NCBI RefSeq assembly: GCF_000374545.1 | Contig: NZ_KB894587.1 | Coordinates: 1 to 64,000 of the forward strand | Length of the DNA: 64,000 bases | Direction: 5' to 3' | Source of the DNA: Anaeromusa acidaminophila DSM 3853 | GTDB taxonomy: Bacteria > Bacillota > Negativicutes > Anaeromusales > Anaeromusaceae | Part shown: one piece after another, positions 1-64,000 of the stretch | How positions within the stretch are numbered: position 1 is the stretch's first letter | Layout: each line of letters starts with the position of its first letter | The notes under the pieces: model-generated | Seen by the model: the letters and a program-made list of their open reading frames with translations, nothing else | Told to the model about the DNA's origin: nothing | Database searches by the model: none | Made by a program: the position numbers and the translations under genes

Positions 1-3
1 AAA

Positions 4-51
4 GGGGCTGTGACAAAATGAGGAATCATTTTGTCCACAGCTCCTTTTTTT
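4..51. terminator. Hairpin terminator at left end of the insertion sequence
   Basis: The arms at 4-19 and 28-44 pair almost completely around an 8-base loop (GGGGCTGTG...AAAAT against ATTTTGTCCACAGCTCC) and are followed on the plus strand by seven T. The left arm is itself the terminal inverted repeat. It would stop plus-strand transcription entering the element, and the same stem lies beyond the 3' end of the transposase gene on the minus strand. Confidence 0.7.
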
Positions 52-132
52 GTCCATTTTGAGTTTTTCACAAGATAAATCCGAAAAAAGAGTATACCCC
101 CCCTTTCCCCATAAGATCTGCAACTTTTCAGC

Positions 133-1707
133 TTATGCGGCTTTTTTGATTCGCAATGTTTTATTGTGATATTTATATAGGTTGTAACCGACAGAAACCA
201 GAAAAATCTCTAACCGAACCTGTTCCATGCCTTTTCGCACGATTCGTTTATACCAGCGGTTGTTTTTCAGGATGCCGAAGGTACCTTCAGATTGAATGGA
301 GCGATTCATCCGCAGCAGCGCTCCATGGATGCTCTCTAAGTTTTCCACGACTTCTTGATGCATGGATGTCAATTCATGATTGAGCTGGATTGTCCGGTTT
401 TTATCTGCTTTCTTACATTGAGCGGCATAGGGACACTCTGTGCAATCTTCGCACTGGTAGATTTCTTCCTGCCGTCCGTATTGGTTGCCTTTTACATTCC
501 GACGGTATTGAAAATGAAAGGCTTTTCCTGCAGGGCAGCGGAGAGTTCCTTCTTCGTCTATCTTGAAGTTTACGGCCCGGAACGGATTGTCTCGATACTT
601 TTTGTCCGTCGTTTCCTTTTTGAACATGGTAAACTTCATATACTTTTTCATCCCATGCTGCTCGCAATAGATGTAGTTGTTGTAAGAGCCATAGCCTGCA
701 TCAGCGACAGGATATTGGGGATAACATCCATAAGTTTCATGGAATTTCTCTAGCAAAGGAACGAAACAGTCCATGTCGGAACGGTACTGATTTACGTCGG
801 CTACGGCAATATACTCATCGGCAATCCCAAACTGCACATTATAAGCCGGCAACAGCTGGTCGTTTCCCATATAATCCGTCTTGATCCGCATGAAAGTCGC
901 AGAATGGTCCGTCTTTGAATAACTGTTCCGAGCTGGACCACAAACAGCAATCTTTTCGACATACTCCCGGAGCTTTGCCGTATATTCTCGCAGCCGCTCA
1001 TAGTGGCGTTGCTGCGGCGTCTTATGATGCCCTTTGCCATATACGAATGTGGAGTAGTCAATGCCCACGATTTTCGCATAGCGTTCCGTGATTTCATCCA
1101 AATAATCTGGAACATATTCCGTATTCGTTTCAATGCGGATACCAAAGCCAGCAAGTTCGTTGTTGATTTCATTGAGCAGCAGGGTAATCTTTTCAAAAAG
1201 TCTGTATCTGGATTTTTCGGTCGCTTTCTTCCAAACCCAGCTGTATTTATTGGCATTTGCCTCGAACTTTGAGCCATCGATATACAAATGACTCAGATCC
1301 ACATGCTCCTCAGCAAAGATAGCTTTATTGATATCCTTGAATAACTCCTCTATGGATGACTTCAATACATTTTCGATGAAATATCCAAAGGTTCGATAGG
1401 ATGGCGTCTGATGCTCCATGAGATACATGAAACGAAGATTGACCTTGCAGCTATCTTCGAGCTCACGGAGTGAAATATATCCATTGGTCATAAATCCGAA
1501 TAAGACTGTTTTCAGCATGCTGGCCGGGTTGTATCTGATGCGTCCGGTAACGTGTTCCGGAACATTCCTCAGGTACTTCTCCAAGTCAATTCCCTCCATG
1601 AATCTGTCGAAAACCAGCACAGGATCACAAATATCCAGAAAATCCGAAATGAATAGTGGCAAAAATGCCTGTTTCGCTTTAAAATGATTAGTGGTAATGT
1701 TTTTCAT
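133..1707 (-). CDS. IS1182 family transposase
   Basis: Cut-and-paste DDE transposase. The N-terminal part resembles the DUF772 domain (motif LSLREL-like segment around YISLRELEDSC). The catalytic core is of the IS4/IS1182 DDE type (SHLYIDGSKFEANANKYS near the first Asp; PVADAGYGSYNNY in the middle). The C-terminal Cys-rich segment (CEDCTECPYAAQC) is typical of DDE_Tnp_1_6 proteins. The frame is open from start to stop, so the copy is probably functional. An in-frame GTG at 1728 extends it by seven residues, but that codon sits directly against the terminator stem; ATG at 1707 gives the usual start (MKNITTNHF). Neither start has a strong ribosome site, as is common for transposases. Confidence 0.9.
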   Translation of the reverse strand: MKNITTNHFKAKQAFLPLFISDFLDICDPVLVFDRFMEGIDLEKYLRNVPEHVTGRIRYNPASMLKTVLFGFMTNGYISLRELEDSCKVNLRFMYLMEHQTPSYRTFGYFIENVLKSSIEELFKDINKAIFAEEHVDLSHLYIDGSKFEANANKYSWVWKKATEKSRYRLFEKITLLLNEINNELAGFGIRIETNTEYVPDYLDEITERYAKIVGIDYSTFVYGKGHHKTPQQRHYERLREYTAKLREYVEKIAVCGPARNSYSKTDHSATFMRIKTDYMGNDQLLPAYNVQFGIADEYIAVADVNQYRSDMDCFVPLLEKFHETYGCYPQYPVADAGYGSYNNYIYCEQHGMKKYMKFTMFKKETTDKKYRDNPFRAVNFKIDEEGTLRCPAGKAFHFQYRRNVKGNQYGRQEEIYQCEDCTECPYAAQCKKADKNRTIQLNHELTSMHQEVVENLESIHGALLRMNRSIQSEGTFGILKNNRWYKRIVRKGMEQVRLEIFLVSVGYNLYKYHNKTLRIKKAA

Positions 1708-1713
1708 TGGTAC

Positions 1714-1772
1714 GTAAAATTTTACCACAAAAAGAGGTCCGTCAGCTCTTCCGAGCCAACGGACCTCTTTTT
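1714..1772. terminator. Terminator and 12-bp palindrome upstream of the transposase gene
   Basis: The stem at 1729-1742 pairs perfectly over 14 bp with 1759-1772 (AAAAAGAGGTCCGT / complement), A-rich on one side and T-rich on the other, so it can terminate in both directions. It lies between the peptidase gene and the transposase start and should block read-through into the transposase. Next to it, at 1714-1725, is the perfect palindrome GTAAAATTTTAC, a possible site of transposase self-regulation (inference). Confidence 0.75.
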
Positions 1773-1802
1773 ATTTGTCAGGGCGTTATTTCACAGCCCC
1801 TT

Positions 1803-3041
1803 TTAAGAGTGTTTAGCGCTCAGCTCTGCCAGTAACAGCACTAGCGCGGTTGTACGCGGTACAAAAGCTTGCAAATCGACTTCTTCTTTGCGCGTATGCT
1901 CTAAAAGCGGATCACAATCAATTCCCAGCGCATCAATAGTCGGTGTAAAGGATGCCGTCACATTGCCAATAGTCATACCCCCTGCAATCCATTCCACCAC
2001 GTCTGCATCAAATTCACGTTTCACAATCGTTTTATAAAGCTGGACCATTTCTTCCACTGCCGCGGTTTTTTCCATAGGAGGTTTTACAAAGCCCCCTTCA
2101 ACCGTCACTGCCGTTCCCGCCACTTGCGGCTTAGCCGCCAGCTCTCGAATGGCCTGATCAATCCGTTCCAGCTCGCTTTGCTCATAACAGCGTACTTCCA
2201 CCTTTAGCCAAGCTTCGTCAGGAATCACATTGACCTTTTCATTCGGAGTTCCTACAACTGCCGCATTGATGCTGTTCGGCGGAATAAACTGCCCGTGGTC
2301 CGCTACCCTGCGTTCCTTTAGGGCCGCCGTACTGTAATTTTCGGGATCTCGAGGCAGCGGGCTGGCAAGTTCATAAAGTCCTTGCAGTAAATGCCCTAGT
2401 TCCATAACTGCATTACCAGCCGCTTGCGGTGAATTTCCCGCATGCCCTCCAATGCCTTTCACACGAAAGGTATAACGTGCATTTCCTTTACGCTTCGTTA
2501 CAATCCCCCAATTCGGACGCCCCGTGTCAGCGATAATGGCAACATCTACTTGTTGCGCCAATTCCTGTGCAAAGGCAAATTCATCAGGCGAACCAGTTTC
2601 CTCTTCAGCATCAAAATAGACAATCAGTTCGCCATACGGTTTTTCCCCAAGAGCCTGAAACGCCTCCACTACATAGAGCATTTGCAACGCCGAAGCTTTA
2701 CAATCTCCAGCGCCCGGCCCGTAAGCAATGCCGTCAGCTCCTAGCTGGAAAGGATACCGTCCCGCTTCTGTATTGAGCACAGTATCGGTATGCACTACAA
2801 GTAACGCTTTTAGGGTCCCGTCCCCCGGGAAGCGCGCAATAACGTGTACTCCCCGCTCATTGGCCCGTTCTTCAATTCGTCCTCCCAGTTCAGCCACGCG
2901 CTGCGCCAACAGCGCAGCGATCTTGCGGCTGCCCTCGAGATTTCCCGTATCCGAATCAATATTAGTCCAAATCTCCAAATCCTGAATGAACGCCTCCCGG
3001 CGTTCATTCAAAATTTCTTTAACGCGATTTCCTGCAATCAT
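1803..3041 (-). CDS. M20 family metallopeptidase (ArgE/DapE/CPG2-like)
   Basis: Predicted cytosolic zinc amidohydrolase of 412 residues. The family's metal ligands are visible in order: the HxD motif in LLVVHTDTV, the bridging Asp in GPGAGDCKAS, the EE pair in DAEEETGS, and a C-terminal His in LLEHTRKEEVDL. The internal dimerisation (lid) domain occupies roughly residues 180-300. The closest general type is carboxypeptidase G2 or succinyl-diaminopimelate desuccinylase; the substrate cannot be read from the sequence. The start is supported by AAAGGTGG about eight bases upstream. Its stop codon, 1803-1805, lies exactly at the right end of the insertion sequence, so the last base of the element may help form the stop. 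Confidence 0.85.
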   Translation of the reverse strand: MIAGNRVKEILNERREAFIQDLEIWTNIDSDTGNLEGSRKIAALLAQRVAELGGRIEERANERGVHVIARFPGDGTLKALLVVHTDTVLNTEAGRYPFQLGADGIAYGPGAGDCKASALQMLYVVEAFQALGEKPYGELIVYFDAEEETGSPDEFAFAQELAQQVDVAIIADTGRPNWGIVTKRKGNARYTFRVKGIGGHAGNSPQAAGNAVMELGHLLQGLYELASPLPRDPENYSTAALKERRVADHGQFIPPNSINAAVVGTPNEKVNVIPDEAWLKVEVRCYEQSELERIDQAIRELAAKPQVAGTAVTVEGGFVKPPMEKTAAVEEMVQLYKTIVKREFDADVVEWIAGGMTIGNVTASFTPTIDALGIDCDPLLEHTRKEEVDLQAFVPRTTALVLLLAELSAKHS

Positions 3042-3128
3042 AAATTGGCCACCTTTCCCGGCCGCTTTACAGCCTTATTTCTTTGTTTACACATTCGACG
3101 TCCCGTAAAAAAGTCCTCCTCAGAAGAA

Positions 3129-3162
3129 CAACCCCTGCTTTCGTTCACGAAAGCAGGGGTTG
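3129..3162. terminator. Hairpin downstream of lysS
   Basis: A perfect 15-bp stem (CAACCCCTGCTTTCG with its complement) closed by the loop TTCA lies four bases beyond the lysS stop codon. No long U tract follows directly on the minus strand, though a run of T occurs about 15 bases later. It probably ends the panC-to-lysS transcript or protects its 3' end. Confidence 0.65.
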
Positions 3163-3165
3163 CTA

Positions 3166-5168
<2,003 letters not shown>

Positions 5169-5320
5169 GTTTCGCGCTCCTTCTGTTTTATACTTACTTC
5201 AACCAACGGCATTACTACAAAACAATAGAAAGAGTGTCAAGTTTGCCTTGACACTTAAAACTTCTTTATGCTATTGGACAATATTATAGGCCCAAAGGTC
5301 GGCTTCGTCAATATAGCAAG

Positions 5321-6292
5321 TCAACCCCAAGGAGAAAAAGGGAAGCGCTGCAGCACTCGTTTGCACACAGCCACTGGCAGCGGCGTGTCATCATGACTCA
5401 TCCCCTTCTTCAACCCCTCTAACGCTCTAAGCTGGGGATCTCCGGTCAAATCCAGATCTTCCATCACCTGAGACATCGCACTTTTGCGCGCTTTTGCCAC
5501 TGCATCAGCGGCATTTTCTCCCGACTCGAGCTGTTCCAGAAACGTCTCGCTAAAGTAAGCCTGAGCCAAATAGGTCATGGGATTGCCGCAAGCTCCGCCT
5601 TGCGTCTGTCCCAAAATTTCAGGCATCGCAAACCGAATGCCCGCCTCTACTGACCACTTCAGCTCTTCCGTCTCATGGGTTATGGCGCTGAGCAACGTAC
5701 GAACCGTGCACAAGCCAGCTTGCTGCAAGGCGCGTATAATACCATGCTCGATAGTGTGCGCCTGCTCCGAAGTTACCAGTCCGCCCAGATTGGCCGTAAT
5801 GGAAACCTCTCGTCCTGTTTCCACGTCCAGTCCGTATATTGTTACCGGCAGATCCTCAGGCCCTCGAAACTCTGTATACCCGCCCGCAGGCTGCCAGCCC
5901 GCCCCGGAAATAGCCGGATACTTTTTGCGCATCTGCCGTAGCGGCACAGTCTCCACGCCTTCGGCTAAGACCAGATCTTGACTGCCTCGGAAAGAATGCC
6001 AGCGCATAAATTCCTGACCTTCTAAGGTCGCCAAAAAGACGGTCACTGCCTGACCATCCTCGTCAAAAGCAGGCTGCGCTTCCACCTCCAGTACGCGAGC
6101 CGACACCCCTACTGGATACAAGCGCTCCTCATCATTCAGCCAAGGGCAAAGAAGCAGATTATTACGGGTTCCTGCGAGCCTTGCCAGCCAATTACCGCCT
6201 TGATCCGGTAAAAAAATCCCCTGGGCCCGCCCGCCTCCCGGGCGCGGTAAAACACCGCTCATTAGCGGAAATAAAATCATGCTGTCACTCAT
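5321..6292 (-). CDS. Conserved-looking protein of unknown function
   Basis: A soluble protein of 323 residues with no signal peptide or membrane segment; I do not recognise the family. Its start is coupled to dusB: the dusB stop and this ATG are two bases apart. The central region looks like an enzyme core, with HTIEH at 179-183, HETEE at 206-210 and GACGNP around Cys235, which together could form a metal or nucleophile site. The N-terminal 100 residues look like a beta-rich domain. The downstream gene is greA, 150 bases away. Position among tRNA modification and translation genes suggests a housekeeping role, but that is only context. Confidence 0.8.
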   Translation of the reverse strand: MSDSMILFPLMSGVLPRPGGGRAQGIFLPDQGGNWLARLAGTRNNLLLCPWLNDEERLYPVGVSARVLEVEAQPAFDEDGQAVTVFLATLEGQEFMRWHSFRGSQDLVLAEGVETVPLRQMRKKYPAISGAGWQPAGGYTEFRGPEDLPVTIYGLDVETGREVSITANLGGLVTSEQAHTIEHGIIRALQQAGLCTVRTLLSAITHETEELKWSVEAGIRFAMPEILGQTQGGACGNPMTYLAQAYFSETFLEQLESGENAADAVAKARKSAMSQVMEDLDLTGDPQLRALEGLKKGMSHDDTPLPVAVCKRVLQRFPFSPWG

Positions 6293-6294
6293 GG

Positions 6295-7296
6295 TCAGCC
6301 CCCGTTTGCAGCAGACAATTCCGCTGCTAGCATTTCCTCCAGCAAACGCTCAAAATCATCACGACAAAGCGCTTGATTCAACAACTGCCGCCATCTAGCC
6401 GCGCCGCGCACGCCTTTCGTATACCAGGCCGCATGGCGGCGCATCTCCCTAACGGCGACATATTCTCCCTTCAAGGAGATCAACATATCCAAGTGGCGCA
6501 AAATAAACCGGCGCCGTTCTTCTAAGGACGGCGCTGGCGGCACAACACCCGTTTGCAAATACGCTAAAATATCGCGAAACAGCCATGGGTTGCCCTGGCA
6601 GCCCCGCCCAATCATAATGCCGTCGCAGCCGGTTTCCTCCAGCATGCGCTTCGCATCCGCAGGACTCCAGATGTCGCCATTGCCGATTACCGGGATAGTA
6701 AGAGCCGCTTTGACTTCGCGAATACTATTCCAGTCCGCTTTACCTTCATAAAATTGTTCGCGCGTCCGTCCGTGTACGGCTACCGCCGCTACGCCGGCAT
6801 CTTCCGCCAGACGAGCCATGTCTACAGCGTTAGCTTCTTTGTCTGACCATCCTTTGCGGATTTTCACGGTCACCGGGACTTTTACCGCCGCTACAACGGC
6901 GCGCAAAATGCGCTGCGCCAATTCGGGCTGGCGCATCAACGCCGAACCTTCGCCATTTTTGACAATTTTCGGCGCCGGACAGCCCATATTAATATCAATA
7001 ATATCCGCGCCTGCAGCTTCCACCTTTTGCGCCGCCTGCGCCATCAGCTCCGGATTAGAACCAAAAATCTGCATGGCTACCGGACGCTCCGCCGGTTCCA
7101 TGCGCAGCATTTCCAAGGTTCGGTCATTATCAAAAAGCAAAGCATTATCGCTAATCATTTCCGATACGACTAGGCCGCAGCCTGCTTCCTTGCATAAAAG
7201 GCGAAACGGCAAATCCGTTACCCCGGCCATAGGCGCTAAAATAACAGGATTGGCGAGCACAAGCCCGCCAATCGCCAATTTAGGAATTCCGTTCAT
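6295..7296 (-). CDS. dusB: tRNA-dihydrouridine synthase (DusB/NifR3 family)
   Basis: FMN-dependent reduction of uridines to dihydrouridine in tRNA. The 333-residue TIM-barrel protein shows the family signatures: [14 protein letters not shown] near the N-terminus, the active-site cysteine in [20 protein letters not shown], the FMN-phosphate region [12 protein letters not shown] and [13 protein letters not shown]. It overlaps the end of coaX by 17 bases and ends two bases before the next gene, so the three are probably translated from one message. In Bacillus and relatives dusB also lies just upstream of lysS. Confidence 0.95.
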
Positions 7297-8044
7297 AGAG
7301 TATGCGTAATCCTTCCAACGTCAAGAAATGTTCTACTACATTAATAGTGGTTGAATTCTGGGCGATCAAGTTCGCCAACCCCCCGGTACCCACCACATAC
7401 GCATCGCTGCCGAGTTCTTCTTTCATACGTCTAACGATCTCATCCACTTGCCCCGTAAAGCCGAAGATAATCCCTGACTGCATGCTACTTACCGTATTGC
7501 GGCAAATCACCTGTTTCGGCTGCACCAATTCGATGCGCGGCAGTTTGGCCGCCCGCTGGAACAGCGCTTCTGTCGAAATGCCGATACCTGGAGAAATAGC
7601 CCCGCCTAAATAATCGCCGTTGTCGGCAATGGCGCAGAAGGTGGTAGCCGTGCCAAAATCAATGATGATCAGCGGACCGCCAAACATTTCATAGGCGGCC
7701 ACAGCGTTGACAATACGGTCAGCGCCGACTTCGCGGGGATTTTCATATTTAATACGAATACCGGTTTTGATGCCAGGGCCCACGACTAGAGGATCCACGT
7801 TAAAATAACGTCGGCACATCCTGACAAAAGGCACAATAATCGGCGGCACTACCGAGGAAATAATCACAGCCGTAATATCCTTCATTGTCAAACCGGAATA
7901 ATGAAACAAATTATTCAAGAGCATGCCGTACTCATCGCCGGTTTTCTGACGGTCGGTCGAAACCCGCCAGTGATGTTGCATGGTTTTCCCTTCATAGGCT
8001 CCCAGAACGATATTGCTATTGCCAATGTCAATCACTAGTAGCAT
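7280..8044 (-). CDS. coaX: Type III pantothenate kinase
   Basis: Phosphorylates pantothenate, the first step of coenzyme A synthesis; type III enzymes belong to the ASKHA fold and are not inhibited by CoA. The 254-residue sequence has the N-terminal phosphate-binding [12 protein letters not shown], the catalytic Asp in [17 protein letters not shown], and [12 protein letters not shown] and [11 protein letters not shown] further on. It sits in a cluster with panC and panD, so pantothenate synthesis and use are encoded together. AGGAGG-like TGGAGG precedes the ATG. The 3' end overlaps dusB. Confidence 0.96.
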
Positions 8045-8071
8045 GTGATTTCTTCCTCCATTTTTAACGCT

Positions 8072-9046
8072 CTACCCTTGCAGACGCAGCGACACATCTC
8101 CCGCCAGCACGCGCCGCAAGTCATTTTCCGTGCGCACTAAGAGAGAGCCGTCTTCCGCCAGCTCTTCCGCCACGCCGTCATAGGTTTCCTCTCCAGCTAA
8201 CACGCGAACCGGCTGTCCTAAGGTAATTGATTCGCGCCGCCAAGCTTTTAAAACCGGCTCAAAACCTTCTTTTTTTACCACTTCATACCAATATTCCAAG
8301 CGTTCCAAAAGCTTTTGCAGCACCTCTACGCGGGAAACTTCGCGTCCGGCTCCCATGGATATAGATGCACCTATATTCCTTAATTCTTCCGGAAAGTCGT
8401 TTTCCTGCAGGCTCACGTTAATGCCTATGCCCAAGACCACAAAATTAATGGCATCCATTTCCGCGCTCATTTCCGTAAGAATGCCCACCAGCTTTCGCCC
8501 CTGCCAAAGAATATCGTTCGGCCATTTGATGCCGCAAGTTAGACCGCTTGCCTCACGAATGGCTTCTACCGTCGCTACCGCCGCCATAAGAGTGCATTTC
8601 GGCGCTTCTTGCGGAGGGAAGGGGGGACGAAGAATGACAGATACCCAAACGCCGCCTCCCGGGGGAGAAAACCACCCTCGATTTAGGCGGCCTCGTCCCA
8701 GCGTCTGCGCTTCCGATACAACAATCGTTCCTTCTGCAGCCTCATCCGCCGCCAACCGTTTCGCTTCATTATTAGTAGAAGAAGTATCATAAAAATGCAC
8801 GATCTGCTTGCCTAACAGTTTTGTAGATAGTCCTGCCCTAATTTCTTCTGGCAGCAGCAAGTCCGGACGGCTTTTCAAGCGATATCCCTTGCGCGGATGC
8901 GCCTCAATTTCATAACCGTGATTTTTCAATTCCTGAATATGCTTCCATACAGCAGTACGAGAGACCGCTAATTGCCGGCTGATCTCTTCCCCGGACAAAT
9001 AATCCTGGGATTGCTGCCGCAGCAGCTTTAGTATTCGCGCTCGCAA
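8072..9046 (-). CDS. birA: Bifunctional biotin operon repressor / biotin-protein ligase
   Basis: Attaches biotin to carboxylase carrier proteins and, through its N-terminal winged helix, represses biotin genes. Residues 1-60 form the HTH (SRTAVWKHIQELKNHG). The ligase core carries the biotinyl-AMP loop GRGRLNRGWFSPPGGG and the substrate lysine motif CGIKWPNDILW. The C-terminal SH3-like domain (about 270-320) completes the class II architecture. The start codon is TTG: GGAGG lies eight bases before it and no better ATG is available. It lies between coaX and panD. Confidence 0.95.
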   Translation of the reverse strand: MRARILKLLRQQSQDYLSGEEISRQLAVSRTAVWKHIQELKNHGYEIEAHPRKGYRLKSRPDLLLPEEIRAGLSTKLLGKQIVHFYDTSSTNNEAKRLAADEAAEGTIVVSEAQTLGRGRLNRGWFSPPGGGVWVSVILRPPFPPQEAPKCTLMAAVATVEAIREASGLTCGIKWPNDILWQGRKLVGILTEMSAEMDAINFVVLGIGINVSLQENDFPEELRNIGASISMGAGREVSRVEVLQKLLERLEYWYEVVKKEGFEPVLKAWRRESITLGQPVRVLAGEETYDGVAEELAEDGSLLVRTENDLRRVLAGDVSLRLQG

Positions 9047-9114
9047 AGCCTCGACCTCCCAGTTTCCGATGTATTCATTCTTACATCATAAACTACGGGT
9101 CTCTTTATTGTCAA

Positions 9115-9498
9115 TCAACCGATTTCTCCGTGTTGTTCCGCCCCTTTGATGGCTTCAATACGGTTTCCCTCGCCCAAGAAAACTACTTTCGGCACATGCA
9201 CGCGCGCCTCCGCCTCTTCCATCCAGGCATAGGCCATAATAATCACGACATCCCCCGGCTGCGCCCAGCGAGCGGCAGCGCCGTTCAGGCAGACAACGCC
9301 GGAACCGCGCGGTCCGGGAATAATATACGTCTCCAAGCGAGCGCCGTTATTATTGTTCACAATTTGCACCCGCTCATGAAGATACATGCCCGCTGCCTCT
9401 ACAAGGTCTTCATCAATGGTAATGCTCCCCATATAGTTTAAGTTGGCTTCGGTTACCGTCGCCCGGTGCAATTTAGAAGTAAACATATGTCGCATCAT
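9115..9498 (-). CDS. panD: Aspartate 1-decarboxylase precursor
   Basis: Makes beta-alanine for pantothenate by decarboxylating aspartate; a pyruvoyl enzyme that cleaves itself. Starting at the ATG one base after the panC stop (with AGGAATG upstream), the protein has 127 residues and places the self-cleavage pair Gly24-Ser25 (NYMGSITID) exactly where the family has it. [19 protein letters not shown] matches the conserved C-terminal half. Translation is coupled to panC. A longer in-frame start exists inside panC but lacks support. Confidence 0.96.
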
Positions 9499-9499
9499 C

Positions 9500-10357
9500 T
9501 TAGCATTCCTCCCACAGTAGGTTATCAATCAGTCGTGTCTTGCCAATACGAACGGCCAAAGCCAATACAACAGGCCCTTGGAGCTCGCTTACCGGCTGCA
9601 TGGTAGCCGCATCCACCAGCTTAACATACTCCACTGCCGCCAAGGCCTCCTGAGCCAGCTCCTCTTTGGCTGCGGCTTCCACGACAGCGCCACGCCGTTC
9701 CCCAGCTTGCAAAACAGTTTTAGCCTTCTGCAGCGCCCGTGACAGCACTAGCGCCGCTGTACGTTCCTCTTGAGAAAGGTATACATTGCGCGATGATAAA
9801 GCTAACCCGTCCGCTTCACGCACAATAGGCACCGCTATAATCTCTACAGGCCAGTTCAAATCCATTACCATCTGCCGGATGACCGCCACCTGCTGAGCGT
9901 CTTTTTGCCCAAAATAGGCGCGGTCCGGTTGGACTAAATGAAGGAGTTTGGCAACTACAGTCGCCACACCTTGAAAATGTCCAGGACGAGACGCGCCGCA
10001 CAACCCTTCGCTGACACCGCTCACGGTTACCAAGGTTTTCATGTTTTCATAGCCTTGAGGGTACATTTCTTCTACCGTGGGAGTAAACAGCACATCCACC
10101 CCTGACGCTGCAGCAGCTGCGGCATCACGTTCTAAATCGCGCGGATACACGGCAAAGTCCTCACCAGCGCCAAATTGCAGCGGATTCACAAAAATGCTGG
10201 CTACGACAAAAGCATTTTCATTTTTGGCCTGCTGCATCAGCGTACAATGCCCCGCATGCAAATATCCCATCGTAGGGACTAACGCAACACTTTGCCCCGC
10301 CTGGCGCGCTTCACCTACCAATTGACGCAGTTCTTCCACCGTTGTGACCTGTTTCAT
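9500..10357 (-). CDS. panC: Pantothenate synthetase (pantoate-beta-alanine ligase)
   Basis: Joins pantoate and beta-alanine using ATP. The protein of 285 residues has the nucleotidyl-transferase signatures [11 protein letters not shown] (HIGH-type) and [10 protein letters not shown] (KMSKS-type), plus FVNPLQFG and YFGQKDAQQ. The open frame continues 53 codons upstream, but GAGGAG eight bases before ATG 10357 and the normal N-terminus ([10 protein letters not shown]) define the start. panB is not in the window. The gene is preceded by a structured leader ending in a terminator at 10374-10405, so transcription is probably attenuated. Confidence 0.96.
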
Positions 10358-10373
10358 AAAAACCACTCTCCTC

Positions 10374-10405
10374 AAAAAAATAAGCCTCCCGGAAACCCGG
10401 AAGGC
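10374..10405 (-). terminator. Intrinsic terminator just before panC (attenuator candidate)
   Basis: On the minus strand a GC-rich stem (arms at 397-405 and 384-392 of the 10-kb block, GCCTTCCGG with CCGGGAGGC, one mismatch) with a short loop is followed by TTATTTTTTT. It lies 17 bases upstream of the panC ATG and only a few bases before the ribosome site, more than 210 bases after the cysK stop. This placement fits control of panC better than the end of cysK. Confidence 0.75.
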
Positions 10406-10540
10406 ATAGTACGGCAGACAGAACGGCTTTGGCGTCTCAGTCCCGCAGGATCTAAGCGGCAAAAAAGCCTGATGAAATTGTCGGCAAAGCTGGCTGTCTG
10501 CGGTGCAGTTCCCCAAAAGGGATACCGCCCTGGTTCTTTG
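10406..10540 (-). ncRNA. Structured leader RNA upstream of panC (cis-regulatory candidate)
   Basis: After a -10-like TACAAT (minus strand, about 10546-10551) the leader folds into a clear set of helices: GCGGT/ACCGC (10524-10528 with 10500-10504) enclosing CCC/GGG; a long-range helix CTGTCTGC/GCAGACAG (10494-10501 with 10414-10421) enclosing GCTTTG/CAAAGC (10485-10490 with 10426-10431); and an inner CCGC/GCGG hairpin (10443-10446 with 10456-10459). A terminator follows, then panC. The arrangement is that of a riboswitch or other attenuator. A published class called the pan motif precedes pantothenate genes in other bacteria; I cannot confirm membership by eye, and I do not match it to another named class. 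Confidence 0.5.
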
Positions 10541-10617
10541 GTCATTGTAGCATGGCGAAAGCCAGCCTACAAGCCAAATTTACAAGTCAGCCTCTACTTT
10601 TTTCATAAACAAATTGT

Positions 10618-11553
10618 TTACTGCTCGCTCTGAAAAAGAGGAGTCGAGAGATAGCGTTCCCCAGTGTCCGGCAGCAGGGCCACAATAGTCTTACCGGCAA
10701 ATTCCGGCCGTTTCGCCAGTTGCGTAGCCGCATAAACCGCTGCACCGCAGGAAATTCCCACCAAAAGCCCTTCGGTTGTAGCCAGTTCACGGGACGTAGC
10801 AAAAGCGTCCGCTCCGGGCACTTGGAAAATCTCATCCACCACGCCCGTATTTAAGATATCCGGCACAAAGCCGGCGCCAATGCCTTGAATCTTATGAGGT
10901 CCTGCAGCGCCGCCGGAAAGCACCGGAGACTCCGCCGGCTCTACTGCCACAATATGAATGTTGGGGTTTTTCGCTTTAAGCGCTTCCCCGACACCGGTCA
11001 CCGTACCGCCGGTACCAACGCCGGCCACAAATACATCCACCTGACCGTCCGTATCAGCCCATATTTCCTCAGCAGTTGTCGTTCTGTGAATCGCAGGATT
11101 AGCAGGGTTTTTAAACTGCTGCGGAATAAAAGCTTTGCCGTTTTCGGCAGCCAGTTCTTCCGCGCGGCGAATCGCGCCTTTCATGCCTTCCGCACCGGGA
11201 GTCAAGACGACTTTAGCGCCTAACGCCGAAAGAAGCAGACGCCGTTCAATACTCATGGTCTCCGGCATGGTCAAAATAAGCGTATAACCGCGCGCCGCCG
11301 CTACAAAGGCCAAACCAACGCCCGTATTGCCGCTGGTCGGTTCGATAATAACCGTATCCTTGTCCAAAAGGCCTTTTTCTTCTGCATCCGCAATCATGGC
11401 ATAGGCAGCCCGATCCTTTACACTGCCTAAGGGATTGAAATATTCCAGCTTGGCCACAATCTTCGCCGGTAGATTATGGTTCCTCTCATAATTCGTAAGC
11501 TCCAACAACGGAGTATTTCCAATCAGGTCAATCAAGCTTTTTGCGATTTTCAT
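10618..11553 (-). CDS. cysK: Cysteine synthase (O-acetylserine sulfhydrylase)
   Basis: PLP enzyme forming cysteine from O-acetylserine and sulfide. The 311-residue protein shows the PLP lysine in [12 protein letters not shown], the substrate loop [13 protein letters not shown] and the glycine-rich [21 protein letters not shown] lies six bases before ATG 11553; the upstream in-frame ATG at 11568 is part of the ribosome site and is rejected. It has its own promoter (11720-11748) and a leader with an attenuator-like terminator, so it is controlled separately from the upstream sulfur genes. Confidence 0.96.
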
Positions 11554-11611
11554 TTTTCTTCCTCCCATTCCTCATATCAGCCGACCATGCAGCCGATTTA
11601 CACCGTAAATA

Positions 11612-11677
11612 CAGCAAAAAAGGCCAAGGAAGACTCTCTCAGCACAATGCCGCGAAACCTCCTTGGCCTTCAGTCTT
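11612..11677 (-). terminator. Terminator with competing helix in the cysK leader
   Basis: On the minus strand, AAGGCCAAGGA (11670-11660) pairs with TCCTTGGCCTT (11630-11620), and the next bases are TTTTGCTG: an intrinsic terminator about 65 bases before cysK. A second pairing, AAGACT (11677-11672) with AGTCTT (11635-11630), interleaves with it, so the two helices exclude each other, as in terminator/antiterminator switches. The effector is unknown; cysteine, O-acetylserine or a protein are guesses. Confidence 0.6.
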
Positions 11678-11719
11678 TCTGATCAGCCAAACTCGACTAT
11701 TTAACTCTGAATTGATTAC

Positions 11720-11748
11720 AGGATACCATGTGCGCAGTAGACTGTCAA
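11720..11748 (-). promoter_or_regulatory. Sigma-A-type promoter for cysK
   Basis: Minus strand TTGACA (11743-11748), 17-base spacer, TATCCT (11720-11725). The -35 is perfect and the -10 matches 4 of 6. It lies just after the stop codon of the DUF2292 gene and leads into the cysK leader. Confidence 0.65.
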
Positions 11749-11769
11749 GCTCCTTTTGCAATAACGCTC

Positions 11770-12096
11770 CTAGATGCCGTCTCCATCCATGCCTTGCCAG
11801 TCGCTGCCGCGCAGCTTGGCCGTAGTTTCCACTTGGGTCACCTTACCCCCCTGCACCTTCAACTCCATCCGTCCATATGCCAAGGCTCCGATTCCCGACA
11901 AAATGCGTTTGACCACCTGCGCTGCATCCGGCGATGCTGGGGTTGCAGACGTAGACGCCCCATAAGGCAACCGAAAGATCTCTCTTTTTTCCACCTGCAG
12001 CACCCGCCCGTCCTGGAGCGTAAGAATGACACTGCCAAAACTCAGCTCTTGCAGCATTTGCTGCAAGAGCTCCTGCAACCCTTCCTCCGGTCTCAT
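11770..12096 (-). CDS. YezD/DUF2292-like small protein
   Basis: A 108-residue protein whose N-terminal half has the pattern of DUF2292 proteins (LSFGSVILTLQDGRVLQVEKRE), small proteins of unknown function often encoded beside sulfur assimilation genes. The second half repeats a similar theme (YGRMELKVQGGKVTQVETT), so it may consist of two related beta units. It overlaps the larE stop codon by ATGA, meaning coupled translation, and precedes cysK. Context therefore points to sulfur metabolism. No catalytic residues are evident. Confidence 0.75.
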   Translation of the reverse strand: MRPEEGLQELLQQMLQELSFGSVILTLQDGRVLQVEKREIFRLPYGASTSATPASPDAAQVVKRILSGIGALAYGRMELKVQGGKVTQVETTAKLRGSDWQGMDGDGI

Positions 12097-12944
12097 TGGC
12101 TCAGTCCCTCCGTCTGCTGCTCTGAAGACAGCACTTCATTCATACTGCCCAAGCGATATCCGGCTAAGTCAAGCACTATATACACAAAGCCTAACTCTTG
12201 CAGCGTTTTCGTTAGCTTCGCCGCTACCGACGGCTCCGCCAGCTTCGCAAAGAATTCCGGCGCCACTTCAATGCGTGCGGTTTCGCCATGGTGTCGCACT
12301 CGCAAGTTTACAGGCCCGGTTATTTCCTTAATAGCCCGTTCCGCCTGATCTACCTGACTCAGCCGTTCCGCCGTAATCGGCAGTCCATAGGCCAATCGCG
12401 ATACCAAGCAGGCTGCGCTGGGTTTATTCCAGGTAGGCAAACCCCATTCCTTAGAAAGAGCCCGCACATCGGCTTTGGTAAAGCCTGCATCCCAAAGCGG
12501 ACTTTTTACCGAAGCGGCCAGCTCTTCAATGGCTTTCATGCCCGGGCGAAAATCGCTGGCATCGTCCAAATTGCTGCCCTCTACAACCCAAGGAATATTC
12601 TGCTCTTCGCACCAGCCCACAAGCGCTGTAAAACGCTCTTTTTTGCAATGATAACAACGCAAAGAAGTATTTTCAACAAAGGACTCTTTAGAAAATTCCT
12701 GAGTTTCCAGCACCACATGCCGCACGCCAATCGCTTCGGCAATACGCTTGGCGTCATTAAGCTCCCACTCCGGCAAAGACGGCGAAGATGCCGTAGCCGC
12801 CAAGGCCTGCCGCCCCAGCACTTTGTACGCCGCCGCCGCCAAGAGCGTACTGTCTACGCCGCCGGAAAAGGCAACCGCCACCTTGCCCATCTGCCGCAGC
12901 AGCTCTAAAAGCCGCGCCTCTTTTTCTTTCAATGTCTGGCTCAC
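12093..12944 (-). CDS. larE: ATP-dependent sulfur transferase LarE
   Basis: LarE proteins build the thiocarboxylates of the nickel-pincer nucleotide cofactor used by lactate racemase and related LarA enzymes. The 283-residue protein begins with the PP-loop AFSGGVDSTLL and has the family segments VEGSNLDDASDFRPGM and KPSAACLVSRLAYG. Three cysteines stand out: Cys97 and Cys100 (RCYHCK) and Cys179 (AACLVSR). That pattern fits the iron-sulfur type of LarE, which binds a 4Fe-4S cluster and need not sacrifice its own cysteine sulfur (family knowledge; inference here). larB, larC and larA are not in the window. Neighbours are metQ and the DUF2292 gene. Confidence 0.92.
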   Translation of the reverse strand: MSQTLKEKEARLLELLRQMGKVAVAFSGGVDSTLLAAAAYKVLGRQALAATASSPSLPEWELNDAKRIAEAIGVRHVVLETQEFSKESFVENTSLRCYHCKKERFTALVGWCEEQNIPWVVEGSNLDDASDFRPGMKAIEELAASVKSPLWDAGFTKADVRALSKEWGLPTWNKPSAACLVSRLAYGLPITAERLSQVDQAERAIKEITGPVNLRVRHHGETARIEVAPEFFAKLAEPSVAAKLTKTLQELGFVYIVLDLAGYRLGSMNEVLSSEQQTEGLSQ

Positions 12945-13004
12945 TCATTACGCCCCCTTTAGAAAACCGTTACTTCGAAACTGCCGCATGAAAATTGCAC
13001 CGTT

Positions 13005-13829
13005 TTACCAAGCCGCCAAAGCCGAGCCTTTGAAATGCTCTGCTACAAACTTTTTCACTTCTTCAGACTGATAGGCTTTGATCAGCTTTTGCACAGCCGG
13101 ATTCTCCTTATCCTGACTACGCACGGCAATCACATTGGCGTAGGGAGAATTGCCGTCTTCGATAAACAAAGAATCTTTAGTAGGAACTAAACCCGCCACC
13201 AACGCATAGTTCGTGTTGATCACTGCCAGATCGACGTCTTCCATGGAGCGAGGCACCTGAGCGGCCTCCAGTTCACGCAACTGAATGTTTTTCGGATTTC
13301 CCACAACATCCGCCACTGTCGCTTTCAGGCCAGCGCCCTCTTTCAACTTCAACAGCCCCTGTTTTTCCAAGAGCAGCAACGCCCGTCCCGCATTGGTCGG
13401 GTCGTTGGGAATGGCTACAATCGCGCCGTCTTTCAGTTCTGCAGCAGATTTCACTTTCTTAGAATATGCCGCCATCGGGAAAATTACTGTTTTTGCCACG
13501 CTGGTCAAAGCATATTTTCTCTCTTGAATCTGATTGTCCAAAAATGGCTGATGCTGATAGCTGTTCGCTTCCAGTTCCCCTTGATTCAAGGCAATATTGG
13601 GCTGAATATAATCGTTAAACTCCACGATCTGGATATTTAGGCCGTCTTTAGCGGCTACCTTTTTAACTTCTTCCATAATTTCCGCATGAGGACCTGCGGT
13701 CACACCAATTCGGAACGGTTTGTTGGCATCTGCCGCCGGCTTAGAAGCGCCGCCGCATCCTGCCAAAAGAGTTCCTGCCAAAACAACACCCAGAGCTGCA
13801 CTGGTCCATTTCAACCATTTTTTATTCAT
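13005..13829 (-). CDS. metQ: Methionine ABC transporter substrate-binding lipoprotein (MetQ/NlpA)
   Basis: Binds methionine or a related amino acid outside the cytoplasmic membrane and delivers it to MetNI. The 274-residue precursor has a lipoprotein signal (MNKKWLKWTSAALGVVLAG) with lipobox LLAGC, then the NlpA fold with FRIGVTAGPHAEIMEEVK and VDLAVINTNYALVAGL. GGGAGG precedes the start. The permease and ATPase genes are not adjacent, which is unusual. It follows the SAM-riboswitch-controlled aminotransferase gene by 130 bases and may share its transcript. Confidence 0.93.
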   Translation of the reverse strand: MNKKWLKWTSAALGVVLAGTLLAGCGGASKPAADANKPFRIGVTAGPHAEIMEEVKKVAAKDGLNIQIVEFNDYIQPNIALNQGELEANSYQHQPFLDNQIQERKYALTSVAKTVIFPMAAYSKKVKSAAELKDGAIVAIPNDPTNAGRALLLLEKQGLLKLKEGAGLKATVADVVGNPKNIQLRELEAAQVPRSMEDVDLAVINTNYALVAGLVPTKDSLFIEDGNSPYANVIAVRSQDKENPAVQKLIKAYQSEEVKKFVAEHFKGSALAAW

Positions 13830-13959
13830 TGTGATCTTCCTCCCTGTTTACGCATGATTTTGTTATCTATCGGCAGCGAACTTCCGGCCGTTTCATTCCC
13901 CTCTCACGCCCGGGCCCTGGGTATGGTTCAGGAAGATGACACCTAAAATTCGTTGACTG

Positions 13960-15126
13960 CTATTTTTTGCGCCACTGACGCAGGCGCTGCGCCGCCGCTT
14001 CCAAGGTCTCCATTTTTTTGCAGAAGCAGAAGCGAATGAAGGTATGACTGTCCGGCTGGTCTGGACGATAGAAGCTGGAACCTGGAACTACGGCTACGCC
14101 AATCTTTTCCGCCAAATAGAAGGCGCAGGCCACATCGTCATCCCAGCCCATTGGCCGGATATCGGCCATAATGTAGTACGCCCCTTCCGGCCGTACACAA
14201 CCCAAGCCGACCTCCTGCAGCACCTTCAGCAAATAATCGCGGCGTTCGCGGTAAAACGACGCTAATTCTTCGTAGTATTGAGGCTCAAAGCGCACTGCTT
14301 CGGCCACTGCCATTTGCAGGGGCGCCGCAGCACCTACCGTCAAGAAGTCATGAACTTTGCGAATCGAAGCTGTCAGCTCCGCCGACGCCGCTACAAAGCC
14401 GATGCGCCAGCCAGTAACACTGTAGGTTTTGGAGACGCTGTTGATGACAATAGTCCGCTCTGCCATGCCCGGCAAGGTCCAAATGGGTTCATGCTTTGCG
14501 TTGTCATACAAAATGTGCTCGTAAATTTCATCAGTGATCGCTAAAGAGTCGTAACGCTGACACAATTCAGCAATAAATTCCAGCTCTTTTTTATTGAACA
14601 CTTTGCCTGTAGGATTATTGGGGGTATTAATAATAATAGCGCGCGTCTTCTCATTAAAAGCGGCCGCTAATTCCTCAAAATCAAAAGAAAAATCAGGCGC
14701 CTTCAGCGTCACATAGCGGGGAGTGGCGCCGCAAAGCACCACATCAGCACCATAATTTTCATAGAACGGTTCAAAAACAATAACTTCTTCCCCTGGATTG
14801 ATGGTTGCCAACAAGGTTGCAATCATGCCTTCGGTAGAACCACAAACAACGGTCAATTGCGTCTCCGGGTCCCAAGTTACGCCGTAATCGCGCTGTGTCT
14901 TCCAGACGAGGGCGTCTCGCAGCGGCTTAGAGCCCCAAGTAATGGCGTACTGATTATGGTCTGCAAAAATGGCTCGCTGCGCCGCTTCCTTCAATTCTTG
15001 AGGCGCCGGAAAATCCGGAAAACCTTGGGCCAAATTAATCGCGCCATGCGCCGCCGCCACGCGGGACATCTCGCGGATAACGGATTCCGTAAATTGTTTG
15101 GCTTTCAACGATGCAAAATTTCTCAT
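13960..15126 (-). CDS. PLP-dependent aminotransferase (class I), probably methionine-related
   Basis: Fold-type I aminotransferase of 388 residues. It has the PLP lysine in INSVSKTYSVTGWRIGF, NNPTGKVFNKKEL and DEIYEHILYD binding PLP, and the C-terminal substrate arginine in HTFIRFCF. It resembles the methionine/kynurenine aminotransferase branch. The SAM-I riboswitch directly upstream and metQ downstream indicate a role in methionine metabolism, for example transamination of methionine or of 4-methylthio-2-oxobutanoate; substrate assignment is inference. Confidence 0.9.
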   Translation of the reverse strand: MRNFASLKAKQFTESVIREMSRVAAAHGAINLAQGFPDFPAPQELKEAAQRAIFADHNQYAITWGSKPLRDALVWKTQRDYGVTWDPETQLTVVCGSTEGMIATLLATINPGEEVIVFEPFYENYGADVVLCGATPRYVTLKAPDFSFDFEELAAAFNEKTRAIIINTPNNPTGKVFNKKELEFIAELCQRYDSLAITDEIYEHILYDNAKHEPIWTLPGMAERTIVINSVSKTYSVTGWRIGFVAASAELTASIRKVHDFLTVGAAAPLQMAVAEAVRFEPQYYEELASFYRERRDYLLKVLQEVGLGCVRPEGAYYIMADIRPMGWDDDVACAFYLAEKIGVAVVPGSSFYRPDQPDSHTFIRFCFCKKMETLEAAAQRLRQWRKK

Positions 15127-15167
15127 GGTACTAATCGTCTCCTTCAGTTGTTTTCAGCTAGTTAAAT

Positions 15168-15343
15168 AAAAAAGATCTCTTCGCGCAGCGAAGAGATCCC
15201 GGTTTCATAAAGTTGCCGTCTCCCTCTTCATCTGCCAGGATTTCCCCCTGCAGGAATTGGCACCGTTCATTTCCGCTCAAAAACGAAAATGTGGTTGCCG
15301 CGGCGTCATAGGGCCAGTCCCTCAGCCAACTCATGATGAAAAG
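15168..15343 (-). promoter_or_regulatory. SAM-I (S-box) riboswitch
   Basis: On the minus strand the aptamer runs from about 15343 to 15224. Helix P1 is CTTTTCATC (15343-15335) with GATGAAGAG (15232-15224). Between lie the S-box core motifs ATGAGT...GAGGGACTGGCCC, TATGACGCC, GGCAACC and GGTGCCAATTCCTGCA. It is followed by a perfect 11-bp terminator stem (15188-15198 with 15174-15184, GATCTCTTCGC arm) and a T-rich tract. Binding of SAM should end transcription before the aminotransferase gene. This accounts for most of the 309-base gap at 15127-15435. Confidence 0.93.
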
Positions 15344-15435
15344 AAATTATATGGAGTTGTTGAAATCAATACTATCACGACTACAGATCCTCTGTCAACC
15401 GCCTATTCGTAGTTTTCTTATCATTTTTGTCTGGA

Positions 15436-16431
15436 TTAAAAAAGAACCTCAATCGTACCGATAATATCTCCTCGGTGATTTTTAAGCACCGGCGGATACT
15501 TAGCCCAAAGCGCAGCCTCTTCTTCCTTGGTCAAAAGGCCCGCTCTTTTCAGCACGCCGATAACCATAGGATTGATGCTGCGGTAGGAGCCGTCCTCCAC
15601 TTTAAAGGTCATTCCCAAACCGCTCTGGGTATCCGCTAAACAATAGACGGCTTCTGAACCAATTTTGGCCACAAGGCGTCCTTTCGTTAATTCCATAAGA
15701 ACCGTATCAATACGACCGGTTCCTGCCACTGCATGCGGGTACGCTACCATTGCATTACGCACGGCCGTAATGGACTCTTCATCCGAACCCCAACCAGCGC
15801 CTTCCGGTTTAGCCAAGCGGGCATACCCATAAGCCATGCGATCTAAAGGCAGCCAAAAAACCGGCACGCCACAGCCGTCAATGCCTAGCTCCACCTCGTC
15901 CTGCCGCAACCCCACCGCCGCAGCCACCTCTTTATGCATCACCTGCTGCACCGCATGCTCTGCTAACGTATAGCCGTCGATAGACAAGCCCCGCAGCATA
16001 GCCAAGGCCAACATACCGCTGTGTTTGCCGGAGCACGCGTTATGGACGGCCTGAAACTTTTCGCCAGCCAGCAATACCGCCGTGGCCGCCTTGCCGCTCA
16101 TAGGCTTGGCCGCGCCGCAAGCCAACGCGTCCGGCGTCAAGCCCACCTTAGCTAAAACGCTTTGCGCCAAAGCCACATGTTCCTTTTCACCGCTATGGGA
16201 AGAAACCAAAAAAGCCAGTTCCTCCTGGGTCAGACCAAAATGCTCCACCCCGCCATCCCGGACAAAAGGCAGCACTTGAAACGGTTTCGCGGCGGACCGC
16301 CAAAACATGGGACGCTTGGCGTCACCCACAGCATCTACAAGTTCTCCTTTTAGATTCACAAAAGCAATATCCGCCCGATGCAAGCTTTCCACTTTGCCAG
16401 CCCGGGTATAATGCAATACAACTTCACTCAT
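15436..16431 (-). CDS. Asparaginase (PF06089 type, AnsA-like)
   Basis: Predicted L-asparaginase of the thermolabile, Rhizobium-type family, which is unrelated to the type I/II enzymes and releases ammonia from asparagine in the cytosol. The 331-residue protein has family motifs RSAAKPFQ, VSSHSGEKEHV, HNACSGKHSGMLA and GIDGCGVPVFWLP; the paired Ser-Lys and Cys residues in these motifs are the proposed active and metal-site residues. AGGAGG lies eight bases upstream. It is transcribed away from the GH26 gene. Amino-acid catabolism fits the fermentative lifestyle of the organism. Confidence 0.88.
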   Translation of the reverse strand: MSEVVLHYTRAGKVESLHRADIAFVNLKGELVDAVGDAKRPMFWRSAAKPFQVLPFVRDGGVEHFGLTQEELAFLVSSHSGEKEHVALAQSVLAKVGLTPDALACGAAKPMSGKAATAVLLAGEKFQAVHNACSGKHSGMLALAMLRGLSIDGYTLAEHAVQQVMHKEVAAAVGLRQDEVELGIDGCGVPVFWLPLDRMAYGYARLAKPEGAGWGSDEESITAVRNAMVAYPHAVAGTGRIDTVLMELTKGRLVAKIGSEAVYCLADTQSGLGMTFKVEDGSYRSINPMVIGVLKRAGLLTKEEEAALWAKYPPVLKNHRGDIIGTIEVLF

Positions 16432-16484
16432 TGTTTTTTCCTCCTGCCTCTAGAGAGCAAACCGCTCATTTCTTTCTGCTTAAA

Positions 16485-16513
16485 AGTATACATGCCTCCC
16501 CCGCTTCCGTAAA
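16485..16513 (-). promoter_or_regulatory. Promoter for the asparaginase gene
   Basis: Minus strand TTTACG (16508-16513), 17-base spacer, TATACT (16485-16490). The -10 matches 5 of 6 and the -35 matches 4 of 6. It lies back to back with the GH26 promoter. Confidence 0.5.
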
Positions 16514-16519
16514 GACTCA

Positions 16520-16548
16520 TTGCGCCGGTCTTTATTTCCCGCTACACT
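16520..16548 (+). promoter_or_regulatory. Promoter for the GH26 gene
   Basis: Plus strand TTGCGC (16520-16525), 17-base spacer, TACACT (16543-16548), each matching 4 of 6 of the sigma-A consensus. GGGAG lies seven bases before the ATG at 16587. Confidence 0.5.
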
Positions 16549-16586
16549 AGAAGAGATCAGTTTATAGTTATGAAGGGAGTTTTTTC

Positions 16587-18254
16587 ATGCGCCATTATTT
16601 TTTGATTTTATTGCTGCTTTGCAGCGCCTTTCTCGGACCGCAAATCGCAGCGGCGGAAACTCTGCATTTTATCAACGGCTATGCAGCCGATCCGGCAAGC
16701 CGTCAAGCAATGGACGACTACAAAACACTCGAGGACGCCAACGACGGCTGGCAGCGTTATCAAGATTACGCCAACGGCTACGCTCTGTCGGTTCCTGCCG
16801 GCATGAATCTTGACATCAGCCTTTCCGCGGTGCGTACCGTTTTCCAGACTCCGGCCCATAAAATTGAAATTTATCGGGACGACTTACGCCACACAGGCAG
16901 TACGGTCAGCGAATACATGGAATACGGCAACCGCTTCTTACATAACACTAAAGACCATGAACTGCTCCAAGACAGTTATATCACCGACGACGCCGGCCGT
17001 CTCGTACATATCCTGCAGTGGCAGCGCCGCTCCTTAAAAGCAGTGCCGCAGGACCGCAACCACTACTACTGCGCGGAAATCGCCACCGGCAGCAGCGAAG
17101 TGTATACCATCCTCATCAAATCCACAGAGCCCATCGATTGGGGAAATGCCGTACGGCGCAGCTTCCAGCGCATCTCCCGCGAAGGTAATGCCGGCATTTT
17201 CCGGCGCGACAACTCTGCGGCCAAAGCCTTCAGCCATCAAGAATTGCAAGCCTTCTGGCAGCGTTACTTTTCTCCTTCCAGCACCTGGACCTGGGGCATT
17301 TTCGAGCCTTCCGCACCGGAAGTATTGCGCCCGCTAAACGCCATTGAAGAAAGCACTAAGCATAAATTTCCTTTCTTGCTTCGTTATCAAACGCTAGAAG
17401 AACGCGCCCCTGTACGCGGCCTGCAGCAAGCTTACGAGGAAGGACGCTATGTAGAACTAACTTTAAGCACCATTCGCACCAGCGATGAAGCGAACGCGCT
17501 CTGGACCGGCGGCAGCAGCAACGCCAGCTTCGTCTACGAAGTGCTGGACGGGCAACACGACGAGTATTTTCGCCTCCACGCCCGGCAGCTGAAATATTTC
17601 AACCACCCTGTATTGCTGCGACTCAACAATGAAATGAACGGCGACTGGTGCTGGTACTCCGCTTATCATCTTTCCAAAGACGCCGACCTGTATATCGCCC
17701 TTTGGAACCATTTGCGCCGCTTATACGCCGAAGAAGGGGCGGATAACGTCCTTTGGGTCTGGAATCCTCATGACGTCTCTCGCCCGGATTTCGGCTGGAA
17801 CCACTCCTATGTCTACTACCCGGGAGATGACGCCGTCGATATTGTCGGCATGACCGGGTACAATAACGGCACTTACTTTCCTTCAGAAAAATGGCGTACT
17901 TTCCAGGAAATCTATCAACCGCTCTACCAAGGCTATAGCACAGCTTTCCCCGGCAAACCCTTTCTCATTGGCGAGTTCGCCAGCAATTCCGTCGGCGGAG
18001 ACAAGCCCGCCTGGATTCGCGATATGTTTTCGCATTTAAAAGAATACCCCAATATCAAAGTGGCCATTTGGTGGAGCGGCATTGATTACGATCAAAACGG
18101 GCAGCCTGGACGCATCTACATTTTGGACGAAGACGAGCCGACACTACAAGCTTTCCGCGAAGGCGCAGCCAAGCAAAATCCGCCCGCACCGGTTCCCTCT
18201 CCCGTACAACCGCCTGCTGTTACGCAGCCTGAGAAACAAAAAAACAAACGTTAA
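16587..18254 (+). CDS. Secreted glycoside hydrolase, family 26-like
   Basis: Exported beta-mannanase-like enzyme of 555 residues. A signal peptide (about 1-23, cleavage after AAA) is followed by a roughly 190-residue N-terminal domain I do not recognise, then a GH26-type barrel (about 225-525). The barrel has the general acid Glu349 in RLNNEMNGDW and the nucleophile Glu463 in LIGEFAS; WVWNPHD and MTGYNNGTY are other barrel motifs. A Pro-rich tail (530-555) ends the protein. The natural substrate could be mannan, mixed-linkage glucan or the cell's own exopolysaccharide. It is the only plus-strand gene in the first 31 kb and interrupts the housekeeping cluster between asparaginase and ftsH, which suggests an acquired gene. 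Confidence 0.85.
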   Translation: MRHYFLILLLLCSAFLGPQIAAAETLHFINGYAADPASRQAMDDYKTLEDANDGWQRYQDYANGYALSVPAGMNLDISLSAVRTVFQTPAHKIEIYRDDLRHTGSTVSEYMEYGNRFLHNTKDHELLQDSYITDDAGRLVHILQWQRRSLKAVPQDRNHYYCAEIATGSSEVYTILIKSTEPIDWGNAVRRSFQRISREGNAGIFRRDNSAAKAFSHQELQAFWQRYFSPSSTWTWGIFEPSAPEVLRPLNAIEESTKHKFPFLLRYQTLEERAPVRGLQQAYEEGRYVELTLSTIRTSDEANALWTGGSSNASFVYEVLDGQHDEYFRLHARQLKYFNHPVLLRLNNEMNGDWCWYSAYHLSKDADLYIALWNHLRRLYAEEGADNVLWVWNPHDVSRPDFGWNHSYVYYPGDDAVDIVGMTGYNNGTYFPSEKWRTFQEIYQPLYQGYSTAFPGKPFLIGEFASNSVGGDKPAWIRDMFSHLKEYPNIKVAIWWSGIDYDQNGQPGRIYILDEDEPTLQAFREGAAKQNPPAPVPSPVQPPAVTQPEKQKNKR

Positions 18255-18332
18255 CGCCAAGTATTTAAACAGGAATAGAGCAAGTAAAGCGGGGGACCAA
18301 TCACGACTGCTTTTTTTACTCTCGAAAGCCCC

Positions 18333-18410
18333 TTTCGTGTATTTCGCGGTTCGTTAGCAACGTCTCTCGAAGTTATTATCCAACCGCAAAAATCGCGAAA
18401 AGCACGAAAA
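18333..18410. repeat. Imperfect inverted repeat of the TTTCGTG...TTTCGCGGTT kind
   Basis: The arm TTTCGTGTATTTCGCGGTT at 18333-18351 is repeated inverted and slightly expanded at 18382-18410 (AACCGC, spacer, CGCGAAAAGCACGAAA). Short units ACGAAA/CGCGAAA recur within it. It lies in the 296-base gap between the GH26 gene and ftsH, which holds no gene. Similar A/C/G-poor intergenic repeats are known from many genomes, but I cannot name the family. Confidence 0.55.
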
Positions 18411-18490
18411 TTGATTTGTCGTTCTCTCAAGCCTTCTCTATTCCTCCTTTCCCAGACTCTCAAAACTTATAAATTCTGGTATAGAAAAAA

Positions 18491-18528
18491 GAAAGCGGCA
18501 CAGCCTAATTCAAGGCTGTGCCGCTTTC
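18491..18528. terminator. Bidirectional terminator between GH26 gene and ftsH
   Basis: A perfect 16-bp stem (GAAAGCGGCACAGCCT at 18491-18506, complement at 18513-18528) with a six-base loop, an A run on the left and T-rich bases on the right. It can end both the plus-strand GH26 transcript and the minus-strand ftsH transcript. Confidence 0.85.
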
Positions 18529-18550
18529 TTTATCTTGGCCTTACTACCTG

Positions 18551-20473
18551 TTAGTACACGGCATTCGGCTGATTATCGCGTTTAGGCTCCTCTGCAACAG
18601 AAACCGCTTCAACAGAAGCTTCCTCAGCGGGTTCCGCCGCAGCTTCTTCTGCAGATGTTTCGGTAGCTTCGGTTGATGCAGAGGCATCTTCCATCTGCAC
18701 CAAGCGCAGCAATTCTTCCGCTTCCAGCGTTTCTTTTTCGATCAATGCAGCAGCAATGACATGCAACTGGTCGATGTTCTCCCGCAAAATAGTTTCTACG
18801 CCAGTATAGGCTTCTTCCATCATCTTGCGGACTTCCTTGTCAATGGAATGAGCCACTTCCTCGCTATAGTTGCGATCCCGAGAAATATCGCGGCCCAAGA
18901 ACACCTGCTCTTGTTTTTTGCCAAAGGCGATAGGTCCCATGGTTTCACTCATGCCGTATTCACAAATCATCTTGCGGACCAACTCAGTAGCACGTTCAAT
19001 ATCGTTTTGCGCTCCGGTGCTGATTTCATTCAATACCACTGCTTCAGCCACACGGCCGCCTAAGAAAACCTTTAGCTGCGCCAATAGTTCCGAGCGCGTA
19101 GCATAATACCGGTCTTCCTTGGGCAGCATCAGCGTATAGCCGCCAGCGCGTCCCCGTGGAATAATCGAAACTTTATGCACTGGGTCTGTATGATCCAGCA
19201 GCATGCCTACCAGCGCATGGCCTGCTTCATGGTAAGCAGTAAGGCGTTTTTCCTTGTCACTGATAACCCGGCTCTTGCGCTCCGGCCCAGCCACAACACG
19301 CTCCACGGCCTCTTCCATTTCACCCATTTCCACGCGTTTCTTATTGCGCCGCGCTGCCAAGAGCGCCGCTTCATTCACTAAGTTGCTCAAATCCGCCCCA
19401 GTAAAGCCAGGTGTCCGGCGAGCCAAAACATCCAAGTCCACTTCTTTCGCCAAAGGCTTGCCTTTCACGTGAACTTTAAGAATTTCTTCCCGGCCTCTGA
19501 CATCTGGACGGTCTACGACAATCTGTCGGTCAAAACGGCCTGGACGCAGCAACGCCGGATCCAGAATGTCCGGACGGTTGGTAGCGGCGATAATGATGAT
19601 TCCCTCGTTGACGCCAAAGCCGTCCATCTCAACCAGCAATTGGTTTAAGGTCTGCTCACGTTCGTCGTGGCCTCCACCCAAACCAGCGCCGCGCTGACGC
19701 CCTACGGCGTCAATTTCATCAATAAAAACAATGCACGGGGCATTTTTCTTGGCTTGTTCAAAAAGATCCCGCACCCGGGATGCGCCTACACCAACAAACA
19801 TTTCCACAAAATCGGAGCCGCTGATGCTAAAGAAAGGAACGCCTGCTTCACCGGCTACCGCCCGCGCCAGCAATGTCTTGCCCGTACCGGGAGGTCCAAA
19901 AAGCAATACGCCTTTCGGAATCCGAGCGCCTAAATCATTAAACTTTTTCGGATGCTTGAGAAATTCCACAACTTCTTCAAGTTCTTGCTTCGCTTCATCC
20001 GCTCCGGCAACATCCTTAAAGGTCACTTTGATTTTTTCATCGCTGTGCAGCTTGGCACGGCTTTTGCCAAACGACATTACCCGATTGCCGCCACCTTGGG
20101 TCTGCTGCATGATGAAAAACCAAACTCCAATCAACAACAGCATAGGCAAAATGGATGAAAAAATAGTGGTCCACCACGGCGGCTGCGGCGGCTGTTCCGC
20201 CTTGATCTCAATATTCTTGGCGCGCAGAGTGTTAATCAACGTCGGATCATCCGGAGTTACGGTTGTAAACTCCGTACCATCCTTGAGTTTACCACGAATC
20301 GTATTTTCCACTATCGTGACTTTTTCCACCTTCTGCTCGTCCACCTGGCGCAGGAACTGGGTATAAATGATTTCCTGCTTGTTCGTCGTCTTCGACGAAT
20401 AGTAGTCGATGATGGAAATAGCGATAATGATGATAAGCAGGTAAAAACTCACATTCCTGAAAAATTTATTCAA
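18551..20473 (-). CDS. ftsH: ATP-dependent zinc metalloprotease FtsH
   Basis: Membrane-anchored AAA+ protease degrading misfolded membrane and regulatory proteins. It has an N-terminal membrane segment (about 7-23), a short extracytoplasmic domain, a second membrane segment near residue 105, the AAA module (Walker [15 protein letters not shown], Walker [19 protein letters not shown] region [19 protein letters not shown]) and the zinc site HEAGH. The C-terminus carries an Ala/Glu-rich tail of about 45 residues. The start is TTG at 20473, seven bases after AGGAGG, giving the usual [13 protein letters not shown]; the ATG eight codons upstream lies before the ribosome site and is rejected. Confidence 0.97.
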
Positions 20474-20579
20474 TCGTAGCCCTCCTCTCATTGGAGCGCA
20501 CACAGCTGTTCACTTTGGCCTCCATAGAAATTAATTATATCATTAACCGTTTCTGCGGACAACAAAAAGAGCCGCCTGC

Positions 20580-21116
20580 TCATGCATAAATCGCAGGCTT
20601 CAAAATGCCAATAAAAGGCAAATTGCGATATTTTTCCGCATAATCCAGTCCATAACCAACGACAAATTCATCAGGCACTGTAAAACCGTTATAATTTACT
20701 TCCAAATCTACCTTACGCCGCTCCGGCTTATTCAATAAGGTGCAAATACGCACACTAGCCGGTTGACGAGATTTGATATTATCTACCAAGTAACTTAGCG
20801 TCAGGCCTGAGTCAATAATATCCTCTACAATCAGTACATGCTTGCCAGCGACTTCCTCGTCCAAGTCTTTTAAAATACGCACGATACCACTAGAAGAAGT
20901 AGAAGTTCCATAACTGGATACCGCCATAAAGTCGATCATCACCGGCACGTCTATCGCCCGCGCCAAGTCAGCCATAAACATAACGGCCCCGCGCAACACA
21001 CCAATCATCAAAATTTCCTTGCCTGCATATTCCTTGCTGATTTCTTCGCCCAGTTCGCGCACGCGCTGCTGCAACTCCTCTTCACTTAGCAGAACGCGTT
21101 CAATATCTTGCAACAT
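20580..21116 (-). CDS. hpt: Hypoxanthine phosphoribosyltransferase
   Basis: Purine salvage: converts hypoxanthine (and usually guanine) with PRPP to the nucleotide. The 178-residue protein has the PRPP loop [14 protein letters not shown], the flexible-loop [11 protein letters not shown] and the purine-binding segment [20 protein letters not shown]. It lies between tilS and ftsH, an order conserved from Bacillus to Negativicutes. Confidence 0.96.
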
Positions 21117-21137
21117 ACCCTTCCAATTCCTCCTACA

Positions 21138-22517
21138 TCATTGAGTGTTTCTTTGCAATCGCACATACAACTGCTTGCCCGCACCAGCCGTACGAGCATC
21201 CGCTCGCAGCCCAACCACCCAAAGAATCCCTTGGGCATCGCACAATAACGGCAATTGATCTCGCTGCAGTTGTGGCACTTTAGCATCAATCAAATAATTC
21301 TTTAGCTTTTTGCTTCCTCCCATCCCGATGGGACGAAATACATCGCCGGCTTGACGAAAGCGCACCACCAAGGGAAGTTCCACCGCCTCCCAAGCCATCG
21401 ACAACACGTCCGCCCCTGCAGCATCGGCAAACGCAAGCCAAGAAGTTTCCAAGCGGCTTCCGTCCGGCAAGTCCGTCACGCTTGGCACATCGACCTCCCG
21501 CTGCCACCTTGACTCTTGGAGCGACGCTTTGGCAACCGCAGCCAAAGGCTCCAGCACCAAACAGTCATAGTCCTTACGAACTTGCCAGCCTCCAGGCAGC
21601 ACCTGTACAGCGCCGGTTCGTCCTTCTGCGGCTAACTTTAAGAGATTTTCCACATGCACAAAGCAGATTCCTGTCAAGGAGCCCCGTTTTTTTTCTAAAA
21701 CCTGCCGCCACAGCTCCCGTTGCACCGCCGGATGATAGGAAGAATAAGCAAGCAACTCCACTTGGCAGGAATTGCCCATCCAAAAAACACATCGTTCCTG
21801 CGCCTTTAACGCCTCTTGGCGAACGAAATCGTGTTCCTCGCGAATAATATCGGCTGTCCGTGTTAACGCCGACACAATTTCTGGATTATAGTCCCTCAAA
21901 TCAGGCAACAGGTGATGCCGGATACGGTTGCGCAAATACTTGTCTTTTAAATTGCTTTCATCCAAACGCGGTTCTAAGCCCTGTTCGCTACAGTACACTT
22001 CAATCTCGCGACGGCGCACCTGCAAAAATGGTCGTACAAGAAGCGCCTCCTGTTCCGCCATCGCCGCCAAACCCTCCGTCCCTGCACCTCGAAGCAAATG
22101 CAGCAGGAAGGTTTCCGCTTGATCATCTGCATGATGTCCAAGGGCGATATAGGAAGCCCCCAACGAGCTCGCGGTCTCGCGAAGCCACTGATACCGCAAG
22201 CGCCTGGCCACATCTTGCGATGACCCGCCGTGCTCCCGCAAATAGCCGGGCACATCAATCGCCACCGAGTGATACGGAAGCTGACGCTGTCGGCAAAACT
22301 CCGCTACAAACCGCTCGTCCGCAACAGAAGCTTCGCCGCGAAAGCAATGATCCACATGGGCCACCGCCAAGCGAAAGCCTTGTTCTTCCGCCAATCGCCG
22401 CAACACATGCACCAGCGCCAGAGAATCCGGGCCGCCAGAGCAAGCAACCAACACCAGCGAGTGTGCTGGAAATAACCGCCGCCGCTCGCACCAGGAGCGC
22501 ACTTTAGACAGCAGCAT
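21138..22517 (-). CDS. tilS: tRNA(Ile)-lysidine synthase
   Basis: Converts C34 of the CAU-anticodon tRNA-Ile to lysidine so that it reads AUA; essential. The protein of about 459 residues has the PP-loop VACSGGPDSLALVHVL, the GHHADDQAETFLLHLLRG motif, the linker PRLDESNLKDKYLRNRIRHHLLP, and a C-terminal domain with GGSKKLKNYLIDAKVP. ATG 22517 lies after an AGGGGGCGGGG purine stretch and overlaps the end of yjjB by 14 bases; an in-frame GTG seven codons upstream is less likely. Confidence 0.95.
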   Translation of the reverse strand: MLLSKVRSWCERRRLFPAHSLVLVACSGGPDSLALVHVLRRLAEEQGFRLAVAHVDHCFRGEASVADERFVAEFCRQRQLPYHSVAIDVPGYLREHGGSSQDVARRLRYQWLRETASSLGASYIALGHHADDQAETFLLHLLRGAGTEGLAAMAEQEALLVRPFLQVRRREIEVYCSEQGLEPRLDESNLKDKYLRNRIRHHLLPDLRDYNPEIVSALTRTADIIREEHDFVRQEALKAQERCVFWMGNSCQVELLAYSSYHPAVQRELWRQVLEKKRGSLTGICFVHVENLLKLAAEGRTGAVQVLPGGWQVRKDYDCLVLEPLAAVAKASLQESRWQREVDVPSVTDLPDGSRLETSWLAFADAAGADVLSMAWEAVELPLVVRFRQAGDVFRPIGMGGSKKLKNYLIDAKVPQLQRDQLPLLCDAQGILWVVGLRADARTAGAGKQLYVRLQRNTQ

Positions 22518-22962
22518 GCTTCCCCGCCCCCTTTCCACTGCGGCGCAGCATACGAATCAACGCCGAGCTTAAAAACAGTCCAAAAGCAATAGCGCCGGCA
22601 ATTAGAAGCATGCGCACCGCCATAGAGCCAGCTTCTGCATAAGTCCCTTCCACGAGAAGCCGCATCGTATGGTAGGCTTCCGCCCCCGGTACCAAGGGAA
22701 TAAAACCAGTAACAATATAGATAGTGGCAGGCTTATGCGTACGCCGCGCCAGCCACTCCGCAGCTAAGCCCAATGCCAAGCTGCCAAAAAATACTGCCGC
22801 CACCAGTTTGCCTCCCGCCTGGCTTACGGCGTACATTACTGCCCAACATAACGCCCCTCCTGCGCCGCTCCACAAGAGCGCCGACTGAGGAATGCGACAG
22901 AGAATGCCAAAAGCTGCAGACATCAAAAAGCATGACAACAATCGCAATAAAAAAATATCCAT
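22504..22962 (-). CDS. ThrE-type exporter subunit (YjjB, DUF3815)
   Basis: The smaller membrane subunit of a split threonine/serine-exporter-type transporter. About 152 residues with four predicted membrane helices and the motif VTGFIPLVPGAEAYHTMRLL, which matches the Pro-rich motif of the partner. ATG 22962 has GGGAGG six bases before it, part of it within the end of the preceding gene; ATG 22968 is less well placed. It is coupled to yjjP upstream and tilS downstream. In Escherichia coli YjjPB exports succinate; the substrate here is unknown. Confidence 0.85.
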   Translation of the reverse strand: MDIFLLRLLSCFLMSAAFGILCRIPQSALLWSGAGGALCWAVMYAVSQAGGKLVAAVFFGSLALGLAAEWLARRTHKPATIYIVTGFIPLVPGAEAYHTMRLLVEGTYAEAGSMAVRMLLIAGAIAFGLFLSSALIRMLRRSGKGAGKHAAV

Positions 22963-22964
22963 TG

Positions 22965-23729
22965 TCATCCTCCCATACGCATCGGCAAAGCCAGTACAAG
23001 AACAACTCCCATCGCTACAGCCACCGCCGTAAGGGCCGCTTCCAAAATTCTAGCGGCGCCGCTCATTAAGTCTCCAGCCAGCAAGTCCCTCAAGGCGTTA
23101 GTAATCGCCACTCCGGGTACAAGCGGCATAAGACCGCCAACGATGATAAGGTCCCGACTGAGCTCTTCCCAAGCCCGCCCCAGCCAGGCCCCTAAAAAGG
23201 CCACCACCATAGCGCCCACTAAATCAAGCGTAAAAGGAGCTGCATGATACTTAGTTAACCATGACAACAGCCAGCGCATGCCTGCAGCCACAAAAAAAGC
23301 GGCAGCTCCTTCATCCATTGTTCCGCCTAAGAGCAGAACTGTCGGTCCGCCCACTAAACCGGCTGCGCACGCCAATAGCCAAACCGGCACAGCCCTATGC
23401 TCCCGCGCAATACGCTGCAGTAACAAAGCTGCCTTGCGAGGCGTTGTCCGGCCTTCTTCCAAGCGACGAGCCACCGCATTCACTTTATGAATCCGGTCCA
23501 AATGAATGCTTCGAGTCCCTACGCGGCAAATTCTAGTGACGCACTGTCCATCAGCCGCCTCAACTTCCAGCACCAAGCCGGTATGAAGCACAAGACTTTC
23601 CGCCCGTTTAGCACCGCAGGCCAAGGCGATCCGTTCCATCGTTTCTTCTACGCGATAGGTTTCCGCACCGCTTTTGAGCAGCTCTTCTCCAGCTAATACG
23701 GCCAAAGAAGCAATATCCTTGCTTTCCAT
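22965..23729 (-). CDS. ThrE-type exporter subunit (YjjP, DUF1212)
   Basis: The larger subunit of the split exporter, 254 residues from ATG 23729, which has AGAGGAG seven bases upstream (a longer frame of 21 codons is rejected). The N-terminal cytoplasmic domain (LAGEELLKSGAETYRVEETMERI) is typical of DUF1212/PF06738. About five membrane helices follow with GGLMPLVPGVAITNALRDLLAGD. With an adjacent YjjB, the pair resembles fungal and actinobacterial ThrE cut in two. Possible cargo includes amino or dicarboxylic acids. Confidence 0.87.
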   Translation of the reverse strand: MESKDIASLAVLAGEELLKSGAETYRVEETMERIALACGAKRAESLVLHTGLVLEVEAADGQCVTRICRVGTRSIHLDRIHKVNAVARRLEEGRTTPRKAALLLQRIAREHRAVPVWLLACAAGLVGGPTVLLLGGTMDEGAAAFFVAAGMRWLLSWLTKYHAAPFTLDLVGAMVVAFLGAWLGRAWEELSRDLIIVGGLMPLVPGVAITNALRDLLAGDLMSGAARILEAALTAVAVAMGVVLVLALPMRMGG

Positions 23730-23783
23730 TTTTGCTCCTCTCAGAGCCTTCAAGCTCCGTGTTCGCCTGTAGCGCAAACAGAA

Positions 23784-23809
23784 AAAGAGCATTTTTGCAA
23801 ATGCTCTTT
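23784..23809 (-). terminator. Terminator downstream of yabR
   Basis: The 11-bp stem AAAGAGCATTT (minus strand 23809-23799) with its complement (23794-23784) and a four-base loop is followed on the minus strand by T-rich bases. It ends transcription after the S1-domain gene, so yjjP-yjjB-tilS-hpt-ftsH likely start from a separate promoter. Confidence 0.75.
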
Positions 23810-23825
23810 GCTCTTACTAAACCAC

Positions 23826-24272
23826 TTATTCGCCGCGGCGCGCTCCACGACCGCCCCGCTTTGATTCGGTACTGCGTTTAAGTTCCGACAGCCGCTCATC
23901 GCTGTCTTTGAGAAATTTGCTTAGTTTGTCTTCAAAGGTTACCGTAACCGGACGATGCGGACGCCGGTTATCATGAAAACCTCCGGGACGACGCGGCGGA
24001 GGCGCACTGCTAGGCGCTACGCTGGGAGCCGCCGGAGGCGGATTCAAGCGTTTTACCGACAAACCTATTTTCCCGCGTTCATCAATAGAAAGCACCTTAA
24101 CTTTGATGCGATCCTGCTCTTTCAAAAAGTCACGCACGTCGCGCACATATACATCCGCAACCTCAGAAATGTGGATAAGGCCCACTTTGCCTTCCGGCAA
24201 CTCAACAAATGCGCCGAAGTTAGTGATACCTGTGACCACTCCTTCAACCACGCTGCCTACTTCGATGGCCAT
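23826..24272 (-). CDS. yabR: S1 RNA-binding domain protein (YabR-like)
   Basis: A single S1 domain at residues 1-75 (VEGVVTGITNFGAFVELPEGKVGLIHISEV, KVKVLSIDERGKIGLSVKRL), a Pro/Ala-rich linker, and a basic Arg-rich tail ending GGRGARRGE. Such proteins bind RNA or ribosomes; their precise function is not settled. 148 residues. Its place directly after divIC is conserved across Firmicutes. Confidence 0.88.
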   Translation of the reverse strand: MAIEVGSVVEGVVTGITNFGAFVELPEGKVGLIHISEVADVYVRDVRDFLKEQDRIKVKVLSIDERGKIGLSVKRLNPPPAAPSVAPSSAPPPRRPGGFHDNRRPHRPVTVTFEDKLSKFLKDSDERLSELKRSTESKRGGRGARRGE

Positions 24273-24428
24273 ACTGTTATATGCTCCCCCTTAAATGATC
24301 GCTTGTTTTAGGCATGTCGCCAAATATTATGTTCTCATTATACCTGCCCGCTTTCCAGCATGTCAAGGGAACTACCCAGGAAATAAAGCTATAAAAAGCC
24401 TTCTGCTCCGCAAAACCGCCTTTACCGT

Positions 24429-24716
24429 TCACCGGCGAGGCGCTGCTAAATATAACGCTTCTTCCGGTTTAGCCAAGCCCAACTCTTCTCGCGCAAGCTT
24501 CTCTATGTATTCCGGCGTCTGAAGACGATCCTTTTCCTCTAACAGAGCCTGACGCTGCTGCTGTAGTTGCTCTAGTCTCACTTCCGCCGCCGCTCGCTCT
24601 TTGCGTACTTCGCAAAGTTGCTGATAATGTCCGCCAATCAGGTACATACCATATAAAACCAAAGCGCCGGCAAGCAGACGAAACCCAGACAGTTTTCGAG
24701 TCCGGGTTCTCCCCAT
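24429..24716 (-). CDS. divIC: Septum formation initiator DivIC/FtsL-like
   Basis: Small bitopic membrane protein of the division complex with FtsL and DivIB. 95 residues: a short basic cytoplasmic end (MGRTRTRKLSGF), one membrane helix (about 13-33), and an extracytoplasmic coiled coil (about 38-75) with ARKxLG-type ending (LAREELGLAKPEEALYL). GGAGG eight bases before ATG 24716 decides the start; the frame is open for 32 more codons upstream. The usual upstream partners yabP and yabQ are absent. Confidence 0.9.
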   Translation of the reverse strand: MGRTRTRKLSGFRLLAGALVLYGMYLIGGHYQQLCEVRKERAAAEVRLEQLQQQRQALLEEKDRLQTPEYIEKLAREELGLAKPEEALYLAAPRR

Positions 24717-24815
24717 ATGCTGCACCTCCATTCCGCTTCTGCAAGATAAGCTTTTTCTTTTATTCGCCGCCGGCAAGCATTTTCCTTTCCTTTGTCCATA
24801 AAATTGCTGCACTTC

Positions 24816-26876
24816 TCAGATTTCAAACTTACGAACGCCTTCTTCCAGACCTTCCGCCAACTGTCGCAAACGCAGAGAGGTATCCGCCATTTCCTCTACA
24901 GCGGCGGCCTGCTGCTGCGCCGTTGCTGCGATTTCGCTCACAGCATTGCTGCTTTCTTCAGCAAGCTCCTTTACTTCCCGCACTTGATTTTGCGTTTCGA
25001 TGCACAGTTCATTCTGACGGGATGCTTCGCTGCGAATATGGTCCGCCGCCGTATGAACCGCAGCCACGGCTTCAACAATATTCGAGAAAGCCTCCCTGCT
25101 TTGCAGCGCCCCTGCCACCCCTTCTTCCATCAAAGCAAACGTGCTTTCCATCGTTTCCAGCGTCTGCACCGTACTCGCTTCAATGGCGGTAATAATATGC
25201 ATAATATTGCCGCTCGCTTCATCGGATTGCACAGCTAACTTGCCGATTTCTCCCGCCACTACGGCAAAGCCGCGTCCCGCCTCGCCCGCCCGGGCCGCTT
25301 CGATCGCCGCATTCAACGCCAAAAGCTTAGTTGAGCTGGCAATATTACGGATCAACTGAGTAATTTGGCTGATGGACTGTGCATTATCAGACAAGGTTGC
25401 GGCGTACTGTCTAGTTTGTTGCACCGTTTTTTTTGTCTCTTCCAATTGCGATACTGTTTGAAACAACGCAGCTTGACCATCTCTGGCCAAGGAGGAACAA
25501 CGTTGCCCCTTTTCTTCGGTAACATGGCCTAAAGCTACAATTTCTTGAGAACGACGCGTTATATCCGCCAAGCGTTCCGCCGCATTCAACACCACGCTTT
25601 TTTGACCTTCCAAACGAGCGGCAATTTCTTCCACCGACTGAGCCATGTCCCGGCTTCCCTCTTGTCCTTGTTCCAACGCCGTTTCTAAAAAGGAAGCGGA
25701 CGTCAGTACATCCCCCGAGGATTTTCTGGTTTCTCGCACAACTTGCTGCAAATTCTCCGTCATGCCATTAAATGCCGCCGCCAATTCTCCCAGTTCATTC
25801 TTGGCTGCACAAGCTGCCCGCGCAGATAGTTTGCCCCTTCCAACCTCTTGCACGCCTCGCATCAGCGTTTGCATAGGCTGCAGCGTCCGACGCACCGCCC
25901 AAAATCCGGCCGTTAAAAAACAAACAACCAATACACCAATACCCCAGACTGTACGCCGTACCATCGCCTGGCTTTGGGCCAACGCCATATCTTTAGGATA
26001 AAGTGAAATAACAACCCAATCCGTATTGGCAACTGGGCGGTAAGATAAAAAATAATCTTGGCCGCGCACCTGCGTTTCTAAATTTCCTGTTTTTTCCTCC
26101 AACACTTTCGTATAATATGGTTCTTCCAACGGTCGACGCTCTTTTACCGCTTCCGCATTACTAGGATGAAAAAGCGGCACCTTTTGCTGGTTTAACACCA
26201 CAACTCCATAGCCCGGATTTTCTGAAAGCACCCGTTCCAGCAAAACTTGCAAGTTTTGCAAAGGAAGCACAACCCCTAAGATGCCAATAGTTTCTCTATT
26301 CTCTCCTTGGATCGGCACGGCTCCGACTACGCCCAACTGCCCGGCTCCTTTGCTAAGTACCGGTTCCGACATAACAGTATTCCCAGCCATAACCTCTTGA
26401 AAATAACGGCGCTCCGCCACATTTTGCAAGTTTAGCCCATCTGTACGCCATACTTGCCTGCCGCTTCGGTCTGCTACGAACAACAATTCATTTCCGCCAT
26501 AGTAAGGCTGTACTAATTTCAAATATCGTTCCAACCGTTTGGCGTCTAAACTGCGGATCTCCTCGTCGCCGCTTGTAACAAGCAAAAAATTCCGTTTGTT
26601 TTGTATGTAACCAGCCACATCATTAGCAACGCGATCGGCAATCTTATCATTATTCTCTACGGCCGCTTTAGTTAACGCATCAGCAGAGCTGACGGCAAAA
26701 TAACCGCCAGCTCCAACCAACGGCACTAAGCACGTCAAAAGCAGCAGCAAAACCGCCTGGGTCGTCAGCGAACGCCATGACATACTCTGTAGCAGGTTCA
26801 GCCCCTGGCTGCTCACCCTTCTATTCGCCAACCACTGTTTTCCGCATTGAACCCATTTTGTCAAGTGGCGCACCAT
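24816..26876 (-). CDS. Methyl-accepting chemotaxis protein with dCache sensor
   Basis: Transmembrane chemoreceptor of 686 residues. Membrane helix about 38-60, an extracytoplasmic double-Cache sensor (about 65-300, with [24 protein letters not shown] typical of dCache_1), second membrane helix about 310-330, HAMP domain to about 380, and a long coiled-coil signalling domain with the CheA/CheW hairpin tip [26 protein letters not shown]. The unusual N-terminal 37 residues precede the first helix. dCache domains most often bind amino acids, which would suit the metabolism, but the ligand is unknown. AGGAG precedes the ATG. No other chemotaxis gene is nearby. Confidence 0.93.
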
Positions 26877-26924
26877 GGAATCTCCTCCATTTAACTCTTT
26901 TTTAACAGTTTCCCCAAAGACTGC

Positions 26925-26952
26925 GGAAGCCGCCTTCTTAAAGGCGGCTTCC
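26925..26952. terminator. Hairpin downstream of pstA
   Basis: A perfect 12-bp stem (GGAAGCCGCCTT at 26925-26936, complement 26941-26952) with a four-base loop, 34 bases after the pstA stop. No U tract follows on the minus strand, so it may be a processing or protective structure rather than a strong terminator. Confidence 0.5.
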
Positions 26953-26985
26953 AGAGTCTATTTCATTGTGAGCACCCAACAGGTC

Positions 26986-27846
26986 TTAGTGATTCGCCGC
27001 GCCGCGACGCCGGCGCAGTATCTCCACAGGCAGCGTAAAAAGCAAATTCATCACCAAAACGGAGAGAATCAGCAAGGCGCCAATGCCATTGGCAATGTCC
27101 ACGCGATCCGGCACCAAACCCACGCCCATGACATACCACATATGCACCGCCAGCGTCTCGCCGGCTGCCAACAAATCCGGATCCATCATATGTCTGGACA
27201 CGGTAGTGCCGGCGGTAAAAATCAAAATCGCCGTTTCTCCAATCGCCCTGCCAGCCGTCAAGGTAATGCCGGTTACAATGCCAGGCATCGCATTCGGCAA
27301 AACTACCTTCCAGATAGTCTGCCATTTCGTAGCTCCCAGAGCCAGCGACGCCTCACGATAGTATTGCGGCACCGTCCGCAGCGACTCTTCCGTCACCCTC
27401 ACCAGCACCGGCAAATTCAACAGCATCAAGGCTAACGATCCGCCAATAATGCTAAAGCCAAGTCCCAAAATATTGACAAAAATGATCATGCCGAACAATC
27501 CCAAAACAATCGAAGGCACCGTAGCCAGGCTTTCCGTACTCAAACGCACCAAATCGGTAATCCGGTTATTGCCGGCATACTCTGCCAGATAAATACCGGC
27601 CCCCACCGCCAAAGGAACCGAAAACAGCATGGACAGTCCTAAAATGTAAAAGGTGTTGAAAAACTGCGGACCTACGCCGCCTCCTGCGGTAATATCACTA
27701 GGCTTTCCAAAGATAAAATCAAAACTGAGCACCGGCAAACCTTTATAAAGCATATACCCTAGAAAAGCTGCCAGAATACCAATAATCAAAAAACCTGCTA
27801 ACCAAAGTACTGCTGTCGCTAATTTATTCTGCCACTGTGCCGACAT
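26986..27846 (-). CDS. pstA: Phosphate ABC transporter permease PstA
   Basis: One of two membrane subunits of the high-affinity phosphate transporter PstSCAB. 286 residues, six predicted membrane helices, and the EAA-type loop SLALGATKWQTIWKVVLPNAMPGIVTG that docks with PstB. The ATG overlaps the pstC stop (TGATG), with AGGAGG eight bases before it; the TTG one codon earlier is not needed. pstB is not downstream but lies 25 kb away. Confidence 0.95.
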   Translation of the reverse strand: MSAQWQNKLATAVLWLAGFLIIGILAAFLGYMLYKGLPVLSFDFIFGKPSDITAGGGVGPQFFNTFYILGLSMLFSVPLAVGAGIYLAEYAGNNRITDLVRLSTESLATVPSIVLGLFGMIIFVNILGLGFSIIGGSLALMLLNLPVLVRVTEESLRTVPQYYREASLALGATKWQTIWKVVLPNAMPGIVTGITLTAGRAIGETAILIFTAGTTVSRHMMDPDLLAAGETLAVHMWYVMGVGLVPDRVDIANGIGALLILSVLVMNLLFTLPVEILRRRRGAANH

Positions 27847-28751
27847 CAAACCATCCTCCTCTGCGCCATGCGACGAATCAGTAAAATCATTCCTAAAGAC
27901 ATAAGCAAAAGCACCAACGCCATTAAAAACAATGAATTTCCCCAGGCCGAACCAAAGGGCGTATTCCCCATCTCCACAACAATCTCACTAGGCAAGGTGG
28001 AAGTTGGCATGAACAATGATTTGGCAAGCTGCGGCGTATTGCCAATTACCATTTGCACCGCCATGGTTTCTCCGACCGCCCGCGCCATGGCCAAAATGAC
28101 CGAGGTTAAAATCCCCGGCAGCGCCGCCGGAACCAATACCCGCCAAATGGTTTGCCAGCGTGTAGCTCCCAGCGCCAACGAAGCCTCTTCCAAGGAACGC
28201 GGCACCGCCTGCAAAGCATCCTCGGAAATGCTAATAACGGTGGGCAAAATCATAATGGCCAAGATCGCTCCCGCCGTAAATAAACCAAAGCCGGTACTAA
28301 GCTGAAAAAATTCTCTCACAAAAGGCACCACAACGGTCAAGCCGATAAAGCCGTACACCACCGAAGGAATAGCCATATAGAGTCCTACCGCAGGCTTTAA
28401 GATGTCCCGCAGCCATTTGGGAGCTACCTTCGCCATAAAAACAGCGCCGCCCAACCCCAACGGAGCGCCCAAAACTACAGCCAGCAGGGTCACATACACT
28501 GAACCAAGAATAAAGCTCAGCGCGCCATAAGAGCCTTCTACCGGATCCCACTTGGAAGAAAAGAAAAATTCCCAAGGACTTACTTCCAAAAAAGTCTGCA
28601 ATCCTTGTTGTCCCACAAAAATAATAATTGAAGCAATAATGACGGTCATCAGCAAGGCGCTGACAAAAAAGAAATAGCGAACATAGCGGTCATATCTCAA
28701 ACGCCCTTCATGCCCCTGTTTACTCATCGTCTCCAACTCCACAGCTTCCAT
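27846..28751 (-). CDS. pstC: Phosphate ABC transporter permease PstC
   Basis: Second membrane subunit of PstSCAB. About 301 residues with six membrane helices and the docking loop SLALGATRWQTIWRVLVPAALPG. The ATG at 28751 has AGGAG nine bases upstream and is preferred over the ATG six codons earlier. It has its own three-repeat PhoP box (28823-28850) and is separated from pstS by a terminator, so it can be expressed independently of pstS. Confidence 0.95.
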   Translation of the reverse strand: MEAVELETMSKQGHEGRLRYDRYVRYFFFVSALLMTVIIASIIIFVGQQGLQTFLEVSPWEFFFSSKWDPVEGSYGALSFILGSVYVTLLAVVLGAPLGLGGAVFMAKVAPKWLRDILKPAVGLYMAIPSVVYGFIGLTVVVPFVREFFQLSTGFGLFTAGAILAIMILPTVISISEDALQAVPRSLEEASLALGATRWQTIWRVLVPAALPGILTSVILAMARAVGETMAVQMVIGNTPQLAKSLFMPTSTLPSEIVVEMGNTPFGSAWGNSLFLMALVLLLMSLGMILLIRRMAQRRMV

Positions 28752-28822
28752 TTTTTTCGCTCCTGTCATCTTCGTTACTAGTGACTTATTACATTTATTA
28801 TAAGAAGAACGCTCCTCTGCTG

Positions 28823-28850
28823 TGTTAATCCATTGTTAAGTTCTTGTTAA
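28823..28850 (-). promoter_or_regulatory. PhoP box upstream of pstC
   Basis: Three TTAACA repeats on the minus strand (plus-strand TGTTAA at 28823, 28834 and 28845) spaced exactly 11 bases apart. This is the arrangement of PhoP-binding direct repeats in Bacillus-type Pho promoters. It lies about 72 bases before the pstC start. Confidence 0.85.
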
Positions 28851-28865
28851 GAAAACAAATAACAA

Positions 28866-28896
28866 AAAAGCTCCGCTCGTATTGAGCGGAGCTTTT
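28866..28896 (-). terminator. Terminator between pstS and pstC
   Basis: The 13-bp stem AAAAGCTCCGCTC (and complement) with a five-base loop is followed by T residues on the minus strand. It lies 10 bases after the pstS stop. Partial termination here would make more PstS than PstC/PstA. Confidence 0.85.
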
Positions 28897-28905
28897 CAGC
28901 GTATC

Positions 28906-29763
28906 TTATTTCTTCATTTTAGTAACAGGTACAAAGCCATTCTTTTCAGCATAACTTTCTTGGAACTCTTTGCTGGTCACGAAGTCAATGAAGGCTTTAA
29001 TCGCCCCTGTAGGTTCGCCTTTGGTGAACATACGGCCAAAGGTAAAGACCGGATACTGACCGCTGACAACGCCGTCAATGGAATATTTCACGCCATTATA
29101 CGCAAGAGCCTTGATGCTGTCATCCACATAGGCTGCATCCACGTAGCCGATAGCGCCGGGAGTGCTGGCAATAGCTGCCCGTACTGCGCCGTTAGAATCC
29201 TGAATAACCGCATTGTCAGTGAAGGCTGCATTTTTCAGCACCACTTCGGCGATGGTCGCCCGAGAGCCGGAAGATTTAGAACGATGAATCAAGGTGATTT
29301 TCTGATCCTTACCGCCAACTTCTTTCCAGTTCGTGATTTTGCCGGTCATAATATCGGTATACTGCTGCTGGGTCAAATTATCAACAGCAACATCTTTGTT
29401 AACAATGAAAACGAAAGGAATGCCTACCAGCTTATGCTCCACAAGACCTTTATCCTTTAAGCTGTCTTGAATAGCTACGTCGGAGTTGCCGATATTAACG
29501 GCTCCGGAAGCCACTTGGTTTTGGCCGGTAAAGGACCCGCCGCCAGCGATATTCACTGTAACCTTAGCGTATTTTTTCTGGAATTCTTCCTGACCGGATT
29601 TCAGCAGCGGCAACAGCGCTGTCGAACCAGCGGCCGTTACAGTACCCTGCACCTCTGCCGTTTTGCCTGCATCCTTGGAACCGCCGCAGCCAGCCACCAA
29701 GCCAACGCCCAACATCAGCGCCAAAGCTGCCGCCCACATTTTCGACTTACGAAATACGTTCAT
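28906..29763 (-). CDS. pstS: Phosphate-binding lipoprotein PstS
   Basis: Captures phosphate outside the membrane for PstCAB. 285 residues with a lipoprotein signal and lipobox VAGC at about residue 26. The phosphate-binding segments are visible: AAGSTALLPLL, GGGSFTGQNQVASGAVNIGNSDVA, and RSKSSGSRATIAEVVL. It is preceded by a perfectly phased PhoP box and followed by a strong terminator. Confidence 0.96.
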   Translation of the reverse strand: MNVFRKSKMWAAALALMLGVGLVAGCGGSKDAGKTAEVQGTVTAAGSTALLPLLKSGQEEFQKKYAKVTVNIAGGGSFTGQNQVASGAVNIGNSDVAIQDSLKDKGLVEHKLVGIPFVFIVNKDVAVDNLTQQQYTDIMTGKITNWKEVGGKDQKITLIHRSKSSGSRATIAEVVLKNAAFTDNAVIQDSNGAVRAAIASTPGAIGYVDAAYVDDSIKALAYNGVKYSIDGVVSGQYPVFTFGRMFTKGEPTGAIKAFIDFVTSKEFQESYAEKNGFVPVTKMKK

Positions 29764-29824
29764 TTCATACCCTCCCGCTAAATTTTTAGGACAGTTTTAT
29801 TCTAGCGCTGAGAGAATGTTTTTG

Positions 29825-29852
29825 TGTTACGTATATGTTAAGTCTATGTTAA
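29825..29852 (-). promoter_or_regulatory. PhoP box upstream of pstS
   Basis: Three repeats on the plus strand, TGTTAC at 29825, TGTTAA at 29836 and TGTTAA at 29847, exactly 11 bases apart, reading as GTAACA/TTAACA/TTAACA toward pstS. Located about 62-89 bases before the pstS ATG. Confidence 0.85.
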
Positions 29853-29876
29853 AGAACCGTTGCTTTCTTTAAATGA

Positions 29877-31013
29877 TCAGCGTTTACGCCGCAACAAGGC
29901 TAACGCCGCCGTCGCCACCGCGCCTGCCGCAGCTGGCCGCCGCAGGGCTTCCGCTTCTTTGCGCAGCTTCTCCACCTGGTCCGGCCGGGTTAATAACGTT
30001 GTAACTCCGTCTTTTAGCTCCTGGCGGTTTTTTGCCCATAACGCAACGCCTCGCTGCGTCAAAAACACGGCATTCTCCCATTCCTGGCCAGGAATGGGCT
30101 CATACAAAAGAAGCGGCGTTTCACTTACCAACGCCTCGCACACCGTCAGAGCCCCTGGTTTAGTCACCAACATAGCCGCCGCTCTCATTAGCTCGGGAAT
30201 GCGATCTGTATAACCCAAAACCCGTACAGCATGACGCAGGTTTTTCGTTTCTTCCTGCAGCTTTTCTTGCAATTCTTTGTTTTTCCCAGCCAAAACTACA
30301 AACTGCAGCGGTAAATTCAATTCATCCATACTGGCCATGGCTTGACGAATACCGCCCATGCCCAAACCGCCGCCCATCAAGAGCACCAGCGGCTGATCCG
30401 CCGCCAAAGACAACTCTCCGAGAATTCCTCTGCCATCCGCATGAGTCGTAAACTGCGGATGAACAGGGATACCACTGGCGTAAATGCGTCTAGAAGGCAC
30501 CCCTAAAGCAGACAATTCCCGCTTTATTTCCGGTGCAGCCACAAAATACGCATCGACATGCTCATACACCCAAAGACGGTGTACTGCAAAATCAGTAATA
30601 ACTCCTACCAAGGGGGCTCGCAGACGCCGGCTATCCCGTAAGTACGCCGCTGCGCCGCAAGGAAAGGGATGCGTAGCAATAATTAAGTCCGGCCTATGAC
30701 GCCGTACCAGCTGCGCCATGCCTCCCTGCAAAACCCGCGCCAACAGGCCCTGCGCCTTAAACCCTGGTAGAGGCGCTTGCGAAACCCGATACACCAAATC
30801 ATACATATTCGGTGACAGTTCGAGCATCTTCAAGTACGCTTCCTTCATAAAGGCTGCTAAATAAGAATCCGTATCTTCCATAAAATCAGCAATCGTTATT
30901 TGCAGATTATCCTGGCGACGCGCCAGCTCCGCCGCAATCGCCCTGGCCGCCTGATGATGGCCGGAGCCAATCGACGCTGATACAATTAAAACCCGTTTCT
31001 TCGCTGCTGCCAT
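29877..31013 (-). CDS. Processive diacylglycerol glycosyltransferase (UgtP/MGDG synthase type)
   Basis: Predicted membrane-associated GT28 glycosyltransferase making glycolipids (mono- or diglucosyl-diacylglycerol). 378 residues: an MGDG-synthase N-terminal domain (IVSASIGSGHHQAARAIAAEL, then LIIATHPFPCGAAAYL and GVITDFAVHRLWV) and a GT-B C-terminal nucleotide-sugar domain (LLMGGGLGMGGI, VTKPGALTVCEALVSETPLLLYEPIPGQE). It lies within the Pho cluster upstream of pstS. Under phosphate limitation many bacteria replace phospholipids by glycolipids, so a Pho link is attractive, but no PhoP box is seen in front of it. Confidence 0.88.
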   Translation of the reverse strand: MAAAKKRVLIVSASIGSGHHQAARAIAAELARRQDNLQITIADFMEDTDSYLAAFMKEAYLKMLELSPNMYDLVYRVSQAPLPGFKAQGLLARVLQGGMAQLVRRHRPDLIIATHPFPCGAAAYLRDSRRLRAPLVGVITDFAVHRLWVYEHVDAYFVAAPEIKRELSALGVPSRRIYASGIPVHPQFTTHADGRGILGELSLAADQPLVLLMGGGLGMGGIRQAMASMDELNLPLQFVVLAGKNKELQEKLQEETKNLRHAVRVLGYTDRIPELMRAAAMLVTKPGALTVCEALVSETPLLLYEPIPGQEWENAVFLTQRGVALWAKNRQELKDGVTTLLTRPDQVEKLRKEAEALRRPAAAGAVATAALALLRRKR

Positions 31014-31234
31014 TCTTCACACTCCGTCCGCTAGGTCCGCTCATTCTAAAAAAAGCGCCTGCTTTGACTATACCTTGCTTCACAACAGGAAAAAACCTGC
31101 TTACTATTAATTCTTTGTAAATCTTCGCGTTTGTGCTCTTGCGAAGTCAGCTACAGAAGCTTATCATCTATGTAATGATGGTTCATTGCCAAATCTCTTA
31201 TATTTTACTCCATCAGGGAGGTTAACGCCAGATT

Positions 31235-33076
31235 ATGAGTATAAAAGGAATTAATACCCGTCTTAGCTTGGCTTTGCTGCTGCTGATTCTTGTCACAGTC
31301 GGCTCCTTGGGAGGCTATTTATTATGGCGCACCCACGATCATACCATACAGTTATTGACAAATTCATTGACCCTGCAGGCTCTCACTACCCGGCAATATA
31401 TTGAAAAGGATTTGGCTTCACCGGCGCACTATCCTAAACTGCAGGACGAAGTGCAGCGACTTTCGGCGGAAACAAGCCTGCGCATTACCTTGGTGCTGGC
31501 AAACGGTACGGTTGTAGCCGATTCTTGGGAACGGCCGGAAACGCTGGACAATCACAGCAATCGCCCGGAAGTCAGCGGCGCCCTCGAAGGGCATCCTGCC
31601 CAAACGTCCCGTTACAGCGATACTCTGCACGAAAATCTTCTCTATGTGGCAGTCCCTGTTTTGCAAGACGGCCGCACCATCGGCGTCGTACGCATCGCCG
31701 GAACCCTCGCCAGTATTGAAGCCACGTTCCAACAGTTGCAAACCGTCATGCTGTGGGCGCTGCTTCTTACTTCCTTATTGGCCGTTTTAGTTGGTATGCG
31801 TCTAGCCAAGCAATTCACAGCTCCCATCGAAGAAATTACCGCTGTCGCCCGAGAAATCGCCGGGGGGAATTGGGAAAAGAGGGCCCATATCCGCACTGGC
31901 GACGAGGTGGAAGTGCTGGCCCATACGCTCAATCAGCTAACTTCTCACCTAGACGACAAGGTCAAGGAAATGGCGGCGGAAAAACACAAGTTGGAACTGA
32001 TTCTAGAGCATATGGAGAACGCTGTACTGCTTCTGGATCGCTACGGCCGCATTACTTCCATCAATCGTCAAGGCCGCGATCTCTTCAACCTGCAGCCCCA
32101 TCTTTTGGGACAACATAACCTACAAGTTATCGGCAACGGTTCTTTGGAGCAAGGCATTCAAAACGTCTTGCACTTGCAAGAAACGCAAAGCATTGAATTA
32201 CAGCTCAATCTGCATGGACGTCGCCATGTTTTCCAGGTTTTCCTCGCCCCCCTGCCGGAAAGCAGCGGCAGCAAAGAAGGGGTACTCGCCGTCTTACACG
32301 ATATTACCGCTTTGCAGGAACTGTATGAGCGTCAAACGGATTTCGTAGCCAATGCTTCCCATGAACTGGCCACGCCGCTGACTGCAATTAAAGGTTTCGC
32401 GGAAACCTTGCTGGACGGCGCTTTAGAGAACCCCGAATTAAGCCAAAAATTCATTTCCATCATCCACACGGAATCCGCCCGTATGCATCGCCTCGTTACG
32501 GATTTGCTGCAATTGGCTAAACTCAGTTCCAAGGAATACCTGCAAAAAGTCACATTGCAGCCCACCTCTCTTGCGCCGCTGTTTGAAAGCGTTGTCAATG
32601 AAATGGGGGGTCTTGCCCAACACAAGGAACAGCAGCTGCTCTGGGAAGGACCTGGCGAACCGCTTTGGATACAAGCGCAAGCGGACTGGTTCAAGCAAGC
32701 CTTGGTTAACTTAGTCCATAATGCGATTAAGTATACTCCAAAAGGCGGTAAAATCCTGCTAAAATCCTGGAAAGAAGCCAATGAAATTCATATTTTGATT
32801 AAAGACAGCGGTATTGGCATCCCCCCCTCAGAACTTCCGTATATTTTTGACCGCTTTTTCCGAGTCGAAAAAGCGAGAACCCGCGAAGCAGGCGGCTCCG
32901 GCCTAGGCCTATCCATTGTGAAATTCATTGTGGACATGCATCATGGCCGCATTGAAGTCCAAAGCCAGCCAGATGCCGGAACCTCGATGCTGCTGCATTT
33001 CCCATTGTTGCGCCAGCCTGATTACTCCCCAAAACGCAATCCGCAAAACGGCGCTAAACTGTATAACATCGAATAA
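31235..33076 (+). CDS. phoR: PhoR-like sensor histidine kinase
   Basis: Probable phosphate-limitation sensor kinase partnering PhoP (53410-54111). 613 residues: membrane helix about 10-31, an extracytoplasmic domain (to about 168), second helix about 170-190, HAMP (about 190-243), PAS (about 250-355), HisKA with the phospho-acceptor His376 in ASHELATPLTAIKG, and HATPase with DSGIGIPPSELPYIFDRFFR and GGSGLGLSIVKFIVDMH. The H-box reads HELATP, where nearly all relatives have HELRTP or HELKTP. The ribosome site GGGAGG is rather far (13 bases) from the ATG. It is the only plus-strand gene of the Pho cluster and is separated from phoP by 20 kb. Confidence 0.85.
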   Translation: MSIKGINTRLSLALLLLILVTVGSLGGYLLWRTHDHTIQLLTNSLTLQALTTRQYIEKDLASPAHYPKLQDEVQRLSAETSLRITLVLANGTVVADSWERPETLDNHSNRPEVSGALEGHPAQTSRYSDTLHENLLYVAVPVLQDGRTIGVVRIAGTLASIEATFQQLQTVMLWALLLTSLLAVLVGMRLAKQFTAPIEEITAVAREIAGGNWEKRAHIRTGDEVEVLAHTLNQLTSHLDDKVKEMAAEKHKLELILEHMENAVLLLDRYGRITSINRQGRDLFNLQPHLLGQHNLQVIGNGSLEQGIQNVLHLQETQSIELQLNLHGRRHVFQVFLAPLPESSGSKEGVLAVLHDITALQELYERQTDFVANASHELATPLTAIKGFAETLLDGALENPELSQKFISIIHTESARMHRLVTDLLQLAKLSSKEYLQKVTLQPTSLAPLFESVVNEMGGLAQHKEQQLLWEGPGEPLWIQAQADWFKQALVNLVHNAIKYTPKGGKILLKSWKEANEIHILIKDSGIGIPPSELPYIFDRFFRVEKARTREAGGSGLGLSIVKFIVDMHHGRIEVQSQPDAGTSMLLHFPLLRQPDYSPKRNPQNGAKLYNIE

Positions 33077-33127
33077 GCAGTCCTGCTTTAATTTTCCGAT
33101 CCGTTGAACACATTCTGTTTGCGGATT

Positions 33128-33173
33128 AAAAAGCTCTTCTTGCGAGCAAACGAGCTCACAAGAAGAGCTTTTT
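33128..33173. terminator. Bidirectional terminator between phoR and the UbiB-family gene
   Basis: A 15-bp stem (AAAAAGCTCTTCTTG at 33128-33142, complement at 33159-33173) with T and A tracts on either side. Its right edge overlaps the stop codon of the minus-strand UbiB-family gene, so it serves both converging transcripts. Confidence 0.85.
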
Positions 33174-34831
33174 TAGCGCCGCACATGGCGGAAAATGCGC
33201 AAATACAGATAGATCGAAGCGCTAATGGCGCCTAAGAGGAGCAAATAGCCTGTCGTACGGATAATGTCTTCAAAGGCTCCCTGGGCGCTCATCATAATAC
33301 CGGCGGTCACCACCAGGCTCGCAATTACCAAGCTATACGCCACGGTATGCACCGCTCTTTGCAGACTGTCGCCAATATGTTCCATGCCCCCTACTTCAAT
33401 AGGAATGCGTTTTTCTCCCCGTGTCAACGCCGATACATAGTATGGCAGCTCATGGCTGAAAATCTGCCACTTTTTCTTCAGTTCCAAAGCCTGTACGCTA
33501 AAATCCACTTCTAACTGCTGCCGCACATAGGCCTCGAGCACTTCTTCCACCGCTCGCTCCAGATTGATATCCGGATCCAGCCGCCGCGCCACCCCTTCGG
33601 TCATCGCCAGAGCCTTGGCAAAAAAGAGCATCCGCTCCGGCATGCGCACCCCGTAACGCTGGGCTACCTTGAACATGCTCGTCATAATACCGCCCAGACC
33701 GCCGCTGCTGTGACCGGCTTCCAAAGCCATAAACAACAGTTCCGCCGTATCCTCATAATAGTTCTGCCAAGAAATATCTCCCATTGGTTTGCCCATAGCA
33801 ATGGAAACATTCATCAAGCCTTCTACATCCAAATTGCGAATAGCCAAGAAGTTTTCAAAAAGCAGCCGCTGCATCCGGCTTTCCATGCGTCCAACCAGGC
33901 CGAAATCAAAATAAATGACATCGCCCTGTAAGTCAAAGCGCAGATTTCCCGGATGCGGGTCCGCATGAAAAAAACCATGTAAAAACACTTGACCTAAAAA
34001 GCTATCCAGCAAGCTGCGCGCCCATTTGCGCCGCAGCGCCGCCGGCTGCTTGAGAGCCTGTTCCAGAGACAACGCTTCGATATATTCCATGGTCAGCACG
34101 GCCTGATTGCTCCACTCCGGCAAACAAGCCGGTATGCGCACCGGTCCGTCTGCAGGCAACTTCCTGGCAAAAAGCGTCATATTCGCCGCTTCTACGGCAA
34201 AATCCGTTTCTTTTTGCAAACCATGAGCAAAAACCGATACCAGTTGCTCTAGGGCAATAATGCGCTTTACCTCAGGCTGTTCGCCAATAAAGGCCGCTGT
34301 ACGCTTCAGAATCGCTAAATCCACTTCAATGGTATCTACCACGCCAGGCTTGCGTACTTTGACCACTACAACGCGGCTATCCTGCAACCTGGCGCAATGG
34401 ATCTGCGCAATGGACCCCATGCCAAGAGGCTCCGGCTCCACTCGCAAAAAATCCTGCCGCCAAGAAGGAAGATTGGCATCCAGAGCCGCTTCCACCTCAG
34501 AAAATGGAATCGGCGCCACCTGCTCATGCAGGCGTTCCAGGGCTTCCAGCAAAAATTCCGGCAGCAAATCCGGCCGGCTGCTGAGAAACTGGCCAAACTT
34601 AATAAAAGTAGGCCCCAACTCTTCCAGCATCAAGGGCAGACGCTGCGCCATGGTACGAATCTTTTCCTGCTGCTCATCGGTATAAAAATCTTTGGCCACC
34701 AGCAAGCCTTCTTCGCCTTTGCCCACCTGCCGCCAATCCAAGTCCCGTAAAAGAAAGCCAAAGCCATGACGAATGAAAACGCGCGCAATCTCTCGCGTCC
34801 GTTCACGCAGCGCCGCTTTTTGCACACTCAT
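33173..34831 (-). CDS. UbiB/ABC1/AarF-family protein kinase-like protein
   Basis: Atypical kinase-like ATPase of 552 residues linked in other organisms to isoprenoid-lipid (ubiquinone) metabolism. It has the KxGQ motif in TFIKFGQFLSSRPDLLP, the Ala-rich nucleotide loop variant EPLGMGSIAQIHCARL, the catalytic-loop HGFFHADPHPGNLRF and the DFG-like YFDFGLVGR. Two membrane helices at the C-terminus (about 495-550) anchor it. It is upstream of nothing obviously related, lying between the citXG gene and phoR, and its role in an anaerobe is unclear. Confidence 0.9.
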   Translation of the reverse strand: MSVQKAALRERTREIARVFIRHGFGFLLRDLDWRQVGKGEEGLLVAKDFYTDEQQEKIRTMAQRLPLMLEELGPTFIKFGQFLSSRPDLLPEFLLEALERLHEQVAPIPFSEVEAALDANLPSWRQDFLRVEPEPLGMGSIAQIHCARLQDSRVVVVKVRKPGVVDTIEVDLAILKRTAAFIGEQPEVKRIIALEQLVSVFAHGLQKETDFAVEAANMTLFARKLPADGPVRIPACLPEWSNQAVLTMEYIEALSLEQALKQPAALRRKWARSLLDSFLGQVFLHGFFHADPHPGNLRFDLQGDVIYFDFGLVGRMESRMQRLLFENFLAIRNLDVEGLMNVSIAMGKPMGDISWQNYYEDTAELLFMALEAGHSSGGLGGIMTSMFKVAQRYGVRMPERMLFFAKALAMTEGVARRLDPDINLERAVEEVLEAYVRQQLEVDFSVQALELKKKWQIFSHELPYYVSALTRGEKRIPIEVGGMEHIGDSLQRAVHTVAYSLVIASLVVTAGIMMSAQGAFEDIIRTTGYLLLLGAISASIYLYLRIFRHVRR

Positions 34832-34886
34832 AGCCTCGCCTCCTCTTTTCTTTCTTCTTAGGAGGAGAATTCGCCCCGCAACTAGG

Positions 34887-36269
34887 TCATTCCTGCTCGC
34901 CTTGCCAGCCTTCCAGGCGATGCAAAAACCAAGTTACCGCCAGCATGTCCGCCGCCCCTCCGGGGCTGATATTCCGGGCAATAAACAATGTATCCATCTC
35001 GCTTAGACGTTTCGCCCCACCAGCAGCCAACATGCCTCCTGACGCTAACACCTCTGCTGTCTGCTGACGCACCCAGCCGCGCATGGTTTCTACATCATGG
35101 CGGTTCATAACCGTAGTATCGTCTACTTTCATAAACAGCTCCAACAACGTTTGCACTAAAGCGTCGTTAGTATTTAACCCAGCCGCCAACGCTTCGCGCA
35201 GCTTCGGCAAGCCGCACAAACGCACAGCCGGCAGCGCCGCCGCCACTTCGCCGCGAATACCCTGCACGCCATATTCCAGATACAAGCGCTCCCCAGCAGT
35301 CAGTTCTTCCGGCTTTTTACGGGCCAAAGACTTCAGCTCCGCTTCCACAATGCCTTGCACCATCTCGGCGGCCGCCGCCAAAACCGCTTCTGTTTGCAAT
35401 GTTTTGCCTGCATGCAACACCCAGGCGGCGGCAGCCACAGCCAGTCCCAAGGAAAAGAGCAAGCCTTTTTGCGTATTGACGCCTTGCGTCGCCGTCAACA
35501 TGCGCCGTTCCCCTTCCAGGCCAAGCAGGCGCAGCAAAGGAAGCAGCTCTTCCAGCGTTCCCTTATGGCGAAAAGCCGCTTCCGCACAGCGCCCCAGTGT
35601 ATGAGACAACGCCGCCGAGCTGGACAGAAACGTAAAAATATCCATATCCTTGTGAGCGCCGCTATTCGCGCGATCCACCAAACCTGGCGCTGGCGTGGCA
35701 GCCACTTCATACAGCATGGCCTCTACCGCCAAGGCAGCCAATTTTTCCGCCGCCGGACGTACGCGCCGGGTTTGTTCCGCCTGAAAGGAGAGTAATTTTT
35801 GCTGCACCACTCTTGCAAGCTCCTCTGGCGAGTGGCGTCTTTCCCTCATGCAAAGCCGCGCATCATCCGCACAGAGCATGCACGAACGGCGACGTCCTTG
35901 CTGCTGTCTGGATAAAAGCTGGCCATCTGCCGCAAAAACATCAATATCCCATAAGCGTCCATAAGACCGACTCTCTTCCAGTTCTACCGCTGCCGCCTTA
36001 ATTTCCGCCGCCGCCGCGTCAACGGCCAGTAGAATTTCCGGACCTGTAGCCGCATAGGTTCGCTCCTCCGCCGCCACCCTAAAAAGCAAGGTCAACGCAT
36101 CCGCCGCCGCCCGGCACAATTGCCGTAACACCTCGCCATCTTTGACCGGCCCCGGAATATTCAAGGTAATACTGACTAAGGGCAGCCCTGTGCGCGAACG
36201 CAACGCCTGTTGGCGCTCTTGTCTGGCCTCTTTAGCCGCCAATACCTCTTCTAATGTAAGCTGCTTCAC
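34887..36269 (-). CDS. citXG: CitX-CitG fusion: holo-ACP synthase and prosthetic-group synthase for citrate/citramalate lyase
   Basis: Makes and attaches the 2'-(5''-triphosphoribosyl)-3'-dephospho-CoA group of the lyase acyl carrier protein CitD. Residues 1 to about 165 are CitX-like (TLEEVLAAKEARQERQQALRSR; GRLWDIDVFAADG), the nucleotidyltransferase. Residues 175-455 are CitG-like (LYEVAATPAPGLVDRANSGAHKDMD, ATQGVNTQKGLLFSLG, NTNDALVQTLLELF). Fusion of the two is known in some lactic bacteria and Haemophilus. The 105-base gap from citC carries a hairpin (36322-36352), suggesting lower expression than the lyase subunits. Confidence 0.93.
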   Translation of the reverse strand: MKQLTLEEVLAAKEARQERQQALRSRTGLPLVSITLNIPGPVKDGEVLRQLCRAAADALTLLFRVAAEERTYAATGPEILLAVDAAAAEIKAAAVELEESRSYGRLWDIDVFAADGQLLSRQQQGRRRSCMLCADDARLCMRERRHSPEELARVVQQKLLSFQAEQTRRVRPAAEKLAALAVEAMLYEVAATPAPGLVDRANSGAHKDMDIFTFLSSSAALSHTLGRCAEAAFRHKGTLEELLPLLRLLGLEGERRMLTATQGVNTQKGLLFSLGLAVAAAAWVLHAGKTLQTEAVLAAAAEMVQGIVEAELKSLARKKPEELTAGERLYLEYGVQGIRGEVAAALPAVRLCGLPKLREALAAGLNTNDALVQTLLELFMKVDDTTVMNRHDVETMRGWVRQQTAEVLASGGMLAAGGAKRLSEMDTLFIARNISPGGAADMLAVTWFLHRLEGWQGEQE

Positions 36270-36321
36270 AATATGACCCCTTTACTCAACTGCTTCAAAT
36301 TCCGTTTCAGCATACTACAAC

Positions 36322-36352
36322 AAAGCTGCCTGCACAAGATGCAGGCAGCTTT
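36322..36352 (-). terminator. Hairpin between citC and citXG
   Basis: A perfect 13-bp stem (AAAGCTGCCTGCA and complement) with loop TCTTG on the minus strand, then GTTGTAG. The U tract is weak, so partial termination or mRNA processing is more likely than a full stop. Confidence 0.6.
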
Positions 36353-36374
36353 CTCGTTAAAACAAAATAACAAA

Positions 36375-37430
36375 TCAATGGCGCGAATCGCTGGCGCGAA
36401 TGGCCGCCAACACTTCTGCCGCCGCGGGAGAACGCAAATAGCGCAGCGTGCTCTCCGGCACCAACGGCGCCACCTGCTCCCATCCAGCGCCCTGGCGCAA
36501 GAGTTCCCGAACTCGAGAAGCGCTGATGGGCTCGCTTCCTTCCGCTAAACGCGGTATTTCCACTACCTTTACGCCATAAGACGGCAGTACTTCCTGCAAG
36601 GCTTGATTGTAAGCTCTCGTCACCTCGCAATAAGGCTCCTCGCCGACATAACGCACAGCTACGCCCAACCCTGGCGCAATATAGCTGCCAAAAACATGCG
36701 CGTCCAGGCGAGTCTGGGCAATAACCGTATCTTCGCCACGCGTAAAATAGTCAGGAAACGTCGCTGCGGAAATAATATATTTACCAGCTTCCACTACCCG
36801 TACGTTCGGCAGATGAGCCACCCCCTCCTGTACCAGGCGCAGGCGCACGGCAAAAGGAAACAGAGAACGATCCTCGCTTACTACCAGCACCACCACCCCG
36901 GCGTGCGCTGCCGCCGCTCTGGCAATTACCGCCTGGTGTCCTCGAGTAAAGGGGTTGCAATTGACAACAAGGGCCGCCCTGTCACCGCTCGGCAAATCGC
37001 CCACAGCTGCCGACAAGCGTTTCACTTCCTCTTGAATTGACCCCAGACCGCCTTCCAGCAGCACCGCCTGTGGTTCCACCCGCGCCAGCTCATGAAAACC
37101 CAAGCCGGTAAACTGCGGCGCCGCCGACGGTTTGGTAAAGATGAAAAAATGCCGCACCCCTGCTTCGCCGCCTTGACGCATTAAGGCGGAAACGATGGTC
37201 GCCGTCAGCCCCTCGCCCTGCAAATCCGGATGCACCGCAATATTGCGCAACACTTCGCCGCCCCGGGAACCAGTGGCAATCATCCGACCATCTTGATAAA
37301 GAGCGATCGTATGCTCCACTGATGCCGGATCGTAAGCAAGGCCAAAAGCGGTGAGGAATTCCCTCACCGCTTGACTTTGCCTGGGGTTATTGCGATTGAT
37401 GACCCGTTCTTCCCATTGTCCCCAGGCCAT
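36375..37430 (-). CDS. citC: [Citrate (pro-3S)-lyase] ligase
   Basis: Activates the lyase by acetylating the thiol of the CitD prosthetic group with acetate and ATP. 351 residues: an N-terminal GNAT-like domain (about 20-130, GGEVLRNIAVHPDLQGEGLTATIVSALM) and a nucleotidyltransferase domain with the NCNPFTRGHQAVIARAA (HxGH-type) motif and SASRVRELLRQG. It starts four bases after citF ends, so translation is coupled. Confidence 0.95.
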   Translation of the reverse strand: MAWGQWEERVINRNNPRQSQAVREFLTAFGLAYDPASVEHTIALYQDGRMIATGSRGGEVLRNIAVHPDLQGEGLTATIVSALMRQGGEAGVRHFFIFTKPSAAPQFTGLGFHELARVEPQAVLLEGGLGSIQEEVKRLSAAVGDLPSGDRAALVVNCNPFTRGHQAVIARAAAAHAGVVVLVVSEDRSLFPFAVRLRLVQEGVAHLPNVRVVEAGKYIISAATFPDYFTRGEDTVIAQTRLDAHVFGSYIAPGLGVAVRYVGEEPYCEVTRAYNQALQEVLPSYGVKVVEIPRLAEGSEPISASRVRELLRQGAGWEQVAPLVPESTLRYLRSPAAAEVLAAIRASDSRH

Positions 37431-37433
37431 GAC

Positions 37434-38978
37434 TTACACCTCTTTCGCCTGACGAACCACGTCGATGACCGTGCCGTCGCGGTATTCCACCACGGCGACA
37501 ATTTTCTCGCCGGTTTGCACCGCTGCCGGAGCGCCTGCAATGGCTTCCGCCAGCTCTTTGAGCTGCGCAATGTCTTTTACCGGCAAGCCAGCTTCGGCCA
37601 GACGCTGGCGCAGTTCCGGCCGCCGCGGATTCACAGCGATACCGCGTTCGGTTACCAAGACGTCAATGGATTCTCCCGGCGTCGTCGCCGTGAGCACCTT
37701 ATCGACAATAATCGGCAAGCGTCCGCGCAGCAGATTGGCTACGACAATGGTGACTTTGGCTCCTGCAGCCGCATCGGAGTGACCGCCGCTGCCGCCCATG
37801 ATAACGCCATTGGAACCGGTAACGACATTGACGTTGAAGTCGGTGTCAATTTCCGTGGCTCCTAAGATGACGACGTCCAGCTTGTTAACCAGGCAGCCGC
37901 CGTTAAAAGGACTGGCATATAAGCCGGCGCCTACTTCAATGTGATTGGGGTTATCACGCAACGAGCGCTGCGCTTCCAGGTCAAAGCCCTGCACGTCGAA
38001 GACGCGACGGAAAAGTCCCTTTTCCAGCATATCCACCATATAGCCGGTAATACCGCCCAAAGCGAAGCTTCCTGTAACCTCTTTGGCTTCCATCATTTGG
38101 CGTACAAAATGCGCTGTAGCTAAAGAAGCGCCGCCAGCGCCAGTCTGGAAGGAGAAACCGTCTTGAATGAGACCGGTGGCTTCAATCACCTTGGCGGCGT
38201 TAGTCGCGATCTTGAGACCCACCGGGTCTTTGGTAACCTGGGTCGTGCCGGAAACAATGCCTTTAGGATCGCCAATACTAGGCACAACCACCACCGCATC
38301 TACCCGGGTCTGGGAAATAGAAATGGGCGCCAGCGGGTAGGGTTCAATATGGTCGGTAACCGCCACTACATAGTCGGCATATTCCGCATCGGGAAAGGCA
38401 TAGCCCAGGGAGCCGCAAGCAGTATCGCCGGATACGCCGTTTAGATTGCCGTAATCGTCAGCCGCCGGAGCGGCAATAAAGGCAACGTCGATTTTGAGCT
38501 GCCCGCATTCGATAGCCCGGGCGCGCCCGCCATGAGTGCGTAAAATGACGGGTTTGTCTAAAAGGCCTTTGGAAACGGCTTCCGCCACAGGGCCTGACAT
38601 GTAGTTAGCGTCAAGGCCTGCAACTACGCCGTTTTTAATGTGTTCAATCAACGGCTTATGCACCGGAAAGACGGAGCTAAGGGCGATATTCAGATTTTTA
38701 AGGCCCAGCTTAGCCGCCACATCCAGAACCTGGTTTAAAACGCCGTCGCCATTACGAAAATGATGATGGAACGATAAGGTCATACCATCTTTAATGGGTA
38801 CGCGTTTAAAGATTTCTTCCAAGCTTTCTACTAGTTTATTCTGCCCTGGCAGCATGCGCTTAACCGGCGGAGCCTGGCGCTTGCCATCCGGCACGGTGGC
38901 AAAGGCGCCCGCAAAGGCGTTGACTTTGCCGTACCCAGGGATACTTTCAGGTATTTCACGTCCAATTTGATTTTTCAT
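37434..38978 (-). CDS. citF: Citrate/citramalate lyase alpha subunit (CoA-transferase)
   Basis: Exchanges the acetyl group on the acyl carrier protein for the substrate, giving citramalyl- (or citryl-) ACP. The 514-residue protein has the family patterns KDGMTLSFHHHFRNGDGVL, ILRTHGGRARAIECG and GASLATAHFVRQMMEAK. Context (glutamate mutase and methylaspartase upstream; no oxaloacetate decarboxylase or citrate carrier) indicates that the natural substrate is (S)-citramalate. AGGAGG precedes the ATG by about seven bases. Confidence 0.95.
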   Translation of the reverse strand: MKNQIGREIPESIPGYGKVNAFAGAFATVPDGKRQAPPVKRMLPGQNKLVESLEEIFKRVPIKDGMTLSFHHHFRNGDGVLNQVLDVAAKLGLKNLNIALSSVFPVHKPLIEHIKNGVVAGLDANYMSGPVAEAVSKGLLDKPVILRTHGGRARAIECGQLKIDVAFIAAPAADDYGNLNGVSGDTACGSLGYAFPDAEYADYVVAVTDHIEPYPLAPISISQTRVDAVVVVPSIGDPKGIVSGTTQVTKDPVGLKIATNAAKVIEATGLIQDGFSFQTGAGGASLATAHFVRQMMEAKEVTGSFALGGITGYMVDMLEKGLFRRVFDVQGFDLEAQRSLRDNPNHIEVGAGLYASPFNGGCLVNKLDVVILGATEIDTDFNVNVVTGSNGVIMGGSGGHSDAAAGAKVTIVVANLLRGRLPIIVDKVLTATTPGESIDVLVTERGIAVNPRRPELRQRLAEAGLPVKDIAQLKELAEAIAGAPAAVQTGEKIVAVVEYRDGTVIDVVRQAKEV

Positions 38979-38991
38979 TGTTTCGCCCTCC

Positions 38992-39864
38992 TCAGCCTTG
39001 TTCCGCGACCATGCCCAAACGGCGCGCCAGATGCAGCACGCTCTGCGCCCGCTGCACCACAGGGGCGTCGACCATTTTGCCGCCCAGGGAGGCGACGCCG
39101 GAGCCTTCGGCTTCGGCTCTTCGAATGGCTTCGATCACTTGTTCCGCCCAGTCGACGTCTAGAGCCGTAGGGTTGAAAATGCTGTGGATGGAGTCAATTT
39201 GCCGAGGATTAATAGAAAGTTTTCCTTTAAAACCCAGCGCTTTAGCCAAACGAGTATCCGCCAGCAGACCGGTTTCATCATTGGCATCAGTGAATGGAGT
39301 ATCAATGGACTGAATACCAGCGGCTGCAGCGGCGTTAATCAAAAGCGTCCGGGCCGTATAGATTTCTTGCCCTTCCTTGGTCCGAGCCGCGCCTAAGGCC
39401 GCGGTATAGTCTTCCGCTCCCAAAGCCAGCGCATCTACGCGCGGATGCGCTACGGCAATACGCCCCGCTTCCGCAATCCCCTTGGGAGTTTCTAACAAGG
39501 CAATCAGCTTAACCGGTTTTTGTCCCGGCTTTTCGGCTTTCTCCACCATCGCCGCCACTTGGCAGATATCTTCCGCGCTCTCCACCTTGGGTACTACCAA
39601 GGCGTCCGGACCGCTGGCAACAATCAAGGGAATATCTTGGGCTGCAAAGGTATCCAAAGGGTTAATCCGTACCGTCCGCTCGCTATCGCCGTAGTCGACG
39701 GTACGCAAAGCGTGGCTGACCAGGTAACGAGCCGCGTCTTTTTCGTTCGGCGCTACCGCATCCTCCAGGTCTAAAATAACCGAGTCAGCGCCGAAAACAC
39801 CGCCGTTTTGCAGCATCGCCGGGTTGTTTCCCGGAATAAACAGCATAGTCCGTCTTAATTGCAT
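38992..39864 (-). CDS. citE: Citrate/citramalate lyase beta subunit
   Basis: Cleaves citramalyl-ACP to pyruvate and acetyl-ACP (for citrate: oxaloacetate). A TIM-barrel protein of 290 residues from ATG 39864, which has AGGAG about ten bases upstream and gives the standard N-terminus LRRTMLFIPGNNPAML; a longer frame inside citD is rejected. Motifs DSVILDLEDAVAPNEKDAAR, VVPKVESAEDI and IALLETPKGIAEA contain the Mg and substrate residues. It overlaps citD by ten bases. Confidence 0.96.
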   Translation of the reverse strand: MQLRRTMLFIPGNNPAMLQNGGVFGADSVILDLEDAVAPNEKDAARYLVSHALRTVDYGDSERTVRINPLDTFAAQDIPLIVASGPDALVVPKVESAEDICQVAAMVEKAEKPGQKPVKLIALLETPKGIAEAGRIAVAHPRVDALALGAEDYTAALGAARTKEGQEIYTARTLLINAAAAAGIQSIDTPFTDANDETGLLADTRLAKALGFKGKLSINPRQIDSIHSIFNPTALDVDWAEQVIEAIRRAEAEGSGVASLGGKMVDAPVVQRAQSVLHLARRLGMVAEQG

Positions 39865-40157
39865 GACGCCATCTCTCCTTTCAGCGAAACGCCCGCCCGG
39901 CTTAAAGCCGTTAAGAAGCGGGCCCGAATGGTACAATCCAGCGCCCCTCGGTCTACGGCTTTCACCTGCACGTCAGCCACGCCTTGCTCTTGCGCTACCG
40001 CCTGCAGAGTTTGCCGGATGGCTTCCCCATATTGAATCATGACGATGCTTTCCAGTTCTACGCTCAGGCCCTTGCCCGCTTCTCCCGGACTGACCTGAAT
40101 CATGATGTCTCCTGATTCCAACGTGCCAGCCTGCGCTGCTTTAAGCACACTTGCCAT
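39855..40157 (-). CDS. citD: Citrate/citramalate lyase acyl carrier protein (gamma subunit)
   Basis: Small carrier protein of 100 residues that holds the phosphoribosyl-dephospho-CoA arm. The attachment serine is Ser15 in GTLESGD, matching the family site. The middle (SIVMIQYGEAIRQTLQAV) and end (ALDCTIRARFLTALSRAG) are conserved. It is the first of the lyase genes, 21 bases after the P-loop/SAD gene. Confidence 0.95.
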   Translation of the reverse strand: MASVLKAAQAGTLESGDIMIQVSPGEAGKGLSVELESIVMIQYGEAIRQTLQAVAQEQGVADVQVKAVDRGALDCTIRARFLTALSRAGVSLKGEMASCN

Positions 40158-40178
40158 GCCAATTCCTCCTTCATTCGC

Positions 40179-41114
40179 CTATAGGCTGGCTGCATAGCTA
40201 ACGCCGGCAAAACCATCCAGGTTATTGTCCGACGGCGTGCCAACCAGACCAATAATCAAATAACTCTTGCTTTTTTCGTCAAGCTTATATTCATGTAACA
40301 GACGGAAATTTTCGATTTCCTCCGTATTTTTCACATGGGTACGCGGCCCCGTACACAGCCAAGTATCGTCGCCAATACAAATATGATCCTCGTCACTGTA
40401 GAAAACAGGCAGCCCTTCATCAATCATACGCTTTACCTTTTTCTCCACTTCCGCTAAATCCACATCCATATCGACCGGATACTCCAGTACAAAGCCATGA
40501 TGCACGTCACGATGTTCAAACGGCAGAATCGCGCCATATTCGCGCAACAAAATGCGCGCGGTCAAATCCTCCGCCGTATGGGCCATTTTTCGATATTTAA
40601 GCGTTTTCGTCACAACATCTTTAATTTCCTGTGGAAAGGGACCAAACACATTCGGGCGCACAACAATCACTTCGCCGCCCACCCCTAACAGTACGTCGGC
40701 GTTAATATTCAGAGCCGGATACAACAAGTCAAAATGCTCAACAATTACTCGTTTGCCGTGCTCCAGCGCCTTAGAAACAGCTTCCGCCAAAGTATGAAGC
40801 TGCGTAAAGGCCATTTCAAAACGCACATCCATATGGTAGGTGTGGCTGGAAAAAAAGCCTTTATCAATATTCTTTAAAAGCGGCAGCGGACGCACATTAA
40901 CGCCTTCATCATCATTGGTAAGCTCCAGTCCCGGAAACATGCCCTTGATAAGAGAGGATTTACCGGCTCCGGGACCGCCGATGACGCCGATGAGCCGATC
41001 CAAAGGAGACAAATACCGTTCACTGATCTGTTGTCCCAAAATATACATGCGCTTGCGCCCCCACGGGGCAAAGTAACTGGCATACATCAATTGCTCGAGC
41101 ATCATGGATTTCAT
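40179..41114 (-). CDS. P-loop NTPase fused to an alanyl-tRNA-synthetase second-additional-domain-like module
   Basis: Uncharacterised 311-residue soluble protein. Residues about 40-170 form a nucleotide-binding domain with Walker A GGPGAGKSS (46-54) and a Walker B-like KRVIVEHFD (121-129). Residues about 177-290 resemble the tRNA_SAD module of Ala/Thr-tRNA synthetases and AlaX editing proteins: HTAED at 179-183 in place of HTAxH, and CTGPRTHVKNTEEI from Cys254 in place of CGGTHVxNTGEI. The usual zinc pattern (HxxxH...CxxxH) is therefore altered (Asp183; five residues between Cys254 and His260). GGTGG precedes the ATG. It lies between mal and citD inside the fermentation operon, behind a terminator-like hairpin. 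Roles could be trans-editing, a kinase, or an enzyme or assembly factor for the pathway; none is shown. Confidence 0.75.
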   Translation of the reverse strand: MKSMMLEQLMYASYFAPWGRKRMYILGQQISERYLSPLDRLIGVIGGPGAGKSSLIKGMFPGLELTNDDEGVNVRPLPLLKNIDKGFFSSHTYHMDVRFEMAFTQLHTLAEAVSKALEHGKRVIVEHFDLLYPALNINADVLLGVGGEVIVVRPNVFGPFPQEIKDVVTKTLKYRKMAHTAEDLTARILLREYGAILPFEHRDVHHGFVLEYPVDMDVDLAEVEKKVKRMIDEGLPVFYSDEDHICIGDDTWLCTGPRTHVKNTEEIENFRLLHEYKLDEKSKSYLIIGLVGTPSDNNLDGFAGVSYAASL

Positions 41115-41158
41115 CGCTCCACCTCAAATTACGCCGACCTTAAAAAACAGCTTCCCTT

Positions 41159-41201
41159 AAAAAAAGGCAGCGCGAGCGCGCCGAAGCGCGCCCCGCCGCT
41201 G
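41159..41201 (-). terminator. Terminator/attenuator between mal and the P-loop gene
   Basis: Minus strand: CAGCG...GCGCGC, the very stable loop TTCG, GCGCGC...CGCTG (41201-41168), then CC and seven T (41165-41159). A textbook intrinsic terminator inside the operon, 19 bases after mal. It should reduce transcription of citDEFC-citXG relative to the mutase genes. Confidence 0.75.
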
Positions 41202-41219
41202 TTGCTAACGCCGGTCTTG

Positions 41220-42470
41220 TTACGCCTGGCGTGCCTTGCGCACCGCCAGAATGCGCTCCATTTCATTGTAAACAATCATCAGGCCTTCGTCTACACCCAT
41301 GCCTGGTTTTGCCAGCATTTGCACCGGCTGCGTAGCCATAGCTACATGGACGCAAACCTGCGCCGAGCGGTCTGTTTCATTGCAGGTACCGCCTTGGTAA
41401 GCGCCAACGCCTTTTTTCTTGCAATAGATAACCGATTCAATAATATTGTTGATGCCGCCCAAATCCGGCGTTTTAATTTGCAGCATATCGCCAGCGCCAT
41501 TGTCGGCAAAATATTTAATATCGTCAAATGTGTTGCACCATTCATCAGCCACCACTTGCACGCCAATTTTTTCCGCATGCAGGCGGGCAGTCAATTCTTT
41601 CAGCGCCAACATCTGTTTTTCCCGCTCTTCCATGTCCATAGGGCCTTCAATGCGCAGCTGCAACGGAGCCGCAGCGGCTTCGGCTTTGCGGAAAAAGTCC
41701 ACCATTTTATCCAGATCATTATTGAAGGCAATACCGATCGTGCCGTATACGTCAATGTGCAGCACCGGCTGGTAGTCTTCGCTGGTGCGCAACTGCATCA
41801 CCCGATTTTTCAGCCAAGTAATGTACTCCAGCAGCAAGCCGCCATCGTTGCCCAACTTGGTTTCCACATGATTGATCAATGCATGAGGCAGCACTTGAGC
41901 GCCTTTGATGATCATCTTATCGGAATTCTCATAACGGTTGTCGCCAGACTGCGTAAAGATCGGAATTTCTTTTTCGCTAACCGTTGTGCCGTATTCCTCC
42001 GCAATGACTTCACACATTAGTTTATGTTTGCCTTTAGCCACAGCGTCTAGAATCGCTTGGGTTACGCCGTAACGCAACGCCGTATGGATGGACTTGCCGG
42101 TTTTTGCATCCTTCATGGAGTCGATTTCTTCCGCCAAAGCCTTGAAGGAATTCAGTTCACGACCTACCAAACGAGGCTTGATTTCCTTTTCAATCACCGG
42201 AATGAAATCCTTCGCCAAGAACAAGGGGTCCCGTCCGCCGGCGCCGCTGTACTGCACGGCAGCGCAGTCGCCATAAGCAACTTGGCCGTCTTCCAGCACA
42301 AGCATAACGGACACGGCTTCGCCGGACTGGCGAATAGCCTGGAAACCGGGAGTTACGGGGTCGCCAATATAAGTAAAGCCATCATGGTCGGCGCCTTTTT
42401 TAATGGCCCGCTGATCGTCAAAATAAAAACCAGTAAGAGCTTTCGAGCAAACAACATCAACAATTTTCAT
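41220..42470 (-). CDS. mal: Methylaspartate ammonia-lyase (methylaspartase)
   Basis: Removes ammonia from (2S,3S)-3-methylaspartate to give mesaconate; enolase superfamily. The 416-residue protein closely follows the clostridial enzyme: N-terminus MKIVDVVCSKALTGFYFDDQ, GDCAAVQYSGAGGRDPLFL, metal ligands in HIDVYGTIG, RIEGPMD and VADEWCNT, the catalytic lysine in LQIKTPDLGG, and GGTCNETDRSA. AAGGAG lies about nine bases before ATG 42470; the frame is open 25 codons further but without support. Preceded by a stable hairpin after glmE. Confidence 0.97.
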   Translation of the reverse strand: MKIVDVVCSKALTGFYFDDQRAIKKGADHDGFTYIGDPVTPGFQAIRQSGEAVSVMLVLEDGQVAYGDCAAVQYSGAGGRDPLFLAKDFIPVIEKEIKPRLVGRELNSFKALAEEIDSMKDAKTGKSIHTALRYGVTQAILDAVAKGKHKLMCEVIAEEYGTTVSEKEIPIFTQSGDNRYENSDKMIIKGAQVLPHALINHVETKLGNDGGLLLEYITWLKNRVMQLRTSEDYQPVLHIDVYGTIGIAFNNDLDKMVDFFRKAEAAAAPLQLRIEGPMDMEEREKQMLALKELTARLHAEKIGVQVVADEWCNTFDDIKYFADNGAGDMLQIKTPDLGGINNIIESVIYCKKKGVGAYQGGTCNETDRSAQVCVHVAMATQPVQMLAKPGMGVDEGLMIVYNEMERILAVRKARQA

Positions 42471-42548
42471 GAGAACACACTCCTTTTTGTCTTTGGAGCC
42501 GCCAGCAAGACCAGCAGCTTCCCCATAATTGACAAACGCCGCCACGCA

Positions 42549-42574
42549 GCCGGAACTCCTGACGGAGTTCCGGC
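42549..42574. other. Intercistronic hairpin between glmE and mal
   Basis: A perfect 11-bp stem (GCCGGAACTCC and complement) with a four-base loop and no U tract. Likely an mRNA-stabilising or processing element within the operon. Confidence 0.6.
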
Positions 42575-42607
42575 GTCGCAGCTTGGTTCCGAAAACTTTT
42601 TTGTGTT

Positions 42608-44059
42608 TTAGCGCGGGCGTCCTACAAGGCGTCCTTTAGAAATGGCGTAAATATCGTCGATAACCATCTGGAAGCTGGCCGGGCGGCGTTCCGCTTTGGC
42701 CCGCTCTTCGATTTTACCGCGATGGAAATCAATGATGTCCTGCGTAAAGGGCAAGTTGCCGCAATCGAAGAGGCGCACGGCGCCGTGATGGTCACGAGCC
42801 GGCAGAATCTTATTGATGGCATGGTTGCTGGGGGCAAACGGAACATCCAGTACGCCGGCTTCAAAAGCCCGCACCGTACCAACGGCAATATCTCCTTCAC
42901 CCAATTCCAAAACCTTATCCACGATGCAGCGGGTTTCCGCTTTGATCATAGCGATTTCGTCTTCCAACTGTTGTGTAGCCGGGAAGGTCTGATCCGCCAG
43001 CATATTAATCATCTGCTTGGTGGTGCGCAGGCCCATGGCATTAGCTTCTTTTGTAGGAATGCCCAGTGCTTCATGCGGCGTTTTCACGATAACTTTGGTC
43101 GCTTTTGCAAAAGCAGCAGCCGCAGCACCCCAGGAAATAACGGCGAACGCCTTGGCTTCATCCTGCGGGAAGCCGCCCATCCATTGATGGAAAACCGTAG
43201 TCAGCGTGCAGCCTTCATAGCCGAATTTCGCGAAATACTCTTCAGCCAGCGATTCTAACGAACGAATGGCTGCGATATCCTGCACCAGATTGCCGCATTG
43301 GCCATAGCCGAGAGTAATGTTTTTAACGCCTTGTTCGGCAGCCAAAATGCCTTCGATAATCGCCACAGCATGAGAAATGCTCGGCGGCACCAAGGTACCT
43401 GTCAAAGGTCCGAAGGGCTCGCGGTTAATTTCAATGCCATGCTCGGCATAGAGACCTACTAAACGGTCTGCATACTGCCAATCAAGAATGGTCTGTTCCA
43501 AAGATACGCTCTTAGCGTAAGGAATATTGTAGGAAATACCGCCGCCCTCGTACGAAGTAAAGCCGCCGGCCAGCGTAATTTCCGTCAACAGCCGCGCATC
43601 CGGCGTACCATGACGCACCTGAATGGGACCATCCACTTTTTCGGCCAATTTACGGACCGCATGCACGCCATGATTGACGGCAGGGAAACCGTTGAGTAAA
43701 GAACGGCCAGCCTGTTTGCTCTCCTCAATACCTACCTGAGCTTCTTTGTATTGATTTTGACGGGTGTAGCTGTCAATCGTAGTTGGCAACAGATCGGCTT
43801 CCCCTTCAGTGCGCAGGAAGTTCAGCAATTCAATATGCTGGTCCAAAAGCGCAACGCCAGCACGAGGCTGCGTCAAGGTACGGCCTTCTTTTTTAGCTTT
43901 TACAAGCTGTTTGGAAAAATGCTTGCGCGCCGGGATGGTTTCATGGTATTTGACGGCTTCGTCAAAATCCACCTCCGCACCTGTAGGCCATTGGGCCAAA
44001 ATCTCTTTGCGCATTGCGAAAAATTCGTCATGGGACCATTTCTTATTTTTCAATTCCAC
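42608..44059 (-). CDS. glmE: Glutamate mutase (methylaspartate mutase) epsilon subunit
   Basis: Catalytic TIM-barrel subunit of the adenosylcobalamin-dependent mutase that turns L-glutamate into (2S,3S)-3-methylaspartate. 483 residues, the usual length, with [12 protein letters not shown] holding the glutamate-binding arginine, [14 protein letters not shown] and the Glu/Arg-containing substrate loop. The start is GTG at 44059 with GGAGG eight bases before it, overlapping glmL by ten bases. Confidence 0.97.
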
Positions 44060-45447
44060 GCTGATTGCCTCCGTTTCAGATATTTTTTCATCATCCGCAG
44101 AGCCACCTCGGGCTGTTCTTCCGACAGAAGCCCCATGGCGGAGAGAATGTATTCACCATCAATATAGTAATCACATTGTTTGGGTTTTAAATATTCCGCA
44201 GTCGCAGTGTCGTAACGAATGCCTTCAAGAATGCATTCCGGCCGTTCATGATGCACGATAACGCCGCCGGTGCCGATGACTTTCTCAACCGTAGTCAAGT
44301 CTTTGCCAACCTGCACGAATACCTCGCCTACGCAGCTGAAGACCGATTCGATTTTTCCTACATGGCGCTGCGCCGCCACTTTGGTGCACGCCCATCCAAG
44401 AGCATCCTCTATAGCCTGCTCCCGTGGCGTTTGAGGCAGCGTATCCACCTGGTTCTCCACCAAATGGCAGTACGCCGCAACCTCTTCTTCGCTGACGCCA
44501 GCCTTCTGAGCCAGCACGGGTGCGCCAGCCGCCTTCAATAAAGCAGTCGCGCTGTAGCGCATGCCCAAATCTCCTTCCACCGTACGCTTGGCAAAAGGTT
44601 CGGGCAGGCCCCGCATGGTCACGGTCGGCTGTTTGGGCTCTCCTTTGGCAATGGAATATAAGTCAGTAGTTGCACCGCCAATATCCACAATCATTAGATC
44701 GCCCCAGCCGCTTTCATGCGGCGTTCCAGTGCCCAGCAGCTCTGCTGCTTTGAGTACAGCCGCAGGGGTGGGCATCATCATCTTGTCAATAAATTTGTTG
44801 GCTTTATTCAAGCCTTTCGCTTCGATAATGCGCCGTAAAAATAAATCTCTGATGGCGCCCCGAGCAGGGTCAATGTTCAGTTCGCCCAAGCGCGGCATGA
44901 CATTTTCCGTATGCACCACTTCGGTCATAACCTTGCTTAAAATCCCAACCACCTGGGGCGTCACTGATTTATTGCCTGCCACCAGCACCGGCACATCCAT
45001 GCCCAGCGTGCATAACATGCGGGCATTATGGAGAATGACCTCCTTGTTGCCCCCGTCCGTACCGCCGGCCAAAAGAATAATTTCCGGCTTTAAGGCTGCA
45101 ATTTCTTCAATTTCGTACTCGCTGAGTTCGTTGCAGTATACGCCCAGCACCTTGGCTCCAGCCCCTAAGGCCGCTCGCTTCGCAGCCTCAGCCGTCAATT
45201 CCGGCACCAGGCCAATGGCTACCATTTTCAGGCCGCCTGCAGCGCTGGAGCAGCCCAGCACCCGCTGAAACTCCAGCTTGCCTGTCTGTGCAAAAAGCAC
45301 ATCCAAGCCTTCCTGCAACCCTTCCATGATGTCGGTCTCTACCGTGGTAATGCCCCGTGCCGTGCCCAAAATTTCTTCCTTCTCGACATCTACAGCCGTA
45401 AGCTTGGTATACGTACTGCCAAAGTCAATGAGTAGCACATGGCTCAT
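44050..45447 (-). CDS. glmL: Glutamate mutase reactivating factor GlmL (MutL)
   Basis: ATP-dependent chaperone-like protein that replaces damaged cobalamin in the mutase. 465 residues of the ASKHA type: phosphate loop [16 protein letters not shown], second phosphate motif [13 protein letters not shown], and adenosine region [13 protein letters not shown]. It lies between the two mutase subunit genes, the arrangement of the clostridial mut operon. It overlaps glmE, so translation is coupled. Confidence 0.95.
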
Positions 45448-45468
45448 GGTCGTCTCTCCTCTCCCGGT

Positions 45469-45885
45469 TTACGCCCGGGCCAGGTCCTGCTTCAAGTCTT
45501 CAATTACCTGGTCTGGCAAAATGCCTGGTTCATATACACGGTCATAACCCATGGCAAGGAATTTTTCTTTTACTTCGGTGAAATCGGTCTTGCCTACAAC
45601 CAGGTTACCGCCTACATACAGCTTAATGCCGCCGATGCCAGCTTCTTTGCAAGCATCCCGCAGGCCCCGGCAGTCAATTTCGCCGTGTCCATAGAGAGAC
45701 GCCACCAAGATGGCCTTCGCATCGGTTTCAATCGCCGCATTGACGAATTCCTGCTGCGGCACCAGCACGCCCAGATTGACCACCTCAAAACCTGCCGCCC
45801 GTAAGGCATGGGCCAGAATTTTGTTGCCCACTGCATGACAGTCGGCGCCGATAACTCCCAAGACGACCTTATCACTGTTTTCCAT
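45469..45885 (-). CDS. glmS: Glutamate mutase sigma subunit (B12-binding)
   Basis: Binds adenosylcobalamin base-off with His17 of the DxHxxG motif ([12 protein letters not shown]) replacing the lower ligand. 138 residues with [10 protein letters not shown] and the nucleotide-tail motif YVGGNLVVG, as in the family. First mutase gene of the operon, 36 bases after gltP. Confidence 0.97.
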
Positions 45886-45921
45886 GGTTTGATCGCTCCT
45901 TACTTTGTGATTGCTATTGTA

Positions 45922-47172
45922 TCAGTCGTCGTACTGCTGCGCATAGGCGACAGCCAGTTGTTCGTCTGGAAGCTCATGCTCCCAGCGAGCCACAACGACT
46001 GAGGCAATACAGTTGCCAATAAGATTGCACGCCGTGCGCGCCATATCCAAAATTCGGTCGACTCCCAAAATGATTGCAATTCCCTCTACAGGCAGCCCAA
46101 AAGCGGCCGCTGTCCCTGCAATAACAATCAAGGACGCCCCGGGTACTGCCGCGATGCCTTTTGTGGAAAGCATCAAGGTCAGCACCATAAGCAACTGCGT
46201 AGTAAGAGGAAAGTCAATATTGTAGACCTGGGCGATAAACACTACCGCTAGGGCGCTATATAAAGTCGAACCATCTAAATTAAAGGTATAACCTGTCGGA
46301 AGTACAAAGGTAACGATATGCTTGGGCACTCCGAATTTTTCCAGTTTTGTCATAGCCACCGGCAGCGCCGCTTCGCTAGATGCCGTTGAAAATGCAATCA
46401 GCAGCGGCTCTTTTAAGGCTCGCAACAGATGAAAAAAGTTTACCCGAATCAGCACGGAAGCTATCGTCAGAACCAACAACACGAAAACAATCAGCGCGAA
46501 ATACAGCGATCCAATCAGTTTCGCTAACGGGATCAGCATACCCAGGCCAAACTTACCTACGGTAAAACCAATCAGCGCAAATACGCCAATCGGGGCTAAA
46601 CGCATGACATAGTTCGTGAATTGAAACATGACTTCCGCAATACTGATGGCGACCTTTACCACCGGTTCGCCTTTGCTTCCCACCGCAGCCGCAGCTACGC
46701 CGAAAAAGACGGAAAACATGATGATTTGCAGCATATCGCCGCGTGCAGCCGCATCTACTACATTGGTCGGCACAATATTGATCAGCATGTGCGACATATC
46801 AATGCTTTTCTTCGATGCTGCAGTTACTGCCGCTGCATCGGTTGCGGTAATTTGCAATCCTTGACCTGGTTCAAAAACATTGACTACTGTCAGGCCGACT
46901 ACCAGCGCCAGCGTCGTAGCCGCTTCAAACCAGATGATGGACTTTAAGCCCAGCCGCCCGAGTTTCTTGAAATCGCCAGTCCCGGCAATTCCCATAATCA
47001 GTGAACTGAAAATCAAAGGAACCACAATCATTTTGATCATCCGAATAAACATGTCGCCGATAGGTTTGAGATCGACGGCAATGGCTGGAAACAGATGTCC
47101 GAAAAGCACCCCCAGAATCAATCCTAGAAAGATCTGAGTGGTCAGACCCAATTTCCATTTGCCGTTTTTCAT
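45922..47172 (-). CDS. gltP: Glutamate/aspartate:cation symporter (DAACS family)
   Basis: Likely glutamate uptake carrier feeding the mutase. 416 residues from ATG 47172, with eight membrane helices and two re-entrant loops. AFSTASSEAALP is HP1 with the Ser-rich tip, TGYTFNLDGSTLY is TM7, and LDMARTACNLIGN in TM8 keeps the Arg that in GltPh-type carriers binds the acidic side chain. GGAG lies 11 bases before the ATG; a TTG two codons upstream is an alternative. The 47-codon longer frame is rejected because it covers the promoter region. First gene of the operon. Confidence 0.92.
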   Translation of the reverse strand: MKNGKWKLGLTTQIFLGLILGVLFGHLFPAIAVDLKPIGDMFIRMIKMIVVPLIFSSLIMGIAGTGDFKKLGRLGLKSIIWFEAATTLALVVGLTVVNVFEPGQGLQITATDAAAVTAASKKSIDMSHMLINIVPTNVVDAAARGDMLQIIMFSVFFGVAAAAVGSKGEPVVKVAISIAEVMFQFTNYVMRLAPIGVFALIGFTVGKFGLGMLIPLAKLIGSLYFALIVFVLLVLTIASVLIRVNFFHLLRALKEPLLIAFSTASSEAALPVAMTKLEKFGVPKHIVTFVLPTGYTFNLDGSTLYSALAVVFIAQVYNIDFPLTTQLLMVLTLMLSTKGIAAVPGASLIVIAGTAAAFGLPVEGIAIILGVDRILDMARTACNLIGNCIASVVVARWEHELPDEQLAVAYAQQYDD

Positions 47173-47320
47173 TGTCAAGGCATCTCCTTTTTCGCTCCGG
47201 CCCGCCTCCTCTTGTGTCGGAGTGTTACTTTTGCCGCCCCTGGCAGCGAGTTGAGCTGCAGCCTCTAAACTCATTATTGTTAACAAAATACAGAAAACTA
47301 CAGGACACGACAAAAGGTTT

Positions 47321-47348
47321 TTTATAACATTTGTAAAAAAAGTTCAAA
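47321..47348 (-). promoter_or_regulatory. Promoter candidate for the gltP-glm-mal-cit operon
   Basis: Minus strand TTTGAA (47343-47348), 16-base spacer, TATAAA (47321-47326; 5 of 6). It lies about 150 bases before gltP and directly downstream of the 47350-47367 palindrome. Confidence 0.5.
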
Positions 47349-47349
47349 C

Positions 47350-47367
47350 AATACAAACTTTTGTATT
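47350..47367. promoter_or_regulatory. 18-bp palindromic operator candidate
   Basis: AATACAAA-CT-TTTGTATT, perfect 8-bp arms with a two-base centre, adjoining the -35 of the operon promoter. It contains T-N11-A spacing compatible with LysR-type regulators and is placed where an activator would bind; the neighbouring lysR product is the obvious candidate. Confidence 0.55.
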
Positions 47368-47717
47368 CTCTGGAAAAGGACTAATTTTAAAGTAAGTCCT
47401 CCCTTTGCGGACTTGTCGCTTTTTTCGGTTTTGAAGGAAAATTCCATTTTTATTCTGCTTATTCCAAGGGCAGCCTGTGTCATTCAGCCCGTCTTAATTC
47501 GCAGTAAAAAGTGTAATCATTACACTTTCCGGCATCTTCCCAACAACCCTCAGGCCTTCAAGAAGGCCATACTTCCACAGAGCAGCGACATTTTACAAAT
47601 GCTTTCTCCGATATTCAGATTTTTTTGATATATCCGGCGACTGTATTCATTATACTACTCCGCTCTCCCACAGTAAAATCGGACATTTTTGTGCCTTGTA
47701 TAAGTTTTTTTGATGTG

Positions 47718-48626
47718 TTATTTTATGGAAAACGAAGGAAAATCCAATTCATGATGTTCCTCCAGCCACGCACGCGTACAGTTTACAAAATTACGCGCCG
47801 CCGGCGATAAATATTTCAGCGAAATGGCAGCTAAACCAATGGTTCGATAATCTTCATCATGAGCCAGCGGCACCAATTGAACCCCTTCCGGCAAATGCAC
47901 TAGCATTAACTGCGGCAAAATACTGATCCCCAGCCCCATTTGGACCATAGCCAAAATGGTCCGCTCTTCGGCCACCTCATACTGAATGCGAAAATTCACC
48001 TTGCTTTTCGCCAACACTTTACGAATATTGTCATCACTGCCCCACAAGGGCATGATCAGCCGTTCATTTTCCAGTTCCTTCAACATCAGTTCCCGGCGCT
48101 TTCCCAGCGGATGCTCCGGCGGAATGACTACCATCAATTTATCTCGTTTCAGCGGAATGGCGTCAAACTGTTTGGATGCCGGCAGCGCCACAAACCCAAA
48201 GTCCACCACTCGGTGACTGATCCATTCATTCATTTCATCATAGCCGCCCATGCGCGTTTTGACTTCCACCGCCGGATGCAGCCTTTGAAATTCTCCCAAA
48301 ATACCAGGCAGCCAGCGCATAGAAACACTGGCCAGCGTCCCGATAGACACCGTACCGATATCTACGCCTTTAATAGCGGCCGCCTCTTGTCTCAGCAACT
48401 TTTCTTGATGCAAAATCCCGCGAATGCATTGAAGAATCCGCTCTCCATTCGGTGTCAAAGTCACCCCGGAGCGATCCCGTTTAATCAAAGAAAATCCTAA
48501 TTCCGCCTCCAGCGTCGTCACCGCATAGCTGACCCCTGACTGGGTCAAATTTAAGCGCTCCGCCGCTTTCGTCAGACTTCCCGCATCAACAATAGTGGAA
48601 AAAATTTCATACTTTGCTAAAGACAT
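47718..48626 (-). CDS. LysR-type transcriptional regulator
   Basis: 302-residue regulator, probably of the downstream glutamate-fermentation operon. N-terminal winged helix (YEIFSTIVDAGSLTKAAERLNLTQSGVSYAV) and a C-terminal two-lobe ligand domain (VSIGTLASVSMRWLPGIL, ALPASKQFDAIPL). AAGGGGTGG precedes ATG 48626; the frame is open 32 codons upstream through a terminator stem and is rejected. Unusually for the class it is in tandem with, not divergent from, its presumed target. The ligand might be glutamate or a pathway intermediate. Confidence 0.9.
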   Translation of the reverse strand: MSLAKYEIFSTIVDAGSLTKAAERLNLTQSGVSYAVTTLEAELGFSLIKRDRSGVTLTPNGERILQCIRGILHQEKLLRQEAAAIKGVDIGTVSIGTLASVSMRWLPGILGEFQRLHPAVEVKTRMGGYDEMNEWISHRVVDFGFVALPASKQFDAIPLKRDKLMVVIPPEHPLGKRRELMLKELENERLIMPLWGSDDNIRKVLAKSKVNFRIQYEVAEERTILAMVQMGLGISILPQLMLVHLPEGVQLVPLAHDEDYRTIGLAAISLKYLSPAARNFVNCTRAWLEEHHELDFPSFSIK

Positions 48627-48667
48627 ATTGCCACCCCTTATCAAACAAACTCGATAATTTCTTAAAA

Positions 48668-48711
48668 AAGCCTCCTGAGGGCACGATGTTTCGTTACCAC
48701 CCAGGAGGCTT
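48668..48711 (-). terminator. Terminator downstream of the M16 peptidase gene
   Basis: Minus strand AAGCCTCCTG (48711-48702) pairs with CAGGAGGCTT (48677-48668), followed by TTTT. It lies 20 bases after the peptidase stop codon and ends that transcript before lysR. Confidence 0.8.
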
Positions 48712-48731
48712 GCTTGTTGCAAACAAATTCT

Positions 48732-51644
48732 TTACGAAAAAACTGAAACCAAATTCCCGAACAGACCTGCCTGTTCTTGCAGCTTGCCGGCATTACCTAC
48801 TACGCAAAGGTGATTGCGCGCCATGCAGGCGCCCACTACCCCGGCCAGCTCCTTAATGGCAGCGGCATTAGTATTCAGCACAGCGTCCCTTTCCTGTTGG
48901 ACCTGCTCCCATGTCAGTTCGATCAGCCACATAAGTTCCGCCTTTTCGCCCTTCATCGACGGCGTAAGAGGCGCATCCAGCTGGCTCATCGTGCCGATAA
49001 TATATTTGGTCATTTCTCGCTCCGACACGCTAAAAGAGCGCAAATACTCCTCCATCTCTTCATATACCTGTAACGTCTCCTTTAGGTTCGGATCCCGATA
49101 AGAAGCGAAAGCCAGGTTCCCATTGCGCTCAAAGCGTGCAAACGCCCCATAGGCGCCGCCTTGAACACGAACGCGGTTCCACAGATAGTCGAATCGTAGC
49201 ACTGTTTCCAGTACCTTCATGCTGCCAGTATATGCATAATTTAGTTTCGCAAAATTATAGGCCTTGGCTACATACTGCACCTTGCCCGCCGTCATCAACC
49301 CTTCGTTGGCCGCCTGCAGCGTAAAACAATAGGAAACGTTCGGCAAGCCTCCTTGCGGCAACGCTGCGGTAAACTGCTGCAGCAAGGGCTCCAACTCTGC
49401 ATACTGCTCTTCTTCGCAAGTAACGCCCCATTGCAAGCGATCCTGGCAGAATACTCGCTGCGCCACACGCTGCAAAGCCGCCGAAGCTTGCTCCGCCCGA
49501 TCCGTCCAGTTCCGTTCCAAATCTTCCAGAAAACGATAATACGTAAAAACGCCGCTCTCGTTATAGCTTTCCACGGGTGATACATAGGACAGCACGCGGC
49601 TAAGCGCCACCGTATGGCCGTATTCCAACATGACCAGGCCCATGCGGGCCTTGCTTTCCGCCACAAGCTCCTTGAGGCGCGCCAGGTTGTCATAGCGGCT
49701 GCCCTGACAAACGCTGCGCAGCAGCCGGAAAAGCTGCGGCGCTTTTTGCAACAGCGCCTTAGATTTCACAAGCAAGCGCGGCTTATAGGCCTCTGCATCA
49801 TAAGCCTTGGGCAAAGCCATCGTTTGATAGGAAATACCGCCTGTATGCAGATTGATCTCCTTCGCTAGTTGCTGGTAGGAACCATCGCAGGTATCCACCT
49901 TGCCCAAAACGCTAGAGAGCAAAAAGAGATAAGGTAAATCCTCCTGCTCCACCGCGGTAGTATCAAAATAAAGATTGACATAGGCAATACGATTCGTAAA
50001 GATCGGCTGCAGCAAAACCGGCCTCCCTTCCACTTGGCGCTGTTGCTGCGGAATCCGAGTTACCTTCTTCTCTATATCTTCGAGAGCCAAGAGCGGAATG
50101 GAAGCAAGCGCCTCCGGGCTGTCCGGCTTGGTCTGTCTAGCTTTGAGCTGTTTGGTCTGCTCACAAATGCGCTGCACTTCTTCCGGCGCAAGCGTGGCCT
50201 TAATCTGAACCAGCTTCTGCCTCAGCGCTTCTGTGCGGCGCTCCTCCAAGCCGGCTTCCGGCACGACGGCCACCAGGACTTGATGCGGATTTTGCAGCAA
50301 ATACCGTTCAATAAGCTCTTCAAAATATCTACTGGCCAATCCTTCTTTCATCTTGGACAGGAGGGGTTCATAACTCAGATGCAGCAAGGGATCGCCGCCG
50401 TAGAGCCAGCTGTCCAGCATGCGAATATGGTAAATTAGCCCCTTGGGATGCGAGCCGAAATTGGCTTCGCGCAGTTCAAATTCCTTGCGGTTGATGGAAG
50501 CTTCCAGAAGTTCCTTGTCAATTCCTTTAGTTACCAGTTCCTGCAGCGTCTGCTGCACTACCTGACGCAGCTTGTCTCCTGCATCAGCCGCTGCGCCGCG
50601 CACCAGGATGCTAAATACCGGCTGCAGCAACGCATCTTCATACCGCCCCAGCACATCCTGGCCGATCCCGGCGGCAATCAGAGCCTGCTTCAAGGGCGCA
50701 CCCGGCGTTCCTAATAACAAATGGTTTAATATGGCAAAGGCCAGCCCCAATTCCGCATTGCAAGCCTCTCCTACCGCTTGGCTTAAACCAAAAAACGCCT
50801 TGCTTTCCTGGCTTTCGCTTGCATCCACCGGATAGGGAACTACGACCTCCAGCGGCGCTGCAAAAGGACGCTGTTGCTCCACTTCCGCTACAAAACCCTC
50901 TTGGCGCTGGAACCGGCTTAAATAAGCTTCGTCCAAGAAAGCCAGTTGCTCCTCTATATTCATCTTTCCATACAGGTAAATATAGCTGTTCGCTGGATGA
51001 TAGTAACGGCGATGAAAATCTAAAAATTGCTCTTGCGTCAGCTGCGGAATAAAGTCCGGATCGCCGCCCGATTCAAAATGATAGGTCGTATCCGGAAACA
51101 ACGCCTCCAAGGTCTTGCGTTCCACCAATGATTCCGGCGAAGAAAAGACGCCTTTCATCTCATTGTACACGACGCCCTTGTACGTAAGCTCCCCTTCCGG
51201 CGTTTCCAATTCGTAATGCCAGCCTTCTTGCATCAAAACTTCCGGTTGCTCATAGATAACAGGAAAAAACACTGCATCTAAATAGACATCCATTAAATTC
51301 CGAAAGTCTTTATCATTTTGGCTGGCCACAGGATACATGGTCTTGTCCGGAAAAGTCATGGCATTCAAAAACGTATTCAGCGAACCCTTAATTAACTCAA
51401 CAAAAGGCTCTTTCAGGGGAAATTTGCGAGAACCGCAAAGAACGGAGTGCTCTAAGATATGCGGCACGCCAGTGTGATCCGCCGGCGGCGTCTTAAAGGT
51501 AATCGAAAAGACTTTGTTATCATCATCATTTTCCAAATATACCAGTCTGGCCCCGCTTTGCTCATGCTCGTACGTATAAGCCTTAGAAGCCAGTTCTGCA
51601 ACCGTCTGTGTTGCTATTAGCCGAAAACCGGATTTCATCATCAT
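48732..51644 (-). CDS. M16C zinc metallopeptidase (presequence-protease/falcilysin type)
   Basis: A 970-residue single-chain cryptidase that degrades peptides of limited length inside a clam-shell of two halves. The inverted zinc motif HxxEH is in VPHILEHSVLCG near residue 65, with the distal Glu in the following helix region (LIKGSLNTFLNAMTFPDKTMYPVAS is typical of M16C). The second half (about 520-970) keeps the fold without the metal site. No signal peptide. GAGGT precedes the ATG run. It is not obviously related to its neighbours phoU and lysR. Confidence 0.94.
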   Translation of the reverse strand: MMMKSGFRLIATQTVAELASKAYTYEHEQSGARLVYLENDDDNKVFSITFKTPPADHTGVPHILEHSVLCGSRKFPLKEPFVELIKGSLNTFLNAMTFPDKTMYPVASQNDKDFRNLMDVYLDAVFFPVIYEQPEVLMQEGWHYELETPEGELTYKGVVYNEMKGVFSSPESLVERKTLEALFPDTTYHFESGGDPDFIPQLTQEQFLDFHRRYYHPANSYIYLYGKMNIEEQLAFLDEAYLSRFQRQEGFVAEVEQQRPFAAPLEVVVPYPVDASESQESKAFFGLSQAVGEACNAELGLAFAILNHLLLGTPGAPLKQALIAAGIGQDVLGRYEDALLQPVFSILVRGAAADAGDKLRQVVQQTLQELVTKGIDKELLEASINRKEFELREANFGSHPKGLIYHIRMLDSWLYGGDPLLHLSYEPLLSKMKEGLASRYFEELIERYLLQNPHQVLVAVVPEAGLEERRTEALRQKLVQIKATLAPEEVQRICEQTKQLKARQTKPDSPEALASIPLLALEDIEKKVTRIPQQQRQVEGRPVLLQPIFTNRIAYVNLYFDTTAVEQEDLPYLFLLSSVLGKVDTCDGSYQQLAKEINLHTGGISYQTMALPKAYDAEAYKPRLLVKSKALLQKAPQLFRLLRSVCQGSRYDNLARLKELVAESKARMGLVMLEYGHTVALSRVLSYVSPVESYNESGVFTYYRFLEDLERNWTDRAEQASAALQRVAQRVFCQDRLQWGVTCEEEQYAELEPLLQQFTAALPQGGLPNVSYCFTLQAANEGLMTAGKVQYVAKAYNFAKLNYAYTGSMKVLETVLRFDYLWNRVRVQGGAYGAFARFERNGNLAFASYRDPNLKETLQVYEEMEEYLRSFSVSEREMTKYIIGTMSQLDAPLTPSMKGEKAELMWLIELTWEQVQQERDAVLNTNAAAIKELAGVVGACMARNHLCVVGNAGKLQEQAGLFGNLVSVFS

Positions 51645-51811
51645 TATCTACCTCATCTTCGTAAAATGGCGCTTTTAGTAACCAATTCTACTTGAGGCGT
51701 CTCTTTCCTGCTTAAGTAACAAGAAAAACCAGAGTGCAAGGATTGAACAGGAGTCGCGAGGAGAACCAGAGGGCACGGAAGAGGAGGTAAAATGATAACT
51801 TGTAGTATATA

Positions 51812-51839
51812 AAGAAAAACCGCTGACGCGGTTTTCTTG
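51812..51839 (-). terminator. Terminator downstream of phoU
   Basis: A stem built on AAAACCGC/GCGGTTTT around TGAC, with A-rich and T-rich flanks on both strands, 13 bases after phoU. The rest of the 51645-51811 gap holds nothing I can support. Confidence 0.75.
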
Positions 51840-51851
51840 TAAGTTCATTCT

Positions 51852-52517
51852 TTAGTTTTTGTGCAAGCGCTGTCCGGTTTGCAGATAGATAACCCACTCG
51901 GCAATATTTGTCGTATGATCAGCTACGCGCTCCAGATAGCGCGCTACAAAAATGAGCTGTGTAGCGTCATTAATGACCGCCGGATCCGCCAGCATATAGG
52001 TTAAAAGCTCTCGAAACAACTGATTGTACAAAGCGTCTACTTCATCATCCGCCTGGCAAACCTTATCCGCCAGTTCTACGTCCATATTTACGTATGCCGT
52101 CAGAGCATCCCGCAGCATTTGCGTCGCCAGCCCGGCCATACGGGGTATGTCCAGAAGCGGCTTGATATGTCCATTGCCGCCTTCCCCTAAGCGTTTGGCA
52201 ATTTTAGCAATATCAAAGGCATGATCGCCGATACGTTCCAAATCGGTACTAATCTTCAGACCCGTGCTCAGTATGCGCAAATCTTTAGCTAAAGGCTGCT
52301 GCCTGGCAATGAGCACTACACAGCGCTCTTCCAATAGCAGCTCCAGCTCATCAATAGCGTCATCCCCTTGGATCACCTGGCAAGCCAGCTCCATATCCAA
52401 ATCCACCAGCGCCTGAATGGAACGTTCAATCGCCGTAATTACCATCTGTCCCATTTGCAAAATATCATTGCGTACGCCTTGAAGTTCATAGTCATAATTA
52501 TGCCGCGTCGTATTCAT
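51852..52517 (-). CDS. phoU: Phosphate signalling protein PhoU
   Basis: Cytosolic helical-bundle protein that couples PstB to the PhoR sensor and limits phosphate uptake. 221 residues with two PhoU repeats, each carrying the metal-site pattern (LQGDDAIDELE near residue 45; CQADDEVDALYNQL near 145). The ATG at 52517 follows GGAGGAGG by six bases; the longer frame beginning inside pstB is rejected. Co-transcribed with pstB, 19 bases away. Confidence 0.95.
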   Translation of the reverse strand: MNTTRHNYDYELQGVRNDILQMGQMVITAIERSIQALVDLDMELACQVIQGDDAIDELELLLEERCVVLIARQQPLAKDLRILSTGLKISTDLERIGDHAFDIAKIAKRLGEGGNGHIKPLLDIPRMAGLATQMLRDALTAYVNMDVELADKVCQADDEVDALYNQLFRELLTYMLADPAVINDATQLIFVARYLERVADHTTNIAEWVIYLQTGQRLHKN

Positions 52518-52536
52518 AGCCATCCTCCTCCGTTTT

Positions 52537-53292
52537 TCATCCAAACCGGCCTGTAATGTAGTCTTCTGTGCGTTGATCCTGAGGACGGGTAAAAATCACA
52601 TCGGTCTGATCATGTTCCACCAAATCGCCATTAAGGAAAAACCCGGTATAGTCCGATATCCGAGCTGCCTGTTGCATATTATGCGTAACAACAATGATGG
52701 TATAGCGTTGTTTCAGCTCCGATACCAATTCTTCAATCTTCATGGTCGAAATCGGGTCCAGAGCCGAACACGGCTCATCCATGAGCAATACTTCCGGCTC
52801 CACCGCCAGCAAGCGAGCGATACAAAGACGCTGCTGCTGACCGCCGGAAAGACCCAGCGCCGAAGAATGCAAGCGGTCTTTCACTTCATCCCACAGCGCG
52901 GAGCCGCGCAAGCTGCGCTCCACCAACTCATCCAGCACGCTTTTTTTATTATTCCCATGAATACGAGGCCCATAAGCCACATTATCGTAAATGGACATCG
53001 GGAACGGATTAGGACGCTGAAAAACCATACCTACGCGTTTACGCAGCATAACCACATCGGTATCGGGATGATAGATGGAGTTGCCGTCAAGCAGCACTTC
53101 ACCTTCAATACGCACATTTTCAATTAAGTCATTCATACGGTTCAAGGTACGTAAAAAGGTAGACTTCCCGCAACCGGACGGACCAATCAAAGCCAGAACA
53201 CTGTTCTTTTCAACTCCTAAGGTAACCTTCTTCAGCGCCAGCGACTCCCCGTAATATAGTTTCAGCTTGTTAGCTTGGATCTTATTGCTCAT
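52537..53292 (-). CDS. pstB: Phosphate ABC transporter ATP-binding protein PstB
   Basis: ATPase of PstSCAB. 251 residues with Walker [11 protein letters not shown]-loop [22 protein letters not shown], signature [15 protein letters not shown], Walker [13 protein letters not shown] and the H-loop VVTHNM. AGGAGG precedes ATG 53292 by ten bases. Its membrane partners pstC and pstA lie 25 kb away on the same strand, so the transporter operon is split. Confidence 0.96.
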
Positions 53293-53370
53293 AGTATGGC
53301 ATCCTCCTGCTTGCTTAGCCAAGGCTAAACTCTTCTCATTTGCACTATACCATAAAACAATTGGCGCTAC

Positions 53371-53387
53371 TGTTAAGTTTGCATTAA
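53371..53387 (-). promoter_or_regulatory. Weak PhoP half-box upstream of pstB
   Basis: Plus strand TGTTAA at 53371 and CATTAA at 53382, 11 bases apart, which read TTAATG/TTAACA toward pstB. Only one repeat is perfect, so regulation may be weaker than at pstS and pstC. Confidence 0.4.
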
Positions 53388-53388
53388 T

Positions 53389-53419
53389 AAAAAAAGAACA
53401 CCTGATTTCTCAGATGTCC
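53389..53419 (-). terminator. Terminator overlapping the phoP stop codon
   Basis: Minus strand: GGACATCTGA, loop GAAA, TCAGGTGTTC (ten pairs, two of them G-U), then seven T. The left arm contains the last codons and the stop of phoP. Confidence 0.8.
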
Positions 53420-54111
53420 TGAAAACGATAGCCTACGCCTCGCACCGTTTCAATGGCCTCCGCCACTTCCGGCACCGCCGCCAGCTTGGCCCGCAAATGA
53501 CGCACATGCACGTCTACGGTGCGAGTATCCCCGAAATATTCATAACCCCATACTTTTTCCAGCAGCTGTTCCCGGCTGAACACACGATCTGTATTGGTAA
53601 TAAACAACTTCAGCAACTCATATTCTTTCGGAGTCAGTTCGAGCTTCTCTTTATCCAGCCAGGCCTCATAACGGCTAAAATTCATCCGCAAAGCCCCCAT
53701 GGATATCTCGCTATGTCCATGACTTCCTTTTTGACTTCGCCGCAATACGGCTTTAACGCGAGCCATCAATTCCCGCAAACCAAATGGCTTGGTTTGGTAA
53801 TCATCCGCTCCCAGTTCCAGGCCCAGAACTTTATCTACTTCCTCATTCTTAGCGGTCAGCATGATGATCGGAATACCGGCAGTTCCCTGTTGTCCCTTGA
53901 TTCTGCGACACACTTCCAAACCATCCATGCCTGGAAGCATTAAATCAAGAAGCACCAAGTCGGGCCGCTGCTGCTTGATTAGTTGCAGCGCCTCCAAGCC
54001 GTCCGCCGCTTCCGACACCACATATCCTTCTTTTTGCAGATTAAAACGCAACAACTCCCGAATGGAAGCCTCATCATCCACAATTAAAATGCTGCCCATC
54101 ATGCCATTCAC
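53410..54111 (-). CDS. phoP: PhoP/PhoB-type response regulator
   Basis: OmpR-family activator of the phosphate regulon, 233 residues. Receiver domain 1-125 with the phosphorylation site Asp56 (LVLLDLMLPG), the acidic pair in VDDE and the conserved Lys in QTKPFGLRELMARV; winged-helix domain 140-230 (LTPKEYELLKLFITNTDRVFSREQLLEKVWG, DVHVRHLRAKL). It should bind the TTAACA repeats in front of pstS and pstC. The presumed kinase gene is at 31235-33076 and is not linked. Confidence 0.93.
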   Translation of the reverse strand: MNGMMGSILIVDDEASIRELLRFNLQKEGYVVSEAADGLEALQLIKQQRPDLVLLDLMLPGMDGLEVCRRIKGQQGTAGIPIIMLTAKNEEVDKVLGLELGADDYQTKPFGLRELMARVKAVLRRSQKGSHGHSEISMGALRMNFSRYEAWLDKEKLELTPKEYELLKLFITNTDRVFSREQLLEKVWGYEYFGDTRTVDVHVRHLRAKLAAVPEVAEAIETVRGVGYRFQDI

Positions 54112-54223
54112 TGCCCTTTCCTGCTCTTTGCCATGTTCTCCTGAAACCCTGCTGTAACAACCAAGTCCATCTTCGCTGCATCAGGCGCCTCAAGGCAGCA
54201 TGACATTTGCAACTTTCGAGAAA

Positions 54224-54250
54224 AAAACCAGGCCATGACAGCCTGGTTTT
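54224..54250. terminator. Terminator downstream of the HU gene
   Basis: A 10-bp stem AAAACCAGGC/GCCTGGTTTT with a seven-base loop and A/T tracts, 17 bases after the HU stop. Confidence 0.8.
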
Positions 54251-54267
54251 TCGACAATCACGATTCC

Positions 54268-54543
54268 TTATTTATTAACGCTGTCTTTAAGAGCTTTACC
54301 AGCTTTAAATACAGGGTTCTTAGACGCAGGAATTTTAATTTCAGCGCCGGTCTGCGGATTACGGCCGGTACGAGCTTCCCGAGCTTTTACTTCAAAAGTG
54401 CCAAAGCCAATGACCTGTACTTTTTCTTCTTTGGCAAGAGCTTCTTCAATGCTGGCAAATACCGCATTCAGAGCTTTTTCCGCATCTTTTTTGGTCATGG
54501 CTGTCTTCTCGGCCACACTGGCCACCAATTCAGTCTTGTTCAC
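54268..54543 (-). CDS. hup: DNA-binding protein HU
   Basis: Nucleoid-associated dimeric DNA-bending protein. 91 residues beginning (M)[13 protein letters not shown] with the DNA-clamp arm [29 protein letters not shown]. The start is GTG at 54543 after AAGGGGGAT; the in-frame ATG eleven codons upstream would add a charged extension not seen in HU. Between mazG and phoP; in relatives HU follows mazG and precedes the yabO/yabP genes. Confidence 0.95.
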
Positions 54544-54699
54544 AAATCCATCCCCCTTGTCTTTTTTTGACGGCAATGCCGTCAGCGCGCTCTATCAAAA
54601 AGCGCCTTGATTTCATGATTGCGAATAAGTGTATTCGCTACGCGCCGCCAGATTCCTCTATCCTTTGAAAAAAAAACGCTATTTTCTCGCATATTTTCT

Positions 54700-56145
54700 C
54701 TATTCTAAGGCTTTTGCGGCATTCCAAAGAGCATCCAACTCCGTTAATGAAGATTGCTCCCAAGAAATTCCTTTTTCTTGTAACTGTTTCTCAATGAAGC
54801 CAAAGCGGTTTTCAAACTTCAAACATGCTTTCAAAAGAGCGGTTTCTGGTTCCACATGTAAGAACCGCGCCAAATTAACCATAGCAAACAACGCATCGCC
54901 TAGTTCATCTTCCCTCGCAGCTTCATTGTCCGCTTCGCGCAGTTCTTGAAGTTCTTCTTGTACTTTTCCCCATACCGGTTCAACATCAGGCCAATCAAAA
55001 CCTACCTTAGCCGCTTTGCCTTGCAATTTACAAGCTTTAAGCAACGCCGGAAATTCACGCGGCACCCCGGCCAGAACACCGCCGCGATCCTTTTCCTCAC
55101 GCTTAATACGTTCCCAGTTTCGTACCACTTCCGCCGCATCTTCAATGGTAACTTCGCCAAATACATGAGGGTGGCGGCGAACCATTTTATCGACTACGCC
55201 GTCGATTACCTCCTGCATGGAAAATTGTCCGCTTTCTTCGGCAATGCGGGCGTGGAATACCACTTGCAGTAAAAGATCGCCTAACTCCTCGCAGAGAAGT
55301 TCCATATCATCCTTTTCTATGGCTTCCAGCACCTCATAGGTTTCCTCCAACAGATACCGCCGCAAGGAACGGTGATCCTGCTGTCGATCCCAAACACAGC
55401 CTTCGGGCGAACGAAGCACTTCCATCACTTCCGTCAAGGCGTCTAATTCAAAAGGCTGCACATCGGTTCTGCTTTTCAATGAAGGGACATAAATCGAGGT
55501 CAAATGATCAATATCCTGCTGCCGATCAAGTTCGCATAAAGGTATGGAGCGAACGCTTTCATCCTCCAACCCTAAATGATTAACCAACTCAACCGGATAA
55601 AAGTCGCCATAGTGTTCCATCAGCGTCAATTTCACGTCTGAAGCCACTTGACGATTATAGACTTGCGTCACAACCATTCCTGTCGGAAGTGCGCCACAGC
55701 AAACACTCTCCAAATCCGCCGCATCCAAAATAGTCAGCCCGTTAATCGGATCCAAGCCTAAGCGCACACAAAGTACTTCCACAAAGCTCATTCCTGGCAA
55801 AACTTCCACGGAAATATTCCAGGCCGGCGCTTGGTCGCAAAGCATCTGCACGGTCCGTTCCGCCACGGCCGGACTGCCCGGCACAGCATACACCACATCC
55901 GCGGTTTCCGCGCGACGCAGCACATCTACCGCTATCGTTTGGTAAACCGCTTCAAAAGAACTTTCTGTTTCATAGACTTCGTCGTAAGTCAAAAAAGAAA
56001 TTCCTAGCCGTTCCAGCTCTGCGACCGTGGGATGACGCCCCGTACGCAGCAACAGACAGGAAGCGTCCTGCATGGCCTTTACAGCCCCCAGCGTTAGTAG
56101 ATCCGCACTACCAGGTCCCAAGCCTACAATTGTCAATTTACCCAT
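54700..56145 (-). CDS. mazG: Tetrapyrrole-methylase/MazG fusion (YabN type), NTP pyrophosphohydrolase
   Basis: House-cleaning nucleotide pyrophosphohydrolase. 481 residues from ATG 56145 (GAGGAGG eight bases upstream): residues 1-210 form a SAM-dependent methylase-like domain (IVGLGPGSADLLTLG), and 240-480 contain two MazG units, the first with EELGDLLLQVVFHARIAEE metal residues. The same fusion is YabN in Bacillus, also between yabM and the HU/S4 gene region. What the methylase-like half does is not known. Confidence 0.95.
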   Translation of the reverse strand: MGKLTIVGLGPGSADLLTLGAVKAMQDASCLLLRTGRHPTVAELERLGISFLTYDEVYETESSFEAVYQTIAVDVLRRAETADVVYAVPGSPAVAERTVQMLCDQAPAWNISVEVLPGMSFVEVLCVRLGLDPINGLTILDAADLESVCCGALPTGMVVTQVYNRQVASDVKLTLMEHYGDFYPVELVNHLGLEDESVRSIPLCELDRQQDIDHLTSIYVPSLKSRTDVQPFELDALTEVMEVLRSPEGCVWDRQQDHRSLRRYLLEETYEVLEAIEKDDMELLCEELGDLLLQVVFHARIAEESGQFSMQEVIDGVVDKMVRRHPHVFGEVTIEDAAEVVRNWERIKREEKDRGGVLAGVPREFPALLKACKLQGKAAKVGFDWPDVEPVWGKVQEELQELREADNEAAREDELGDALFAMVNLARFLHVEPETALLKACLKFENRFGFIEKQLQEKGISWEQSSLTELDALWNAAKALE

Positions 56146-56225
56146 GGTGCACGCCTCCTCAACAGCCACAGCAACTGCGGAGCAGCCCCTTGGCCGGAGA
56201 TTAGATTCTCTTCTTCCCTTAGCTT

Positions 56226-57830
56226 CTAACGACGCAACAGGCCCATGCGCTGCAGAGACGCAGCCAACTTAGCGCCTACACGGGGAATTTTCTCCACTTC
56301 TTGGGCAGTCACGCCGCCAACAACAAGCATAGATGCAAAGTAAACCGTGGCTCCTAATAAAATAGCCCCCAGCGTAGCCAAGGTATTGCTATGCAGCATC
56401 TGAAACAAACCTTCAAAAGAAAAGACAACTACAATGCCCATCACAGCGGCTGACGCCACCGTCCGCAGCGTATGCCCCCAGTCAAGACTAAAGCCGACAT
56501 ACCGATGCACAAAATACATATTCAACAGCGCCGCCACGCCAAAATCGACGTTCGTCGCCCAGGCCGCCCCTTTAATGCCTAAATCGGGCATCGCTGTCAA
56601 ATACCAACTCATGCCGATTTTGACAACAGCCGAAGCCACCATGTTCACTAAAGGAATGGTCGTATGTCCTAACCCCTGCAACACGCCAGTTGTAACTTGA
56701 TGAATTCCTAGTAAAACAATACCAAAAGACAAAATAGCAATGCAAACTCCTGCATTCGGAGTTCCGTAAAGCATTTGTGAAATCGGCGTAGCCAAGAGAC
56801 ACATGCCGGCAAAACTAGGAATGGTAATCAGATTGGCAATCCGCATAGCTGTCGCCGTACGATTGTAAATCCGCTCCTTGCGTCCCAAGGTAAAGGCCTC
56901 TGAAATAGCCGGCACCAATCCTACCGCCAAAGAAGCCGTCAAAATCGTCGGCAAGTTAATCAGCGCCACAGCCATGCCCGTCAAATAGCCAAAAAGCTCC
57001 GTCGCCTCAGCAACAGTATACCCAGCCACTTCCAGTCGGGCGGGCACAATAAACAAGTCGATGCTAGAAACCACCGGCAGCATGATATTAGCCAGTGAAA
57101 CTGGCAACGCCAACTTTACAATTCGGCTGATAATCCGCCAACTTGACTGCGGCGGCAAATCCGGCTGGGTCGCCATTTTTTCTTTAAACTGCGAACGTTG
57201 ACGCATATAAAAGAAAATAAGCACCGCTAAACCGGCCATCGCTCCCGGCCCAGCTCCAAAGCTAGCGCCGGCTGCAGCATATTCCAAGCCGTACGGCAAC
57301 AGCATGAAAGCCAGCGCAATCATGGTAATTACCCGCAGCAGTTGCTCAAATATCTGCGAAACCGCCGTAGGCGTCATCATTTGCAAGCCCTGAAAATAGC
57401 CGCGATAGCTGGAAAGAACCGTCACGAAAAAGATAGCCGGAGCTAAGGCCGCCAAGGCGTAATAGGCCCGAGGATCTCGTACAAACTGCTCCTCTATCAG
57501 CCAACCTGCCCCTGTGTACAGCAAAATGGTAAACAAGACGCCCGTAAAGGTCAACAGCGCTAGGGAAATACGAAACACACGGTTAGCGCCCCGATAGTCC
57601 GATAAGGCAACACGTTCCGCCACCAAAATGGAAATAGCCACAGGAATCCCGGCGGATGAAACGCTCAATGCCAACAAATAAATGGGATAGGCCATTTGAT
57701 ACAAGCCAATTCCCTCACCGCCCAACAAGCGGGACAATAAGATACGATTCACAGAGCCAATGAGTTTAACTACAATTCCTGCAACGGTTAAAATCAAGGC
57801 GCCACGCAAAAAGGTGTCTTTACTACTCAC
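56226..57830 (-). CDS. SpoVB/MurJ-type lipid flippase (MOP superfamily)
   Basis: Polytopic membrane protein of about 534 residues with roughly 14 helices and the N-terminal SSKDTFLRGALILTVAGIVVKLIGSVNRILLSRLLGGEGIGLYQMAYP typical segment (first part given by position 1-48). It probably moves lipid-linked cell-wall or polysaccharide precursors; YabM and SpoVB in Bacillus are the nearest types. GTG 57830 lies ten bases after GAGAGG and gives the common start (M)SSKDTF; the ATG six codons upstream has no room for a ribosome site. Confidence 0.88.
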   Translation of the reverse strand: MSSKDTFLRGALILTVAGIVVKLIGSVNRILLSRLLGGEGIGLYQMAYPIYLLALSVSSAGIPVAISILVAERVALSDYRGANRVFRISLALLTFTGVLFTILLYTGAGWLIEEQFVRDPRAYYALAALAPAIFFVTVLSSYRGYFQGLQMMTPTAVSQIFEQLLRVITMIALAFMLLPYGLEYAAAGASFGAGPGAMAGLAVLIFFYMRQRSQFKEKMATQPDLPPQSSWRIISRIVKLALPVSLANIMLPVVSSIDLFIVPARLEVAGYTVAEATELFGYLTGMAVALINLPTILTASLAVGLVPAISEAFTLGRKERIYNRTATAMRIANLITIPSFAGMCLLATPISQMLYGTPNAGVCIAILSFGIVLLGIHQVTTGVLQGLGHTTIPLVNMVASAVVKIGMSWYLTAMPDLGIKGAAWATNVDFGVAALLNMYFVHRYVGFSLDWGHTLRTVASAAVMGIVVVFSFEGLFQMLHSNTLATLGAILLGATVYFASMLVVGGVTAQEVEKIPRVGAKLAASLQRMGLLRR

Positions 57831-57908
57831 CCAAGCCCATCCTCTCAAGAAAATGCAATTTTAATTATATCAGAAAACCTTGGGCATTCCTACCTCGAAA
57901 GACGGTTT

Positions 57909-60900
57909 TCAAGCTAGCGTCCCTTCTTCCAGACATTGCATACTCTTAAACAGCAACGCCTCCGCCTTTTCCTGCGGCAAATTTGTTGTTTTCAGACGCA
58001 GCCCCCCGGCGCTGCCCGGAAAGAAGGCAACCCGGGAAGGCAGCCCCGCTTTAAGGGCCATGATATGCTCCGGCGCAAATTGCAAAGGCTCTTGAAAGGC
58101 CACTTCATACCCTTCCTGCTTTTGCACAACGCTGCGAATCCCTAACCGGCGCACCCGATTTTTCAATTTAGCTACCGCCAACAATCGCAGCACCGCCTGC
58201 GGCGGTTCGCCAAACCGGTCAAGGAGCTCATCCAAAAGCTCTTCTACCTCCTCGTCGCGCCGAATTCCGGCAATGCGCTGATACAATTCCATTTTCTGCA
58301 TGGCGTCGCCCACATATTCTTCCGGCAGATAGGCATCCACCTTTATGTCCAGCAGCGGCTCCACTTCCTGCTTCGGCTTTTCGCCTGTGCGCAGTTCCTG
58401 CACTGCTTCATCCAGTAAACGGCAATACATTTCAAAACCAACGCTGACGATATGTCCATGCTGTTGCGGTCCTAAAAGACTGCCGGCGCCGCGTATTTCC
58501 AAATCGCGCATGGCAATCTTGAAGCCCGCGCCCAGCTCGGTAAATTCTTTAATCGCCTGCAGCCGTTTTTCCGCCACTTCTGTCAGAACCTTGTCCTTGC
58601 GATAGGTAAAATATGCAAAAGCAGTTCGGCTGGACCGCCCTACCCGCCCCCGCATTTGATACAGCTGAGACAAACCTAAACGATCTGCGTCATATACCAA
58701 AATAGTGTTGGCGTTCGGCACATCCAATCCGCTTTCAATAATGCTGGTGCAAACCAAAATATCTTCTTCGCCTTCGTAAAAGTCCATCATGACTTGTTCC
58801 AACTGTTCCTCCGCCATTTGACCATGCGCCACGCGTACGCCAGCTTGCGGAAACAATTCTCCTAAACGCAAAGCTAGCCGTTCAATGCCCTGAATCCGGT
58901 TATGCACGACATATACTTGGCCTCCGCGACGCAACTCCCGGCTAATGGCTTCTACGGCAATCTCCTCATGATATTCCGCCACATAGGTTTCCACCGGCAA
59001 CCTATCCTCCGGAGGCGTTTCAATAATACTCATATCACGCACGCCCACAAGAGACATATGCAAAGTACGCGGAATGGGCGTAGCGCTCAATGACAGCACA
59101 TCTACCTGACTGCGCCATTGCTTTATTTTTTCTTTTTGCGCCACCCCAAAGCGCTGTTCCTCGTCAATAATAAGTAGACCCAAATCCTTAAAGCGCACGT
59201 CGCTTGTCAACATACGATGGGTTCCTACCAACACATCCACTTTGCCCGCAGCCACATCCTCCAAGGTTTTGCGAATCTCCCTGGCGCTGCGAAATCGGCT
59301 GACAACGCCGGTAGCGACGCCAAAGCCGGCAAAGCGGGAGCTCAATGTCTGGTAATGCTGCTGCGCCAGCACCGTAGTCGGCACCAGCATGGCAACTTGC
59401 TTGCCGCTCATTACCGCTTTAAATGCTGCACGCACCGCCACTTCGGTCTTGCCAAAGCCCACATCGCCGCAAAGAAGTCGGTCCATCGGCCGGGGCCGTT
59501 CCATATCCGCTTTAATTTCCTCCAGCGCCTGCAATTGATCCGGCGTCTCCTCATAAGGAAAGGATTCTTCAAATTCTCTTTGCCACGGCGTATCCGCCTC
59601 AAATGCAAAGCCAGCCTCCTCCTGGCGAGCCGCATACAACGCCACCAGCTCTTGGGCCAAGTCAGCCACCGCCGCCTGCGTCCGGCTGCGCACCCGCTGC
59701 CAATCCTTACCGCCCATGCGACTAAGCTTAGGCGCTTCTCCGTCTTGGCCAATATACTTTTGCAGAAGTCCAACTTGGTCTGTAGGCAAATACAGTTTAT
59801 CGTCACCAGTGTAACGAATAAGCAAATAATCTTTGCGTACGCCCCCTATGTCCAAGGTTTCCACGCCAGCGTAACGTCCAATGCCGTGGCTGGCGTGAAC
59901 CACATAATCCCCAACCCGTATATCCCGAAAATAACGGATTTTTTCCCCTTGCGATTTGGCGCGACGTTGTTTTCTTTTATGACGCCCTAGTACATCTTGC
60001 CCCGCAAAAACGACTACTTTAGCTTGGACCCATTCAAATCCGGCGCTGATTTCTCCAAGAAGCAGGCGTACACTGCCGGAATCCGCTTTTCTTGATACTC
60101 CGACCTCGCGAGCGGCCAATTCCTGTTGTAATGCTTCTAATCGCTCTTCGCTGCCCGCTAAGAGTACGGTCACCGCCCCCCGCGCTTCCTGGGCTCTTAG
60201 TTCCTGCGCTAAAAGCTCAAATTGGCCGTGAAAGGGCATTACGCCTTTAGCGGCAATACTAATAATATCCTGTGCTTCCGTATGCGCTACTTTTTGCAGC
60301 ATCAACGACCAAAATTGCACCGCTTGCGGGCGGCTTGCTTCTACAATTTTCCCCCAAGACAGCGCCGCTGGGTATTCTTCCAGCAATGCTTGCGCCGCGT
60401 CTCGCAGCCGTGCCGGATCATCAAAAACAACTGCGCCTTCTTGAGCATACGATAATAAGCACTGTACTCCCTGCGCTTCTTCCTGCACAGGCAGAATATC
60501 CACCTGTTCCAAGCGGTCTAGGGAGCGCTGCGTTTCCGGGTCAAAGGAACGCAACAAATCAATTTCATCATCAAAGAATTCAAGGCGCACGGCCACTGGC
60601 AGCTGCAATGGAAAAACATCAACAACACCGCCGCGTACGCTAAATTGCCCTCGACTGTCGACGGCATCAACCCGTTCATAACCGCAGCGAACCAGTTCCG
60701 ACAGTAGTTTTTGCCGATCCCAAGCAGCGCCATTTTTTAAAGTCAGACGTCGATCCAGCAATTCTTGGCGCGAGCAAACCCCCTGCGCAACCGCTTCGAT
60801 TGTTGTCAGGAATAAGGCGGCTTCGCCCCTCGCCAAAGCGCTTAACGACTCCATGCGGATTGCTGATCTCTCCCGGCTGCGCGCCGTAAGCGCAAAGGAA

Positions 60901-61163
60901 ACTTCCGGCAATGCCGGCAGCTCATATATCGTTATTTCAGGCAGCCATAAAGCGATTTCGCGGCGATACTCCTCCAAGTGGGCGTCATCCGCCGCAACCA
61001 CTACTATGGACTGCATTTTCTCCGTCAAGGAAGCCGCCAACAGAAATGGTTTTTGACTGCCCGTCAAACCATAGACCCAAGCAGCCCTGCCAGGCTTATG
61101 CGTTAGGCGTATGGCTTCGGCGCAAGCGGCATCGGCCTTCACTAACGAAAGTAATTCCCTCAT
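57909..61163 (-). CDS. mfd: Transcription-repair coupling factor Mfd
   Basis: Removes RNA polymerase stalled at DNA damage and recruits UvrA. 1084 residues: UvrB-like N-terminal domains (1-350), CarD/RNA-polymerase interaction domain (about 425-500, [19 protein letters not shown]), RecG-like translocase with Walker [28 protein letters not shown] box, [13 protein letters not shown] and [11 protein letters not shown], and a C-terminal TRCF domain (from about 940). It is the first gene of the mfd-flippase-mazG series conserved in Firmicutes; the spoVT gene that often follows mfd is absent. Confidence 0.97.
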
Positions 61164-61307
61164 TGTATATATCTCCTATGAAACCTATCATTTGCACTAG
61201 CTATCTTATAGCATAGCAGGCTTCTTGGTTTTTGCAAGCTCCTGCCCCAGCTTTCAAAACCTTTACGCAGTCTTGCAAGTAATGGACTAGCTCGCATATT
61301 TTTAAAT

Positions 61308-61332
61308 AGCAAAAGGGCGGCTTACGCCGCCC
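61308..61332 (-). terminator. Terminator downstream of glpX
   Basis: Stem GGGCGGC/GCCGCCC (61315-61321 with 61326-61332) with a four-base loop and TTTT following on the minus strand, 32 bases after the glpX stop. Confidence 0.75.
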
Positions 61333-61363
61333 CGGTCCGCCGAAATTTCTTTATTTTCCCTAA

Positions 61364-62329
61364 TCAGGTCCGCTTAAAAATCATGCTTTTCCGATCTAGC
61401 TTATGAATAGCGTCAACAAAACGAACCGTTCCCGATTTATAGCGCATTACAATGGAGTGCGTCCGCACGCCACCGCCAAAATAATGCACCGGGTTCAGCA
61501 TATCCCCTTGTGTAATGGCTGTAGCTGCAAAAATCGCATCCTCGCCATGCACCAAGTCGTCAATGGTCAGTACTTTGTTAATGTCGCCAATGCCCATTTT
61601 CTTCGCCCGCGCTATTTCACAGTCGTCTGAAGGAAGCAGACGGCCTTGCATATCTCCGCCCAGGCATTTAAGGGCCGCCGCCGCAATAACGCCTTCCGGC
61701 GCGCCGCCAGAGCCTACCAGCATATGAATGCCGGAGCCTTCGATGCCAACATTGATAACTGGAGATACGTCGCCATCGGTAATCAGCTTGATTCGCGCCC
61801 CAGCGTCACGCACATCCTTAATCAAGCGGCTGTGACGATCGCGATCCAAAATAACAACCGTCAAATCTTCAACCTTCCGCGACAAGGCGGAAGCAACGGC
61901 TTTCAGATTTTCTTTAACCGGAGCATCGATGTGAATTTTACCGGCCGCCTTAGGTCCGACCGCAATTTTATCCATGTACATATCAGGCGCATGCAGCAAT
62001 CCGCCTTGCGGAGCAACCGCCAGCACCGCAATAGCGCCAGGCATCCCTTTCGCCACCAAGTTGGTCCCTTCCAGCGGGTCAACGGCAATGTCTACCCCCA
62101 TACCGCCGGCGCCAACTTTCTCGCCAATATACAACATTGGCGCTTCATCCATTTCCCCTTCGCCAATGACAACCGTGCCGCTGATGTTGACTGAGTCAAA
62201 CATCGTCCGCATAGCATCCACCGCCGCCTGATCCGCAGCAATTTTGTCCCCTTTGCCCATCAGTCGCCCGCAGGCAATCGCCGCCGCTTCTGTAACCCGT
62301 ACAAATTCTAACGATAACTCACGATCCAT
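61364..62329 (-). CDS. glpX: Class II fructose-1,6-bisphosphatase (GlpX)
   Basis: Gluconeogenic phosphatase, Li-sensitive inositol-monophosphatase fold. 321 residues from ATG 62329: [17 protein letters not shown], metal site [15 protein letters not shown] and [12 protein letters not shown], and substrate site [11 protein letters not shown] and [13 protein letters not shown]. The TTG-begun longer frame includes AGGAGG itself, so ATG 62329 is the start (12 bases from the ribosome site, rather long). Gluconeogenesis fits growth on amino acids. Two hairpins separate it from the transaldolase gene. Confidence 0.95.
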
Positions 62330-62397
62330 TTTGTCTGAAAACCTCCTGTTTTTTTCTTTATTCAAACCAACTTACGGAAAATTGCTCTTATAACTCC

Positions 62398-62467
62398 CCT
62401 AGGGAGCCGATGCGCCACCGGCTCCCTAGGCCCATGAGAACAGGGCCGTCATAATGACTGGCCCTGA
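62398..62467. other. Two hairpins between the transaldolase gene and glpX
   Basis: Stem CCTAGGGAGCCG/CGGCTCCCTAGG (about 62398-62430) and stem CAGGGCC/GGCCCTG (62444-62467). Neither is followed by a U tract on the minus strand. They may stabilise or partition the mRNA. Confidence 0.5.
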
Positions 62468-62476
62468 GCGCTGTAA

Positions 62477-63118
62477 CTACTTTGCTTTATTCCAATCGGC
62501 AAGAAACGCTGCCAATCCTTTATCTGTCAGCGGATGCTTCGTCATGCCTTGCAGCACCTTGTAAGGAATCGTTGCGATATGCGCTCCTGCCAAGGCCGCC
62601 TGTGTCACATGCAAAGGATGGCGAATGCTAGCGGCAATAACTTCAGTAGTAAAACCGTGGAGTTCATAAATCTGCACAATCTCTTGTACTAATGCCATTC
62701 CATCATAACCGATGTCATCCAAACGCCCTACAAACGGGCTGACATAACGCGCACCGGCTTTAGCCGCAAGCAAAGCCTGGTTGGCGGAAAACACCAAGGT
62801 CACATTAGTTTCAATACCTTCGGCAGAAAGCTGTTTAACCGCTTTTAAGCCTTCCGGCGTCATAGGAATTTTCACGACCAGGCTGGAAAATAGCTTTGCC
62901 AAGGCGCGTCCTTCTTGCACCATGCCTTCCCAATCTGTCGCGATAACTTCGCCGTTGACAGGGCCGGGAACAATTTCAGCAATCTCTTGCAAAACCGTAT
63001 TTAAATCCCGTCCTTCTTTGACAATTAACGAAGGATTTGTGGTTACGCCGTCAATAACGCCCCATTCCGCCGCCGCACGGATTTCCTCCACATTGGCAGT
63101 GTCCAAAAACAGCTTCAT
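62477..63118 (-). CDS. tal: Transaldolase / fructose-6-phosphate aldolase family
   Basis: Short-type transaldolase of 213 residues in the non-oxidative pentose phosphate route. The Schiff-base lysine is in [13 protein letters not shown], with [12 protein letters not shown] at the N-terminus, GVTTNPSLI and [16 protein letters not shown] 63118 follows GGAGG by seven bases; the ATG two codons earlier is too close. Short members may be transaldolases or fructose-6-phosphate aldolases; in Firmicutes the former is usual. Confidence 0.93.
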
Positions 63119-63165
63119 CGCCATTCCTCCTCTATTCGCTTCATCCTCCTAGCGGCAAGCGCCAG

Positions 63166-63792
63166 TTAAGAATGGAAATACGCATAAGAAGCCGAATACA
63201 GCTCGATTCCTCGCATCTGAGCGGCCTGGGTCAAATCCCGTTCGTCGCGAGCGGGAACCAAGTGTTTAGCGCCGCAAGAGCGGCAAGACAACAATATGCC
63301 GCTATCGAGCACTTCCGCCGCTAATTGCAGTTGGCGGCAGGCGCAAGAAATTTCCCCTTGCGCCGCCAAGTCATGAACCATATTCAATACTTCCAAAAGA
63401 ACTTGCGGGTCCTCTATCGCTTCTTCATCTTCTTCTCGCTGCAACCCTTGGCAAACCTGCCGATGACGAAGTTGCTGCTCTCGCAACAAATCAGGTTGAC
63501 CAATCAAACCTAATTCCAGCGTATGGTTCGGACAATAGAGACGATGTATTTCGACCTGCCAAAACTGCTGCGGAGTGAAACAAAGAAGGTGGTCCTGTTG
63601 GCATAACAGACATGGCAGGCGCAACAATGGCTGACTATGCGATGCAGCTACAATTTCCCCTTGCCATTGACCGCAATGGCAATACAACTGCCGCCGTTCA
63701 TGACGCAAGGAAAATCGAGACAACTCATGCAGCTCTAGTTTGCCGCATCGTTGACAAAATAACGCCAACGAAGTCCAGGTCCGAGCAACCAT
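63166..63792 (-). CDS. Cysteine-rich, probably zinc-binding protein of unknown function
   Basis: A soluble protein of 208 residues; not recognised. Thirteen cysteines form pairs that could make three zinc knuckles: C13xxC16 with C38xC40, C61xxC64 with C71/C87, and C150xC152 with C170xxC173. The middle (residues 100-145) is Gln/Glu/Arg-rich and probably helical. AAAGGAGG seven bases before ATG 63792 fixes the start. It is 48 bases upstream of the transaldolase gene and likely co-transcribed. The remaining 208 bases to the window end show no gene I can support. Confidence 0.75.
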   Translation of the reverse strand: MVARTWTSLALFCQRCGKLELHELSRFSLRHERRQLYCHCGQWQGEIVAASHSQPLLRLPCLLCQQDHLLCFTPQQFWQVEIHRLYCPNHTLELGLIGQPDLLREQQLRHRQVCQGLQREEDEEAIEDPQVLLEVLNMVHDLAAQGEISCACRQLQLAAEVLDSGILLSCRSCGAKHLVPARDERDLTQAAQMRGIELYSASYAYFHS

Positions 63793-64000
63793 CTCCACTC
63801 CTCCTTTTATTAATAGGTTCGCCAATGGAGAAAAAAATCCTGCCCGAACATACATGCTTTTGAAATAAGGCCCCCGTCACCCCCTGGAAAAGCCTCTTAA
63901 CAGCCGCAAAGCGGCTACCCCTCTGCGCAGCCATGCTTGATGGTACACAGTCAAGGTATAGGTTGCTTGCGGGTCGTCCCAAACGAAAGCAATTGAATTA

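Follow-up and report, generated by a model that had tools for sequence, protein, structure and literature searches.

The window analysed here, a 64,000-nucleotide stretch of the Anaeromusa acidaminophila genome, carries an operon of the methylaspartate pathway of glutamate fermentation, a textbook B12 pathway, and within it a gene for a two-domain protein, referred to below as ATPase-SAD. The N-terminal P-loop half is, according to its modelled structure, a TsaE-type ATPase domain, an assignment that is new here; the C-terminal half is predicted to be a SAD-type domain. The genomic association of ATPase-SAD with GlmE, the glutamate mutase epsilon subunit, is near-exclusive. The protein looks like a helper or quality-control factor rather than a missing pathway enzyme, and the explanation preferred here, put forward tentatively, is a dedicated ATP-dependent accessory protein of GlmE.

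The gene and its neighbours lie on the minus strand in the order dicarboxylate/amino-acid transporter (a label given by resemblance), glmS, glmL, glmE, mal, the ATPase-SAD gene, citD, citE, citF, citC and citXG. The features of this region are as follows:

45469..45885, minus strand: glmS, B12-binding subunit of glutamate mutase (Pfam B12-binding)
44050..45447, minus strand: glmL (MutL), mutase accessory protein (Pfam MutL)
42608..44059, minus strand: glmE, glutamate mutase epsilon subunit (Pfam; E 1.6e-216 against 6h9e_B, gapless over 1-482)
41220..42545, minus strand: mal, 3-methylaspartate ammonia-lyase (Pfam MAAL_N/MAAL_C)
41165..41199, minus strand: strong hairpin, GC-rich and with a run of seven T after it, in the gap from mal to the ATPase-SAD gene (-29.6 kcal/mol, z -2.6)
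40179..41114, minus strand: ATPase-SAD coding sequence, 311 aa, TsaE-type P-loop domain and SAD-type domain
34887..40157, minus strand: citD, citE, citF, citC and citXG, probable citramalate lyase and maturation genes (Pfam)

The ATG of the 311 aa open reading frame is preceded by the Shine-Dalgarno-like GAGGTGGAGCG; the translation of the opposite (plus) strand is riddled with stops. The gene is single-copy in the A. acidaminophila genome. A preliminary description of this DNA had given the coordinates correctly and left the strand, which is minus, unstated; its placement of the gene between mal and citD is borne out, with mal (41220-42545) on one side and citD (39855-40157), across a gap of 21 bp, on the other. 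The hairpin at 41165-41199 may be a partial terminator reducing the expression of the ATPase-SAD gene and citDEF. The citramalate reading of the cit genes is taken from the cluster text of PMC4682846. The CitX and CitG domains occupy one fused ORF (34887-36269, minus strand).

The N-terminal half contains the following features:

40635..41087, minus strand: TsaE-type ATPase domain, about residues 10-160 (AF2, Foldseek and Pfam)
40953..40979, minus strand: Walker A motif GGPGAGKSS, residues 46-54
40821..40835, minus strand: HMDVR (residues 94-98), aligned with the TsaE HxD(L)YR motif; H94 and D96 are invariant (n = 133)

The AF2 model of residues 6-165 alone has a pLDDT of 90.9. In a Foldseek search with this half, the top six matches are all TsaE/YjeE (E 1.8e-5 to 9.6e-5, probability 1.00, TM about 0.5-0.6), and the first non-TsaE match, NSF, follows at E 3.1e-3, a gap of about 30-fold in E. 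TsaE (PF02367) is also the commonest Pfam match, a weak one that is seen in 31 of 60 members at E <= 0.1 (best 7.3e-4), stays short of the curated cut-off and is not listed for the window protein. The profile alignment pairs TYHMD of ATPase-SAD with LYHFD of TsaE. The profile-profile score against TsaE is 52.5, but one ABC ATPase alone comes to 51 by sequence, and the kinship with TsaE is therefore based on fold. A separate true TsaE gene is present elsewhere in the same genome, and the N-terminal half is, by predicted fold, TsaE-type without being a TsaE. A P-loop kinase reading, first prompted by NDD and R motifs, was rejected, as the structure search yields TsaE and not kinases; of the comparison with P-loop kinases proposed earlier, the P-loop NTPase stood and the kinase likeness did not, the top structures being TsaE/YjeE. 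No Pfam match to a G3E/ArgK GTPase domain of the MeaB/MMAA type was found, and the best fold match is TsaE.

The C-terminal half comprises:

40239..40634, minus strand: SAD-type domain, about residues 161-292 (Pfam, Foldseek and profile comparison)
40566..40580, minus strand: HTAED (residues 179-183), corresponding to HxxxH, with Asp in place of the second His
40335..40355, minus strand: CTGPRTH (residues 254-260), corresponding to CxxxH but lengthened by two inserted residues; Pro257 and Arg258 are invariant

Pfam tRNA_SAD (PF07973) matches residues 247-283 of the window protein with E 5.2e-5 and 23.6 bits, against a curated cut-off of 24; it reaches 26.7-26.8 bits, above the cut-off, when the same and congeneric genomes are searched, and matches 49 of 60 diverse homologues at E <= 0.1. 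The AlphaFold2 model, for which 60 homologues were used, has a pLDDT of 87.5. Foldseek places AlaX-M at the top (9iuw and 2e1b, E 1-4e-5, probability 1.00), and ThrRS 6vu9 likewise has a probability of 1.00. Comparison with profiles of the AlaRS and ThrRS SAD regions of related genomes gave probabilities of 94.9 and 94.7, respectively, with crossed controls below 1, the E-values of such pairwise comparisons not being database-calibrated. By profile and structure comparison, the C-terminal half is thus predicted to have the SAD fold of AlaRS, ThrRS and AlaX. The fusion of a P-loop NTPase with a SAD-type editing domain, claimed in the preliminary description, is supported by Pfam, Foldseek and profiles, and the structure comparison suggested there found SAD topology (AlaX-M/ThrRS in Foldseek) rather than a fold lacking it.

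The profile alignment matches HTAED to the HTASH of ThrRS and CTGPRTH to C(A)GPH / CGGTH, CTGPRTH having two inserted residues, which add the invariant Arg258. The zinc-ligand pattern of AlaX/AlaRS, HxxxH and CxxxH, is not present; essentially all homologues have HxxxD and C-x5-H. The order of AlaRS-type zinc motifs, with Asp for His and a longer Cys-His spacing, had been read correctly from the start, and GGPGAGKSS at 46-54, HTAED at 179-183 and CTGPRTHVKNTEEI from residue 254 are all present. The pocket of this half stays polar and probably binds metal; it consists of H179, D183, C254 and H260, with R258 in addition. In the Prevotella nigrescens homologue (L191:9001-9942), Gln takes the place of H260 and Glu that of D183, with R258 retained, so that metal ligation by the pocket may not be universal. 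The SAD-type domain is acidic, with a mean net charge of -7; since the AlaRS/ThrRS SAD regions are acidic too, surface charge does not decide tRNA binding.

A scan of GTDB species genomes showed that 262 of 294 candidate stretches encode a relative of ATPase-SAD, and the ORF is therefore not a chance one; 80 were kept. Within the class of A. acidaminophila, the protein is present in 22 of 61 genomes, its own genome counted. G46, G49, G51, K52, S53, H179, T180, A181, E182, C254, G256, P257, R258 and H260 are invariant in 102 collected homologues, and D183 occurs in 100 of them. In a wider set of 133 homologues, which includes a few duplicate records, the invariant residues are K52, S53, D68, D69, H94, D96, E126, H127, H179, E182, C254, P257 and R258, with H260 found in 131 and D183 in 128. 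The copies of Peptoclostridium acidaminophilum and Prevotella nigrescens are labelled as hypothetical proteins in RefSeq. No family in NCBIfam or PHROGs covers ATPase-SAD, a PDB sequence search returned P-loop noise only, and no paper naming the protein was found among the open-access papers searched; the cluster text and legends of PMC4682846 make no mention of it. The gene is duplicated in tandem at L131:5994-7781 (genome G345) and likewise in G167, and two adjoining ORFs at G361:C20:14589-15475 cover residues 1-211 and 211-294, indicating a split gene or a frameshift.

The presence of the protein was surveyed in 399 Bacillota genomes that are at least 90% complete. ATPase-SAD, counted at matches better than 1e-10, was found in 73 genomes; 87 have GlmE or a GlmE-like gene and 72 have both it and ATPase-SAD (Fisher p 6e-63), and Mal was found in 76, in 63 of them together with ATPase-SAD (p 3e-49); genome relatedness inflates both p-values. 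The sole genome with ATPase-SAD and no GlmE match (G065) has the protein as fragments, and 10 of the 73 genomes with GlmE and Mal are without ATPase-SAD. The ATPase-SAD gene and mal share a contig in 56 cases, 50 of which place them within 15 kb, and glmE is the steadiest genomic companion. The survey of co-occurrence with glmE and mal, suggested beforehand, finds the homologues overwhelmingly in methylaspartate-pathway loci, not mostly away from them. In pairwise distances over 49 five-gene loci, ATPase-SAD correlates best with GlmE (r 0.90, partial 0.53), followed by GlmL (0.87, partial 0.28), and is lowest with Mal (0.68, partial -0.26); this mirror-tree result is only suggestive, because genes that share an operon do not give independent distances.

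The gene lies between mal and citD in Negativicutes relatives. Other Bacillota show one layout with the gene after mal and AtuA/DUF4387, a second with the gene after mal and 2-hydroxyacyl-CoA dehydratase-like genes, and a third with the gene opposite citDEF and beside citC. In many methylaspartate clusters, a pair of AtuA-family and DUF4387 genes stands directly after mal, replacing or alongside citDEF, as at L022, L023, L067 and L073, at L191:7134-8855 and, in E. coli, at L189:12595-14279; PMC4682846 remarks on a DUF1446 gene there. In Desulfotomaculum relatives (L028, L036, L045), genes like the D component of 2-hydroxyglutaryl-CoA dehydratase and BadF-type activator genes separate mal from the ATPase-SAD gene. 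The E. coli glm island has the order glmS-glmL-glmE-mal-AtuA-DUF4387-transporter-fumarase-cobO, and the ATPase-SAD gene was not found in the 21 kb around its glmE. The unannotated genes upstream of this island were rejected as a diverged copy, being unrelated by eye and having no P-loop or CxGPR motif.

Nine genomes encode ATPase-SAD together with a diverged GlmE-like protein (33-47% identity) and are without Mal. No GlmS orthologue was found in the nine, where B12-domain paralogues reach about 23-39% only (control 64%), and seven of them have no GlmL-type match at E <= 1e-10, such matches occurring only in G107 and G143. The loci inspected are four from the nine genomes, each with an intact ATPase-SAD copy (L124, L125, L126, L129); L127 (genome G143), where the copy is truncated; and a further locus, L128 (genome G128), with Mal on a different contig. 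In GlmE, where the numbering of the window protein is that of Clostridium cochlearium, positions 66, 100, 149, 171, 177 and 181 are active-site residues of the mutase, with catalytic roles. All six are replaced in the GlmE-like proteins of L124 and L129; those of L125 and L127 retain 149 alone, and those of L126 and L128 have a replacement at 177 alone. The GlmE-like proteins of L124:9317-10618, L129:6815-8110, L125:14204-15610 and L127:6865-8322 keep the conserved C-terminus and have most mutase active-site residues gone; they are possible pseudoenzymes. The ATPase-SAD copies of L124, L125, L126, L128 and L129 retain K52, H94, D96, E126, H179, C254, R258 and H260, the L125 copy varying at several secondary sites; at L127, the P-loop half alone is left, as a 165 aa protein encoded near the GlmE-like gene.

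Downstream at the inspected loci there are typically rph, rdgB and a gene for a yfcE-like phosphoesterase, and the upstream neighbours are murI (L127, L128) or a GntR gene (L124, L129), the labels murI, rph, rdgB and yfcE being assigned by eye beyond the Pfam-tested representatives. The GlmE-like gene may be adjacent or as much as about 13 kb away (L126). When the tree is rooted at its midpoint, the copies of L124/L129 and of L126/L128 nest among pathway-associated or rph-linked copies, which suggests that the loss of the pathway in these lineages is derived. It is conceivable, if somewhat doubtful, that the TsaE-type ATPase-SAD protein and a GlmE-fold protein form a two-component system able to outlive mutase catalysis; the pair would have a function of its own, since the eroded GlmE-like protein would have been kept as a partner once GlmS, GlmL and Mal were lost; this function might be a form of quality control connected with tRNA or glutamate, next to murI and rph.

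A partner of the GlmE fold is the simplest account of the presence pattern. It is favoured because the presence of ATPase-SAD tracks GlmE (72 of 73 genomes) more than Mal (63 of 73), and it is favoured over simple clearance of 3-methylaspartyl-tRNA because ATPase-SAD is retained without Mal and a GlmS orthologue beside a GlmE-like gene that, in the loci inspected, has all or some of its mutase residues replaced, with its own pocket intact. Among the options listed in the preliminary description, the nucleotide-dependent assembly or regulatory factor is accordingly ranked first, with due caution, and narrowed to GlmE and a TsaE-type ATPase. The ATPase cycle would open and close ATPase-SAD on GlmE, the SAD pocket would hold or hydrolyse a small carboxylated ligand, whose carboxylate Arg258 would bind, and GlmE would be assembled, gated or repaired with this help. 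We infer ATP hydrolysis, metal binding and physical contact with GlmE, as well as the nature of the ligand. Two points of background count against a GlmE partner: recombinant glutamate mutase is active without ATPase-SAD, and what the SAD fold is established to do is hydrolyse aminoacyl-tRNA. A further one is that GlmL already has a proposed reactivation role (PMC4682846). As a precedent for the accessory role, the P-loop proteins MeaB/MMAA load or repair a B12 mutase (PMC10481361, PMC10356863). ATPase-SAD is not obligatory for mutase function, since 10 of 73 genomes with GlmE and Mal and the 21 kb of E. coli are without the gene.

Trans-editing is better backed by biochemical precedent, since aminoacyl-tRNA hydrolysis is what SAD domains carry out and the deacylases FthB and ProXp-x exist; it is a serious rival, though a somewhat less probable role. 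AspRS would mistakenly load the 3-methylaspartate made by glutamate mutase onto tRNA-Asp, and ATPase-SAD would hydrolyse the resulting 3-methylaspartyl-tRNA, or some other mischarged tRNA. The beta-carboxylate would be recognised by Arg258, which lies in the lengthened zinc loop, and the TsaE-type ATPase would govern how the tRNA is engaged or released. The SAD fold found by Pfam, profile and structure and the nearly invariant pocket residues are consistent with this role, as are the position of the gene in a pathway producing a non-canonical Asp analogue and the tRNA links of the TsaE-type domain and, in some lineages, of the rph neighbours. FthB, a fluorothreonyl-tRNA deacylase, and ProXp-x act on tRNAs charged with non-canonical amino acids (PMC11295145). 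Trans-editing does not, however, predict retention beside an inactive-looking GlmE, with the pocket intact in genomes that have neither Mal nor a GlmS orthologue; the absence of ATPase-SAD from the 10 genomes mentioned and from the stretch of the E. coli glm island that was inspected and the change of H260 to Gln in Prevotella also argue against it, and no evidence of AspRS accepting 3-methylaspartate was found among the open-access papers searched.

An ATP-dependent regulator or ligand sensor, independent of both tRNA hydrolysis and mutase maturation, is unlikely. Its SAD pocket would sense an amino acid or dicarboxylate of the pathway, and the signal would pass through the ATPase to GlmE, gene expression or translation; the many invariant charged residues of both halves, the retention with an altered-active-site GlmE-like gene near murI/rph or GntR genes, and the GntR regulators near many loci would suit it, but ATPase-SAD has no DNA-binding or known sensory domain. 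It is very improbable that ATPase-SAD supplies the missing mesaconate hydratase activity or acts as a different carbon-pathway enzyme, as its position between mal and citD had suggested. Halves of class I fumarase (mesaconase) are clustered with the ATPase-SAD gene in many relatives, including Pelosinus, Sporomusa and Prevotella, and in Prevotella nigrescens the fumarase is found immediately downstream; a candidate class I fumarase for this role is also encoded in the A. acidaminophila genome, on contig C16, so that the mesaconase step considered missing in the preliminary description need not be vacant and the proposal of ATPase-SAD as the mesaconase is not upheld. Pfam gave no match to the Fumerase domains PF05681/PF05683 or to another hydratase family in ATPase-SAD or its homologues. 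Because a class I fumarase adjoins the homologues and occurs in the same genome, ATPase-SAD does not fill this step.

A conserved gene of methylaspartate operons is still annotated as 'hypothetical', although the pathway is a textbook one. As a mutase helper, its product would add an unrecognised ATPase type to B12-enzyme maturation; as an editing enzyme, it would show how 3-methylaspartate-making cells protect translation, an Asp-analogue case not found described in the open-access papers searched.

ATPase-SAD resembles several known systems in part. MeaB, a G3E GTPase, with MMAA, and the GlmL/MutL reactivase, an ASKHA-type protein, share with it the proposed part of a nucleotide-dependent helper encoded with a B12 mutase, but are without a SAD domain. 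FthB and ProXp-x offer the idea of a deacylase acting against tRNA mischarged with a non-canonical amino acid; unlike ATPase-SAD, they have ProXp-related folds of the INS superfamily and no ATPase half. The C-terminal fold, with the HxxxH and CxxxH positions in matching order and alignment, is like that of AlaX-M (PDB 2e1b, 9iuw) and of the AlaRS/ThrRS SAD (PF07973), whereas HxxxD, C-x5-H, the added invariant Arg258, a shorter domain in which the segment before the Cys strand is missing, the TsaE-type N-terminal half and the linkage with GlmE set ATPase-SAD apart from them. With TsaE/YjeE, the t6A tRNA-modification ATPase (PDB 6n9a, 6s84, 1fl9, 1htw), it shares the N-terminal fold, the Walker A and HxD motifs and, by eye, a glutamate after a later strand (VEH in ATPase-SAD, IEW in TsaE); it differs from TsaE in having HxDxRF in place of HxDxYR and in its fusion to a SAD domain.
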